Source: Meiothermus sp. (lineage in GTDB: Bacteria > Deinococcota > Deinococci > Deinococcales > Thermaceae). Taken from it: a DNA stretch of 49,015 nucleotides. Numbering within the stretch: position 1 is the first letter of the stretch; each line of letters begins with the position of its first letter. Shown here piece after piece: positions 1 to 49,015 of the stretch. The DNA lies in assembly GCF_025060375.1 (NCBI RefSeq), contig NZ_JANXCG010000080.1, positions 1-49,015 of the forward strand, read 5' to 3'. Below the pieces are notes generated by a model. The model saw only the letters and a program-made list of their open reading frames with translations. It was not told the origin of the DNA and made no database searches. The position numbers were made by a program, and so were the translations under genes.

Positions 1-425
1 AGCTGCGGGTTTACGAGATGACGCAAAACCCCGTGGCCCGGGAGATGATCGGCTACCTCCTGGTGCGGGGCGGGGTGCACGCCGCCGCCTACGGCAAGGC
101 CCTGGAAAGCCTCACCGGGGTGGAGATGACCAAGCTGCTCCCCATCCCCCGGATTGACAACAGCAAGTTCCCTGAGGCCAGGAAGTACATGGAGCAGGGC
201 TTCCACAAGAACCTCTACCGCTTCAGCCCCTCGGACTACCAGGACCTGGGCCTCATCTGGAACGGGGCCTCCCCCGAGGACGGGAGCCCCGTGGTGGTGG
301 TGGATGGGCCTCCTCAGGGCGGCCCGGTCTTTGACCTTGGCCACGACGCCGCGGAGTTCGCCCCCGAGTTCCACCCAGGCGAGCTTTACGAGATCGCCAA
401 GAAGCTCTACGAGAAGGCTAAGTAA
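1..425 (+). CDS. Manganese catalase, C-terminal part (5' truncated by window edge)
   Basis: Non-haem dimanganese catalase, which disproportionates hydrogen peroxide to water and oxygen. Only the last ~140 residues are present; the open frame runs in from base 3 without a start. The segment VAREMIGYLLVRGGVHAAAY carries the Glu and His of the four-helix-bundle metal site, and the tail (GPPQGGPVFD to FHPGELYEIAKKLYEKAK) matches the extended C-terminal arm that I recall for the Thermus thermophilus enzyme. The internal ATG at 18 is not the true start. A hairpin follows the stop at 440-466. The family is clear; only the missing N-terminus is unknown. Confidence 0.95.
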   Translation, partial: LRVYEMTQNPVAREMIGYLLVRGGVHAAAYGKALESLTGVEMTKLLPIPRIDNSKFPEARKYMEQGFHKNLYRFSPSDYQDLGLIWNGASPEDGSPVVVVDGPPQGGPVFDLGHDAAEFAPEFHPGELYEIAKKLYEKAK

Positions 426-439
426 GCGTGGCCTACTCA

Positions 440-472
440 CCCCAGCCGTGCAGAGGCCGGCTGGGGTGGTTC
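440..472 (+). terminator. Hairpin after Mn catalase gene
   Basis: CCCCAGCCG (440-448) pairs perfectly with CGGCTGGGG (458-466) around a 9-nt loop, 15 bases after the catalase stop codon. It is followed by TGGTTCC rather than a clean T-run, so termination is probable but not certain. Confidence 0.6.
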
Positions 473-494
473 CTTGCGGTTAAACTTAGGCCGT

Positions 495-1409
495 ATGAGC
501 TGGTTGCAGCGCCTCCGCGAGGGGCTTAGCAGAACCCGCGACAACCTGGCAAAGGCCATCCCCTGGGGCAAAAACCCCGAAGAGGTGCTGGAGGAGCTGG
601 AGTTTGCCCTGATCGCCGCCGACGTGGGGGTTGAGGCCAGCCGGGAAGTTCTGGAAGAGGTGCGGCGGTCGGGCAAGAAGGATCTCCGCGAGGCCCTGAA
701 GCAGGCCTTGACGGTGCAGCTCGAGCCCGACGCCTTCCGGGCTAAAATCCGCAGGGCTGGTTTCAGTCCAGACGCCAAGAAAAGCGTGGTGGAGCCAAAA
801 GGTAAGGTAATCCTGATGGTGGGGGTCAACGGGGTGGGCAAGACCACCACCATTGCTAAGCTGGGCCAGTACTACCAAAATCAGGGCAAGCGGGTGATGT
901 TCTGCGCTGGGGACACCTTCCGCGCCGCCGGGGGAGCTCAGCTTGGGGTCTGGGGCGAGCGGCTGGGCATTCCCGTCATCCAGGGCGCTGAGGGAACCGA
1001 CCCCGCTGCGCTGGCGTTTGATGCAGCCTCGGCTCGAAAGGCCCGGGGGTTTGACCTCCTGCTGGTGGACACTGCCGGGCGTCTGCACACCAAGCGCAAC
1101 TTGATGGAGGAACTGGCCAAGGTCAAGCGCTCCATCGGCAAAGCTGACCCGGGTGAACCCGGCGAGGTCTGGCTGGTACTGGACGCCATCACCGGTCAAA
1201 ACGGCTTGGAGCAGGCCAAGAGGTTTCACCAGGCGGTGGGGCTTACCGGGGTTGTTGTGACCAAGCTCGACGGCACCGCCAAGGGGGGTGTGTTGGTGCC
1301 CATCGTGCGCACCCTGGGGGTGCCCATCAAGTTCATCGGTGTGGGCGAAAGGGCCGAGGACCTGCAGCCCTTCGACGCGGGGGAGTTTGTGGAGGCCCTT
1401 CTTGGCTGA
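495..1409 (+). CDS. ftsY: Signal recognition particle receptor FtsY
   Basis: SRP receptor GTPase that docks ribosome-SRP complexes at the cytoplasmic membrane for co-translational insertion. The 304-residue protein has the N helical domain (about 1-95) and the G domain: P-loop GVNGVGKTT at 110-118, DTAGR at 192-196 and TKLDGTAKGG at 256-265. It lacks the long acidic A domain of Escherichia coli FtsY, as is usual in Thermus. The ATG at 495 gives the start MSWLQRLREGL; the upstream in-frame TTG at 474 lies next to the catalase terminator and is less likely. Ffh would be the closest alternative, but the short length and absence of an M domain exclude it. Confidence 0.97.
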   Translation: MSWLQRLREGLSRTRDNLAKAIPWGKNPEEVLEELEFALIAADVGVEASREVLEEVRRSGKKDLREALKQALTVQLEPDAFRAKIRRAGFSPDAKKSVVEPKGKVILMVGVNGVGKTTTIAKLGQYYQNQGKRVMFCAGDTFRAAGGAQLGVWGERLGIPVIQGAEGTDPAALAFDAASARKARGFDLLLVDTAGRLHTKRNLMEELAKVKRSIGKADPGEPGEVWLVLDAITGQNGLEQAKRFHQAVGLTGVVVTKLDGTAKGGVLVPIVRTLGVPIKFIGVGERAEDLQPFDAGEFVEALLG

Positions 1410-1460
1410 GCTGTGGCTGCGCGCCCAGGGATGAACGCGATGGGCTATAGTAACCGAGGG

Positions 1461-2378
1461 ATGGTTCTGCTGGTTCCCGAGTCCACAGAGGCCGAGCACC
1501 TGGTGGGGTTGCCGGAAGGGGTGCGGCTGGCCTACTTTCCCAAGGAGGGCCCCCTGCCTGAGGAGGCCCTGGAGGCTGAGTTCGCTGTAGCCCCTTACGG
1601 CGGGGCTCGAGCCCGGCGCTTTCTCGATGAGCTGCCCAACCTAAAGCGGTTGAAGGTGGTGCAGACCCTCACGGCCGGGGTGGACTGGATTCTGCCCAGA
1701 CTCCCTGCTGGTGTGGTGCTTTGCGACGCGGCCGGGGTGCACGATGCCCCGGTGGCGGAGTGGATTGTGGGGGCTATTCTTGCTGCCTACAAGCGCTTTC
1801 CCGAGTTTCGCGACGCCCAGCGGGAAGGGCGATGGGCCTACCGGTGGGTGGAGGACCTCGAGGGGGCCACGCTGCTGTTCCTGGGCTACGGCTCCATTGC
1901 CCGCGCTACCGAGGCCCGCCTGGCCCCTTTTGGGGTTTCCTTTCTGAGGGTAGCCCGCACCGCTCGGGATGGGGTGTACACCCTAGATGAGTTGCCGGGG
2001 TTGCTCCCCCAGGCCGACGTGGTGGTGAACCTGTTGCCCCTAACGCCGTTCACCGAAAGGCTCCTGGGCCGTGAGCACTTTGCTCGGATGAAGCCAGGGA
2101 CCCTTTTTGTGAACGCCGGACGGGGCAAGACCGTGGACCAAGAGGCTCTGGTGGAGGCTCTTCGCTTGGGTAGGGTGCGCTTTTGCAGCGATGTAGCCGA
2201 CCCTGAGCCGCTTCCCGAGGGACATCCCCTGTGGTCGCTTCCTGGGGTTTTTCTCACCCCTCACGTGGCCGGTTCTACCCCTAAGCTCTTTGAACGGGGC
2301 TTCCGCCTGGTGCGCGAACAGGTGGCCCGTTACCTGCGGGGCGAACCCCTTCTAAACGTGGTGCGGGAGGGCTACTGA
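1461..2378 (+). CDS. D-isomer-specific 2-hydroxyacid dehydrogenase family protein
   Basis: NAD(P)-dependent oxidoreductase of the D-2-hydroxyacid dehydrogenase family, 305 residues; the substrate (glyoxylate/hydroxypyruvate, phosphoglycerate or other) cannot be read from the sequence. The nucleotide-binding loop is FLGYGSIA, followed by the family signatures NAGRGKTVDQEALVEAL and TPHVAGSTP with the catalytic Arg and His. The ATG at 1461 is chosen because it gives the natural N-terminus MVLLVPES and is preceded by CTATAGTAACCGAGGG, which could be a -10 element close to the start. Its 3' end overlaps the convergent uvrC gene by 7 nt. Confidence 0.85.
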   Translation: MVLLVPESTEAEHLVGLPEGVRLAYFPKEGPLPEEALEAEFAVAPYGGARARRFLDELPNLKRLKVVQTLTAGVDWILPRLPAGVVLCDAAGVHDAPVAEWIVGAILAAYKRFPEFRDAQREGRWAYRWVEDLEGATLLFLGYGSIARATEARLAPFGVSFLRVARTARDGVYTLDELPGLLPQADVVVNLLPLTPFTERLLGREHFARMKPGTLFVNAGRGKTVDQEALVEALRLGRVRFCSDVADPEPLPEGHPLWSLPGVFLTPHVAGSTPKLFERGFRLVREQVARYLRGEPLLNVVREGY

Positions 2379-4168
2379 CCGGTTGGCGGGTTTGGGAGGT
2401 TCTCCAGGGCCTTCAGAACGGCCTGGGCGCTGCGCCTATCCATGCTGGGAAGCCGGGCTAGCTCCTCTAGGCTGGCCGCTTTGAGTTCCTCCAGGCTGGA
2501 GAAGTTTTGCAGCAGGGCCTGCTTGCGGGCTGGGCCTATACCCTGGATTCCATCAAAGATGCTCTTCAGGGCCCTTCGGCTGCGCTCCTTGCGGTGGAAA
2601 GCCAGTCCGTTGCGATGGGTTTCATCCCGGATATGGATAAGAAGCTGCAGAGCAGGGTGGGTGAGGGGAAGCGTGAGGGTGCGGCCGTCGGGCAGCACCA
2701 GGGTTTCCTCGCGCTTGGCCAGGCCCACCAGAGGGAGGCTCAGGCCGGCTTTCTGGAGGCCCCTCTGGGCAGCCCTTACCTGGCCCAGCCCCCCGTCAAT
2801 CAGGATTAGGTCGGGTATGGCCATCTGTTGCGAAAGGCTGCCGCTGAAGCGCCGCCAAAGGGTCTCCTCTAGGGCCCGGTAGTCGTCTGGACCCTGCAGG
2901 CCACGGATTCTGAGCCTGCGGTACTCGCTTTTTTTGGGTCTTCCCCCCTCGAACACCACGATGGAACCCACTGGGCTCTCGTTCAGAAGGTTGGAGATGT
3001 CATAGCCCTCAATGCGGTAGGGGCGGTGGGAGAGGCCCAGTACCTCCATCAGCCCCTTGAGACCCGGGTGATCGCCCTTGCGTTCCAAAACCCTTAGCTC
3101 GCTCTCGAGCGCGGCCTGGGCGTTTTTCTGGGCCAGCTCAATGAGGCGGGTTTTCTCACCCCGCTGGGGCACGCGCACCTCTACCTTGCGCCCTTTGGCG
3201 CTTAGGAAGGCTGAAAAGGCCTGCTGAGCCTCCAGGGCGAAGGGTAGCAGCACCAGAGGGGGTAGGGGGGTGGCCTCAAGGTAGTAGTCGCGCAGGAAAG
3301 CTTCCAGAAGCTCCGCATCGCTGGCATCCCCAACCCCTTCCACAAAGCGGCTGATCCGCCCCAGCATCTGCCCTCCCCGCACCTGGTAGTGCTGCAGCAT
3401 GGCATACTCGCCGGCTCGAGCAAAGCCTATGAAGTCCAGATCGCCCATCTCCGGGTCGTAGGCCTGCTGGGTTGTGCCAAAAAAGCTCCGAACAGCGGCA
3501 ATCTGGTCGCGGATCTCGGCGGCCCGCTCAAAATCCTGCTGGCGGGCGGCTTCCCGCATCTGCGCCTCTAGGCCTGCATACAGAGCCGCAACCTTGCCGT
3601 CCAGCAGGTCCTCTACCTGCTGTACCGCGGCGCGGTAGCGCGCCGGGTCAGCCCTGCCCACGCAGGGGGCCATACAGCGGCCCATGGCGTGGTTGAGGCA
3701 GGGGTAGCGCCTCCTTCTGAAGGGATAGCCGGAGTTCTTCCTGAGGGGAAAGTAGCGGTCCACCAGGCGCTTGATGCGACGCACCGCACCAGCCTCGGGA
3801 AAAGGCCCCCAGTAGCGGGCCCCGTCGTCCTGTACCCGCCGCACCACCAGGAGCATGGGCCACTCCTCTTTGGTTAGCTTTAGGAAGGGGTAGTGTTTGT
3901 CGTCCTTCAACAAAACGTTGTAGTGGGGGCGGTGGTGCTTGATGAAGTTGGCCTCTAGGAGAAGGGCCTCTACCTCGTCGCGGACCAGGATGAACTCGAG
4001 GCTGGTGGCCTCTTGGGCAATGCGCAGGCCCTTGCCCTCGCTGTGGAAGTAGCTGTTTACCCGAGCCCTTAGGTTTTTGGCCTTGCCCACGTACAGGATG
4101 CGCTCTCCGTCCTTCCATAAATAGACCCCTGGGGCCTCGGGCAAGGGGGGAAGGTCTTCTGGCCGCAT
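2372..4168 (-). CDS. uvrC: Excinuclease ABC subunit C
   Basis: Nucleotide-excision repair endonuclease that makes both incisions around a UvrB-bound lesion. The 598-residue protein has the GIY-YIG nuclease domain (GVY 14-16, YVG 26-28), a cysteine-rich segment (C157, C165, C169) that often holds an Fe-S cluster, a UVR/UvrB-binding motif at about 207-226, the RNase H-like second nuclease domain, and a C-terminal helix-hairpin-helix (GIQGIGPARKQALL). A TAGGAT box lies 8 nt upstream of the ATG, so the mRNA may be leaderless. It is divergent from the small gene at 4235 and overlaps the end of the dehydrogenase gene. Full length with no sign of damage. Confidence 0.98.
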   Translation of the reverse strand: MRPEDLPPLPEAPGVYLWKDGERILYVGKAKNLRARVNSYFHSEGKGLRIAQEATSLEFILVRDEVEALLLEANFIKHHRPHYNVLLKDDKHYPFLKLTKEEWPMLLVVRRVQDDGARYWGPFPEAGAVRRIKRLVDRYFPLRKNSGYPFRRRRYPCLNHAMGRCMAPCVGRADPARYRAAVQQVEDLLDGKVAALYAGLEAQMREAARQQDFERAAEIRDQIAAVRSFFGTTQQAYDPEMGDLDFIGFARAGEYAMLQHYQVRGGQMLGRISRFVEGVGDASDAELLEAFLRDYYLEATPLPPLVLLPFALEAQQAFSAFLSAKGRKVEVRVPQRGEKTRLIELAQKNAQAALESELRVLERKGDHPGLKGLMEVLGLSHRPYRIEGYDISNLLNESPVGSIVVFEGGRPKKSEYRRLRIRGLQGPDDYRALEETLWRRFSGSLSQQMAIPDLILIDGGLGQVRAAQRGLQKAGLSLPLVGLAKREETLVLPDGRTLTLPLTHPALQLLIHIRDETHRNGLAFHRKERSRRALKSIFDGIQGIGPARKQALLQNFSSLEELKAASLEELARLPSMDRRSAQAVLKALENLPNPPTGQ

Positions 4169-4221
4169 CGGGGTTCATCCTAAGGTCAGGGGCGCGCTTT
4201 TTGTGTGACCTGCTCCCCTGA

Positions 4222-4234
4222 TAAACTGGGGGCC
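4222..4234 (+). promoter_or_regulatory. Leaderless-type promoter of the 4235 gene
   Basis: TAAACT at 4222-4227 is followed by a 7-nt gap and the ATG, so transcription would begin at or next to the start codon. There is no Shine-Dalgarno sequence. It is back to back with the uvrC -10 (TAGGAT on the minus strand, 4177-4182). Confidence 0.55.
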
Positions 4235-4627
4235 ATGGGTGCCGGCCACGACGAGATGCTCTACAGGGCCTGGGTTCAGGTTATCGAGTGGATGAGGGAG
4301 TATGCCGCCGAAAGGGGCGTGGCCTTTACCAAGGAGTCCGACTTTCCCGACTTCATCTACCGCATGGAGCGGCCCTACGAGCTGCCCACTACCATGATGG
4401 CGGTCTCGCTCTCCGACGAGCGGGGGGAGCCCTTCCTCTTCGCCTCGGTTTCGCCCCGACACGCCAAGCTCAAGCACATCGCCTTTCGCGTTCCTGGAGG
4501 GCACATCCACCACCACGCCCACTGGGAGGAGGGAAAAGGGCTGGTGTTGGAGGGGAGGCTACCCTTAACCAAGGAGCGGCTTTTCCAGATGGCCGAGCGG
4601 GCTCGAGCCGCCCTGGTCCGGGCCTGA
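4235..4627 (+). CDS. Conserved hypothetical protein, 130 aa
   Basis: I do not recognise a characterised family. The protein is soluble, mixed alpha/beta, with no signal peptide or membrane segment. Visible points are FIYRMERPYELPTTMMAVSL, a segment dense in His (HIAFRVPGGHIHHHAHWEEG) that could bind metal, and a charged C-terminal helix. The ATG at 4235 is preferred over the GTG at 4205 because TAAACT (4222-4227) sits 7 nt before it, the usual leaderless arrangement here. It is divergent from uvrC. The function is unknown. Confidence 0.7.
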   Translation: MGAGHDEMLYRAWVQVIEWMREYAAERGVAFTKESDFPDFIYRMERPYELPTTMMAVSLSDERGEPFLFASVSPRHAKLKHIAFRVPGGHIHHHAHWEEGKGLVLEGRLPLTKERLFQMAERARAALVRA

Positions 4628-4628
4628 A

Positions 4629-5447
4629 CTACCAGATGGCCATTACCCGGGTAGGTCCGCCGGAGGCTCCTTTGTGCTTGGGCCCGCCCACGATGACCAT
4701 GGCCCCGCTGGGCGGCACGTTGGCTAGGTTGGCTAGGTTTTCTAGGCCGTACTTGCCCGCCCCCAGCAGGGTGATGTGGCTTTTGAAGTCCCTGGAGGCC
4801 CCAAAGTCGAGCGAAAGGGTGTCCACCCCTACCCCCACGATGTTTCGCTCCCGCACCAGAAACTCAGCGGCGGCCGGGCTGAACCCCGGGTAGTGCTGCA
4901 CCCCAGCGCTGTCTTGGTTGACGTAGGCTTTGGGGTTGCTGACCCGGTTTTCCCAGCCCGAGTACATGGCTACAAAGGCCCCAGCCGGTAGGCGGCCGTG
5001 GCGGCGCTCCCAGGCCAGGAGGTCATCCACGGTGACCTCGGCGTCGGGGTTGCGGTCGGCCCTGTCCTTGATGTTGACGATTGCCAGCGGCGCAATGAGC
5101 CGGTTTACCGGAAGGTTCTCGGCGGTGAGACCATTTTCCACGAAGTGGGCTGGGGCGTCCATGTGGGTGCCGGTGTGCTCCCAGACCTCCAGGGTGTTGC
5201 CGTAGTAGCCGTCCTTTTTGACCGTGACCACCTCGGTGATCTTCATCGGCCTAGCCCCAGGGAACATGGGGAAGCTAGGCGAGACCACATGGGTCAGGTC
5301 GGCCACGTTGCTGAAGGCTTTTCCGGATACCTGGCCTTGAGCCTTGGCGCTGCCAGCCGCCAGGGCGGCCAGGCCCGCGGCCAGACCCAAAAGCTCCCGC
5401 CTGCTAAGGCTGCTCCCCACCAGGTCCATCACGTAAGGCGCGCACAT
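4629..5447 (-). CDS. Exported cyclase / kynurenine-formamidase-like metal hydrolase
   Basis: Member of the cyclase family (PF04199), which includes KynB-type formamidases and related metal-dependent amidohydrolases. The signature HTGTHMDAPAHF at 91-102 supplies metal-binding His and Asp residues. The N-terminus reads SRRELLG (15-21) then a hydrophobic stretch ending AKAQ, a plausible twin-arginine (Tat) signal, so the mature enzyme is probably periplasmic and folded before export. Two starts are possible: ATG at 5447, with AGGAGGT touching it, and ATG at 5429 (MDLVGSSLSRRELL), which gives a more typical Tat peptide. The substrate is unknown. Confidence 0.82.
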   Translation of the reverse strand: MCAPYVMDLVGSSLSRRELLGLAAGLAALAAGSAKAQGQVSGKAFSNVADLTHVVSPSFPMFPGARPMKITEVVTVKKDGYYGNTLEVWEHTGTHMDAPAHFVENGLTAENLPVNRLIAPLAIVNIKDRADRNPDAEVTVDDLLAWERRHGRLPAGAFVAMYSGWENRVSNPKAYVNQDSAGVQHYPGFSPAAAEFLVRERNIVGVGVDTLSLDFGASRDFKSHITLLGAGKYGLENLANLANVPPSGAMVIVGGPKHKGASGGPTRVMAIW

Positions 5448-5498
5448 ACGACCTCCTAGAGGCCCAAGCCTGCTTCTCGGTAGTGGCTCGGTGCCCCC

Positions 5499-5528
5499 AG
5501 TTTATCGGGTTGTTTGGGCCTCAAGCAA
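5499..5528 (-). promoter_or_regulatory. Promoter of the cyclase gene
   Basis: On the minus strand TTGCTT (5523-5528) and TAAACT (5499-5504) are separated by 18 nt. Unlike many promoters here it leaves a leader of roughly 45 nt, ending in a Shine-Dalgarno-like TAGGAGGT at the first ATG. Confidence 0.5.
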
Positions 5529-5530
5529 GC

Positions 5531-5941
5531 TCAGCTTCGGCGGGGGCTCACCCCTAGCAGGGCTAGGCTGATGAGGGCGAAGGCCAGCCAGGCCTGCAGA
5601 GGGATGGGGAACTGGGGTAGGTACTCCACATTGCAGGGGATGGGGCCCTTACAGACGTTGGGGGCCAGTCCGGGAACCCACAGCTCCAGAAGGTGGTAAC
5701 TGCTCCAGAAAAGCCCCAGCAAGGAAAGGGTGAGGGCGTAGGGCCTCACGCCCGCGTCTCCCCGCCACAGGGCGATGCCCAGCAGGAAGGCCAGCGGGTA
5801 CATGGCAATGCGCTGGTACCAGCAAAGCGTGCAGGGGATAAAGTTGCGCACCTCGGAGTAGTACAGGCTGCCCAGGGTGGCTACCAGGGCCACCAGCCAG
5901 GCCAGGGCCAGCAGGAGGGTGTTTCGCTCGGGGCTCCTCAC
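5531..5941 (-). CDS. DsbB/BdbC-family disulfide bond oxidoreductase
   Basis: Integral membrane thiol oxidoreductase that reoxidises a periplasmic DsbA-like partner and passes electrons to quinone. The 136-residue protein has four predicted membrane helices, the CxxC pair C37-C40 in CTLCWYQR, and the second periplasmic pair C97/C103 (VCKGPIPC), as expected for DsbB. The start is GTG at 5941, preceded on the minus strand by TAGAAT and a 6-nt gap, so it may have its own leaderless promoter inside the end of the upstream GNAT gene (4-nt gap). No dsbA is visible in the window. Confidence 0.9.
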
Positions 5942-5945
5942 AGGG

Positions 5946-6590
5946 TCATTCTACGGGAAGCTCGTAGCGGACAAAGCGGCCGACCACCCGTCCGGGAAAC
6001 TCGGCCTCGCTGCCCGCCAGGCGGAGGAAAGGCCTGGGATGGATGCTGCCCAGCAGGGCCCTGCCCGCTCCCTGACCTAGCCCAACCGGCAGAACCCCGA
6101 CCAGAAGTCCGACCTCTCCCGTGAGGGCAGCCCCAACGGCGCGCCCTTCCGTGCGGACGATGAGGGCGGAGTGGTAGGGGTCTTTCAGGTACCGGCCCAC
6201 TGCCTGTGCGAAGGCCAGCCGCCATGCTTCGGCCCCGTAGGCTTCGGTGAGGATTCGGGCCACCTTCCAGGCTTCTGACCAAGGGACCCGCTCTACCCGG
6301 TGAGGGGTGGGATGGGCCTCTGCGATGCAGAGCTCAAAGGTGGCCCTAGGTCGGTAGCCGGCGGCCAGAAGCGCGGAGGGGTCAGCCGCCTCGCAGAGGG
6401 TGAAGGCCGGAGGCGCTCCCAGGGCCAGAAAGCGGGCCTCTATCTCCCTCTGTGCGGCTGCCTTGTAGCCAAAAGCGGTGTTGGTCAGGAGTAGGGGGAA
6501 TTGGGGCTGGAGCAGGTAGGGAAGGCCTTCTACCTGGCCGGAATGCCTCTTTGAGGCCAGGGATTGGTACAGCGTCCACAGCTTCAGCAT
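5946..6590 (-). CDS. GNAT-like N-acetyltransferase
   Basis: Probable acetyl-CoA-dependent acyltransferase of the GNAT superfamily, 214 residues. Support is the C-terminal pattern AVGAALTGEVGLLVGVLPVG followed by GQGAGRALL, which fits GNAT motif A (beta-strand plus the pyrophosphate-binding Q/RxxGxG/A loop). The N-terminal half shows no recognisable domain. It lies in a minus-strand run with the alpha/beta hydrolase upstream (47-nt gap) and dsbB downstream (4-nt gap). The substrate is unknown. Confidence 0.6.
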   Translation of the reverse strand: MLKLWTLYQSLASKRHSGQVEGLPYLLQPQFPLLLTNTAFGYKAAAQREIEARFLALGAPPAFTLCEAADPSALLAAGYRPRATFELCIAEAHPTPHRVERVPWSEAWKVARILTEAYGAEAWRLAFAQAVGRYLKDPYHSALIVRTEGRAVGAALTGEVGLLVGVLPVGLGQGAGRALLGSIHPRPFLRLAGSEAEFPGRVVGRFVRYELPVE

Positions 6591-6637
6591 TCTCCCAAGG
6601 AATTGCCTCCAAAACCCCCCTCGAGTGTAGGACCGCC

Positions 6638-7426
6638 TTAGGGTATTCCTTGCAGAAAACCCTTTACCGCCTCGAGCACCAGCGCCTCCTTTTCCCGGTG
6701 GGGCACGTGGCCGCAGTCGGGGAGCACCTCCATCCGCGCCGGACCCTGGACCCCGCGTGCGATGCGCTCTGGGAAGGCCACCGAGCCGTATTCGTCGCGG
6801 TCGCCGTGCAGGGCCAGCACAGGGCAGTGCACCTTCTTCAGGCAGGGCTCCAGCGTCCAGGCCCGAAACGCCGGTGCGAGCCAGACCCCCGTCCAGGCCT
6901 CCAGCACCCAGCGGGCTTTTTCGCCGTGCCAGCGTTTTAGCCGAGCGAACTGGGTGGGGTCTTGAAAGCTCTGTTGGGCGGTTTGAATGCCCTGTAGGGT
7001 GCGCTCCTCCACAAAGGCCTGGGCCGCCTCAGCAATCACCGCGCGGCACCGGTCCGGCTGGTGCGCGGCGATGCACAGGGCCATGGCGCCTCCTACGCTG
7101 TGCCCGAAAAGCGCATACTCCTGGAGCCCGAGCTGTGCGGCAATAACGGGGAAGTAGAGCTGGGCCTCCTCGAGGATGAAGTCAACCGAAGGGGGTTCTT
7201 CTCTGGGCGAAGACCGCCCGAAGCCCAGGCGGTCATAGGCCCAGACGGTTCGTCCGGTGGCCTGGGCCAGCGCGGCGGGAAACCCCCGCCAGAGCTCCAC
7301 CGACCCCAAGGAGTCGTGCAGCAGGACGATGGGGGCCTTACGGGATTCCCCCACTGCCCATTGCCGGGCAAAAACCTGCCCACCGGGCACCCTCGCCCTG
7401 TGGTCGCTCACAACGGGGCCCGGCAT
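6638..7426 (-). CDS. Alpha/beta hydrolase
   Basis: Soluble alpha/beta-fold hydrolase of 262 residues. The catalytic triad can be placed: nucleophile S110 in GHSVGG, an acid in HGDRDE (D209 or D211), and H240 in DCGHVPH. The oxyanion-hole segment is LLHDSLGSVELW. It resembles esterase/lactonase-type members such as BioH, RutD or MhpC, but the substrate cannot be assigned. The ATG follows the stop of the upstream lipoprotein gene by 4 nt, so the two are co-transcribed. Confidence 0.85.
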   Translation of the reverse strand: MPGPVVSDHRARVPGGQVFARQWAVGESRKAPIVLLHDSLGSVELWRGFPAALAQATGRTVWAYDRLGFGRSSPREEPPSVDFILEEAQLYFPVIAAQLGLQEYALFGHSVGGAMALCIAAHQPDRCRAVIAEAAQAFVEERTLQGIQTAQQSFQDPTQFARLKRWHGEKARWVLEAWTGVWLAPAFRAWTLEPCLKKVHCPVLALHGDRDEYGSVAFPERIARGVQGPARMEVLPDCGHVPHREKEALVLEAVKGFLQGIP

Positions 7427-7430
7427 GTTT

Positions 7431-8210
7431 TTACCGCAGGAAACCCTGCAGAACCTGCACCACTGAGCGGTCCAGAACCCCTGGGATGCGGGCGCTGAGG
7501 CCCAGTTCCACGCTCACCCCACCCGTGCCCGGCAGTCCCAAAAGGCTCAGGCGGACTTCCCCCCGGTTGCGTCCGCCCGGACCCAGGCCAAGGCTGAGCC
7601 CCCCCTCGGCCACGCTGCGCCCGCCCACCAAGATGCGCAGGGGGCCCTCCAGTGTGAACCCGACGGGGTTGGGGTTTTCCGCCTCCAGCAACAGCCGGAT
7701 GGCTGGGCCCTCCAGGCGAACCTCAGCGAGGCGCAGGGTGGGGGGCTGAAAGGTGAACTGGACGCGCACGTCGCGCTCGACCAGGGTTAGGGGACCGATG
7801 GGCACTACCGCTGGGCCTAGCTGTACCCGCAGCTCCCCCAGCAAGCGTAGCCGAGCGCTTTGCCCTCCCAGCAGGTTGGCCAGCACCCGGGCCCCCTCCA
7901 CCACTGGAACAACCAGGCGGGTTTGGACCTCGCGGCCTGCCCCGGGGAGGATTTCCAGGGCGGGCAGGGCCAGGCGGAGCTGCAGACCGCCCAGCTCCGC
8001 GGTTAGCGCGCTTTCCAGCAGGGGTAGCGTGAAGGGGTTGGGGTTGGTCAGCCGGAGCTGTAGGTCGAACTCGGCGCGGCCGCTGAAAGGGTCTACGGAG
8101 ACCAGGCTGAACTGCAGGAGCTCCACCTGGGGCGGTTGTGGTTGGGTGATCCGGGGTGCGCAGGCACCGAGCAGCCCCAGGCATACCAGACACCAGGCCA
8201 TTCGGTTCAT
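7431..8210 (-). CDS. Lipoprotein with two LEA14/WHy-type domains
   Basis: Predicted lipoprotein: short signal peptide ending in the lipobox LLGAC (Cys17). Two copies of a LEA14/WHy-like beta-sandwich follow, each with the family mark NPNP: LTNPNPF at 55-60 and AENPNPVGF at 178-185. WHy domains occur in desiccation- and stress-related proteins; the bacterial role is unknown. It is predicted to be anchored in the cell envelope. The gene sits between the aldolase gene (27-nt gap) and the hydrolase gene (4-nt gap). Confidence 0.75.
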   Translation of the reverse strand: MNRMAWCLVCLGLLGACAPRITQPQPPQVELLQFSLVSVDPFSGRAEFDLQLRLTNPNPFTLPLLESALTAELGGLQLRLALPALEILPGAGREVQTRLVVPVVEGARVLANLLGGQSARLRLLGELRVQLGPAVVPIGPLTLVERDVRVQFTFQPPTLRLAEVRLEGPAIRLLLEAENPNPVGFTLEGPLRILVGGRSVAEGGLSLGLGPGGRNRGEVRLSLLGLPGTGGVSVELGLSARIPGVLDRSVVQVLQGFLR

Positions 8211-8237
8211 GTTTAGAGCTTACCGGAGGGGGTTGGG

Positions 8238-9098
8238 TTATTCCACCGTCCAGCCCCTTTCCCGAAAGCCCTCCAGCAGGGGCTTGAAGGTAGGCCAGGC
8301 TGGGCTTTCGCTGGGGTAGGGGGGCCGGGGGTAGCCCCCGGGTAGGCCCAGGTAACGCAGGGCTTGTTTGAGCAGCACGAAGCCCCCTTGGGCCAGTGCT
8401 CGACCAAAGGGCTCGAGCTCGGCCTGCAGGGCCTGCGCCTCGACCACCTTACCGCTCTGCCACAGCTCGAGCAGCTGCTTGTAGGGCTTGGGGGCTAGGT
8501 TGGCAGCGGCCAGGATGCCCCCTTTAGCCCCCAGCGCCAGCGCGCCTAAGAAGCTGGGGGCGTGGCCTGTGTAGACCTCCAGGGTCAGCTTTTGCGAGGC
8601 GTAGAAGGCCAGCCGGGAGAGTTCGCCGCTGGAGTCCTTGATGCCGGTAATCCTGGGGTGCCGGGCCAGCTCGGCCACCACGGGCAGGGGAAGCTGGACT
8701 TTGGTGTTGGCTGGCACGTGGTAGAGCCAGACCTCGCTCTGACCTGCCTCAGCGAGGCCACAAAAGTAGCGCAGTAGCCCCTCGGGCCCCAGGCTGGCCT
8801 CGTAGTAGCGGGGGGGTGTGACCAGCGCCCGGGCGCCCAGGCCCTCGGCCTCCTCTAAGGCGGCCATCCCCTGGGCCAGGGTTTCCTCCATAATCCCCAC
8901 CAACGTGGGCTTTTTTGGGCTTTGGACGGCCAGCCCTCGAATGCGCTCCTCGCGGCTTAGATGCACCCCTTCGCCGTTCGAGCCGTAGAAGAGCAGGCCG
9001 TCCACGTGGGGCTCGATGGCCTGGGCTAGTTCGCGGAAGGCCTGGGGGTCGAACCGCCCCCGGGCGTCGAAAGGGGTGGGCAGGGGAGGAATGATCAT
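8238..9098 (-). CDS. DapA-superfamily class I aldolase/lyase
   Basis: TIM-barrel lyase of the dihydrodipicolinate synthase superfamily, 286 residues. The Schiff-base lysine is K154 (GIKDSSG) and the partner tyrosine is Y126 (YHVPANT). The pyruvate-binding loop reads GSNGEG (39-44) rather than the GTTGE of true DapA, which points to another family member such as a 4-hydroxy-2-oxoglutarate or 2-keto-3-deoxy-sugar aldolase. A diaminopimelate role is also unlikely because this organism makes lysine through LysW. On the minus strand TAGAAT plus a 6-nt gap precedes the ATG, so the operon continuing to dsbB probably starts here as a leaderless mRNA. Confidence 0.8.
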   Translation of the reverse strand: MIIPPLPTPFDARGRFDPQAFRELAQAIEPHVDGLLFYGSNGEGVHLSREERIRGLAVQSPKKPTLVGIMEETLAQGMAALEEAEGLGARALVTPPRYYEASLGPEGLLRYFCGLAEAGQSEVWLYHVPANTKVQLPLPVVAELARHPRITGIKDSSGELSRLAFYASQKLTLEVYTGHAPSFLGALALGAKGGILAAANLAPKPYKQLLELWQSGKVVEAQALQAELEPFGRALAQGGFVLLKQALRYLGLPGGYPRPPYPSESPAWPTFKPLLEGFRERGWTVE

Positions 9099-9110
9099 GG
9101 ATGGATTCTA
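9099..9110 (-). promoter_or_regulatory. Leaderless-type promoter of the aldolase operon
   Basis: TAGAAT on the minus strand (9105-9110) with 6 nt to the ATG at 9098. No Shine-Dalgarno sequence is present. Confidence 0.55.
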
Positions 9111-9121
9111 AGCCGCCGTGC

Positions 9122-11101
9122 TCAGCGCCGGTAGACCAGGGTCAGCCAAAGGACCAGGTGGGCACCCAGGGCCAGCAGGGTAAGGGTCAGGCCAAGGCGC
9201 GGCTCCTGGCGCCAAAGCCACACCCCTGCGCCCAGGGTCAACAGCACCAGCACGCCCCAGCCCTGGCTGTAGGTGGGGCTTCCCGGAAAGAGGAGCTGAA
9301 TGGTGTGGCGCCAGGCGACCCCATCCTGGGCGTTTTTGGGCCGCGGTAGGAAGAAGCACAAGAGGTGGTATAAGGCCAGGAGCATGGCCAGCCCGGCCGC
9401 CCCCCAGGCCCAAAGAGGGGTGGGCCACAGGGGAAGGTCGCGCCAAACCTCGAGGAAGTTGGTGGTGAGGTTGCGCAGATGGCTCAGGCCGAGAGCAGCG
9501 GCAATGACCCGCGGGGTGGGCACAGCTTCGCGGGCCACCCCGGCCTCGCGGTAGACCTCGCTCCAGAGGTCCCCTCCAAGGCCCAGCGCCTCTCGCACGG
9601 AAGGGGCGCGGGGGGCTTGCCGGTAGGCCTGGGCCAAGGCTTCTGGGGTCCCACGCCCCAGCAGGACGTAGCTCCAAGCCGGGGCGGTTTCGTAGAGGCG
9701 ACGGGCCTCGGTGGGGTTTTCCTGGGCCAGGGCATAGGCCAGCAACCCCCGTGCAGAGTCGGTGTTGGCCAGGTTGCGTAGGGTTTCCTGAGCGGCGTTC
9801 GAGCGCAGCGTGCCCCGGGTGAGGCTCTCTTGGGCGATAAGGGCCTCGAAGCGGCCTAAAAAACCCCAGGCCAGGAAGGCCAGGATGGTGAGCCCAAACA
9901 GCAAAAGCAGCAGGGCCCGCTCTCCTATGGTGGTGTAGGCCAGCACGCTGTGGCGCAGGCGCAGCAGGGGGTGCCGCAACCAGCCCAGAAGCCACCCTCC
10001 ACTGGGGCGAACCCCTCGGAGCTGGGCAGGAAGGTAAAGCAGGCTCAGGTAGAGGACCATCAGGAGGTAAAGCCCCCCTAAAACCCCGGTGAGCTGGGCC
10101 AGGTGGGCCGAGGTCAAAGGGGGCTGCCAGCTAGCCACCTCCCGTAGGGCATCGCGATAGCGCTCGGCCAGGTCGGGGCGTCCTTGTGCCTCGAGCCAGT
10201 CGGCCTGCTCCAGGAGCACGGCCTGGGCTCCGGGGAGCTGCGGAAGGTACTTCAAAAAAAACTCTGACCAGGTCAGGCTTTTCTCCAGCCCCTCCCGTCG
10301 CGTGGCCCGAACCTGCGCCAGCCAGGGTTCCAGCCAGCGCAGCACGCCTCTTCCCCAGGCCAGTTCGGGCCGGTGGCCCCTTTGCAATAGGTCGCGCCCT
10401 ATGGCCTCGAGGTCAGCGGCGCTCAGGCTGCTGGCCTCCCGGGTGAAGTAGTACCAGTACGGCCGCTGGGCTGAGGTGGGCTCGCGGTCCTTGAAGTAGT
10501 CGCGGAGAACCGAGAGGCTTTCCCAACGGCCCTCGTAGGGTTTTCCAGCCAGGGCTGCCAGGCTCAACCGCCGCCCGTCCTCCAAGAGCACGGCAGGTTC
10601 GGGTTCGGTTTCCAGGGCCCGCACCTCGGCTGGGGGAAAGTGTTCGGCCACCACCCGGGGGGTCTGCAGGTCTATCTCCAACACCAGCGGTCCTTGGGCG
10701 ATGAAAGCCCGGGAACCCAAAACCTTGGGGCCAATCCAGGGGCCTGTAAGGGGTAGTTTCCAACTTCCCACCACCAGCCCATCCGCCCCTAGCTGGGGTG
10801 TGGGCAACGAGGCCTGGGCAACCACACGGGTCTGGGCTTCCACCCTCCGCCCCTGGAGCTCTACGCTGATTCTGAAAACCCCAGCCCTGGGCGGGGTCCA
10901 GGCTAGGGTGAACTGTTCACCCGCCGCTTCCAGCACCGCCTGGTTGCGGCCGGTGTCCGACTCTATGGTGAGGGTGTGGCGGCCCGGGGGGAAACCGGCA
11001 CCCTGAATCTCCAGGGGCTCCCCTACCCGGCCCTCTGGGGCCACCGTGAGGCTTTGGGCCAGCGCCAGCCCCCCCAAGAGAACTCCAGCTGTCCAACGCA
11101 T
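9122..11101 (-). CDS. Large membrane protein of unknown function, 659 aa
   Basis: I do not recognise the family. The N-terminus has a signal peptide (MRWTAGVLLGGLALAQ), followed by an Ig-like extracytoplasmic beta domain (about 18-95; WTPPRAGVFRISVELQGRRVEA) and a mixed region with helical, TPR-like character. Hydrophobic helices occur near residues 330-355 and 395-415, a second soluble section carries short helical repeats (about 420-550), and three further helices lie at the C-terminus. The protein could present both a periplasmic sensor part and a cytoplasmic part. TAAAAT on the minus strand with 6 nt to the ATG gives a leaderless promoter. It is divergent from the lysine operon and 23 nt from the aldolase gene. 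Confidence 0.7.
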   Translation of the reverse strand: MRWTAGVLLGGLALAQSLTVAPEGRVGEPLEIQGAGFPPGRHTLTIESDTGRNQAVLEAAGEQFTLAWTPPRAGVFRISVELQGRRVEAQTRVVAQASLPTPQLGADGLVVGSWKLPLTGPWIGPKVLGSRAFIAQGPLVLEIDLQTPRVVAEHFPPAEVRALETEPEPAVLLEDGRRLSLAALAGKPYEGRWESLSVLRDYFKDREPTSAQRPYWYYFTREASSLSAADLEAIGRDLLQRGHRPELAWGRGVLRWLEPWLAQVRATRREGLEKSLTWSEFFLKYLPQLPGAQAVLLEQADWLEAQGRPDLAERYRDALREVASWQPPLTSAHLAQLTGVLGGLYLLMVLYLSLLYLPAQLRGVRPSGGWLLGWLRHPLLRLRHSVLAYTTIGERALLLLLFGLTILAFLAWGFLGRFEALIAQESLTRGTLRSNAAQETLRNLANTDSARGLLAYALAQENPTEARRLYETAPAWSYVLLGRGTPEALAQAYRQAPRAPSVREALGLGGDLWSEVYREAGVAREAVPTPRVIAAALGLSHLRNLTTNFLEVWRDLPLWPTPLWAWGAAGLAMLLALYHLLCFFLPRPKNAQDGVAWRHTIQLLFPGSPTYSQGWGVLVLLTLGAGVWLWRQEPRLGLTLTLLALGAHLVLWLTLVYRR

Positions 11102-11132
11102 GGGGCCATTTTATTCCAGGGGTCTGGGTAGG

Positions 11133-11168
11133 TTGACAGCCTCGGTATACCGATTTTACACTTGCGGT
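11133..11168 (+). promoter_or_regulatory. Promoter of the lysine operon (leaderless start of the leader peptide)
   Basis: TTGACA (11133-11138) and TACACT (11157-11162) are 18 nt apart. Six bases separate the -10 from the ATG of the leader peptide at 11169, so the leader peptide would be translated from a leaderless transcript. A perfect palindrome, GGTATACC (11144-11151), lies between the two boxes and could be an operator. Confidence 0.75.
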
Positions 11169-11207
11169 ATGCCCCTACGGGCTAAAAAACCCGGTGCCGT
11201 GGGCTAG
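11169..11207 (+). CDS. Lysine operon leader peptide (12 aa, tandem Lys codons)
   Basis: A 12-codon reading frame, MPLRAKKPGAVG, with two adjacent AAA lysine codons at 11184-11189 and a TAG stop at 11205-11207. It lies between the promoter and an attenuator hairpin upstream of hcs. Ribosome stalling at the Lys codons when charged tRNA-Lys is scarce would favour the antiterminator at 11201-11237. A leader-peptide attenuator of lysine genes has been described in Thermus thermophilus; this frame has the features expected of its counterpart. The frame is too short for ordinary gene finders. Confidence 0.8.
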   Translation: MPLRAKKPGAVG

Positions 11208-11266
11208 CGCATGCTGGTTCGCCCGCTTGCGCAGCCCGGCCCGCAGAGAAAGCGGGCGATTTTTTT
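11201..11266 (+). promoter_or_regulatory. Transcription attenuator of the lysine operon
   Basis: Terminator: GCCCGCTT (11221-11228) pairs with AAGCGGGC (11250-11257), followed by GA and seven T (11260-11266). Competing antiterminator: GGGCTAGCGC (11201-11210) pairs with GCGCAGCCC (11229-11237) with one bulged A, placing the terminator's 5' arm in its loop. The antiterminator's 5' arm contains the leader peptide stop codon, so a ribosome that finishes the leader would cover it and allow termination. A ribosome stalled at the Lys codons leaves it free. This is the expected geometry for lysine-responsive attenuation. Confidence 0.8.
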
Positions 11267-11271
11267 CGCAT

Positions 11272-12501
11272 ATGCAGACAGACCCGCGCATTGTAATCGT
11301 AGACACCACTTTCCGCGACGGCCAGCAGTCGCCGCTCCTGTTTGACACGGAGAAGTACCGCTTCACCCTAGAGGAGAAAAAACAGCTGCTGGCGGGTCTC
11401 ATCGAGCTGGGGGTGACCCATTTTGAGTTCTTCTCTCCGGTGGTGGGTGAGGCCGAGGCCGAGGATGTGCGGGAGCTAATCGCCTACGCCAAGAGCCTAA
11501 CACCCAAGCCGCTCCGCTTTTTAGGGCATTGCCGGACCAACCCGCTCGATATAGAGAAGGCCCTCGAGGTGGGTTGCAACGGCCTGAACCTGTACCTGGG
11601 GGTTTCGCCTTTGGCCCAGCGGCACAACGCGCAGAAGTCCTTGGACGAGGCGGTGGGGTTGGCTAAGGAAGTCCTTCGGCAGGTGCGGGCGGCCCATCCC
11701 AAAATGTACCTGCGTTTCAGCGCTGAGGACGCCTTCCGCACGCCTTTGGGAGACCTCTTCCGGCTTTACGACGCGGTTTATCCCTACGTGGACACGCTAG
11801 GCTTGCCCGACACGGTGGGTATCGCCGAGCCAGAGGACGTGACCCAGGTGGTTTCTGCGTTGCGTGCGCGCTACCCCAGGGCTGCGCTTGAGTGCCACTT
11901 TCACAACGACCGTGGCCTGGCCCTTGCCAACGTGCTGGCCGCGGTGCGGGCGGGGGTGCGGTATGTGGACGCCTCCATCTGGGGCCTGGCCGAGCGCTCG
12001 GGAATTCCCTCCATCACGGGGGTGCTGTTCAACCTCTCCAAGCGCTACCCGGAGCTCAAGGAGCAGTACAACCTGAGCCAGTGCTACCCCCTGAACGTGC
12101 TCATGGCCTCCATCCTGGGCACCTTGGTGCCCTACACCGAACCGGTTTCGCTCACCAACCGCACGCATACCGCTGGGGTTCACCAGAAGGCGGTTTTGAA
12201 CGAGAAAAAGGTCTACGAGGCGCACAACCTGCACGACTTTGGGGTGGATAAGAACCAGCTTCTTCTGGGTCCTCTGTCGGGCTGGCACCTGATCTACTAC
12301 TATTTGAAGGAGGTGGAGGCCTTCGAGATTACCAGGGAGCAGGCTAAGCGCATCACCCAGGAGTTCAAAAGCCGCACGGGTGAGATTGGCCGACGGAAGA
12401 AGCCCGAGGAGCTCTTGCTGGAAATCGCCCTGGCCCACGGTCTCTCCCGGCACCCCATCCCAGAGGAGGTGCCCACGGCGCGGCTGGAGAACCTGGATTG
12501 A
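11272..12501 (+). CDS. hcs: Homocitrate synthase (lysine AAA pathway)
   Basis: HMG-lyase-like TIM barrel that condenses 2-oxoglutarate with acetyl-CoA to homocitrate, the first step of lysine synthesis via alpha-aminoadipate. Metal and active-site residues: D11, R15 and D16 in VDTTFRDGQQ, and H209/H211 in CHFHNDRG. A later conserved segment is HTAGVHQKAVLN. The 409-residue protein is longer than the T. thermophilus enzyme as I recall it (about 376) and reads rather differently from it. The homocitrate assignment therefore rests on its position as first gene of the attenuated lysine operon, and 2-isopropylmalate synthase is the alternative. The ATG at 11272 lies just after the attenuator; the in-frame extension back to 11194 runs through the terminator and is not used. 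Confidence 0.82.
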   Translation: MQTDPRIVIVDTTFRDGQQSPLLFDTEKYRFTLEEKKQLLAGLIELGVTHFEFFSPVVGEAEAEDVRELIAYAKSLTPKPLRFLGHCRTNPLDIEKALEVGCNGLNLYLGVSPLAQRHNAQKSLDEAVGLAKEVLRQVRAAHPKMYLRFSAEDAFRTPLGDLFRLYDAVYPYVDTLGLPDTVGIAEPEDVTQVVSALRARYPRAALECHFHNDRGLALANVLAAVRAGVRYVDASIWGLAERSGIPSITGVLFNLSKRYPELKEQYNLSQCYPLNVLMASILGTLVPYTEPVSLTNRTHTAGVHQKAVLNEKKVYEAHNLHDFGVDKNQLLLGPLSGWHLIYYYLKEVEAFEITREQAKRITQEFKSRTGEIGRRKKPEELLLEIALAHGLSRHPIPEEVPTARLENLD

Positions 12502-12538
12502 GGACTAAGGGCGGGCCTTTGCCGGAAGAGGTAAGGAG

Positions 12539-13789
12539 ATGGGCCTGACGTTAGCTGAAAAAATCCTTTCCCAAAGGGCTGGCCGGGAGGTGCGGGCAGG
12601 CGAGCTGGTGGTGGTGGAGGTGGATCAGGTGATGGTGGTGGACTCCATCGCCGGGAGCTTTTTCAAGCGGCTCGAGCAGCTCGGGGCTACCCCGCGCTTC
12701 CCTGAGAAGGTGGCCATCGTAATTGACCACGTGGCCCCGGCGGCCAATGTGGAGGTAGCCAAAGCCCAGAAGGAGATTCGCGAGTGGGGCAACCGCCACG
12801 GCTGCCGGGTCTTCGACGTAGGGCGGGGCATCTGCCATCAGGTCTTGGTGGAGGAGGGCCTGGCGCGGCCGGGGGGCATTGTGCTGGGCTCGGACTCGCA
12901 CTCCACCACCTACGGCGGCATCGCTTGCTTTGGTACTGGGATGGGAGCCACCGACATCGCCCTGGCCGCGGCCTCGGGGCGCACCTGGCTCAGGGTGCCC
13001 GAGACGGTCAAGGTGACCTTCAAAGGGCGGCTGGCTCCCGGCACGACGGCCAAGGATGCGGCCCTGGAGATGGTGCGTGTCCTCACCGCCGACGGGGCCA
13101 CCTACATGAGCGTTGAAATCCACTTGGTGGACGGGGCCGAATCCCTCACCCGCAGCCAGCGCTTGACCTTGGCCAACCTCACGGTGGAGGCCGGGGCCAA
13201 GTGTGGGCTGGTGGTGCCCAGCGGCGAGATTCTGGAGCTCTACGAGATACCCGACTGGCTCTACCCCGACCCGGATGCCACCTACGCTAAGGAGGTCGAA
13301 ATTGACCTTGCAGCCCTCACCCCCCGGATCTCGGTGCCCTTCTACGTGGACAACGTGGAGGAGGTGGCCAGGGTTAAGGGCAAGCGGGTGGACCAGGTGT
13401 TTGTGGGCACCTGTACCAACGGGCGCCTGGACGACCTGCACGAGGTCGCGGCCATCCTCAAAGGCCGTAAGGTGGCGCCGGGGGTGCGGATGCTGGTCAT
13501 TCCGGCCTCCTCGCAGGTGCTCGAGGCTGCCGCTGCCGACGGCACCCTGCTCACCCTGCTGCAGGCTGGGGCCACCATCGGCACCCCTGGCTGTGGGCCC
13601 TGCATGGGGCGGCACCAAGGGGTGCTGGCCCCGGGCGAGGTTTGCGTGAGCACCTCCAACCGCAACTTCAGGGGGCGCATGGGGGCGGCGGATGCCGAGA
13701 TTTACCTGGCTTCGCCCAGGGTGGCTGCAGCCAGTGCGGTGGCGGGGTACATCACCACCCCGGAGGAGCTGGAGGTGGGCCGTGCCTAG
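12539..13789 (+). CDS. lysT: Homoaconitase large subunit
   Basis: Large subunit of the [4Fe-4S] hydro-lyase that isomerises homocitrate to homoisocitrate via homoaconitate. The cluster cysteines are C292 (GTCTNGR) and C352/C355 (GCGPCMG); SDSHSTTYGG at 118-127 is the aconitase-family substrate motif. The 416-residue length fits LysT/LeuC-type subunits. The gene begins 37 nt after hcs and its stop overlaps the lysU start by 8 nt, so the two subunits are translationally coupled. LeuC is the close paralogue; the lysine context decides. Confidence 0.93.
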   Translation: MGLTLAEKILSQRAGREVRAGELVVVEVDQVMVVDSIAGSFFKRLEQLGATPRFPEKVAIVIDHVAPAANVEVAKAQKEIREWGNRHGCRVFDVGRGICHQVLVEEGLARPGGIVLGSDSHSTTYGGIACFGTGMGATDIALAAASGRTWLRVPETVKVTFKGRLAPGTTAKDAALEMVRVLTADGATYMSVEIHLVDGAESLTRSQRLTLANLTVEAGAKCGLVVPSGEILELYEIPDWLYPDPDATYAKEVEIDLAALTPRISVPFYVDNVEEVARVKGKRVDQVFVGTCTNGRLDDLHEVAAILKGRKVAPGVRMLVIPASSQVLEAAAADGTLLTLLQAGATIGTPGCGPCMGRHQGVLAPGEVCVSTSNRNFRGRMGAADAEIYLASPRVAAASAVAGYITTPEELEVGRA

Positions 13790-14285
13790 GGTCTGGAAGT
13801 TTGGCGACGCCATCAACACCGACGACATCCTGCCCGGCAAGTATGCCCCCTTCATGGTGGGGGAGGACAGGTTCCACACCTACGCTTTTGCCCACCTACG
13901 GCCCGAGTTTGCCTCAGGGTTTCGCCCGGGCGACATCCTGGTCTGTGGCCGGAACACCGGGCTGGGCTCTTCCCGCGAGTACGCTCCAGAGGCCCTGCGC
14001 AAGCTGGGCCTGAGGGCCATCATTGCCAAGAGTTACGCCCGCATCTTCTACCGCAACTTGGTGAACCTGGGTATTGTGCCCTTTGAGGCGCCGGAGGTGG
14101 TAGACGCGCTGGAGGACGGCGACGAGGTGGAGCTGGATTTGGAGAGGGGCGTTTTGCGGCACGGGCCGGATACCTTCCAGCTTACCCCCCCGCCGGATTT
14201 TCTGCTGGAGGCCTTGAAAGAGGGGAGCATACTGGACTACTACCGCAAGTACGGCCGGTTTCCCGGAGAGGGCAGGGGAGGGTAG
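13782..14285 (+). CDS. lysU: Homoaconitase small subunit
   Basis: Small (swivel-domain) subunit of homoaconitase, 167 residues. The N-terminus is MPRVWKFGDAINTDDILPGK when started at the GTG at 13782, which matches the T. thermophilus LysU start as I recall it. GRNTGLGSSREYAPEAL (57-73) is the substrate-binding motif of the family. The frame is open further upstream but there it overlaps lysT in a different frame and reads as nonsense. The overlap with lysT suggests coupled synthesis of the two subunits. Confidence 0.93.
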   Translation: MPRVWKFGDAINTDDILPGKYAPFMVGEDRFHTYAFAHLRPEFASGFRPGDILVCGRNTGLGSSREYAPEALRKLGLRAIIAKSYARIFYRNLVNLGIVPFEAPEVVDALEDGDEVELDLERGVLRHGPDTFQLTPPPDFLLEALKEGSILDYYRKYGRFPGEGRGG

Positions 14286-14306
14286 ACTGGGGGGGTTGAG
14301 GTCTGT

Positions 14307-14618
14307 ATGGAAGACCTAGAGGTAATTTGCCCGGTATGCCGCGAACCCAACTTCGTCCCTCCCGAAGACCTGGAGGAGCTTACGCCCGAGGACTACCTTG
14401 AGTGCGAGTCCTGTGGGGCTTATCTGCAAATTCTCTCCACCGACCCCTTGGAGGTGGCGGTCATTGAGGACGGCGAGGAAGGGCTTTTCGTGGACTGCCC
14501 GGAATGTGGCCTGACCTTTGAGCTGGACAGCGAAGAGGAGGAAGCGGTCTGCCCGGAGTGCGGCCACCGCTTCGAGCCGGACTGGGCGGGGTTGGAGGAG
14601 GAAGAAGAGGACTACTGA
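14307..14618 (+). CDS. Acidic tandem zinc-ribbon protein in the lysine operon
   Basis: A 103-residue, highly acidic protein with four CxxC knuckles: C8/C11, C33/C36, C64/C67 and C82/C85, which make two zinc ribbons. Each ribbon resembles LysW in spacing and acidity (ECESCGAYLQILSTDPLEV compares with the LysW second knuckle). Unlike LysW, its C-terminus ends EEEEEDY rather than in the carrier Glu, so it cannot obviously serve as the same kind of covalent amino-group carrier. It lies between lysU (21-nt gap) and lysW. A role as a LysW-related scaffold or regulator is inference; I know of no assigned function. Confidence 0.75.
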   Translation: MEDLEVICPVCREPNFVPPEDLEELTPEDYLECESCGAYLQILSTDPLEVAVIEDGEEGLFVDCPECGLTFELDSEEEEAVCPECGHRFEPDWAGLEEEEEDY

Positions 14619-14639
14619 GTGGGGTTTTTGTGGGGAGGA

Positions 14640-14660
14640 GCGCCTGGGAGGCGAAATTTT
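14640..14660 (+). terminator. Short hairpin between zinc-ribbon gene and lysW
   Basis: CGCCT (14641-14645) pairs with AGGCG (14649-14653), followed by AAATTTT. The stem is only five pairs, so this may be a partial terminator, an RNA processing site, or nothing. Confidence 0.3.
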
Positions 14661-14707
14661 CCGCTGTGGATGGGCGCCAGCCCTTAAGCGAATAGGAGGA
14701 AATGGAG

Positions 14708-14872
14708 ATGACAGCCGAGTGTGTGGAGTGTGGGAGTGAGGTAGAGCTGAACGACCCTGAGCTGGGGGAGCTGGTGGTTTGCGAGACCTGTGGGGCAGAG
14801 CTTGAGGTGGTGGGTCTGGAGCCCCTCAGGCTTCAGGCGGCCCCCGAGGAGGCAGAGGACTGGGGAGAGTAG
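14708..14872 (+). CDS. lysW: Amino-group carrier protein LysW
   Basis: Small carrier protein whose C-terminal Glu is coupled to alpha-aminoadipate, protecting the amino group while LysX, LysZ, LysY and later enzymes act on it. Exactly 54 residues, with zinc-ribbon cysteines C5/C8 and C25/C28, an acidic globular surface, and the conserved C-terminus EEAEDWGE. The ATG at 14708 is chosen because AGGAGGA (14694-14700) is 7 nt upstream; the ATG at 14702 is too close. The gene is easily missed because of its length. It lies directly before lysX, its activating ligase. Confidence 0.96.
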   Translation: MTAECVECGSEVELNDPELGELVVCETCGAELEVVGLEPLRLQAAPEEAEDWGE

Positions 14873-14907
14873 CCTAGGTCTTGCTGGCTTCTCCCCGCTT
14901 TTTGCCT

Positions 14908-15747
14908 ATGTTGGCCATCCTTTACGACCGCATCCGTCCCGACGAGGAGCTGCTCTTTAGGGCTGCCGAGGGTCTGGGCATCCCTTTTAGGAAAATTTAC
15001 GCCAAGCAGTTGCCCATGAGGCTGGGGGAGCGGCCCCCAGAGCTGGAGGGTGTGACCTGTGCGGTGGAGCGGCTGGTATCGCAGAGCAAGGGCCTGGCGG
15101 TCGCGCGCTATCTGAAAAGCCTGGGGATTCCCGTGGTAAACGCGCCAGAGGTAATTGAGGTTTGTGGCGATAAGTGGGCCACGAGCTGTGCTCTGGCGGC
15201 CCACGGGGTGCCCCAGCCCCGGACGGTCTTGGCTACCGAGGCCGAGGGGGCCCTGAAGCTTGTGGAGGAGCTGGGTTACCCGGTGGTGATGAAGCCGGTG
15301 GTGGGGAGCTGGGGCCGCCTTCTGGCCAGGGTGAACGACCGCGACGCGGCCGAGGCCCTGCTGGAGCACAAGGAGGTGCTGGGGGGCTACCAGCACCAGC
15401 TCTACTACATCCAGGAGTTCGTCCGGAAGCCGGGGCGCGACATCCGGGCCTTTGTGGTGGGGGATGCCTGCATTGCGGCCATCTACCGCAGCTCCGAGCA
15501 CTGGATTACCAATACTGCCCGCGGGGGCAAGGCCTCCAACTGCCCCGTTACCCCCGAATTGGCCGATCTGGCCGTGCGGGCAGCCAAGGCTGTGGGGGGT
15601 GGGGTGGTGGCCATTGATCTATTTGAGTCCGAGCAGGGGCTTTTGGTGAACGAGGTAAACCACACCATGGAGTTCAAAAACTCCGTGCACACCACGGGGG
15701 TGGACATCCCAAGGAAAATCCTGGAGTACGCTTGGGGTCTGAGGTAG
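14908..15747 (+). CDS. lysX: LysW-alpha-aminoadipate ligase LysX
   Basis: ATP-grasp ligase that joins the amino group of alpha-aminoadipate to the C-terminal Glu of LysW. The 279-residue protein aligns by eye along its whole length with T. thermophilus Lys[14 protein letters not shown] at the start, [41 protein letters not shown] (substrate region) and [20 protein letters not shown] at the C-terminus. The ATG at 14908 is used; the longer frame from 14881 adds residues not seen in the family. It starts 35 nt after lysW. Confidence 0.96.
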
Positions 15748-15756
15748 ATTGGGGGT
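15745..15756 (+). promoter_or_regulatory. Leaderless-type promoter of the DUF488 cassette
   Basis: TAGATT (15745-15750) overlaps the lysX stop codon and is followed by GGGGGT and the ATG at 15757 (6-nt gap). The GGGGGT could alternatively act as a weak ribosome-binding site on the lysine mRNA. The cassette may therefore be expressed independently of the lysine attenuator. Confidence 0.5.
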
Positions 15757-16341
15757 ATGCTCTATACCATCGGTCACTCCAGCCACAGCCCGGAGCGGTT
15801 TTTGGGGCTTTTGCAGGCCCACGGAGTAGAGGCGCTGGCCGATGTGCGCTCGAGGCCTTTTTCCCGGCAGTTCCCTCACTTCAACGCCCCCGAGCTGAGG
15901 GCTTTGCTAAAGGCTGTGGGCATCCTCTATGTGCCCATGGGCCGGGAGCTTGGGGGCCAGCCCCAAAGCGCGGAACTCTACGATTCTGAGGGGCACGCCG
16001 ACTACGCCAAGATGTCCAGGACGGAAGCTTTCCGTAGCGGGCTGGAGAGGCTCCGGTGGGGAATGGAGCAGTACCGGATTGCCCTCATGTGCAGTGAGGA
16101 AAACCCCAGTGAGTGCCACCGCCGCCTGCTGGTGGTGCGGGTGTTGTGCGACGAAGACCCCGGGTTGTGCGCGCAGGTGTTCCACATACGGGGCAACGGC
16201 GAGCTGCAAAGCGAGCAGGAGCTTCGCCAAAAGGAGGCGTTGGAACAGCCCCTGTTCGGGGAGGTGCGGCCTTGGCGCTCACCAAAATCTATACGATCGG
16301 TTTCACCCGCAAGACTGCCGAGCAGTTCTTCGAGCTTCTGA
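15757..16341 (+). CDS. DUF488 family protein (first copy)
   Basis: DUF488 protein, 194 residues; function unknown. Family marks are YTIGHSSHS at the N-terminus, LADVRSRPFSR near 28-38, and MCSEENPSECHRRLLV near 110-125, where the conserved Cys, Glu and CHR cluster suggests a catalytic or metal site. The last ~23 residues (from SPKSIRSVSP on, ending SSSSSF) lie over the start of the next gene in another frame and look unlike a family tail, so the natural end may have been lost by a small mutation near 16270. It starts 9 nt after lysX. Confidence 0.8.
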   Translation: MLYTIGHSSHSPERFLGLLQAHGVEALADVRSRPFSRQFPHFNAPELRALLKAVGILYVPMGRELGGQPQSAELYDSEGHADYAKMSRTEAFRSGLERLRWGMEQYRIALMCSEENPSECHRRLLVVRVLCDEDPGLCAQVFHIRGNGELQSEQELRQKEALEQPLFGEVRPWRSPKSIRSVSPARLPSSSSSF

Positions 16342-16718
16342 AGCGGAATGGCATTCGCCGGCTCCTGGATGTGCGCCTGAACAACACCTCGCAGCTTGCG
16401 GGGTTCAGCAAAAGGGCCGACCTGGCCTATTTTCTGAAGCAGATTCTGGGGGCCGACTACCGGCACGAGCCGTTGCTGGCACCCAAAGGGAACCTTCTCA
16501 AGGCCTACCGGAAGGGGCAGATAGGCTGGCCTGAATACGAGGCCGGTTTTCTCTCCCTAATGCGGGAACGGCAGGTAGAGCAGCGGCTCGACCGGGGTTT
16601 GTTCGCCCAGCCTACCGTGCTGCTGTGTAGTGAACCAACGGCGGAGCGGTGCCACCGCCGGTTGGCGGCGGAGTACCTGGCCCAGAGGTGGGGTGATGTG
16701 GAGGTGATTCACCTTTGA
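16272..16718 (+). CDS. DUF488 family protein (second copy)
   Basis: Second DUF488 protein, 148 residues, of the subfamily with RLLDVRLNNTSQLAGFSK. It has the N-terminal YTIGFTRKT and the C-terminal LLCSEPTAERCHRRLAAEYL, equivalent to the CHR cluster of the first copy. The two copies are clearly different subfamilies, not a recent duplication. The TTG at 16272 is chosen as start because GGGGAGG (16258-16264) is placed 7 nt upstream. This makes a 70-nt overlap with the first DUF488 gene. The stop overlaps the TTG of the dual-OB gene. Confidence 0.78.
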   Translation: MALTKIYTIGFTRKTAEQFFELLKRNGIRRLLDVRLNNTSQLAGFSKRADLAYFLKQILGADYRHEPLLAPKGNLLKAYRKGQIGWPEYEAGFLSLMRERQVEQRLDRGLFAQPTVLLCSEPTAERCHRRLAAEYLAQRWGDVEVIHL

Positions 16719-17422
16719 AGCTGGTTATCACTCACCTGACCCGCATGGGTTATCCGAGGGTGTGCGTTGCGGGCATTGAACCCGTGTCCGGAAGGTATAT
16801 CCGACCGGTGACGGGGAGAGAGGAGCCGCTAACCCTAGATGCGGTGCACTCGGGCCTGCTCCGGTTGGGGCAGGTGATTGAGCTGGGGCCTTGCAGGGTA
16901 GGGGGAAGGCCGCCGGAAGTAGAGGATTGCTGGTTTAGCCTGGGGAAGGCTCAAGTCGTGGAGCAGCTAAGCCCCAAGGCCTTCTGGTCAAGGCTGGAAG
17001 CCTCGGCCCAAGGGAGCCTTGCTGAGGTGTTCGGGGAGGGGCTTCGTCCCCACCGGACCACCCTAGCCTTGCCCGCGGGTACCGGGAGGGCTTCACTGGG
17101 CGACCTGAGGGTGGAGGGTCTTCGTCTTAGGGTGGAGGTGCACCAAAACCAGGCCAGTTTACGGGCGCACTTTAGGGTTTCGGACTGCCCGGATGAGCTT
17201 AGCGTTGCTGTGGTCGACCTTCGCTTTTATAAGGCGTGGGGTAGCTGTGGGTATCGCTTGGATGTGGGAAAGGTTAACTGGGTCAACCGCGCCCTGCGGA
17301 GCTCGCGGGCGATTCTGAGCGTGGGGCTGAGCCGGGCCAAAGCTTTGGGGGGTCAGGAGCCCTTGCACTGGCTTCAGGTCAACGGGGTGCACCTGGAATC
17401 GGACCCTCTTTGGGCACACTAA
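16715..17422 (+). CDS. Dual OB-domain-like protein linked to DUF488
   Basis: A 235-residue soluble protein that I match to the poorly described dual OB-domain family. The N-terminal part (VITHLTRMGYPRVCVAGIEP, then GRYIRPVTGREEPLT) and the C-terminal part (VAVVDLRFYKAWG, then VSVGLSRA-type strand LSVGLSRAK) are typical of what I recall for proteins encoded next to DUF488. OB folds suggest nucleic-acid binding, but this is inference. The start is TTG at 16715, overlapping the DUF488 stop (TTGA), so it is translationally coupled. Its stop codon overlaps the end of the antisense DUF99 remnant. Confidence 0.6.
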   Translation: MKLVITHLTRMGYPRVCVAGIEPVSGRYIRPVTGREEPLTLDAVHSGLLRLGQVIELGPCRVGGRPPEVEDCWFSLGKAQVVEQLSPKAFWSRLEASAQGSLAEVFGEGLRPHRTTLALPAGTGRASLGDLRVEGLRLRVEVHQNQASLRAHFRVSDCPDELSVAVVDLRFYKAWGSCGYRLDVGKVNWVNRALRSSRAILSVGLSRAKALGGQEPLHWLQVNGVHLESDPLWAH

Positions 17423-17948
17423 GGCCGGGCCCGGCTCTGTCCGATGGCGATGCCGCCAGCAATCGAGTGGGCCGCCCGCAGGGGCTCGGGAATGTGGGAG
17501 TGTACCGCCGGGTGCTGGAGGGCTTGCTCGGCCTGCCCCAGGGTTAGCCCGGCGCGCTGCACATAAACGCCGGCCCTGGCTTTTTGAATCAGGGGTCATT
17601 TCCGCTGGCCGCCGCGCACCTTGCGGAGGGCGGCTTTGGTGGAGGCAAGATTGGGCTTGTGCCTCGGAGGCCGCGGCCCATAGTCCGAGAGCGCTCGGAT
17701 GTCCACCATGCTGAACCTGCCTAGGGCAGTGCCTTGTAGCAGAGTTGCAGACTGGGGTAGAACTTGGAGTGCCGGATCAGCTCGCTCAAAAACGGGTGTT
17801 GTTGCGCCCGTTCTGCCGAACCTGACCGCCAGCACGCCTTTCAGCCGCAGCCCGTTGTGCACCACCCCCACCACCCGCACGTTGCCCCGGTGATGGCGCT
17901 CGAAAATTCGTCAAAGCCGATTGCGCAGGAGAATCGGCCGATTTTCAT
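17419..17948 (-). pseudogene. Broken DUF99 (endonuclease dU-like) gene
   Basis: Reading the minus strand from ATG 17948 gives MKIGRFSCAIGFDE, a DUF99-like N-terminus. The frame then shifts near 17905 to FERHHRGNVRVVGVVHNGLR. It continues with pieces such as LPQSATLLQGTALGRFSMVD and HKPNLASTKAALRKVRGGQ, meets TGA at 17596-17598 where the family seems to have Trp, and carries on in the same frame through ARAGVYVQRAGLTL and PEPLRAAHSIAGGIAIG to a TAG at 17419. Order and spacing match DUF99, whose archaeal members are proposed deoxyuridine endonucleases. A frameshift plus an in-frame stop mean it is almost surely inactive. Identified by memory of the family, not by search. Confidence 0.65.
17912..17948. 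repeat. Inverted repeat upstream of lysY
   Basis: GCCGATT and AATCGGC flank a short loop, with an outer pair GAAAAT/ATTTTC further out, just upstream of the lysY promoter. It lies within the 5' end of the DUF99 remnant, so it could be coding relic, operator or RNA hairpin. Confidence 0.35.
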
Positions 17949-17970
17949 AGGGGTGCTTATCGGGTATTCT
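17942..17970 (+). promoter_or_regulatory. Putative promoter of lysY
   Basis: TTTTCA (17942-17947) and TATTCT (17965-17970) are 17 nt apart; the ATG follows 14 nt after the -10. This gives lysY its own promoter, needed if the upstream cassette interrupts the ancestral lysine operon. Confidence 0.45.
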
Positions 17971-17972
17971 AG

Positions 17973-19025
<1,053 letters not shown>

Positions 19026-19094
19026 GTACCCTGAAGCCTCCTGTTGAGCCTGGCAGTTCGCGATGTGCGCCTCTTTCGGGGATAAGGGTGGGCC

Positions 19095-19649
19095 ATGATT
19101 GTGGTGGGTAGCACCAATCCGGCCAAGCTGGAGCCCGTGCGCTTGGTGTTTTCGGAGCTTTTTCCGGGGCTGGAGGTTTGCGGGGTGGAGGTGCCGAGCG
19201 GGGTATCCGAGCAGCCTATTGGCTACGAAGAGACCCTGCTGGGGGCACGGAATCGGGCCAAGGCGGCCCTGGCCCAGCCGGGAGCCACCTGGGGGCTCGG
19301 CCTCGAGGCGGGGGTGGAGTTCAACGCCCAGGGGGCCTGGCTCTTCAACGTGGCGGTGATTCTCCGAGCGGATGGACGGTGGGGGATGGCCCGGGGCGGT
19401 TCGGTGTTGTTGCCGCCGCGGGTGGCCGAACGGGTGCGCGCAGGAGAGGAGCTCGGGCAGGTAATGGACGACCTGGTGGGCCGAAGGGGCACCAAACGGG
19501 GCGTGGGGGCGGTGGGCATCCTGACCCTTTCCCGCATCGAGCGGGTGGAGTTCTGGAGGCACACCCTCGAGCTGGCCTTGCCCCCCTTTTTGCGCCCGGA
19601 GCTGTACCCCCAGGCTGGGTATGATGGGGCTTTAGGGGTTGACCGATGA
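19095..19649 (+). CDS. YjjX-type inosine/xanthosine triphosphatase
   Basis: Probable house-cleaning NTPase of the YjjX (DUF84) family that hydrolyses non-canonical ITP/XTP. 184 residues: N-terminal VVGSTNPAKLEPVRLVF, then GYEETLLGARNRAKAAL, WGLGLEAGVEF and RRGTKRGVGAVGILT, the family's substrate-binding segments. The ATG at 19095 follows lysY by 69 nt and the gene ends in ATGA overlapping the lysZ start, so it is co-translated with lysZ. It has no known role in lysine synthesis. Confidence 0.85.
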   Translation: MIVVGSTNPAKLEPVRLVFSELFPGLEVCGVEVPSGVSEQPIGYEETLLGARNRAKAALAQPGATWGLGLEAGVEFNAQGAWLFNVAVILRADGRWGMARGGSVLLPPRVAERVRAGEELGQVMDDLVGRRGTKRGVGAVGILTLSRIERVEFWRHTLELALPPFLRPELYPQAGYDGALGVDR

Positions 19650-20449
19650 TTGTGGTGAAAGTTGGGGGTTCGGAAGGCATCAACTACGAGGCCGTGGCTA
19701 AGGACGCAGCCCAGCTTTGGAAAGCGGGTCAGAGGCTGATTCTTGTCCACGGCGGCAGCAGCGAGACCAACAGGATAGCCGAGGCGCTGGGCCACCCCCC
19801 GCAGTTTCTCACCCACCCCGGCGGCCTGACCAGCCGCCTCACCGACCGCAAGACCCTGGAAATCTTCGAAATGGTCTACTGCGGCCTGGTGAACAAGCGC
19901 ATCGTGGAGTTGTTGCAGCGGGAGGGGGTGAACGCGGTGGGCCTCTCGGGCCTCGACGGGCGCGTCTTCGAGGGCCGCCGCAAGGAAGCCGTAAAGTACG
20001 TAGAGAACGGCAAAATCAAGATTCACCGGGGGGACTACACGGGTTCGGTGGAGAGGGTGAACACCACTTTGCTGACCCTGCTTTTGGAGGCAGGTTACCT
20101 GCCGGTGCTCACCCCTCCGGCCATCTCCTACCAGGGCGAGGCCATCAACACCGACGGCGACACCGCGGCGGCCATGCTGGCGACGGCCTTCAAGGCCGAG
20201 GCTCTGCTGCTTTTGTCCAACGTGCCGGGCCTGCTGGCCAACTTCCCGGATGAGTCGAGCCTTATCCACGAGATTCCGGCAGACCGGGTGAGCGAGTACA
20301 TGGGCGTGGCCCAGGGGCGCATGAAGAAAAAGGTGCTGGGCGCGGTGGAAGCGGTGCAGGGGGGGGTGGGCCGGGTGGTCTTCGGCGACGCCCGAACCCC
20401 AAACCCCATCTCGGCGGCGCTGGCGGGGAGGGGAACGGTGGTGCGCTGA
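19646..20449 (+). CDS. lysZ: LysW-aminoadipate kinase LysZ
   Basis: ArgB-like amino-acid kinase that phosphorylates the side-chain carboxylate of LysW-bound alpha-aminoadipate, preparing it for LysY. 267 residues: KVGGSEG phosphate loop at 5-11, LVHGGSSETN, and the substrate region PAISYQGEAINTDGDTAAAM. The start ATG overlaps the YjjX stop by 4 nt. It is the last gene of the lysine cluster in the window; its stop lies 4 nt from that of the convergent SpoIID-like gene. The aminotransferase LysJ and hydrolase LysK are not present here. Confidence 0.94.
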   Translation: MIVVKVGGSEGINYEAVAKDAAQLWKAGQRLILVHGGSSETNRIAEALGHPPQFLTHPGGLTSRLTDRKTLEIFEMVYCGLVNKRIVELLQREGVNAVGLSGLDGRVFEGRRKEAVKYVENGKIKIHRGDYTGSVERVNTTLLTLLLEAGYLPVLTPPAISYQGEAINTDGDTAAAMLATAFKAEALLLLSNVPGLLANFPDESSLIHEIPADRVSEYMGVAQGRMKKKVLGAVEAVQGGVGRVVFGDARTPNPISAALAGRGTVVR

Positions 20450-20453
20450 AGCC

Positions 20454-21929
20454 CTAGCGGATGGCCTCGAGCCGGCTTCCGGGGTAGAAGTGCTCCAGGA
20501 TTTGCCGGTAGCTGTAGCCTCGCTGGGCCAGGCCAAGAGCGCCGTACTGGCTCATTCCCACCCCATGCCCCAGGCCCCCGCCCCACAGCGTGAGGTAGAG
20601 CAGGTTTCCCTGGGGGTCCCGCTCCTCCACCAGGGCGAAGGCCGCGCTGGGCAGGAGGGGAAAGTTGAGGCGGGGTGGCCCTTGCCAGAGCTCGAGCAGC
20701 ACATCCTGCCCCCCAGTGAATTCCTTGTTGGGGCGCAACAGGGCGCGGATGTGGGACTCCCGCCACACCACGTAGCGCCCGGTGCTGGTGGTGATCTGAA
20801 GCGCGCTCACATAGCCCCCCCGGCCCCGCCTCAACACCGCCATTTCCCGGAGTTGGCCCAGGGTGAACCCAGGTGCATCGGGTGGGGGGGAGCCCTCCAG
20901 GGTTTCCACGTGCTCGGGCGCGACCCGGGCGCGCTCGGGTAGGGTGCGGGCCAGCAGGCGCTCCAGGTCCAGCCGCGAGAAGCGCACCCTCCAACGCCAG
21001 AAGGGCGAGCCGGCGTCGAGGAAGCCTGCCGGATTCCAGTTTTGGAAAAAGGCCTGGGCCTCCGCCTCATGCTCGAGCCGCCCGGCGGATGGGAGTCCCT
21101 GAGGGCGGGGCCTCAGGTAGGGCAGGGGAGCGCGCTCAGGCCAGACTTCCTCAATCCCAGCGGTGCTCCCGGGGCTGGTGGAGAAGTAGAAGGCCTGAAT
21201 GGGCGCCCCAGAAAAGGTCAGCACCTGGCCTCGGGTTTCCTCCACCGCCCTGTCGCTGGCGGGCCTGGGTGGGGCTGCGTTGTAGGCTTGTTCGCTCACC
21301 GAGTCGCTCATGTCAGCCCCAAACCGCTTCCAGAACCCCTCGGCCTGGCGCCGGGTGTGGGCGTAGGTGCGGGCCGCAACGGCCTGTGCTTTGAGGGCTT
21401 CGGGGGGGAAGGAGGGGGGCATCTCGCTGGGAAGGACCCGCTTCAAGTAGCTTTCAAGGCCCACCTGGTTAACCAGCAAGAACCCTTCGGCTCGAGCCTC
21501 AATCCAGAGTTCCCCAGGGTAGGCCGGGCGCGAGGAATTGGGGAGGAGCAGCTGAAAGCTCACCGGCTGGGCCGGGTCAGCAGGGCGTAGCCGCACGAAG
21601 GGTGCCAGGTCGAATTGCAGCCCCTCAAAGTAGGCCGTCACCATCCCCTGACGCTTGCGGATGAGAAGGGGCCGTTCTGAGTGAAGGGTAACCACCGGCC
21701 GTAGCTGGCTTCGGCTGGGGCCGCTTAGAACCTGCAGGGGCCCTCCCACCGCTGCTACGCCCAGCTCGGGGAACAGGTAGCGATCGAACCCCTCCCTCTC
21801 CCCGTAGGAGAGGAGCACCCGCACCTCCGGTTCGGGAGGGGGAGGCTGGGGCCGCGGTGGGACCAGGGTAGCCCACAGCGCCAGCAACGCCCCGCCCACG
21901 ACCATCCAGGCGCCCATCGGCTTACCCAC
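20454..21929 (-). CDS. SpoIID/LytB-domain protein
   Basis: Envelope protein with the SpoIID/LytB domain, related to the SpoIID peptidoglycan lytic transglycosylase and LytB amidase enhancers. 491 residues. An N-terminal signal-anchor (MGAWMVVGGALLALWATLVPP) is followed by a Pro-rich linker. The domain hallmarks are LPSEMPPSFPPEALKAQAVAARTYA, with its conserved Glu, and the C-terminal GHGVGMSQYGA. Thermaceae do not sporulate, so a role in cell-wall remodelling is inferred. The GTG at 21929 overlaps the recO stop by 8 nt; the ATG at 21917 is the alternative start. Confidence 0.88.
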   Translation of the reverse strand: MGKPMGAWMVVGGALLALWATLVPPRPQPPPPEPEVRVLLSYGEREGFDRYLFPELGVAAVGGPLQVLSGPSRSQLRPVVTLHSERPLLIRKRQGMVTAYFEGLQFDLAPFVRLRPADPAQPVSFQLLLPNSSRPAYPGELWIEARAEGFLLVNQVGLESYLKRVLPSEMPPSFPPEALKAQAVAARTYAHTRRQAEGFWKRFGADMSDSVSEQAYNAAPPRPASDRAVEETRGQVLTFSGAPIQAFYFSTSPGSTAGIEEVWPERAPLPYLRPRPQGLPSAGRLEHEAEAQAFFQNWNPAGFLDAGSPFWRWRVRFSRLDLERLLARTLPERARVAPEHVETLEGSPPPDAPGFTLGQLREMAVLRRGRGGYVSALQITTSTGRYVVWRESHIRALLRPNKEFTGGQDVLLELWQGPPRLNFPLLPSAAFALVEERDPQGNLLYLTLWGGGLGHGVGMSQYGALGLAQRGYSYRQILEHFYPGSRLEAIR

Positions 21930-22614
21930 CTCGGGGGCCTTCCTGCGGCGCTAGGAGGGCTGCAGTCCTCAGCCCACCCACCGCGTAGTGCACGTGGGCC
22001 AGCAGGGCCCGCTGCAGCGGCTCCAGGGGTCCTGCCTCCAGTGCCCGAACCGCCTCCGCCCCAGGTTTCCTGAGCACAGCCTCCAGCATTGCCATTCCCT
22101 CGCGCCCCAGGTATACCCCCTTTCCCTCACAGCGCCCGCCTTCCCAAAGGCAAAGCCCTGCTCCCCCCAGGTTGGGGGCCAGCCCCACCGCCTTGAGCAT
22201 CCGCCAGGCCGACCACAGGAAGGCTACCTGGGGCCTGGGATGTTTGGCGATGCCCCTGAGTCCGGCGATGAGGAGGGGCCAGACCCGTGGGCCGGCCTCG
22301 GGAGAGGCGGTCTGGTAGGCCAGCTCGGCCAAAAAGCAGGCCAGCGGAAACCGCTCCGGCGCCTCCAGGCCCATGAGCCGCCCCACCAGCTCCACCTGGG
22401 TCAGGGTGGGCAGCTCGTTGCCGGGTTTCTGGTAGACCTGGTAGCGCAGGTGGTGGAAGAGCGAAAGCCGCCCACTGCGCCCTGTGGGCCGCTGGGCCTT
22501 GCGTGCGACAGCCTGGGCAGCCCCCTGGGGGCCGACCAAAAGGAGGATGAGGTCCCCCCCGGGCAGGGGTTTCCGGCCCACCACCAGGCCCTCGGCCATG
22601 CGGTAGCGCTCCAC
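21922..22614 (-). CDS. recO: DNA repair protein RecO
   Basis: Recombination mediator that with RecR loads RecA on SSB-coated single strands and anneals DNA. 230 residues: N-terminal OB fold (MAEGLVVGRKPLPGGDLILLLVGPQG), a helical central part, and the short C-terminal region GLAPNLGG with a reduced zinc-site (only scattered Cys such as those in GLCLWEGGRCEG). The GTG at 22614 is preferred because TAGCAT on the minus strand stands 7 nt before it; the ATG at 22599 is the alternative. It overlaps the SpoIID-like gene downstream. Confidence 0.88.
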   Translation of the reverse strand: MERYRMAEGLVVGRKPLPGGDLILLLVGPQGAAQAVARKAQRPTGRSGRLSLFHHLRYQVYQKPGNELPTLTQVELVGRLMGLEAPERFPLACFLAELAYQTASPEAGPRVWPLLIAGLRGIAKHPRPQVAFLWSAWRMLKAVGLAPNLGGAGLCLWEGGRCEGKGVYLGREGMAMLEAVLRKPGAEAVRALEAGPLEPLQRALLAHVHYAVGGLRTAALLAPQEGPRGG

Positions 22615-22649
22615 AGGTTACATGCTAAACCTTGTGCTATCCTGAAGCC
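22615..22649. promoter_or_regulatory. Divergent leaderless promoters of recO and the 22650 gene
   Basis: Within 35 bases there are two -10 boxes: TAGCAT on the minus strand (22622-22627) 7 nt from the recO GTG, and TATCCT on the plus strand (22638-22643) 6 nt from the ATG at 22650. Their -35 regions must overlap the opposite promoter. Confidence 0.55.
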
Positions 22650-22886
22650 ATGAACGAGCGCACGCTGCAAGACATCCTTGAGTGGGTTGTGCTGGGCCTG
22701 CTCATCGCGGTGGCGGTGCTGGTGGTGCTGTGGGTGGGGGGCTGGCTCTTCACCTTTCTGGGCTCCCTTCTCAAAGGCCTCGCTGGGCTGGTTTGGGCCC
22801 TCTTGCGCGTGCTGGTTCCGGTTCTGATTGTGGCCGCAGCGGTCTACTTTGTGGTGCGCTTCCTCCAAAAACCCAAAACGGCCTAG
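22650..22886 (+). CDS. Small two-helix membrane protein
   Basis: A 78-residue protein made almost entirely of two hydrophobic segments: VVLGLLIAVAVLVVLWVGGWLF and LLRVLVPVLIVAAAVYFVVRF, with a short basic tail (LQKPKTA). No family recognised. The ATG at 22650 is fixed by the leaderless TATCCT box 6 nt upstream. It is followed 44 nt later by the P1 peptidase gene. Confidence 0.65.
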   Translation: MNERTLQDILEWVVLGLLIAVAVLVVLWVGGWLFTFLGSLLKGLAGLVWALLRVLVPVLIVAAAVYFVVRFLQKPKTA

Positions 22887-22930
22887 AAGGTGCCCCCGGG
22901 GGCCGCTCCGCGGTATGCTAGGCCTCGGCC

Positions 22931-23932
22931 ATGCATCCCGGTCCCTACAACGCCATCACCGATGTGCCCGGCATTCAGGTAGGCCACCACACCGACCTCG
23001 AGCACCTCACCGGGGTTACGGTGGTCTGTCCCCAAGGGGGCGCGGTGGCGGGGGTGGACGTGCGCGGGGGTGCGCCCGGTACCCGGGAGACCGACCTTCT
23101 AGACCCGGCCAACCTGGTGGAACGGGTGCATGCCGTGGTGCTGGCTGGGGGAAGCGCTTTTGGCCTAGAGGCCGCTGCCGGGGTGGTGCGCTACCTGGAG
23201 GAGCGCGGGGTGGGCTATCCGGTGGGCGAGGCTGGGGTAGTGGCCCGGGTGCCCATCGTGCCCGCAGCGGTCATCTTTGACCTGATGGTGGGTAGCCCCA
23301 AGGTGCGCCCCACCGCGGAGGATGGCTACCGTGCGGCGGAGAACCTGAAGGGCGGCGCGGTGGCCCAAGGGACGGTGGGGGCCGGTGCCGGTGCCCGCAC
23401 CGGCGGCCTCAAGGGAGGGGTGGGCACAGCCAGCCTGATGTTGCCCGGGGGCAGGGTGGTGGGGGCCCTGGTGGTGGTCAACGCCTACGGGCGGGTCCAC
23501 GACCCGAAGACCGGGGAGTTATACGCGCGCTACCTCGAGGTCGCAGGCGAATTCCGGCTAAAGCGCCCCCCACAGCCCCTTACCCCTCCCGACCATACCG
23601 AAGCGCCGCTTTCCCCCTTTCCGAGGCAGACCGTAATTGGCTGTGTGGCGGTCAACGCCCGGCTGAACAAGGCCCAGGCCCAGCGAATTGCCCAGATGGC
23701 CCACGACGGGATTGCCCGAGCCATCCAGCCGGCCCATACCCTTTTCGACGGGGATACCCTCTTCTGTTTGGGCACCGGTGGCGATCCCGTGGACAGCCCC
23801 GCCGAGCTTAGCCTTTTGGGGGCGGTGGCCGCCGATGTGGTGGCCCGGGCCATCGTACACGGCGTGCTGCACGCCCGCTCAGCAGGGGGGCTGCTCTCCT
23901 ACCGTGCGCTCTACGAGGGAGCCGATGGGTAG
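22931..23932 (+). CDS. P1 family (DmpA/BapA-like) peptidase
   Basis: N-terminal-nucleophile hydrolase related to DmpA aminopeptidase and beta-peptidyl aminopeptidases (PF03576), 333 residues. These enzymes mature by self-cleavage; the expected site is in KGGVGTAS (161-168), with Thr or Ser as the new N-terminal nucleophile. Other family marks are NAITDVPGIQVGHHTD, RGGAPGTRETDLL and LAGGSAFGLEAAAGV. The ATG at 22931 follows TATGCT at a looser 11-nt spacing. Its stop overlaps the start of the M20 peptidase by 8 nt, suggesting the two hydrolases act on related small peptides. Confidence 0.87.
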   Translation: MHPGPYNAITDVPGIQVGHHTDLEHLTGVTVVCPQGGAVAGVDVRGGAPGTRETDLLDPANLVERVHAVVLAGGSAFGLEAAAGVVRYLEERGVGYPVGEAGVVARVPIVPAAVIFDLMVGSPKVRPTAEDGYRAAENLKGGAVAQGTVGAGAGARTGGLKGGVGTASLMLPGGRVVGALVVVNAYGRVHDPKTGELYARYLEVAGEFRLKRPPQPLTPPDHTEAPLSPFPRQTVIGCVAVNARLNKAQAQRIAQMAHDGIARAIQPAHTLFDGDTLFCLGTGGDPVDSPAELSLLGAVAADVVARAIVHGVLHARSAGGLLSYRALYEGADG

Positions 23933-25118
23933 GCGAGAGCTGGCCCTGGAAGCTGCCAGGGCGGTGGACGCGGAGGAGCTGATCCGGCTTACCCAGGCCC
24001 TGGTGCGCATCGAGAGCTACTACCCAGGTCCCGGGGAGGCCCCGGTGGTGGCCTACCTGGAGCCCTACCTGCGGGCTCGAGGTTTCCGGACCACCGTCCA
24101 GGAGGTGGCCCCGGGAAGGCTCAACCTCATCGCCGACCTTGGCGAGGGGCCAGGGGGGCTGATCCTGGAGGGCCACGCCGATGTGGTGACCCACGGCGAG
24201 CTATCCCAGTGGAGCGTTCCACCCTACGAGGGCCGCATCGTGGGGGGGCGTATCTACGGGCGGGGGGCCTGCGACATGAAAGGGGGGTTGGCGGCCGCGG
24301 TTGTGGCTGCCCAAGCTGTGCGGCGGGCCCTGGGGGAGCCTGGGCGAACCCTTCGTCTTTGCATCGCCTGCGATGAAGAAGGGTTGATGAGCGGGATCAA
24401 GGCCTTTATTCGGGCGGGCTACGCTCAGGGCTTCAGAGGGGCTATTGTGTGTGAGCCTGAGGAGAACCGGGTTTGCCTGTGGCAGAAGGGGGCCATGCGG
24501 GTCTGGGTGGAGTTTTGGGGGAAGATGGCCCATGGGGCCATGCCCTACGCAGGGGCAAACCCGATTCCCTCAGCCTCGAGGTTCGTGCTGGCCCTGCAGG
24601 GGTTGCAGAGGGCTTTGCAGGCTGAAAGCCAGCACCCCTACCTGGGCCTGCCCTGGATTACCCCCACGGTCTTCGAGGCCCGGGCCGGGGAGGACCAGTT
24701 CAATGTCATACCGGGCCAGCTCCGGCTGGGGCTGGACGTTCGCACCAACCCCGACCAGGCCCACCTAGAGCTTCGCAGGCGCATGGAGGGGCTGTTGCAG
24801 GAGAGCCTCGAGCCAGGGATTCGGGCGACCCTCGAGGTTTTTGAGGACCGGCCGGCCACGGAGACCCCCCGGGAGGCCGAGGTGGTGCGGGCTGTGGAGG
24901 AAGGCCTTGGGCTCTTGGGCCTGCCCCTGCGCTATGGGGGGGTTCCAGGGGCCACCGACGGGACATTCCTCGCGGCCTGGGCCGGGCTGCCCGTGGTGGT
25001 CCTGGGCCCTGGAGGCCAGACCGTTCCCCATCAGGCCGACGAATTTATTGAGATTGAAGAGCTGATTGCAGCGGCCCGAATTTACGCGGCCGCAAGTGCC
25101 CTGATGCTTTGGCCGTAG
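23925..25118 (+). CDS. M20 family metallopeptidase (ArgE/DapE-like)
   Basis: Dizinc amidohydrolase or peptidase of the M20 family, 397 residues. Metal ligands visible: H84 and D86 in EGHADVV, D117 in GRGACDMKGG, E151/E152 in CDEEG, and the C-terminal His in QTVPHQADEF. A dimerisation/lid domain lies in the middle (about 185-300). The ATG at 23925 overlaps the P1 peptidase stop; the much longer open frame upstream is antisense-like readthrough and is not used. It does not resemble the Thermus LysK sequence I remember, so I do not assign it to lysine synthesis. Confidence 0.88.
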   Translation: MGRRELALEAARAVDAEELIRLTQALVRIESYYPGPGEAPVVAYLEPYLRARGFRTTVQEVAPGRLNLIADLGEGPGGLILEGHADVVTHGELSQWSVPPYEGRIVGGRIYGRGACDMKGGLAAAVVAAQAVRRALGEPGRTLRLCIACDEEGLMSGIKAFIRAGYAQGFRGAIVCEPEENRVCLWQKGAMRVWVEFWGKMAHGAMPYAGANPIPSASRFVLALQGLQRALQAESQHPYLGLPWITPTVFEARAGEDQFNVIPGQLRLGLDVRTNPDQAHLELRRRMEGLLQESLEPGIRATLEVFEDRPATETPREAEVVRAVEEGLGLLGLPLRYGGVPGATDGTFLAAWAGLPVVVLGPGGQTVPHQADEFIEIEELIAAARIYAAASALMLWP

Positions 25119-25128
25119 ACTGGAGCAG
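25116..25128 (+). promoter_or_regulatory. Leaderless-type promoter of the HAD gene
   Basis: TAGACT (25116-25121) overlaps the M20 stop codon; 7 nt separate it from the ATG at 25129. Confidence 0.5.
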
Positions 25129-25893
25129 ATGGGCTGGCTCAGCTTTGACCTGGATGGCACCCTGGCCGACTGGCCCTTTCGCCGGGTTGTCCGGCCCTGG
25201 TTGGAGCCCTTCCTGGCCCAGCCGGAGGTTCGCCGGGCCCTGCGCGAGGAGTACCTGCGAAGGCTTGCCCAGGGCAGCCCGGCGGCTTTTGACTGGGGCG
25301 ACATCCAGCGCACCGTGGCCCAGAGGCTGGACCTGAAGCAGCCCTTTCCAGACCTGGAGAGGCTTTTGGGTGAGGTGGAGCTCCACCCCAGCCTCCTCTA
25401 CCCCGAGGTGCTTTCCGCAGTTCGCGCCTTGCGGGCCTTGGGCTACCGCATTGCCGTTGCTACCAACGGCCTGGCCCGCTACCAGCGGGTTTTGCTGGAT
25501 CGGCTCGGCCTGCCCTACGACCGATTGCTGGCCCCCGACCTCACCCAGACCATCAAGCCCAACCCATCGTTCTGGTCTTCCCTGGACGGGGCGGCTGCGC
25601 AGCTGGTTCACGTAGGCGACCTGCTCAGCCAGGATGTCTGGGGAGCTCAACAAGCTGGGATTCTGGCGGTCTGGGTGTGGCGGGAGATGCCGCCGGACTG
25701 GCGGAGGACCCCCCCTGCGGAACGTGCTAGGAGGCCCGATGTGGAGGAGGTGGTCGCAGCCCAGCTACGGATCGAACTGGAGGAACACGGCCTCGCCCCT
25801 CACTTGAGGCCCCAGGGCTTGCCCCGGCCCGACTACGTGGTGGCCGATCTGGGGGAGCTGGTTGGGTTGCTGGAGATGGGGGTGGGGGCTTGA
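25129..25893 (+). CDS. HAD-superfamily hydrolase
   Basis: Haloacid-dehalogenase-fold phosphatase-like enzyme of 254 residues. Motif I is FDLDGTLAD with D7 (nucleophile) and D9; motif II is VATNG; motif III Lys lies in TIKPNPSFW; motif IV is VGDLLSQDVWGA. A helical cap of the C1 type is inserted after motif I. An unusual C-terminal extension (about 190-254) follows the core. The substrate is unknown. Confidence 0.85.
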   Translation: MGWLSFDLDGTLADWPFRRVVRPWLEPFLAQPEVRRALREEYLRRLAQGSPAAFDWGDIQRTVAQRLDLKQPFPDLERLLGEVELHPSLLYPEVLSAVRALRALGYRIAVATNGLARYQRVLLDRLGLPYDRLLAPDLTQTIKPNPSFWSSLDGAAAQLVHVGDLLSQDVWGAQQAGILAVWVWREMPPDWRRTPPAERARRPDVEEVVAAQLRIELEEHGLAPHLRPQGLPRPDYVVADLGELVGLLEMGVGA

Positions 25894-25948
25894 TGGGCAG
25901 ATGAACCTACGCCCTCCTAGGCTTTGGCTTAGACTGGAACGGGCGCCT

Positions 25949-27037
25949 ATGGACCCCCATCCGCAAACCGATTGGAACGTTGTGCCTCCGCAGGAGCCCC
26001 GGCCGGTCCAGCCCTCCGGGCCCCAGACCTACCGGCTGGAGTTTCGGGGGAGTGCGGAGGAGTTCTTCCGCATCTGGATTGTCAACATCGTGTTGAGTGT
26101 GCTCACCCTGGGGGTCTATTACGCCTGGGCCAAGGTGCGGGCCCGGCGCTACCTCTACGCCAACACCTACCTGGCAGGCCACCCCTTTGAGTACCTGGCC
26201 GAACCCCTGCCCATCCTGCGGGGTAACCTGGTGGTGGCGGCGGGCTTAGGGCTTTACTACCTCGTCAACAGCCTCTACCCAGAGCTTGGCCTTTTGGTGC
26301 TGGCTGGAGGGTTTGCCCTGCTCCCTTGGGTTGTTTACCAGACCCTGCGCTTTACCGCCCACAACTCGGCCTACCGAGGCATTCGCTTTGGTTTTTGGGG
26401 TGGCCTTCGGGAGGCCTATTCCCGCTACTTCTGGCTGGGCCTTCTTGCCCTCCTCACCCTGGGTCTGGCCACCCCCTACGTGCGCTTTCGCCAACGTCAG
26501 TACATCTACGGCCACATCGCTTATGGAACCACCCGCTCCCGTTTTTCAGGCCAGTTGGGGTTCTTCTGGGCGGTCTATCTGAAGGCGGTGGGCTTGGCGC
26601 TGCTCCTTTACTTTGGGGCTGGCCTGCTGGTTGGGCTGGGGGTGGAGCTGGCCCCACCCGCTGCTGTAGACCTCCTTTCCATCCCAGCCCTGGGCCTGCT
26701 CGCCTTTCTGGTCTTGGTGGTCGTTCAGCAGTATGTCTATGCCAGGCTGGCCAATCACACCTGGAGCCACACCGCTTTAGGGCCGGTGCGCCTCCAGGCC
26801 CGTTTGCGGGCCCGTGACCTGGTTTGGATCAGCCTCACCAACCTGCTGTTCATTGCCCTTACCCTCGGACTGGCCATTCCCTGGGCTAAGGTGCGCTACC
26901 TGCGGTATGTGCTAGAACACCTGGAGGTGCGGAGCGAGGCTGACCTAGACGGCTTCGTAAGTGCTGAGGGGTCAGGCCGGGTGGCTGGCCTAGGCGAGGC
27001 CGCTACGGATATTCTGGGCTTGGAGATGGGTCTTTAG
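25949..27037 (+). CDS. DUF898 (YjgN-like) multi-pass membrane protein
   Basis: Membrane protein of 362 residues with about eight hydrophobic helices. It shows the DUF898 repeats: VLSVLTLGVYYAWAKVRARR and LRFTAHNSAYRGIRFGF in the first half, with the related ALTLGLAIPWAKVRYLRY near the end. Function is unknown. The ATG at 25949 begins MDPHPQTDW; the frame upstream overlaps the HAD gene and is not used. TAGACT (25930-25935) lies 13 nt before the ATG. The M48 protease gene follows after 13 nt, a pairing that suggests a shared membrane function. Confidence 0.82.
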   Translation: MDPHPQTDWNVVPPQEPRPVQPSGPQTYRLEFRGSAEEFFRIWIVNIVLSVLTLGVYYAWAKVRARRYLYANTYLAGHPFEYLAEPLPILRGNLVVAAGLGLYYLVNSLYPELGLLVLAGGFALLPWVVYQTLRFTAHNSAYRGIRFGFWGGLREAYSRYFWLGLLALLTLGLATPYVRFRQRQYIYGHIAYGTTRSRFSGQLGFFWAVYLKAVGLALLLYFGAGLLVGLGVELAPPAAVDLLSIPALGLLAFLVLVVVQQYVYARLANHTWSHTALGPVRLQARLRARDLVWISLTNLLFIALTLGLAIPWAKVRYLRYVLEHLEVRSEADLDGFVSAEGSGRVAGLGEAATDILGLEMGL

Positions 27038-27050
27038 GGAGCCCAGTCCT

Positions 27051-28079
27051 ATGGAAGTTCCCTTTAGGGCTACCTACTTCGACGGGAAAAGTGCCCGGGC
27101 CTGCCCAGTAGAGGTGCTTTACGATGGGCGGCGGCTTCGGGTGAAGGGGGAGGGGGTTGCCCTGGAACTCTACCTGGAGGAGTGCCGTATTGCCCCGCCC
27201 TTGGGGAGAACCCGGCGGGTGGTGGTGCTTCCAGGTGGAGGCCGGCTGGAAACCGACGACCAGGAGGCCATCCGCCGGCTAGAAAAAGAGACCGGACAGA
27301 ACCTGGGCCAGCGCCTGGTGGACGCCCTCGAGCGCCGCTGGCCGTGGGTGCTGGCCTTGCTGGTGGTCCTGCTGTTGTTTGGCTGGGCCTTTTTACGCTG
27401 GGGCCTGCCTGCTGCGGCCCGGCAGGCGGCCCTCCTTACCCCTATGGGTGTGGTCGAGTCCATAAGTGAGCAGGCCCTGAGGCTTTTGGACGACCAGTTC
27501 CTAGCCCCCTCCCAGCTTGGCCCCGGGCAGCGCCAGGAGCTGGAGGCCCTTTTCCGGGAGGTGGTGGTCTGGATGGGAGGAGGGTACCCCTACCGCTTGG
27601 AATTCCGGGCCAGCCCCCAGCTTGGTCCCAACGCCCTGGCCCTGCCCTCGGGGGTGGTGGTGCTGACCGACGAGCTGGTGGCCTTGGCAAAAGACCACCG
27701 GGAACTGGAGGGGGTGTTGGCCCATGAGGTGGCCCACGTACTGCACCGCCACAGCCTGCGCCAGCTTTATCAGGGTGCGGGGCTTTATGTGGTGATCGCG
27801 CTGGCCTTGGGGGATGTGGTCTCTGCCACCTCGCTGGCGGCCAGCCTACCCCTACTCCTCCTGCAGAGTGGCTACAGCCGGGCCTACGAGCTCGAGGCCG
27901 ATGCTACCGCTGGCGCTTACCTGATGAGGCGCCACGGCACCACCGCGCCCCTTCAGACCATTTTGTTGCGCCTGGAGGCCTCCTCTGGCAAGGTTGCTCT
28001 GCCTGGCTACCTCTCTACCCATCCATCCACCCCCGAGCGGGTGGAGCGTTTGCGGCGTCTTGAGCAGGGCAGGCCCTGA
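27051..28079 (+). CDS. M48 family membrane metalloprotease
   Basis: Zinc metallopeptidase of the M48 (HtpX/Oma1-like) family, 342 residues. The zinc site is HEVAH at 225-229 with the third ligand in the later YELEADATAGAYL. A single transmembrane helix (about 99-117) separates an N-terminal ~90-residue beta-rich domain of unknown type from the protease domain, and a second hydrophobic stretch follows the HEVAH helix. Likely involved in membrane-protein quality control. It is co-transcribed with the DUF898 gene. Confidence 0.87.
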   Translation: MEVPFRATYFDGKSARACPVEVLYDGRRLRVKGEGVALELYLEECRIAPPLGRTRRVVVLPGGGRLETDDQEAIRRLEKETGQNLGQRLVDALERRWPWVLALLVVLLLFGWAFLRWGLPAAARQAALLTPMGVVESISEQALRLLDDQFLAPSQLGPGQRQELEALFREVVVWMGGGYPYRLEFRASPQLGPNALALPSGVVVLTDELVALAKDHRELEGVLAHEVAHVLHRHSLRQLYQGAGLYVVIALALGDVVSATSLAASLPLLLLQSGYSRAYELEADATAGAYLMRRHGTTAPLQTILLRLEASSGKVALPGYLSTHPSTPERVERLRRLEQGRP

Positions 28080-28150
28080 GTACCCCGAAGGGAGCTTTTG
28101 CTCTGGTAGCCGAATCTTGGGTTAGCGCGGCGCAGTGCGTTTTCGGGTGC

Positions 28151-28780
28151 TCAGTAGCCCAGCCCAAAAAGGGCGTGCAGGGTTTTGAAAAACCCCTCGG
28201 CGTAGCCTTCTGCAATCTGCAGGCGGCTGTGGCTCAGGGTAAGCTTGGCCTCGAGCAGGGCGGTGGGTTGGCTGGGGATCTCCACCCCCAGGGCGAGCTG
28301 CCCCCCGATTCCTCCCAGGTGGTAGAAGCGAGGGTCGCCGTCCACGCCCCAGGCTTGGTTTCGTACCACCGATTCGGGATGGGGAATCACCACCCCCAGC
28401 CCCAGCCGCGGGACGAGCCGAAGGCCTTCCAGCCCGGACCCGTAGGCCAGGTTGAGGAGGAGGTAGTTGAAGCCGTCGGTCGCGTTGAGCTGTTGCACGA
28501 CCCCGCTGCCATCCCCTACCCAGTAGAGTTTTTGGTGAATGAGCTCCAGCTCGTAGCGCAGGCCGGCGGGGTTGCCCACCCACAGCCGGGCAGCGTAGTA
28601 GGGGAAGGGCTCAAAATCCCGCCCCTCAAAATGGGCCTCCTCCACATGTACTGGGTAGCCTTGCTGGACCACCCGCAGCTCTACCGGCGCATTGAGGGTG
28701 AGCCCAAGGGCTACCTGAAAGCCCCAGCTTTGGGCTGCCGCTGTTCCCATTCCTGCCAGGAGGGCCAGGAGCGCGCGCAT
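28151..28780 (-). CDS. Secreted protein, possible outer-membrane beta-barrel
   Basis: A 209-residue protein with a signal peptide (MRALLALLAGMGTAAAQ) and an alternating beta-strand pattern rich in aromatic girdle residues: YAARLWVG, RYELELIHQKLYWVG, YLLLNLAYGSG and AKLTLSHSRLQI. It ends in FGLGY, with an aromatic C-terminal residue, as outer-membrane barrels often do. No family is recognised. TAGCGT lies 5 nt before the ATG on the minus strand. Confidence 0.6.
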   Translation of the reverse strand: MRALLALLAGMGTAAAQSWGFQVALGLTLNAPVELRVVQQGYPVHVEEAHFEGRDFEPFPYYAARLWVGNPAGLRYELELIHQKLYWVGDGSGVVQQLNATDGFNYLLLNLAYGSGLEGLRLVPRLGLGVVIPHPESVVRNQAWGVDGDPRFYHLGGIGGQLALGVEIPSQPTALLEAKLTLSHSRLQIAEGYAEGFFKTLHALFGLGY

Positions 28781-28820
28781 GCCTTACGCTAGAACCAGGC
28801 TGTGAGAGGAGGCTTAAAAT

Positions 28821-28851
28821 AAAAGCTGCGGCTTTTGCCGCTGATGCTTTT
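28821..28851. terminator. Two-tier hairpin upstream of the 28780 gene
   Basis: AAAAGC (28821-28826) pairs with GCTTTT (28846-28851), and inside it GCGGC (28828-28832) pairs with GCCGC (28837-28841) around TTTT. On the minus strand the hairpin is followed by ATTTTAAG. It may be a terminator for minus-strand transcripts entering from the right, or a relic of an older gene boundary. Confidence 0.4.
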
Positions 28852-28911
28852 AACCTACCACGATATGCGCTATACGTCAAGCCTATGCGCCGCTGGGCGG
28901 TTGTAAGAAGG

Positions 28912-29146
28912 GGGAAAGCGTGTGCCCTGGATTCTACCCCGGTGAGAGCCCTCGGATTGCCAGCCGGATTGCGGGGCGCTCAGCAAGGGGGCTTTGGCCG
29001 GCATCGCGGATGGTGGGTTCCCACATGGCGAATTGGTTTTTGCGAACGTTTTGGGTATTGGGCGAGCAGCCTCAGCAGGCTCTTTGAACCCGGGCGGCAT
29101 TCTTTAGGGGCTGGTGGGCGCGGGGCTGCTCATCTTGGTCTGGTGA
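28912..29146 (+). pseudogene. Decayed GlsB/YeaQ/YmgE-type membrane protein gene
   Basis: The 447-base stretch 28781-29227 has no intact gene. In one plus frame it reads GKRVPWILPR, a stop (TGA) at about 28951, then GALSKGALAGIADGGF, ANVLGIGRAASAGSLNPGGI, a second stop (TAG 29105-29107), and GLVGAGLLILVW before TGA 29144-29146. The order resembles the small transglycosylase-associated family (ILPGR, then Gly-rich helices and a final helix). Two in-frame stops indicate a dead gene. The match rests on recall of the family and is tentative. Confidence 0.4.
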
Positions 29147-29191
29147 GCCCCGGGCCTTCCCCGGTGAGGGCGTGTCAGCCCAGGCAGGAGC

Positions 29192-29229
29192 TTGCCTTGT
29201 TAACCTGTAAAGGGTAATTTGGTTGACAT
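29192..29229 (+). promoter_or_regulatory. birA promoter with overlapping BirA operator
   Basis: Promoter TTGCCT (29192-29197), 17 nt, TAATTT (29215-29220), then 7 nt to the ATG, so leaderless. Operator: TTGTTAACC (29197-29205), 15 nt, GGTTGACAT (29221-29229), an inverted repeat with two mismatched positions, with the half-site and spacing expected of biotin-repressor sites. It covers the -10 box and the start codon. Biotin-loaded BirA should therefore repress birA-bioY. Confidence 0.75.
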
Positions 29230-30157
29230 GCTGCCCCTGCTGGACCACCTGAGTGGGCGCTACCAGAGCGGCCAGGCCCTAGCCCAAAGGCTGGGCGTGA
29301 GCCGGACAGCTGTCTGGAAGCAGGCCCTAGCGCTGCGGGCACAGGGCTACCCAGTAGAAACCCAGCGGGGCTGGGGGTATCGCCTGGCCCCAGGTAGCCC
29401 CACCCCGCAGGCCCTGGAAGCCCTCCGCGAGGGCCGCTTTGGGGCCTTCTATGCCTACTTGGGCACGGTGGAGAGCACCCAAGAGGTGCTTAAAGGCTGG
29501 GCCCTGGATGGGGCTGAAGAGGGGGCGGTGGTCCTGGCCGAGCGCCAGCTCAAGGGGCGGGGCCGGCGGGGCCGGACCTGGATCAGCGGGTCTGGGAAGA
29601 GCCTTACCTTCTCCGTATTGCTGCGCCCCACCCTACCCCTTTCGGCCCTGGCCCTCATCCCGCTGGTAGCGGGTCTGGCCCTGCGCGAGGCGGTGGGCGT
29701 GGGGGGGCTGAAGTGGCCCAACGACTTGCTCGCCCCTGATGGGAGAAAGCTGGCAGGTATCTTGCTGGAGGCCCAGGTAAGCGGGGAGGAGGTGGCCTAT
29801 GTCCTCTTGGGGGTAGGCCTCAACGTGCACCAAGCCCCGGGCCTGCCTCCTGAGGCCGCCGCCTTGGCGGAGTTCGTGGAGGTTTCCCGGGTGGAGGTGC
29901 TGGCCCGCTTCCTCAGCCGGCTCGAGGCTCGCTACGCCGAACTCCACCGGAATCCTCAGGGCTTCCTACTGGACTACAAAGCCCTAAGCTGTACCCTAGG
30001 GCGGCCAGTAAGGGTGCAAACCCCCCAGGGCGAGGTGCGCGGGGTGGCCACCGATCTGTCCCCAGACGGCTCGCTGGTGGTGGAGGGTCAGGGGCAGACC
30101 TGCCAAATTGGCGCAGGTGATGTGGAGCTTATTGGTTATGCAGGAGGAGTACCGTGA
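29228..30157 (+). CDS. birA: Bifunctional biotin-protein ligase / biotin repressor
   Basis: Activates biotin as biotinyl-5'-AMP and transfers it to carrier proteins such as acetyl-CoA carboxylase BCCP; the N-terminal domain binds DNA. 309 residues: winged helix-turn-helix (1-50; LAQRLGVSRTAVWKQALAL), biotin/ATP loop GRGRRG at 110-115, KWPNDLL and KLAGILLE in the catalytic domain, and a small C-terminal SH3-like domain. The ATG at 29228 is preferred over the TTG at 29219, which lies in the promoter. It overlaps bioY by 4 nt. Confidence 0.95.
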   Translation: MLPLLDHLSGRYQSGQALAQRLGVSRTAVWKQALALRAQGYPVETQRGWGYRLAPGSPTPQALEALREGRFGAFYAYLGTVESTQEVLKGWALDGAEEGAVVLAERQLKGRGRRGRTWISGSGKSLTFSVLLRPTLPLSALALIPLVAGLALREAVGVGGLKWPNDLLAPDGRKLAGILLEAQVSGEEVAYVLLGVGLNVHQAPGLPPEAAALAEFVEVSRVEVLARFLSRLEARYAELHRNPQGFLLDYKALSCTLGRPVRVQTPQGEVRGVATDLSPDGSLVVEGQGQTCQIGAGDVELIGYAGGVP

Positions 30158-30750
30158 ATCCAACCCAGAGTCTGCCATACCTACCCTTGTCCAAGTCGCT
30201 TTTCCCGGTCCGTAGCCTCACCCGCGACGGGCTTTTGGTCCTTGGGGGAAGCCTCTTCCTGGCCCTTTTATCCCAGGCGGTCATCCCTTTGCAGCCGGTG
30301 CCCATCACCCTACAAACCCTGGGGGTGCTCCTGGTAGGAGCGGCCTTGGGCAGCCGACTGGGATTTTTAGCGGTGGTGGCTTACCTTTTGGAGGGCTTGA
30401 TCCTTCCGGTTTTCGCGGGGGGGGCCACCTGGTTTCACCCACGAATCCCCTTTACTGCTGGGTACCTGCTGGCTTTTCCCTTCGCCGCCTACCTGGTGGG
30501 CTATCTGGTGGAGCGCTATGGCGCGGACCGGAGCGTGCTCAAGACCTTCCTGTCCATGCTGTTGGCCAACCTGCTTATCTACGCGGTGGGCGTGACCTGG
30601 CTGGGCTTTGCCCTCTCGGGGGTGGGGCGCTACGCGGGGGTCTGGGGGGTTTTGCAGGCTGGGATGTTCCCCTTCCTGGTGGGTGACCTGCTCAAGGCTG
30701 CCCTGGCCGCGGCGCTGCTCCCTATTGCTTGGCGGCTGGTCCGTCGTTAG
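30154..30750 (+). CDS. bioY: Biotin transporter substrate-binding subunit BioY
   Basis: ECF-type S component that binds biotin in the membrane. 198 residues with about six helices and the family motifs VPITLQTLGVLLVGAALG and FHPRIPFTAGYLLAFPFAAY. It starts with GTG overlapping the birA stop (GTGA). No ECF energising module (EcfA/EcfT) is in the window, so it either works alone or uses one encoded elsewhere. Its 3' end overlaps the convergent small membrane gene by 29 nt. Confidence 0.93.
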   Translation: MNPTQSLPYLPLSKSLFPVRSLTRDGLLVLGGSLFLALLSQAVIPLQPVPITLQTLGVLLVGAALGSRLGFLAVVAYLLEGLILPVFAGGATWFHPRIPFTAGYLLAFPFAAYLVGYLVERYGADRSVLKTFLSMLLANLLIYAVGVTWLGFALSGVGRYAGVWGVLQAGMFPFLVGDLLKAALAAALLPIAWRLVRR

Positions 30751-30985
30751 GTGGGCCCTTCTGCCTCCCCCCACCCGGGGGGAGGTCCTCCTTTTGGAAG
30801 GACCCCTTTGCAGCCCAGCGCAGCACCCAGGGCATCAGCAGGCCATAGGCTCCCCCGACTAAAAGCGCTATCGGTAGCCCCAACAGGAGTGCCCCAAAAA
30901 AGCCTACCTTTGGAATCTGGACCACCAGGGTAAGGACCCAGGCGATAGCCCCAACCATGGCGATTTCTTGGGGGTGTATCCTCAT
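30722..30985 (-). CDS. Small two-helix membrane protein downstream of aroQ
   Basis: An 87-residue protein with two membrane helices (MVGAIAWVLTLVVQI and GALLLGLPIALLVGGAYGLL) and a hydrophilic Gly/Pro/Lys-rich tail. No family is recognised. The ATG at 30985 overlaps the aroQ stop by 4 nt (ATGA), which supports both the start and co-translation. The tail overlaps the end of bioY by 29 nt on the other strand. Confidence 0.62.
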   Translation of the reverse strand: MRIHPQEIAMVGAIAWVLTLVVQIPKVGFFGALLLGLPIALLVGGAYGLLMPWVLRWAAKGSFQKEDLPPGGGRQKGPPNDGPAAKQ

Positions 30986-31419
30986 CTCGCCTCGAGCTGC
31001 TCTGCCAGGTAGACCAGGGCCATCTTGTAGGAAAGAGGGCCAAACCCCGAGATAATCCCCCTGGCCGCTGCGGCGGTAACCGAGTGCTGGCGGTAGGCCT
31101 CGCGGGCGTGCAGGTTGGAAAGATGCACCTCCACCACCGGCAGCCGCTGGCCCCGGATGGCGTCTAGAAGGGCAATGGAATAGTGGGTGAGGGCCCCCGG
31201 ATTCAGGACGATGGCCTGGAAGCCCTCTTCGGCGGCTTGCTGAACCCACTCTACAAGCTGCCCTTCAAAGTTGGATTGGCGGCAGACCACCCCCAGGCCC
31301 AGCTCTGCCCCCCAGGCCGCGCAGAACTCCTCCAGCTCTTCTAAGGTGGTGCTACCGTAGATTTCGGGTTCGCGCCTGCCCAGCAGGTTTAGGTTGGGAC
31401 CATTCAGAACCAGGATCAT
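30982..31419 (-). CDS. aroQ: Type II 3-dehydroquinate dehydratase
   Basis: Dehydrates 3-dehydroquinate to 3-dehydroshikimate in aromatic amino-acid synthesis. 145 residues with the type II signatures ILVLNGPNLNLLGRREPEIYG (catalytic Arg and Tyr), NPGALTHYSIALLDA, and EVHLSNLHAREAYRQHS (catalytic His). The ATG at 31419 is fixed by the conserved MILVLNGPN start and GGAGG upstream; the extra 35 residues in the open frame overlap the iclR gene and are not used. Confidence 0.95.
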   Translation of the reverse strand: MILVLNGPNLNLLGRREPEIYGSTTLEELEEFCAAWGAELGLGVVCRQSNFEGQLVEWVQQAAEEGFQAIVLNPGALTHYSIALLDAIRGQRLPVVEVHLSNLHAREAYRQHSVTAAAARGIISGFGPLSYKMALVYLAEQLEAR

Positions 31420-31475
31420 CCGGCCTCCATGGTAGCGAAGGGCGGCTCGAGAAAGCAACGACGGACGGGCCAGGC

Positions 31476-32249
31476 TCAAGCGCCGAGTTCCCGGCTCACG
31501 CCTTCGGCGGTCTCCACCACCCACCGCGCTACCTCAGGAATGCGCTCCTCCGGTAGGTATACAGCGGCGGTGGAAATGCTCACCGCAGCCACTGCTTCGC
31601 CATTACCGTTGAAGATGGGTGCGGCGATACAGCGCACCCCTGTTTCGTTCTCTTCTAGGTCAAGGGCGTAGCCCCGTTTCCGGGTCTGCTCAAGCTCGGC
31701 CTCGAGCGTGGCCCAATCGGCAATACTACGTTCAGTTCGACGCAGACCGGGCATGAAAGCTGCTTTTTGGCGTTCCCTGGCTTGCCAGGCCAGCAGGGCC
31801 TTGCCCAAGGCGGTGGACTGGGCGGGAAAGCGTGCGCCTATCTGAGAGGCTAGCTGAAGCTCCCGATGTCCGGGAAGTTTATCGATGTAGACCACTTCTT
31901 GCCCATCCAGCACGGCTAGGTGTACGGTTTCACGGGTGGCGTTGCGTAGGCGCTCGAGGTGGGGCCGGGCCAACGTAGGCAGGTGGAGCTGGCCGTAGGC
32001 CCGGAAACCCAACCGGATGAGCTTGGGTCCCAGGTGGTAACCCTTGCGCGGTTCGTGCCGCAGGTAGCCTGCTGCGACCAGGGTGCTGAGGATGCGATGG
32101 GCGGTGCTTTTGTGAAGCCCCAAAGCCCTTGCCAGCCCTTCCAGGTCGTGGACTCCCTCAGCAACTTTCTCCAAGAGCCAGAGCCCCCGTAACAGCGTCT
32201 GCGCCCCTCCTGCCTCGGAGCTTTTGGACAATGGCCGCGCTTTTTGCAT
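31476..32249 (-). CDS. IclR-family transcriptional regulator
   Basis: One-component regulator, 257 residues: N-terminal winged HTH (about 37-64; LARALGLHKSTAHRILSTL) and a C-terminal effector-binding GAF-like domain (HLAVLDGQEVVYIDKL, then FPAQSTALGKALLA and ENETGVRCIAAPIF). It is divergent from the TRAP transporter/sugar acid operon and most likely controls it, repression being the usual mode. A strong -10 (TATAAT) lies inside a palindrome upstream of the gene, so autoregulation is likely. Confidence 0.9.
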   Translation of the reverse strand: MQKARPLSKSSEAGGAQTLLRGLWLLEKVAEGVHDLEGLARALGLHKSTAHRILSTLVAAGYLRHEPRKGYHLGPKLIRLGFRAYGQLHLPTLARPHLERLRNATRETVHLAVLDGQEVVYIDKLPGHRELQLASQIGARFPAQSTALGKALLAWQARERQKAAFMPGLRRTERSIADWATLEAELEQTRKRGYALDLEENETGVRCIAAPIFNGNGEAVAAVSISTAAVYLPEERIPEVARWVVETAEGVSRELGA

Positions 32250-32280
32250 GATGGTTACCCCTTCCTTGCCCAGCGACTGG

Positions 32281-32295
32281 TCCCATTATATGGGA
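32281..32295. promoter_or_regulatory. Palindromic operator overlapping the iclR -10
   Basis: TCCCATTATATGGGA is a perfect 6+3+6 palindrome. On the minus strand it contains TATAAT, the -10 of iclR. It lies 39 bases upstream of the TRAP operon -35. It is the best candidate for the IclR binding site in the intergenic region. Confidence 0.55.
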
Positions 32296-32333
32296 TTTCA
32301 AAAGTTCCTTATCCAGCGATAATTTAGCCAGAG

Positions 32334-32379
32334 TTGACAATATTTGAAACTTAATGTTATTTTTTGAGACAAAAGGAGG
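32334..32379 (+). promoter_or_regulatory. Promoter and ribosome-binding site of the TRAP operon
   Basis: TTGACA (32334-32339), 18 nt, TATTTT (32358-32363), then an A-rich leader with AGGAGG (32374-32379) six bases before the ATG. This region is AT-rich compared with its surroundings and, unlike most promoters in the window, gives a leader with a Shine-Dalgarno sequence. Confidence 0.65.
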
Positions 32380-32385
32380 CACAAT

Positions 32386-33357
32386 ATGCTCAAGTTTTTG
32401 GCTGGTTTGGCAGTTCTGTCCTTGGGGCTGGTTTGGGGTGCGCCCACCTACACTTTGCGCTACAACCACGTGCTGGGACCCAACCACCCCTATCACGCGG
32501 CCTTGCAGCAGTGGGCGCAGCGGGTTTCTGAGCGAACTAACGGGGACTTGCAGATCCTCGTTTTCCATAGCGCTCAGCTGGGGGTGGAGGAAGATATCAT
32601 TGAGCAGCTCCGCCAGGGGGTGCCGGTTGGGCAGAATACCGATGGGGCCCGCCTGGGCAACTACGTGCGAGAGTTTGGGGTTTTCAACGGCCCTTACTTT
32701 GTGGACAGCTACCAGACGGTAGAAAGGCTGGTGCGTCTCCCCGTTGTCCAGACTTGGACCGACCGGCTGGCTAACCAGTACGGCATTCGGGTTCTGTGCT
32801 TTAACTGGGTACAAGGCTACCGCCATTTCATGACCAACAAGCCTATACGAACCCCTCAGGACCTCCAGGGTCTGCGGATCCGTACCCCACCGGCACCGGT
32901 CTGGCAAGAGTCGGTACGAGCTTTGGGTGCTACTCCGGTGGCCCTTCCCTTCGGAGAGATTTACAGCGCCTTGCAACAGCGGGCCATTGACGGAGTTGAA
33001 TTGGTCTACGCCAACATCCCGGACATGAGCCTATGGGAGGTAGTGCGCTACGTGAACGAGACCAAACACTTTCTGCTCATCAACTTCCAGGTGGTGGGCG
33101 AGGCTTGGTTCCGTCGCCTTCCCGCCAACTACCGAAACATCCTCACCGAGGAGTGCCGAAGGGCGGGTCAGGCGGTTTCCCGGCAGATAGAGGAGAACGA
33201 GGCCCGCATCAAGCAGGATATCCAGCGTCGCGGGATGACCATCGTGAGTGACATCAACCTGACCCTGTTCCAACAGGCGGGACTGGCCGCCTACCAGCGG
33301 TTGGGCATCTTTGATGTGCGTCGGCTGATTTACAGCCAGCTTGGGCTGGAGCGCTAA
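32386..33357 (+). CDS. TRAP transporter solute-binding protein (DctP family)
   Basis: Periplasmic receptor of a tripartite ATP-independent transporter, 323 residues. Signal peptide MLKFLAGLAVLSLGLVWG, then the DctP fold. The conserved carboxylate-binding Arg lies in the segment QDLQGLRIRTPPAPVWQESV, followed by ALGATPVALPFGEIYSALQQ and IDGVELVYANIP. TRAP receptors bind carboxylates, so the ligand is probably an organic or sugar acid. First gene of the operon. Confidence 0.92.
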   Translation: MLKFLAGLAVLSLGLVWGAPTYTLRYNHVLGPNHPYHAALQQWAQRVSERTNGDLQILVFHSAQLGVEEDIIEQLRQGVPVGQNTDGARLGNYVREFGVFNGPYFVDSYQTVERLVRLPVVQTWTDRLANQYGIRVLCFNWVQGYRHFMTNKPIRTPQDLQGLRIRTPPAPVWQESVRALGATPVALPFGEIYSALQQRAIDGVELVYANIPDMSLWEVVRYVNETKHFLLINFQVVGEAWFRRLPANYRNILTEECRRAGQAVSRQIEENEARIKQDIQRRGMTIVSDINLTLFQQAGLAAYQRLGIFDVRRLIYSQLGLER

Positions 33358-33360
33358 GTG

Positions 33361-33834
33361 ATGGGACAACGGCTCTTGCGGCTTGAAGAGGGTCTGGCGC
33401 AGCTTTTTCTGGCCCTCACGGTAGCAGTGGTCTTTGCGGGTGGGGTGGCCCGGTTCCTAGGCCAGCCGTTGGACTGGGCCATGGACCTGGCCACCTTTGC
33501 CTTTGCCTGGTGTGTTTTTCTCAGCGCCGATGTGGCTTTGAAGCAGGATCGGCACTTGGCGGTGGAGTTCTTTACCAACCGGCTTCCGCCTCGTTGGCGG
33601 TTGGGCTTGCGGCTCTTTAGCCTTTTGCTGATGGCCCTCTTTATGGCCTTACTCTTTGGCTACAGCCTTCAGATGGCCTATCTGACTCGTTTTAGGTCTT
33701 TCCAGGGCATCCCCGGTTTCAGCTACACCTGGGTTACCCTGAGCGTAAGCGCTGGCAGTCTGCTTTTACTGCTCACCACCCTAGGGCGCATCCGGCAGGC
33801 TTGGCGGGCCTGGCGGGAGGGGTTATGCTCCTGA
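33361..33834 (+). CDS. TRAP transporter small permease (DctQ family)
   Basis: Four-helix membrane subunit, 157 residues: helices begin at LFLALTVAVVFAGGV, WAMDLATFAFAWCVFLS, LFSLLLMALFMALLFGY and SYTWVTLSVSAGSLLLLL, with the family's DVALKQDRHLAVEF between the second and third. The ATG at 33361 (or GTG at 33358) directly follows the receptor stop. It overlaps the large permease gene by 10 nt. Confidence 0.88.
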   Translation: MGQRLLRLEEGLAQLFLALTVAVVFAGGVARFLGQPLDWAMDLATFAFAWCVFLSADVALKQDRHLAVEFFTNRLPPRWRLGLRLFSLLLMALFMALLFGYSLQMAYLTRFRSFQGIPGFSYTWVTLSVSAGSLLLLLTTLGRIRQAWRAWREGLCS

Positions 33835-35099
33835 GCCTTGGGGTTTTTATCCTCCTCCTGGTGTTGGGGATGCCGGTGGTGTTTGCCATCGCCATCGGAG
33901 GGCTGGTCTTCTTCTTGCAGCAGCCCACCCTCCCCCTTACCATGCCGGTGCAGCTTCTGCTTTCGGAAACTCAGAACTTCTCCCTGCTGGCCATCCCCAC
34001 TTTTATTCTGGCAGGCAACCTGATGAACGAGCTGGGGGTGACCCGGCGCCTTTTGCAGGTGGCTCGAGTCCTCACCGGCCACCTGCGAGGGGGGTTGGCC
34101 CAAGTCAGCGTGGTGCTGAGCCTGCTGATGGGAGGGGTCTCGGGTTCAGCCATCGCCGACGCCACCATGCAGGCCCGTGTTCTGGGGCCGGAGATGGTGC
34201 GGCGGGGCTACTCCGCGGCCTTCGTAGCTGCCTTGCAGGGGTTTAGCGGTCTGATTGTGGTGGCTATTCCCCCCAGTATTGGGCTTATCCTCTATGGGAG
34301 TATCGGGCAGGTTTCCATCGGTCAGCTCTTTGCTGGAGGAATTGGGGTGGGGCTGTTGCTGGCCTTCACCTATATGGTGGTGGTGGCGTTGCTGGCTCGA
34401 GCCCGCGGCTACCAGCCCGAGCTCACCGAGCGGCCCTCCGCCCGGGAGACCCTTGCGGCTTTGTGGGGCGGTCTTTGGGCGGTGTTGTTTCCTGTACTGC
34501 TCTTGTTCTCGCTCCGCACAGGGGTCTTCGTGCCCTCAGAAGTGGGGGCGGCAGCGGTGGTTTACGCTCTGCTGGTAGGGGCTATCTATAGGGAGCTTCG
34601 CTGGGAGCGGGTGGTTCGAGCTTTTCGCAACTCGGTGGCGGATATCGGCATGGTGGCCTTTCTGATAGCGGCCTCTGCCCTGATTGGTTACGGGATGAAG
34701 TGGGAGATGATTCCCCAAAGCCTCTCCCAGTTCCTGGTGGGCGTTGCCGAGGACCCTCGCATCGCCCTGGCGCTCATCCTGATAGGGCTCTTGCTCCTGG
34801 GTACCATTCTAGACTCCACGGTGATGATCATCCTGCTCACTCCTATCCTGGTGCCTACTGCAAAAGCCCTAGGTTTGGACCTGGTGCACTTTGGGGTGTT
34901 GATGGTGATGACCAGCGCCTTGGGTCTACTCACCCCCCCTGTGGGGCTTTCCATGTACTCAGTCTGCTCGGTTATGCGCTGCTCCGTAGGGGAGTACCTT
35001 CGGGAGGGCTGGCCGTTCTTCTTGGCGGTCTGCTGGGTGCTCTTGCTGGTTTACCTGTTTCCAGGAATTGTGAGCTTTTTGCCCAGGCTTCTGTTCTGA
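33825..35099 (+). CDS. TRAP transporter large permease (DctM family)
   Basis: Transport subunit with about 12 helices, 424 residues, using the sodium gradient in characterised family members. Motifs: AIPTFILAGNLMNELGVTRR, LLMGGVSGSAIADATMQARV, IPPSIGLILYGSIG and GLLTPPVGLSMYSVCSV, typical of DctM. The ATG at 33825 overlaps the dctQ stop and has GGGAGGGG just upstream. The segment 35100-35183 after it holds no gene. Confidence 0.92.
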   Translation: MLLSLGVFILLLVLGMPVVFAIAIGGLVFFLQQPTLPLTMPVQLLLSETQNFSLLAIPTFILAGNLMNELGVTRRLLQVARVLTGHLRGGLAQVSVVLSLLMGGVSGSAIADATMQARVLGPEMVRRGYSAAFVAALQGFSGLIVVAIPPSIGLILYGSIGQVSIGQLFAGGIGVGLLLAFTYMVVVALLARARGYQPELTERPSARETLAALWGGLWAVLFPVLLLFSLRTGVFVPSEVGAAAVVYALLVGAIYRELRWERVVRAFRNSVADIGMVAFLIAASALIGYGMKWEMIPQSLSQFLVGVAEDPRIALALILIGLLLLGTILDSTVMIILLTPILVPTAKALGLDLVHFGVLMVMTSALGLLTPPVGLSMYSVCSVMRCSVGEYLREGWPFFLAVCWVLLLVYLFPGIVSFLPRLLF

Positions 35100-35183
35100 G
35101 CAGAGGTATCGGGGACAGGCTGATGAGGAGGCTCGAGTTAGCCCCTTTCCTGCTTGGGGTTTGAGCGGTTGGTGGTGAAGAAG

Positions 35184-35894
35184 ATGGAGGGAAGGCTAAG
35201 AGGGAAAAAGGCCCTGATCATCGCAGCCGGTCAGGGAATTGGGCGGGCTGTTGCCGAGGCTTTCCAAAGGGAAGGGGCGGATGTGCTGGCGGCCACGTTG
35301 CATCCTGAGAAGCTGCAGGGCGTCTGTCCTGCGGTGATGCTGGACGCGCGGGACCGGGCGGCCATCTTCGAGCTCATCGGTAGCTTGGAAGGGCTTGACT
35401 GTCTTGTTAACGCCCAGGGGATGGTTCCTACTGGGGGGCTTCTGGAGGCTACCGACCAGGACTGGAAGGAAGCCTTTTTGCTCAATGCCCAAAGCGTTTT
35501 TTGGGCCATGCAGGCTGCTGTGCCCGGGATGAAGGCCCGTCGTTCAGGGTGCATCCTGAACATCGCTTCGGTGGCGGCCTTCAAGATGGTGCCTGGCCGG
35601 TTGGTCTACGCGGCTACCAAGGCCGCCCTGGTGGCCCTGAGTCGGGCTGCGGCTTTGGAGCTGGCCCCCTATGGGATTCGGGTTAACGCCATCTGCCCTG
35701 GCACAGTGGATACCCCCTCGCTCAGAGAACGGGCTGGAGGCGAAGAAGGGATGACCGCCTTTGCTAACCGGCAGCCCCTGGGTCGGTTGGGCCGACCTGA
35801 GGAAATTGCAGCGCTGGCAGTTTATCTGGCCTCCGACGAAGGGAGCTTTGCGACAGGGGGGGCTTTCGTGGTGGACGGGGGGATGAGTCTATGA
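35184..35894 (+). CDS. Short-chain dehydrogenase/reductase (first)
   Basis: NAD(P)-dependent SDR, 236 residues: cofactor loop AAGQGIGRAVAEAF, NAQG in place of NAAG, catalytic Ser in LNIASVAAF, YAATK (catalytic Tyr and Lys), and NAICPGTVDTP. The C-terminus FVVDGGMSL is typical. It is in the sugar-acid operon and probably oxidises or reduces a keto-sugar acid. The ATG at 35184 gives MEGRLRGKKALII; upstream in-frame starts are less natural. It overlaps the next gene (ATGA). Confidence 0.88.
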   Translation: MEGRLRGKKALIIAAGQGIGRAVAEAFQREGADVLAATLHPEKLQGVCPAVMLDARDRAAIFELIGSLEGLDCLVNAQGMVPTGGLLEATDQDWKEAFLLNAQSVFWAMQAAVPGMKARRSGCILNIASVAAFKMVPGRLVYAATKAALVALSRAAALELAPYGIRVNAICPGTVDTPSLRERAGGEEGMTAFANRQPLGRLGRPEEIAALAVYLASDEGSFATGGAFVVDGGMSL

Positions 35895-36931
35895 GGTTTT
35901 CCTATGTTGAGCTGAAGCACTGGGCAGAGTCGGTCTTGCTGGCTGCGGGAGCTGATCAGCCCTCAGCTCAGGCCACCGCCGAGGTGCTTTTAGAGGCTGA
36001 TCTCAAGGGAATTGCCAGCCATGGCCTGGTGCGGTTGCCCATCTACGTGCGGCGGCTCGAGGCGGGGCTGGTCAATCCCAAGCCCAACCCTAGGCTCCTG
36101 CGGGACGAGGGACCTTTGGGTCTGCTGGATGGCGATCTTGGCTTGGGGCCAAGGGTGGGGCTTTGGGCGGTGGAGGAGGCCTTGGCTAAGGCCCGGAGTT
36201 GCGGCGTGGGGGTGGTAGGTGTACAGCGAAGCACCCACTTCGGCATGGCCGGGTTCTACGCTGAGCGGATAGCCGAGGCTGGCTACCTGGGGCTGGTGCT
36301 GAGCAATGTAGAGCCTGATGTGGTGCCCTACGGGGGTCGCAGGGCGGCGCTGGGTACCAACCCCTTGGCCTTTGCTGCTCCGGCCCCGCAGGGGCCCCTG
36401 GTGGCCGACCTGGCAACATCTCAGGCTGCCATGGGTAAGGTTTTCCTGGCTAGAGCCCGGGGCGAGAGGGTTCCCCCCGACTGGGGCGTGGACGAGCTAG
36501 GACAGCCCACGCAAGACCCGCACCGGGTGCGCGCTCTTCTCCCCTTGGGGGGAGCCAAGGGCTATGCCCTGGCGCTTATGGTGGAGGTGTTGGCGGGGGT
36601 GCTGACCGGAGCAGGGGTTGCTCACGGGGTAGGCCGAATGTACGACGACTGGTCGCGCCCTCAGAATGTGGGGCACCTGTTTTTGGCCCTTGATCCAGCC
36701 CGTTTCCTTTCCAAGGAAACCTTTTTAGAGCGAGTAGGGCAGCTTTGGGAGGGCATAAAGGCTACCCCACCGGCACCTGGTTTTGAGGAGGTCTTTCTGC
36801 CGGGTGAGCGGGAGCGGGCCCTGAAGGTGGCCCGTCTTAGGGATGGGGTACCCCTGGAGGCGGCTACCCTCGAGGCCTTGCAGGAATTGGGCCGCCGCTA
36901 CGACCAACCGCTGGAGGTTGGGCATGCCTGA
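35891..36931 (+). CDS. Ldh2/YiaK-type malate/L-lactate dehydrogenase family oxidoreductase
   Basis: NAD(P)-dependent oxidoreductase of the Ldh2 family (non-Rossmann; includes YiaK 2,3-diketo-L-gulonate reductase and ureidoglycolate dehydrogenase), 346 residues. Marks: DLKGIASHGLVRLPIYV near the start, VGVQRSTHFGMAGFYAE, GTNPLAFAAP, LATSQAAMGKV and GGAKGYALALMVEVLAG. In Escherichia coli the IclR regulator YiaJ, YiaK and a TRAP transporter also occur together, a parallel that supports a role in keto-sugar-acid metabolism. Confidence 0.88.
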   Translation: MRFSYVELKHWAESVLLAAGADQPSAQATAEVLLEADLKGIASHGLVRLPIYVRRLEAGLVNPKPNPRLLRDEGPLGLLDGDLGLGPRVGLWAVEEALAKARSCGVGVVGVQRSTHFGMAGFYAERIAEAGYLGLVLSNVEPDVVPYGGRRAALGTNPLAFAAPAPQGPLVADLATSQAAMGKVFLARARGERVPPDWGVDELGQPTQDPHRVRALLPLGGAKGYALALMVEVLAGVLTGAGVAHGVGRMYDDWSRPQNVGHLFLALDPARFLSKETFLERVGQLWEGIKATPPAPGFEEVFLPGERERALKVARLRDGVPLEAATLEALQELGRRYDQPLEVGHA

Positions 36932-37862
36932 GGTGATTGCCGCGGGGGAGGCCATGGCCCTCTTGTTGGCCCCCAAGCCTGGTTATTTACGGCATCAGAC
37001 CTACCTCGAGCTGCGCGTGGGTGGGGCCGAGGCCAACCTAGCCATTGCTCTGGCCCGGTTGGGGTTTAGGGCTGGATTCGTAGGCTGGCTGGGGCAGGAT
37101 GAGCTGGGCGAGTTGGTACTCCAAAGACTGCGGGCCGAGGGGGTTGAGATAAGCCAGGTGCGTCGGCTTGAGGCCCCCACCGGCCTCTACATTCGCGAGC
37201 GTCTGCCAGGTGGCCGGAGCCGGGTGCATTACCGACGCTCAGGCTCAGCTGCTGCACAGATGGCTCCCGGTGCCTTCGATCCGGGTTACTTAGAGGGGTG
37301 CGAGGTCTTCCACCTGAGCGGTATCACCCCGGCGCTGTCCCCCAGCGCTGCTGCGTTTGCCCGCTGGGCCATGACCGAGGCCCGGCGTCGGGGCGTGCTG
37401 GTGAGCCTGGATGTCAACTACCGGGCCAAGTTATGGGAGCCTAGGTTGGCGCGGGCTTGGTTGGAGGAAGCTCTTCCCCAGGTGGACTGCCTTTTTCTGA
37501 GCCAGGAGGACGCCCGGCTTTGGGAAGTGGATGGAACGGAGCTACTGAAAACCCTGGCCGCCCGGGGGCCTCGGCAGGTGGTGCTGAAGCGGGGACGCCT
37601 TGGCGCTTTGGCGTTGGTGGAGGGCTGTTGCTTTGAGGCCCCTGCCTTCTCCGTAGAAGAAGTGGACCCGGTAGGGGCGGGAGATGCTTTCTCGGCAGGC
37701 TACTTAGCCGGCCTTTTGTGGGGCAAGCCTCCTGCCGAGCGGCTTAGGATAGCCAATGCCTTAGGGGCGCTGGTGGTTTCGGTACTGGGCGATTATGAAG
37801 GGGCCCCTTCCGCCTTGGAACTGGCGGATTTCCTTCAGCAGCAAACCTTCGTGGAGCGCTAG
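36924..37862 (+). CDS. PfkB-family sugar kinase, probable 2-keto-3-deoxygluconate kinase
   Basis: Ribokinase-fold kinase, 312 residues. Signatures: N-terminal GGAEANLAIALARLGF and the C-terminal DPVGAGDAFSAGYLAGL with the catalytic Asp. The overall pattern (AAGEAMALL, YLEGCEVFHLSGITPALS, SLDVNYRAKLW) is that of KdgK enzymes, which phosphorylate 2-keto-3-deoxygluconate. The ATG at 36924 overlaps the upstream stop by 8 nt. The matching aldolase is not in this operon. Confidence 0.85.
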   Translation: MPEVIAAGEAMALLLAPKPGYLRHQTYLELRVGGAEANLAIALARLGFRAGFVGWLGQDELGELVLQRLRAEGVEISQVRRLEAPTGLYIRERLPGGRSRVHYRRSGSAAAQMAPGAFDPGYLEGCEVFHLSGITPALSPSAAAFARWAMTEARRRGVLVSLDVNYRAKLWEPRLARAWLEEALPQVDCLFLSQEDARLWEVDGTELLKTLAARGPRQVVLKRGRLGALALVEGCCFEAPAFSVEEVDPVGAGDAFSAGYLAGLLWGKPPAERLRIANALGALVVSVLGDYEGAPSALELADFLQQQTFVER

Positions 37863-38597
37863 ATGGAGCGAGTAGCCTTGGTCACCGGCGGTAGCCGCGG
37901 CATTGGCCGGGCGATTGCCGAAGAGCTTTTGCGCAGGGGTTTCCGGGTGGGGGTGGCTGCCCGCCAGCCCCACGAGGCAGTGGAGGAGTTGCGGGATCGG
38001 GGTCTGCCGGCTTTCGGAGTACCTACCGACCTGGCCCAAGACCCCCCACAGGAGGTGGTGCGGCGAACCATTGCCCAGGCTGGAAGCCTGCATGTCTTGG
38101 TCCACGCCGCGGGGGTAAACGTGCGTAAACCAGCCCTGGAGCTTTCCTACGAGGAGTGGAGGCGGGTTTTGTACCTTCACCTGGACGTAGCTTTTTTGCT
38201 GGCTCAGGCCGCAGCCCCTTCCATGGTCCAGGTGGGCTGGGGGCGGGTGTTGTTCATCGGTTCGGTGACCACATTTAGCGGCGGAGGGCCGGTACGGATT
38301 CCAGCCTACACCACCGCAAAGACGGCACTGCTCGGTCTAACCCGGGCCTTGGCTAAGGAATGGGCTCCCCTGGGTATCCGGGTGAACCTGCTCTGCCCTG
38401 GCTACGTCAAAACGGAGTTCACCAGCGCGGTTTGGGAGAATCCCGAGCTCTACGGGCCGATTACCTCCCGGATTCCCCTAGGCCGCTGGGCTACCCCGGA
38501 GGAGATTGCCCGGGTGGGAGGGTTTTTGTGCAGCGAGGAGGCCGACTACCTCACGGGCCAGGCGGTAGTGGCAGACGGGGGTTTTCTGGCCTACTGA
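37863..38597 (+). CDS. Short-chain dehydrogenase/reductase (second)
   Basis: SDR of 244 residues: VTGGSRGIGRAIAEEL cofactor motif, VHAAG, catalytic Ser in IGSVTTFSGGG, YTTAK, and NLLCPGYVKTEFT. It is of the FabG/KduD/Gno type. Together with the other SDR and the Ldh2 enzyme it provides three redox steps in one operon. The ATG directly follows the kinase stop. Last gene of the operon; the WD40 gene behind it has its own promoter. Confidence 0.88.
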   Translation: MERVALVTGGSRGIGRAIAEELLRRGFRVGVAARQPHEAVEELRDRGLPAFGVPTDLAQDPPQEVVRRTIAQAGSLHVLVHAAGVNVRKPALELSYEEWRRVLYLHLDVAFLLAQAAAPSMVQVGWGRVLFIGSVTTFSGGGPVRIPAYTTAKTALLGLTRALAKEWAPLGIRVNLLCPGYVKTEFTSAVWENPELYGPITSRIPLGRWATPEEIARVGGFLCSEEADYLTGQAVVADGGFLAY

Positions 38598-38623
38598 GAG
38601 GGCTGGGTTCCGACGGGGTGGGG

Positions 38624-38635
38624 TATGGTGAAGGG
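38624..38635 (+). promoter_or_regulatory. Leaderless-type promoter of the WD40 gene
   Basis: TATGGT (38624-38629) is followed by GAAGGG and the GTG at 38636. This placement decides the start codon, since the frame is open far upstream. Confidence 0.5.
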
Positions 38636-40390
38636 GTGCGAGGGGGGCTTGTCTGCTGCTTGCTGGGTTTGTCGCTGGCTGGAGCCCAACCGTCCCTTCA
38701 GCTTCTCAGTGGGCACCGGGCCCCGGTCGGCGCCGTGGCCTTTGGCCCGGACGGGGTGCTGGCCCTTGGGGCTGACGCCTACATCCAGCTTTACCGCTCC
38801 GACGGCCGCTTGGAGCGCACCCTGAGCGGCCACACCGACACGGTGTACGCGCTGGACTTCTCCTCAACAGGCCTTCTGCTGAGCGCCTCCGCTGATACCA
38901 CCCTCTGGCTTTGGGATGCCCGCAGCGGTGAGGTCCGGGGGTCTCTTCGAGGGCACCGCCAGCCGGTCTGGACGGCCCGGTTCAGTCCAGATGGCCAGCT
39001 TGTGCTGAGCGGTGCGGGCGATGGCGAGTTGCGGCTTTGGAGCCTGAGGGGCGGAAGCCGCTCCTTGCAGATGGGACGGGGCTGGGTGTATGGGGTGGGG
39101 TTCTCCCCCGATGGTGGCCGGGCTGCGGGAGGTGGTCAGGATGGGGTGGTGTTGTGGAACCTAACCGGCGGCCGCCCCTTTCCCCTTCTGGCAGGGAGTT
39201 CGGTAAGGGCGCTGGCCTGGGGTCCTCAAGGCCTGATTACGGGCGATCGGGAAGGCCAGGTTCAGTTTTGGAGCGAGGAGGGGGGCTTCGTTCGGCAGGC
39301 CTCTGCGCATCGCCTTGCGGTGAGTGCTCTGGTCTGGGGTCCGGATGGACCCGTCAGCGGGGGCCAGGAGGGGAGAATTCTGCGCTGGAAGGACGGCCGA
39401 CCCCAAAACGGCTGGGAGACCGCGCCGGTGTTGAGCCTGGCCCTTCGGGAGCGCTGGCTTCTGAGCGGGCATGACGATGGGCGGGCCCGGCTTTGGAGCC
39501 TAGATGGGGGGTTAGTGCGCGTTCTCGAGCCCCCTGCAGCCTCTGTGGCGGCGCTGGCTTTCAGCCCCGATGGCCGCCTTTTGGCCAGCGGCGGCTGGGA
39601 TGGGGAAGTCTGGCTTTGGGAGCAGGGCCGTCCCATCCATCGGTTCAACGAGGCGAGCCTGGAGGTCGCTGCCCTGGCCTTCAGTCCCGACGGTGGCTAC
39701 CTGGCCGCGGGTGGGCGCGATGGCCTGACCCGCATCTACCATCTGGGAGAAAAGCGCCTGCTCCGAGCGTTGGAGGCCCACGACAATGGGGTAAGCGCCC
39801 TGGCCTTCAGCCCCGATGGGCAGCGCCTGGCCACCGGGGGACGCGACCGGTTGGTGCGGGTTTGGGACTGGCGGAGCGGCCGAAGGGGGCTGGAGTTCCG
39901 CGCCCATGAGTCCCACGTGACCGGCCTGGCCTTCACCCTGAAGGGTCGGGGCCTGGTTAGTGCCAGCAGCGACGAGAGTTTGGCCTGGTGGCTCCTAGAG
40001 CCTGACGGGGTGCGGCTTCTGCGCCGGGTGAGCCATTCGGGGAGCGTCTACAGTCTGGCCCAAAGCCCCGATGGGCAGGTCTTGGCTACCGGTGGCCGCG
40101 ACCCTCGTGTGCGGATCTGGGACGGGAGGACCGGGGCCCTTTTGGCTGTTTTGGAAGGCCATCTGGAGGCTGTGGGGGCCCTGGCCTTCTCGCCCGATGG
40201 GAAAAGGCTGGCCAGCGTGGGCTGGGACAAGGCCCTTCGGGTGTGGAACCTCGAGGGGCGGACCCTGTTCAGCCTTTCGGGCTTCGTCCGGCCCCTGTAT
40301 GCTGTGGCCTGGAGCCCGAAGGGCGACCTGGCGGTGGGGGCTGGAAGGCTGGGGCAGGGCGGAACGATTGGCCTCCTCAGGCCGCGCTAG
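38636..40390 (+). CDS. Secreted WD40-repeat protein with 14 repeats
   Basis: A 584-residue protein made of a signal peptide (MRGGLVCCLLGLSLAGAQ) and then only WD40 repeats. I count 14, each with a core like VxALAFSPDG and ending in a W/F-type strand (LWLWD, VRVWD, VRIWD), which fits two seven-bladed propellers. Most repeats carry the GH and D-turn positions; repeats 4, 5 and 7 are degenerate. Export indicates a periplasmic or surface scaffold for protein-protein contacts. No enzymatic domain is attached. The GTG start is chosen from the promoter and signal peptide. It overlaps the convergent 40387 gene by 4 nt. Confidence 0.82.
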   Translation: MRGGLVCCLLGLSLAGAQPSLQLLSGHRAPVGAVAFGPDGVLALGADAYIQLYRSDGRLERTLSGHTDTVYALDFSSTGLLLSASADTTLWLWDARSGEVRGSLRGHRQPVWTARFSPDGQLVLSGAGDGELRLWSLRGGSRSLQMGRGWVYGVGFSPDGGRAAGGGQDGVVLWNLTGGRPFPLLAGSSVRALAWGPQGLITGDREGQVQFWSEEGGFVRQASAHRLAVSALVWGPDGPVSGGQEGRILRWKDGRPQNGWETAPVLSLALRERWLLSGHDDGRARLWSLDGGLVRVLEPPAASVAALAFSPDGRLLASGGWDGEVWLWEQGRPIHRFNEASLEVAALAFSPDGGYLAAGGRDGLTRIYHLGEKRLLRALEAHDNGVSALAFSPDGQRLATGGRDRLVRVWDWRSGRRGLEFRAHESHVTGLAFTLKGRGLVSASSDESLAWWLLEPDGVRLLRRVSHSGSVYSLAQSPDGQVLATGGRDPRVRIWDGRTGALLAVLEGHLEAVGALAFSPDGKRLASVGWDKALRVWNLEGRTLFSLSGFVRPLYAVAWSPKGDLAVGAGRLGQGGTIGLLRPR

Positions 40391-40686
40391 GGCCGCTCGA
40401 GCCAGACCCTGCCGTAGGCCCGCACCTCGCCCTGGGGAAAGGCCCCTTGCAAAAGCCGGTGGAGAAACTGCCCTGCCCCAGGCAGTAAGCCGCTGCAGTC
40501 CCGGTCCACGTAGACAAAGATGTGGTGGGGTGGCCGGGGTGCCTGGCTGAAGGCCAGGGCGCCAGTGTACTCGGGGAAGGCCTGGTAGAAAGAGCCTATC
40601 AGGGATTCTAGGGCGGCTCGAGCCTCCGGTAGGGGCGCCTCTTCAGGCGGGCGCACCCAGAAGGCGGTTACCTTAAGCGCCTTCAT
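40387..40686 (-). CDS. Hypothetical protein, 99 aa
   Basis: No family recognised. A small soluble protein: beta-strand MKALKVTAFWV, a helix (PLPEARAALESLIGSFYQAF), a strand HHIFVYVDRD, another helix, and EVRAYGRVWLERP. The pattern could be a small alpha/beta ferredoxin-like fold. The ATG overlaps the BtuF-like gene stop by 4 nt, so it is co-translated with it. Confidence 0.6.
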   Translation of the reverse strand: MKALKVTAFWVRPPEEAPLPEARAALESLIGSFYQAFPEYTGALAFSQAPRPPHHIFVYVDRDCSGLLPGAGQFLHRLLQGAFPQGEVRAYGRVWLERP

Positions 40687-41477
40687 TCTGTCCGCCCCCA
40701 GCCGGCTTGGGCGAAGACCAGAACCCCGCGCAGAGCCTCGGCTAGCCTCCTGGCGCCCTCGGCCAGCCGCGGACCAGGTCGGCCCAGGTAGGCCTCCTCA
40801 ACGGCGAAAACCTGCCGGTGCTGCAGGGCCGGGACGTCCAGCTCCCGGCGCAGCACCAGCTCTGGGCGGAGCTTTCTGGCCCCACACCAGGAGACCACAA
40901 TCGCGTCGGGCTGGGCCTCCTCCACCTCAGCGGGGGTGAGGGGCTTGGAGCGCACCGGCAGGTGGTCAAAGGCGTTTTTTGCCCCTAGGGCCTCGAGCAG
41001 CCCTGTAACCCAGCTCTGCCTCCCTGCCGCGATCATGGGCCGGGGCCACCACTCCACCATTACCCGAGGGGGCCTGACCCAGCGGGGTAGGGAACCCCGG
41101 GCCTGGGCCAGCATCTGTTGCATGGCCTGCACCACCATGGAACCCCGCTGGGTCACCCCGAGCGCCTGGGCTACCCGCAGTATATCGTCGTAGACTTCCT
41201 GAAGGCTTTGCGGGTCGAGGACCAGGTGGGGAATCCGCCGGGCCTGCAGGCCCTCCACCACCCGCTCCATGCCGGGGACGCTCAGGCTGGCCAGCACCAG
41301 GTCGGGCTTGAGGGCCTCCACCCTGTCCAGGTCCACCTGCAGGTCTGGCCCTACCCTGGGCAGCCGGGCGACCTCTGGAGGGTAGTCGGAGTGGTCGTCC
41401 ACCCCCACCAGCCAGTCCAGGCAGCCCAGAGCCCAGACGATCTCGGTGTTGGAGCAGGTCAGGCTGACCAGGCGCAT
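40683..41477 (-). CDS. BtuF-like cobalamin/iron-complex binding protein without signal peptide
   Basis: Periplasmic-binding-protein fold of the BtuF/FepB class (COG0614 type), 264 residues: RLVSLTCSNTEIVWALGC, then VGVDDHSDYPPEVARLPRVG, and LDRVEALKPDLVLAS are the class marks. It starts directly with the first strand and shows no signal peptide or lipobox, so it may be cytoplasmic. Such proteins are often annotated as cobalamin-binding. TAGAAT occurs 24 nt upstream. No permease or ATPase is adjacent. Methylmalonyl-CoA mutase, a B12 enzyme, lies 7 kb away. Confidence 0.8.
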   Translation of the reverse strand: MRLVSLTCSNTEIVWALGCLDWLVGVDDHSDYPPEVARLPRVGPDLQVDLDRVEALKPDLVLASLSVPGMERVVEGLQARRIPHLVLDPQSLQEVYDDILRVAQALGVTQRGSMVVQAMQQMLAQARGSLPRWVRPPRVMVEWWPRPMIAAGRQSWVTGLLEALGAKNAFDHLPVRSKPLTPAEVEEAQPDAIVVSWCGARKLRPELVLRRELDVPALQHRQVFAVEEAYLGRPGPRLAEGARRLAEALRGVLVFAQAGWGRTE

Positions 41478-41533
41478 GGAGCCCCCCGAGGTCCAGCCCC
41501 AATTCTAAGCCCCCCGCGGTTTTCCTTCACCCG

Positions 41534-41586
41534 GGTCCGGCGCCAGCAACGGACCGCCTAAGCTCCCAGAGCCCTTCCGTAGGGCT
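41534..41586. terminator. Hairpins downstream of the HtrA gene
   Basis: Two small stems in the 121-nt gap between the HtrA gene and the BtuF-like gene: AGCCCT/AGGGCT (41570-41575 with 41581-41586) directly after the HtrA stop on the minus strand, and GGTCCG/CGGACC (41534-41539 with 41550-41555). Neither is followed by a strong T-run. Confidence 0.35.
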
Positions 41587-41598
41587 GGGTGTCGGGGT

Positions 41599-42837
41599 CT
41601 AACGGATCACCTGAGGCACCACCCGCACCTCGCGGGTCTGCCCTTCCCGCCAGACCTTTAGGGTTACGGCCTCCCCCTGCTTTTTGGAGAGGAGCACCGC
41701 CCTCAGGTCGTTGATGTTGACGATGGGGTTGCCGTCGGCCTCCAGGATGATGTCCCCGTTCAACCCCAGCTCAATGACCTGGCCGGTGCGAAGCTGGAGC
41801 TGCACGGTGCGGGTAGCCGGCCGTAGCCCTGCCCGTTCGGCAGGGCTGCCCCGTTCAACCTGTTGGATCATGAGCCCGGTGTCGGGCAGGCGGTTCTGAC
41901 GGCGGATGTTTTCTGGGTACTCGGCCATTGAGAGCAGGGAGAGCGTAACCCCCAGGCGGGGCCGGGAGCGCACGATTTCCTCGGCGGTGATGTTCTTGCC
42001 GGCCTTCAGGTCGGCCAGATACTGCTTGGCCAGGTTGATGGGGATGGCGAAGCCGATGCCTGCTGACTGGGCGGTTCCAAGCGCCCCGGTGGAGCTGTAG
42101 ATGAAGGTGTTGATGCCGATGACCTCGCCCCTCGAGTTGAGCAAGGGTCCCCCCGAGTTGCCCGGGTTGATGGCCGCGTCGGTTTGAATCACGGTGGGAA
42201 CAAAGGCTCCCTTGCCGCTCCCGCTGCCGTCGTTGGGGTTGCGCCGGATGGCCGAGACGATCCCCTCGGTCACGGTGAACTCCAGGCCGAAGGGGTTGCC
42301 CATCGCGATGGCTTTTTGGCCTACCCGCACCTGGTCAGAGTCGCCCAGCCGCATGGGCTTGAGCCGGTCGCGGGGGGCCTGTACCCGGATGAGGGCCAGG
42401 TCCAGCGGCTCAGCGGTACCCACCACGCGGGCCGGGTAGCTTTTGGGGTCGTTGTGGAAGCGGACCGTGATCTGGTCGGCGCCCTCAATCACATGATAGT
42501 TGGTGAGGATTAGGCCGTCTTGATCGAGCACGAAGCCCGAGCCCGAGCCTTCCTGGGGCTGCGGTTGAAGGAAGGGCGCGAAGAAGCCCAGGTCGCGGCT
42601 CACCTGCGGGGTGCTGCGCACGGCTACGAAGACCACCCCATCCCCGCTGCGCTGGACCACCTCGATGGTGTTGCGCTCGTTTTCCAAAAAGGCCCGGCTT
42701 TGCTCAAAGGGCTGTGCCTGGGCCTGCACTGCAGCCTCGGGAGAGGGGTTTTGGCTCTTGCTCAGGTTGAACCAGGCTACCCCGCCTCCCACCACCAGGA
42801 GCAACCCCAGGAACAGCGAAGCGCTTCTCATAGACAT
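41599..42837 (-). CDS. HtrA/DegP-type serine protease
   Basis: Envelope serine protease for misfolded proteins. 412 residues: an N-terminal signal-anchor (ASLFLGLLLVVGGGVAWF), trypsin-like domain with triad H115 (TNYHV), D146 (LDLALI) and S228 (GNSGGPL), then one PDZ domain (about 310-405; RGSPAERAGL, GDIILEADGNPI). The minus-strand leader carries GGGAGGAGG 8 nt before the ATG at 42837, a clear ribosome-binding site and an exception to the leaderless pattern. A TACACT box lies just upstream of it. Confidence 0.93.
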   Translation of the reverse strand: MSMRSASLFLGLLLVVGGGVAWFNLSKSQNPSPEAAVQAQAQPFEQSRAFLENERNTIEVVQRSGDGVVFVAVRSTPQVSRDLGFFAPFLQPQPQEGSGSGFVLDQDGLILTNYHVIEGADQITVRFHNDPKSYPARVVGTAEPLDLALIRVQAPRDRLKPMRLGDSDQVRVGQKAIAMGNPFGLEFTVTEGIVSAIRRNPNDGSGSGKGAFVPTVIQTDAAINPGNSGGPLLNSRGEVIGINTFIYSSTGALGTAQSAGIGFAIPINLAKQYLADLKAGKNITAEEIVRSRPRLGVTLSLLSMAEYPENIRRQNRLPDTGLMIQQVERGSPAERAGLRPATRTVQLQLRTGQVIELGLNGDIILEADGNPIVNINDLRAVLLSKKQGEAVTLKVWREGQTREVRVVPQVIR

Positions 42838-42895
42838 CTCAAAAACCTCCTCCCTTCAGTGTAGCCAAGCTCGGTGAAGACGGCGTGAACCCCAA

Positions 42896-43756
42896 TTATG
42901 AAAAGACGACCGTCTTGTTGCCGTGGACGATGATGCGGTCCTCCAGGTGCCACTGCACGGCTCGAGCCAGCACGGTGCGTTCCAGGTCCCGTCCCAGCCG
43001 TACCAGGTCGGCCACGTCGTGCCGGTGGGAGACCCGGACCACGTCCTGCTCGATGATGGGCCCCTGATCGAGCTCTTCGGTCACGTAGTGCGCGGTGGCC
43101 CCTATGATCTTGACCCCCCGCTGGTAGGCCTGCCTGTAGGGGTTGGCCCCCACGAAGGCGGGGAGGAAGGAGTGGTGGATGTTGATGATGCGGTTGGGGT
43201 AGTGGGCCACAAAGCTGGGGGAGAGTATCTGCATGTAGCGGGCCAGCACCAGAAGGTCGTTGCCTGCAAGAATCTCCAGCATTCGGGCCTCGGCTTCCTC
43301 CTTCCTGCCCTTCTCCACCGGGACGTGGTGGAAGGGAATGCCGAAGCGCTCTACCTCGGCCCTGAGGTCGGGGTGGTTGGAGACCACCTGGGTGATCTCG
43401 CAGGGCAGCTCCCGGTTGCTGTGGCGCCAGAGTAGCTCGAGCAGGGCGTGGTCGTACCTGGAGACCAGGATGGCCACCTTCTTCAGGTCGGTGGCGTAGG
43501 CGATGCGCCAGTCCATCTGGAAGCGAGCCGCCACGGTCTCGGCGAAGGCTTTTTCCAGAACCTCGCGGGGCACGTCCAGGTGGGGGGTTTGAAACTCCAG
43601 CCGCATGAAGAAGAGCCCCCCCTCGGGGTCGGTGGAGTGCTGGTCCAGGGCGGTGATGTTGGCCCCGTGGTGGAAGAGGAAGCTCGAGACTGCCGCCACA
43701 ATGCCGGGCCGGTCCGGGCAGGTGATGAGCAGCCGGGCGGTCGTATCGGCGCGCAT
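42896..43756 (-). CDS. purU: Formyltetrahydrofolate deformylase
   Basis: Hydrolyses 10-formyl-tetrahydrofolate to tetrahydrofolate and formate, balancing one-carbon pools and supplying formate for PurT. 286 residues: N-terminal ACT domain ([19 protein letters not shown]), then the formyltransferase-fold hydrolase with [30 protein letters not shown] (catalytic His region) and [20 protein letters not shown]. Full length. TACCCT on the minus strand is 9 nt from the ATG. Confidence 0.95.
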
Positions 43757-43794
43757 ACCGGCTAAAGGGTATCGGCTTTGGGCGTGGAGCTCAA

Positions 43795-44622
43795 CTACTG
43801 GCCGAGCAGGAAGCGCACCATTCCGGGGAAGCGCCGGGCCCAGTGGGCTTCGTGGTGCGCGCCTCCCTCGTCCTCCAGGTAGAGGTAGTCTACCCCTGGC
43901 CGCCAGCCCTTTCGCAGGAGCAGGCGGTGCATGCGCCGGACGTCTTCCAGGTAGCGGCGGGCGTCGCCCCCAAAGGGGGTCTGCTCGAGGTGGCCCACAT
44001 CCATGTACAGCCGTCCGGGGGCCTGGGGTGCGCTTTCCACCAAGCCGTAGATGGCCCCTTCAGCGAACCAGAAGGACGGGCTCATCACCCCGGCCCGACC
44101 GAAGACCTGGGGGTAGAGGTAGTAGGCGCACAGGCTGATGAACCCCCCCATCGAGGAGCCCGCGATAGCGGTGTGCTCACGGGCGGGCAGGGTACGAAAC
44201 TCCCTGTCGATAAAGGGTTTTAGGGTCTCCACCACAAAGCGCAGGTACCGGTCTCCCCGCCCTCCCCCGTGCTGGGGGTCGCGGAAGGGGCTGTACTCGC
44301 CCAGCCGCTCCAGGCCCATGTTGGGAATGCCCACCACGATGGCTTCCAGGGACTCCTGGGCCAAGGCCTCCATGCTCTCGTCCACCCGCCACTCCCCTAC
44401 GTAGCTGGTGGCCTGGTCAAAGAGGTTTTGCCCATCGTGCATGTAGAGAACCGGGTAGCGCCTTGCGCCGTGGGGGTAGGAGGGGGGTAGGTAGACCAGG
44501 ATGTCGCGCCGATTGCCCAGCTCGGGGCTGTAGAACCCTTCGTAAACCCAGACCTCGCCCACCACGCTGTGGCCGGGGCCGGTTGGGTGGGGCTTCCAGC
44601 TTCGCACCTCGGGCGCACGCAC
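43795..44622 (-). CDS. Esterase D/Fes-type putative esterase
   Basis: Alpha/beta hydrolase of the putative-esterase family (esterase D, enterochelin esterase), 275 residues. The nucleophile is S157 in GSSMGGF; the C-terminal HHEAHW supplies the His; the acid lies in the strand YMDVGHLEQ or nearby. No signal peptide. The start is GTG at 44622, with TAGAAT on the minus strand 6 nt upstream (leaderless). Substrate unknown. Confidence 0.83.
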
Positions 44623-44702
44623 TGGGCCATTCTACGGCCTTTGGCGCGGTTTTGTTGGTCGGTTCCACATCTCCTCGGGAATTCTCGGCCAGACTGATAC
44701 GG

Positions 44703-45311
44703 ATGCGGCTTCTGGCCCTCGGTGCGGCAGCTTTCAGCCTGGCCCTGGCCTGCTCCACGAGCTTCTACCCCACGGACCCAGGGTTGCGCTGGCGCTACCG
44801 CATCCTGGGGGAGAACCAGGTCTATCTGCAGAGCTTTACCCCCACAGGGCCCAACACCTTTCTGGAGCGGCGGGAGTTTCCCGACCGCATCGAGACCACC
44901 CCTTGGACCTGCACCCCCCAGGGGCTGCGCACCCTGCCGGAGGGGGAGCGGCCCATCCCCGGGGGGAGCCTCCGGTTTACCGAGCTCAAGGGGGTGGTGC
45001 TCCCCAGTGGTGAGCGCTGGCGGGTGGGGGAGAGCTGGACCTACCGCTATGAGCTGAGGGGAAGGGTGGCCTTCGTTGAGCTGCGGGGTTTTCTTGAGGT
45101 CGAGAACCGGATTGTGGCCAAGGAAAACATTACCGTTCCAGCAGGTCGCTTTGAGGCCCTGCGGGTTGAGGCCAGCTTCCGGGGGGAGTTTGGTATCGGC
45201 TTCGGGGGCAGGGCCACCTACTGGTTTGCGGAGGGGGTGGGGGTGGTCAAGCAGGTGAGCGAGGGCAGCTTCGGGGGTTTGAGCAGCGAGCTGGTAGAGT
45301 TCAGGCGCTAA
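44703..45311 (+). CDS. Predicted lipoprotein, 202 aa
   Basis: Signal peptide with lipobox LALAC (Cys17), then a beta-rich domain: DPGLRWRYRILGENQVYL, GESWTYRYELRG and RGFLEVENRIVAKENITVPAGRFEALRVEA. The last pattern (modification by 'VPAGRFEALRV') is common in bacterial secreted beta-proteins of unknown role. The ATG at 44703 is set by the lipoprotein signal. It is divergent from the esterase gene and its end overlaps the convergent acetyltransferase gene by 4 nt. Confidence 0.72.
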   Translation: MRLLALGAAAFSLALACSTSFYPTDPGLRWRYRILGENQVYLQSFTPTGPNTFLERREFPDRIETTPWTCTPQGLRTLPEGERPIPGGSLRFTELKGVVLPSGERWRVGESWTYRYELRGRVAFVELRGFLEVENRIVAKENITVPAGRFEALRVEASFRGEFGIGFGGRATYWFAEGVGVVKQVSEGSFGGLSSELVEFRR

Positions 45312-45898
45312 ACCGCCCAGCCCTCCCCGTAGAGCCGGGCCTCGAGCCCTGCCTTCACCCGGGGCCACTCCTCGTCGAGAATGGAGTAGACGGCGGTATC
45401 CCGCACCGTTCCGTTGGGGTATATCTGGTCTTTGCGCAAGATACCCTCGAAGGTGGCCCCCAGTTTCTCTATTGCCCGGCGGCTTTGCAGGTTGCGGGCG
45501 TCGGCGCGAAACTGCACCCGTATGGCCCCCAGGGTTTCAAAGGCGCGCTTGAGGAGCAGGTACTTGCTCTCGGGGTTGGCGTGCCCTCCTTGGAAGGGAG
45601 CAAATATCCAGGTGGTGGTCTCCACGGAGCGGTAGGCCGGGTTGACCCGCACGTAGCCGGTACGCCCGGCCACGCGCCCGCTGCCCTTGTCCACGATGGC
45701 CCAGTTGACCCGGTCGGGGGCCGAGAGGAGCGAGTGGATGTAGGCTTGCATGGCCTCCAGGGTGGCCTCTTGGGGGGCGTTGCTCAGGTACTGGACCATC
45801 CGGGGGTCAAAATGCTCGAGCAACGCCGGGGCGTGCTCCAGGCGCAGGGGCTCTAGGAGAATGTATCGCCCTTCCAGGGGGACGCTCTCGTGCCACAT
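45308..45898 (-). CDS. RimJ/RimL-type GNAT acetyltransferase
   Basis: N-acetyltransferase of the RimJ/RimL group, 196 residues: GRVAGRTGYVRVNPAYRSVE, TTTWIFAPFQGGHANPESKYLLLKRAFE (acetyl-CoA region, atypical as the usual Q/RxxGxG is replaced by FQGGHANPESK), and the family hallmark RADARNLQSRRAIEKLGATFEG. The ATG at 45898 is used because TAGGTT lies 8 nt before it on the minus strand; a longer start at 45916 is possible. Substrate unknown. Confidence 0.85.
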   Translation of the reverse strand: MWHESVPLEGRYILLEPLRLEHAPALLEHFDPRMVQYLSNAPQEATLEAMQAYIHSLLSAPDRVNWAIVDKGSGRVAGRTGYVRVNPAYRSVETTTWIFAPFQGGHANPESKYLLLKRAFETLGAIRVQFRADARNLQSRRAIEKLGATFEGILRKDQIYPNGTVRDTAVYSILDEEWPRVKAGLEARLYGEGWAV

Positions 45899-45927
45899 AT
45901 AACCCAAACCTACCACCCTTGTTGGGC

Positions 45928-45939
45928 TAGACTGGAGGG
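45928..45939 (+). promoter_or_regulatory. Leaderless-type promoter of the MoaB-like gene
   Basis: TAGACT (45928-45933) is followed by GGAGGG and the GTG at 45940. GGAGGG could be a ribosome-binding site only if it were further away, so leaderless initiation is more likely. Confidence 0.5.
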
Positions 45940-46446
45940 GTGATTCGGGTGGGCGTGCTGACCATTTCTGACCGCGAGGCGCGGGGTGAGGTGGAGGACC
46001 TGGCCTACGCCGCCATTCGCGAGGCCCTGTCCTTGGGCCCCTACGAGATTACCCACTACGAGATTGTTCCTGACGAACCTGCTCAGATTAAGCGGGTGCT
46101 GCGCTTGTGGACAGACCGGGAGGGCTTGGACGTCATCCTCACCAGCGGCAGCATCCGTCTCAGCCGCCGCGACCACGCCCCTGAGGCCACCCGCGAGATG
46201 CTGGAGAAGGAAGCCCCAGGCATCGCCGAGCTTATCCGGCGGGAGGCCTACAAGAAAAGCCCGTTGGCTGCCCTTTCGCGGGGGGTGGCGGGGGTGCGGG
46301 GCAAGACCCTGATCGTCAACCTGCCCGGGGGCCCTCAGGCCTGCCGGGACTCCCTCGAGGTGCTCCTTCCCCTCTTACCTGAGGCAGTGGAGCGGATCAC
46401 CGGTCGGCCCGTAGGCCAGCTCGCCCAGTCCTTCTGGTTTGAGTGA
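45940..46446 (+). CDS. MogA/MoaB-family protein with altered substrate motif
   Basis: Member of the MogA/MoaB family that adenylylates molybdopterin for molybdenum insertion, 168 residues. Family marks: VGVLTISDREARGE, YEIVPDE, and NLPGGPQACRDSLEVLLPLLPEA (normally NLPGSP). The usual TGGTGxxxRDxTPEA motif reads TSGSIRLSRRDHAPEAT at 68-84, so the GGTG part is lost while RD and PEAT are kept. The protein may be a paralogue with changed function. The start is GTG 6 nt after a TAGACT box. It ends 26 nt before argS. Confidence 0.82.
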   Translation: MIRVGVLTISDREARGEVEDLAYAAIREALSLGPYEITHYEIVPDEPAQIKRVLRLWTDREGLDVILTSGSIRLSRRDHAPEATREMLEKEAPGIAELIRREAYKKSPLAALSRGVAGVRGKTLIVNLPGGPQACRDSLEVLLPLLPEAVERITGRPVGQLAQSFWFE

Positions 46447-46459
46447 GGCGCAACTCTGC

Positions 46460-46471
46460 TATTCTATTGCG
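46460..46471 (+). promoter_or_regulatory. Leaderless-type promoter of argS
   Basis: TATTCT (46460-46465) lies 6 nt before the GTG at 46472 and selects this start within a longer open frame. Confidence 0.5.
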
Positions 46472-48313
46472 GTGTTGGCGGCTCGTCAGGACATCAAAGC
46501 CCAGCTCAAGGCGTCTTTGAAGGAAGCCCTCTTTGCCCTTGGCCTTGCCGAGGTGCCCGAGGTGGTGGTCCAGGAGACCCCTCCGGACAAGGGCGGCGAC
46601 TACGGCACACCGGTGGCCATGAGCCTAGCCCGGACCCTGCGCAAGGCCCCGCCCCAGATTGCGGCTGAGCTTTTGCAGCACATCGTGCTGCCCCCCTGGG
46701 TGCGGCGGGCCTTTGTGGTGGGGGGCTACCTGAACTTTGAGCTCGAGCCTGCCTTCCTTCTGGAGAATGCCCTTGCTCCTCTCCCTCCCTTTTCCCCTAA
46801 AGAGGGGAAGGTTCTCTTGGAGCACACCTCGGTCAACCCCAACAAGGAGCTGCACGTGGGGCACCTGCGCAACATCTGCTTGGGCGACGCGCTGGCCCGG
46901 ATCCTGCGCTTTGTGGGGTACCAGGTGGAGGTGATGAACTACATCGACGATACCGGGCGGCAGGCTGCGGAAAGCCTATTTGCGCTGGAGTACTTCGGCC
47001 TCAAGAGCCCGGACCCCTCGGTCAAGTACGACCACTGGGTGGGCGAGGCCTATGTGCGCCTCCACCGGGCTATGGCCGATTCCGAGCAAAGAGCCCAGAT
47101 TGAGGCCGGGGTGCAAGCCACCCTACACCGCCTGGAGGCCGGGGAGCTCAGGGATCAGGTGGACCGGATTCTGCGGGCCCAGCTCCTCACCATGTACCGC
47201 CTTGGGGCTGAGTACGACGCCTTGGTCTGGGAGTCGGACATCGTGCGGGAGGGCCTGCTGCAGGAGGCTATGCGGGCCCTGGAGGCGACCCCTTACGTCT
47301 TTCGCCCCAGTGAGGGCAAGTATGCGGGGGCCTTGGTAATGGACACCAGCCCTTTCATCCCAGGGCTGGAAGACCCCTACCTGGTGCTCATCCGCTCCAA
47401 CGGCACCTCCACCTATACTGCCAAAGACATTGCGCTGCAGTTCTGGAAGATGGGGCTCCTAGAGGGGCTCAGATTCCACCGGTACGACACCCAACCCAGC
47501 GGCGCCCCTCTCTACAGCACCTGCCCTGAGGGGGAGCCCATGCCCTTCGGCGGGGCTCAGGAGACCATCAACGTGGTGGATGCTCGCCAGAGCCATGCCC
47601 TGAGGGTGGTGCAGGCTTCCCTTGAGGTTAGGGGACGGCGTGATTTGGCCGAGCGCTGCTTCCACTTGGCCTATGAGACGGTCCTTTTGGAGGGCCAGCA
47701 GATGTCCGGTCGGAAGGGCATCACCGTCTCTGTGGATGAGGTGTTGGATGAGGCGGTGCGCCGGGTGCGGGCGGTGATAGCCGAGAAAAACCCCGATCAC
47801 CCCAGCCCCGAGGAGGCCGCCGAGCAGATTGGGGTGGGGGCGGTGCGCTTCGCCATGCTCAAGACCGAGGCCAGAAAGCAGATCGACTTTCGCTATGAGC
47901 AGGCCCTGAGCCTGGAAGGGGATACCGGCCCTTACATTCAGTATGCCTACGCGCGGGCCGGCTCCATCCTGCGCAAGGCCGAGGAAATGGGCCTGCTGGG
48001 GGAGAGGCCCGACCTCACCCAGGCCACCCCGTACGAGGTTGCTCTGGCCAAGGTCCTGCTGCGTTTTGGGGAGGTGGTACAGGAGGCGGCCCGCGCTAGG
48101 GCCCCCCACATCCTGGCCCAGTATCTGCTGGACCTAGCAGCGGCCTGGAACGGTTTTTACAACGCCAAGACCCCCGAGGGAAAGCCGGCCACTCCGGTCC
48201 TCACTGCGCCGCCGGGGCTCCGGGGGGTGCGGCTCGAGCTGGTCTCCGCCCTGCGCCAGACCCTGAGGCAGGGCCTGGGGCTCCTGGGTTTGAAGGCCCC
48301 CGAGGTCATGTAG
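46472..48313 (+). CDS. argS: Arginyl-tRNA synthetase
   Basis: Class I synthetase that charges tRNA-Arg. 613 residues: N-terminal Add-1 domain, HIGH motif as HVGH at 128-131 (EHTSVNPNKELHVGHLRN), a KMSKS-equivalent QQMSGRKG, and the C-terminal anticodon-binding helices (GPYIQYAYARAGSILRKAEE). The GTG at 46472 is chosen over the TTG at 46439, which overlaps the MoaB-like gene and reads as random sequence. A GC-rich hairpin follows the stop. Confidence 0.95.
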   Translation: MLAARQDIKAQLKASLKEALFALGLAEVPEVVVQETPPDKGGDYGTPVAMSLARTLRKAPPQIAAELLQHIVLPPWVRRAFVVGGYLNFELEPAFLLENALAPLPPFSPKEGKVLLEHTSVNPNKELHVGHLRNICLGDALARILRFVGYQVEVMNYIDDTGRQAAESLFALEYFGLKSPDPSVKYDHWVGEAYVRLHRAMADSEQRAQIEAGVQATLHRLEAGELRDQVDRILRAQLLTMYRLGAEYDALVWESDIVREGLLQEAMRALEATPYVFRPSEGKYAGALVMDTSPFIPGLEDPYLVLIRSNGTSTYTAKDIALQFWKMGLLEGLRFHRYDTQPSGAPLYSTCPEGEPMPFGGAQETINVVDARQSHALRVVQASLEVRGRRDLAERCFHLAYETVLLEGQQMSGRKGITVSVDEVLDEAVRRVRAVIAEKNPDHPSPEEAAEQIGVGAVRFAMLKTEARKQIDFRYEQALSLEGDTGPYIQYAYARAGSILRKAEEMGLLGERPDLTQATPYEVALAKVLLRFGEVVQEAARARAPHILAQYLLDLAAAWNGFYNAKTPEGKPATPVLTAPPGLRGVRLELVSALRQTLRQGLGLLGLKAPEVM

Positions 48314-48314
48314 G

Positions 48315-48360
48315 CCTCCTCGCTCCTCCCTGCGGGAGCGGAGGGGCTGGTCCTGGCTTT
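48315..48360 (+). terminator. Possible terminator after argS
   Basis: CGCTCC and GGAGCG (about 48321-48326 and 48335-48340) pair, extended by CCTC/GAGG with a bulge, followed after several bases by CTTTT. Termination here is plausible but the T-run is short and distant. Confidence 0.4.
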
Positions 48361-48374
48361 TGGATGCGCTTATC

Positions 48375-48415
48375 TAACGAAATAACATACTTCTGTGCTA
48401 AATGCGTTATATAAT
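48375..48415 (+). promoter_or_regulatory. Promoter and inverted repeat upstream of methylmalonyl-CoA mutase
   Basis: A consensus TATAAT (48410-48415) stands 6 nt before the ATG. The AT-rich stretch before it holds inverted pairs TAACG (48375-48379)/CGTTA (48405-48409) and ATAAC (48382-48386)/GTTAT (48406-48410). No good -35 is seen, so an activator or a repressor acting here is plausible. Confidence 0.5.
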
Positions 48416-48421
48416 CTGGGC

Positions 48422-49015
<594 letters not shown>

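What the first reader, a model, noticed from the sequence alone, without database searches (positions are those of the whole stretch)
11133..11272. Complete lysine attenuator with a leaderless 12-aa leader peptide
Seen: TTGACA-18-TACACT, then six bases, then MPLRAKKPGAVG with AAA-AAA, then mutually exclusive hairpins (antiterminator 11201-11210/11229-11237; terminator 11221-11228/11250-11257 plus seven T), then hcs. Known: lysine genes in T. thermophilus have been reported to use leader-peptide attenuation. Notable here is that the leader peptide itself appears to be leaderless, so a ribosome loads at the RNA 5' end as soon as it emerges, and that the stop codon sits in the antiterminator arm.
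Basis: partly seen in the sequence, partly recalled or inferred. Interest (0 to 1): 0.7.

Follow-up and report, generated by a model that had tools for sequence, protein, structure and literature searches.

The report
Lysine attenuator with leaderless leader peptide
Ahead of a heat-loving bacterium's lysine genes lies a short RNA switch predicted to stop transcription unless ribosomes stall for lack of lysine; it is the Meiothermus version of a switch already reported in Thermus, with an unreported likely repressor site inside its promoter.

Summary
TTGACA-18-TACACT, six bases, the ORF MPLRAKKPGAVG with AAA-AAA, alternative hairpins, seven T and then hcs are all there. The leader recurs in all 22 Meiothermus-group genomes searched and in the eight Thermus leaders examined; AAAAAA is invariant, always codons 6-7. 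Folding with a ribosome parked at each codon gives P(terminator touching the U-tract) 0.00 with the A site at either Lys codon and 0.99 at the stop; 6 of 400 shuffles do this. It is therefore a leader-peptide transcription attenuator, a kind already reported for T. thermophilus hcs (my memory; paper not held). Leaderless leader peptides are known in Actinobacteria. So: a new member of a known kind. Strict leaderlessness is predicted only here and in M. luteus; relatives probably carry a 2-5 nt stub. It recurs on the ilvB and leuC promoters, which also have SD-less leader peptides, and upstream of a GntR/FCD regulator gene, suggesting a second, repressor layer. Thermus keeps the attenuator over a very different hcs (33% identity, versus 85% for lysT).

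The parts
11133..11138 (+). -35 hexamer TTGACA
   Evidence: TTGACA starts 36-41 nt before the leader ATG in all 30 leaders
11143..11152 (.). palindrome CGGTATACCG in the promoter spacer; candidate operator of a GntR/FCD regulator
   Evidence: same motif in the ilvB and leuC promoters and upstream of the gntR gene across the Meiothermus group
11157..11162 (+). -10 hexamer TACACT
11169..11207 (+). leader peptide ORF MPLRAKKPGAVG, predicted leaderless; Lys codons 11184-11189, stop TAG 11205-11207
11200..11238 (+). antiterminator hairpin, arms 11200-11211 and 11228-11238 (A11206 bulged); the 5' arm holds the stop codon
   Evidence: equivalent stem kept in the Meiothermus alignment
11219..11259 (+). 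lineage-specific terminator, arms 11219-11227(8) and (11250)11251-11259, abutting U7; formed when the ribosome is at the stop codon
11239..11257 (+). family-conserved terminator hairpin, arms 11239-11244 and 11252-11257
   Evidence: compensatory changes in relatives
11260..11266 (+). U-tract (seven T)
11272..12501 (+). hcs, homocitrate synthase, the first regulated gene; no Shine-Dalgarno sequence in front
12539..15747 (+). downstream lysine genes: homoaconitase large (12539) and small (13692) subunits, zinc-ribbon protein (14307), LysW (14702-14872), LysX (14881)

Best explanation
This is a leader-peptide (ribosome-mediated) transcription attenuator of the lysine operon in a Meiothermus species close to M. 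luteus. RNA polymerase starts at or within a nucleotide of the A of ATG 11169, so a ribosome loads on the 5' AUG without a Shine-Dalgarno sequence (inferred from promoter spacing). With charged tRNA-Lys the ribosome runs to the stop codon and covers the antiterminator 5' arm; the hairpin abutting seven U then forms and transcription stops before hcs. When tRNA-Lys is short the ribosome stalls at AAA-AAA and leaves 11200-11211 free to pair with 11228-11238. That traps the terminator 5' arm in its loop, and polymerase reads on into hcs and the lys genes. Sequence, conservation and folding are shown; translation, lysine response and the start site are inferred. A GntR/FCD-type regulator probably also acts on the promoter through CGGTATACCG.
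For: The leader is present upstream of the lysine hcs in all 22 Meiothermus-group genomes of a family-wide search and in the eight Thermus leaders examined. AAAAAA is invariant, at codons 6-7 in 30 of 30; peptides are 12-16 codons. AAG outnumbers AAA 52 to 23 in eight window genes, so AAA is not simply the default codon. The conserved terminator stem has compensatory changes at two pairs and 95.7% of cells paired, against 27-47% when slid. Folding by ribosome position: P(terminator touching the U-tract) is 0.00 with the A site at AAA1 or AAA2, 0.85 one codon later and 0.99 at the stop (60 C); this holds for footprints of +9 to +14 nt, and 6 of 400 shuffles do as well. M. luteus and seven of eight Thermus leaders show the same contrast. 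The upstream gene is divergent, so the terminator serves only this transcript. No riboswitch or T-box reaches the Rfam threshold. In the same genome ilvB has a leader peptide rich in Leu, Val and Ile and leuC has an SD-less leader ORF followed by a terminator-like hairpin.
Against: The antiterminator stem shows no compensatory change. The 6-bp conserved hairpin coexists with the antiterminator in the predicted fold, so some termination may persist during starvation. In several relatives (L032, L033, L038, L040; weakly L035, L036) equilibrium folding predicts little or no switch. The model ignores kinetics and rests on an assumed ribosome footprint; in the window it fails at +16 or more. No transcript 5' end or expression data.
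Confidence: 0.9

Rival explanations
1. The attenuator is real but the leader peptide is SD-less with a 1-5 nt 5' stub, not strictly leaderless; the ribosome still enters near the 5' end.
For: In 28 of 30 leaders the -10 to ATG gap is 8-11 nt, in ilvB it is 10 nt and in leuC 7 nt; start-site choice can vary by a few nt.
Against: In the window and M. luteus the gap is exactly 6 nt, which places the usual start on the A of ATG.
Confidence: 0.2
2. The leader ORF is not translated; the conserved RNA is sensed by a ligand or a protein, or is a simple constitutive terminator.
For: The hairpins are among the most conserved parts, and several relatives show no predicted ribosome-dependent switch.
Against: Start codon, frame and Lys-Lys at codons 6-7 are kept in 30 leaders while the other residues change; no Rfam riboswitch or T-box match; the switch point falls on the Lys codons.
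Confidence: 0.06
3. The main control is repression at the promoter by a GntR/FCD regulator bound to CGGTATACCG, and the attenuator is secondary.
For: The motif lies between -35 and -10 here and in the ilvB and leuC promoters, and upstream of the gntR gene; gene and motif share the same distribution, Meiothermus group yes, Thermus almost none.
Against: Nine of the 22 Meiothermus-group hcs promoters lack an exact GGTATACC in this position, while every one keeps the attenuator; no binding data.
Confidence: 0.15

Closest known systems
Thermus thermophilus hcs (lysine) leader-peptide attenuator (Tsubouchi et al. 2005, J Biol Chem; from memory, paper not held)
   Same: Homologous by position and sequence: TTGACA promoter, KK at codons 6-7, GCCGGGGG antiterminator arm, CCGGCCC terminator arm, lys operon
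   Different: Shorter peptide (12 versus 14 aa), exact leaderless spacing, a lineage-specific terminator stem, an operator-like palindrome in the promoter spacer, and a different hcs gene downstream (33% identity)
Leaderless leader peptides of Streptomyces lividans (LeuL, TrpL, IlvL, ThrL; PMC8079986)
   Same: Short peptide holding the regulating amino acid, transcribed without a 5' UTR, several followed by a terminator
   Different: Unrelated sequence, other amino acids, Actinobacteria
Polycysteine leaderless ORF attenuators of mycobacteria (Canestrari et al. 2020, cited in PMC9031893 and PMC13236596)
   Same: Leaderless short ORF whose translation speed senses an amino acid
   Different: Cysteine; described in the review as regulating translation of downstream genes; no shared sequence
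E. coli trp/his-type attenuators (general knowledge)
   Same: Alternative hairpins chosen by ribosome position
   Different: Those leaders have a 5' UTR and a Shine-Dalgarno sequence
Lysine riboswitch (L-box)
   Same: Controls lysine genes, often by early termination (general knowledge)
   Different: No Rfam match here

Membership tests
Leader-peptide (ribosome-mediated) transcription attenuator | Short ORF with tandem codons for the operon's end product | tested here: met
   AAA-AAA at codons 6-7 in 30 of 30 leaders before lysine genes
Leader-peptide (ribosome-mediated) transcription attenuator | Intrinsic terminator between leader ORF and first gene | tested here: met
   Hairpin plus T7, compensatory changes in relatives
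Leader-peptide (ribosome-mediated) transcription attenuator | Alternative antiterminator whose formation depends on ribosome position | tested here: met
   Predicted switch at the Lys codons in the window, M. luteus and most Thermus leaders; computed only, and not predicted in several relatives
Leader-peptide (ribosome-mediated) transcription attenuator | Expression responds to tRNA-Lys charging through translation of the leader | not testable with these tools
   Needs reporter fusions
Thermus/Meiothermus hcs lysine attenuator | Homologous leader at the head of the hcs-lysTU operon | tested here: met
   Alignment A1, 30 sequences, 74% mean column identity; lysT follows hcs in both genera
Leaderless mRNA | Start codon at the RNA 5' end | tested here: inconclusive
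   6-nt gap from -10 to ATG; the 5' end was not mapped
Leaderless mRNA | No Shine-Dalgarno sequence | tested here: met
   No room for one: ATG is 6 nt after the -10 hexamer
Lysine riboswitch | Match to the Rfam lysine riboswitch model | tested here: not met
   No Rfam match at gathering threshold, and none to that family at E up to 1
GntR/FCD regulon | Shared palindromic site at target promoters and at the regulator's own gene | tested here: met
GntR/FCD regulon | Protein binds the site | not testable with these tools
   Needs a gel shift or ChIP

The most novel reading that the evidence does not exclude
In the Meiothermus group the lysine, ilvBNC-leuA and leuC operons form one regulon with two-layer control: an autoregulated GntR/FCD repressor, not found described in the papers searched, binding TGGTATACCA inside the promoter spacer, on top of leaderless or near-leaderless leader-peptide attenuators. 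Under the conserved lysine attenuator the homocitrate synthase gene itself was exchanged between Thermus and Meiothermus.
Probability: 0.55. Interest if true: 0.5.

Novelty: new member of a known kind. Interest (0 to 1): 0.35.

Why it matters
It extends the Thermus lysine attenuator to the Meiothermus group with an alignment of 30 leaders, and indicates that amino-acid attenuators in this family commonly use SD-less, near-leaderless leader peptides. It offers a compact test bed for whether 5'-end loading of ribosomes is fast enough for attenuation in a thermophile. The palindrome gives a candidate regulator for lysine and branched-chain synthesis in these bacteria, and the hcs exchange shows a regulatory leader outliving the gene it controls.

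Tried and rejected
Rfam search for a riboswitch or T-box: nothing at threshold (the best sub-threshold match was Trp_leader, E 0.16). A first, lenient definition of the terminator (any hairpin near the T-run) gave no clear switch because bulged and detached hairpins were mixed; it was replaced by a hairpin abutting the U-tract, a choice made after seeing the first result. Covariation for the antiterminator: none found. The 2005 JBC paper on T. thermophilus could not be read nor found described through text searches. The other two exact TTGACA-TANNNT-ATG sites in the genome head ordinary long ORFs, not leader peptides. No paper was found on this operator or regulator.

Full report
What is there. 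The promoter, leader ORF, hairpins, T-run and hcs start are at the stated coordinates. The window lies in a Meiothermus-type genome of 2.39 Mb; its hcs is 93% identical to that of M. luteus. The downstream genes are homoaconitase large and small subunits, a zinc-ribbon protein, LysW (56 aa ending EDWGE) and LysX, so this is the alpha-aminoadipate lysine operon. The gene upstream (9122-11101) runs the other way, so the terminator sits inside this operon's own leader.

Conservation. I took the region upstream of hcs from all 22 Meiothermus-group genomes returned by a search of 50 Thermaceae genomes, plus eight Thermus loci. All 30 have TTGACA starting 36-41 nt before an ATG, AAAAAA as codons 6 and 7, a stop after 12-16 codons, a GC-rich antiterminator arm and a terminator. 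Typical peptides are MILSAKKSSAGGLV (Meiothermus) and MLARAKKLGRRGVG (Thermus). Residues around KK change freely, while start, frame and KK do not. Two Deinococcales MAGs with the same hcs have other short ORFs with Lys codons 5-6 nt behind a TACACT box (read by eye).

How the switch works here. I folded the RNA left free by a ribosome with its A site at each codon (+13 nt footprint, 37 and 60 C) and asked how often a hairpin touches the U-tract (at most 1 nt gap). For the window it is at most 0.02 with the A site anywhere from ATG to AAA2, 0.33 (37 C) or 0.85 (60 C) one codon later, and 0.99 at the stop. The result is stable for footprints +9 to +14. Shuffling the sequence between the Lys codons and the terminator 3' arm reproduces such a switch in 6 of 400 cases. 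M. luteus and seven of eight Thermus leaders give the same contrast; many other Meiothermus leaders do so for a stall at the first Lys codon only, and some (L032, L033, L038, L040) show none. These are equilibrium predictions and ignore folding during transcription; the criterion was tightened after a first, looser one gave no clear answer.

Which hairpins. It is not the family's terminator. The conserved one pairs 11239-11244 with 11252-11257 and carries compensatory changes in relatives. In the window the antiterminator and the 6-bp hairpin can coexist, leaving GA between hairpin and T-run, so antitermination may be partial. The antiterminator arms are 95% paired across Meiothermus but without compensatory changes, so its support is conservation and the switch computation only.

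Leaderlessness. Six nucleotides between TACACT and ATG put the expected start on the A of ATG in the window and in M. luteus; the other 28 leaders have 8-11 nt, predicting a stub of about 2-5 nt. None leaves room for a well-placed Shine-Dalgarno sequence. Leaderless mRNAs are put at up to 60% of genes in Deinococcus deserti (PMC9031893), and leaderless leader peptides are described in Streptomyces lividans (PMC8079986) and mycobacteria (Canestrari et al., cited in PMC9031893). The feature is therefore expected, not new. The T. thermophilus lysine attenuator (Tsubouchi et al. 2005) is known to me from memory; the paper is not held.

CGGTATACCG (11143-11152) lies between -35 and -10. TTGACA followed within 8 nt by GGTATACC occurs 1-3 times in each of the 22 Meiothermus-group genomes and in none of the 28 other Thermaceae; the reversed control gives none. 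The hits are the hcs promoter and the ilvB promoter, with one further site in G020 that has no leader ORF. In the window's genome the ilvB leader reads MLFAYLSLAVVGLVIIRPAGDTV. A wider pattern adds a third class of site seen in all 22 genomes; in the six loci I read, it is the leuC promoter, again with a short SD-less ORF (MSQAVQPHRLAPR here) and a terminator-like hairpin. The motif also lies 18-37 nt upstream of a GntR/FCD regulator gene in 19 of 21 Meiothermus-group copies checked; that gene is in 20 of 22 Meiothermus-group genomes and one Thermus. I read this as an autoregulated repressor sharing its operator with three biosynthetic promoters. Binding is untested, and nine of 22 hcs promoters lack an exact site.

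Gene exchange. Between the window and Thermus, hcs is 33% identical while lysT, next to it, is 82-85% identical and lysU 74%. The Deinococcales MAGs carry the Meiothermus type (74-75%). The attenuator has stayed while the first gene differs; which genus exchanged the gene was not tested with a rooted tree.

Verdict.

Noticed in passing
window 11143-11152; L053 (ilvB promoter); L119 (leuC promoter); L059 (gntR): Palindrome (T/C)GGTATACC(A/G) shared by the lys, ilvB and leuC promoters and by the region upstream of a GntR/FCD gene across the Meiothermus group; candidate operator of an undescribed amino-acid regulator.
   Followed up: partly
window 11272-12501 versus L041, L043 (Thermus): Meiothermus and Thermus hcs are only about 33% identical although lysT beside it is 82-85% identical and the attenuator is homologous: the gene under the attenuator was exchanged.
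   Followed up: partly
L053:6878-7060 (-): The ilvBNC-leuA-cimA operon has its own attenuator with leader peptide MLFAYLSLAVVGLVIIRPAGDTV, no Shine-Dalgarno sequence, 10 nt after the -10 box.
   Followed up: partly
L119:1383-1530 (-): leuC has a 13-aa leader ORF MSQAVQPHRLAPR 7 nt after TATACT, then a terminator-like hairpin; similar ORFs in relatives carry Leu codons, often CTA.
   Followed up: partly
window 11260-11274: hcs in the window and M. luteus starts a few nt after the terminator T-run with no Shine-Dalgarno sequence, whereas several relatives have GGAG-type sites there.
   Followed up: no
window 14307-14618: A 103-aa acidic double zinc-ribbon protein, weakly similar to LysW, lies between the homoaconitase small subunit and the true LysW (14702-14872).
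   Followed up: no
L011 and L012 upstream of hcs: Two Deinococcales MAGs have different short ORFs (MQNYGKHWHGGSS; MYKLVTRAIQNTDKRKAGGSS) 5-6 nt behind a TACACT box before hcs, possibly independent or strongly diverged lysine attenuators.
   Followed up: no
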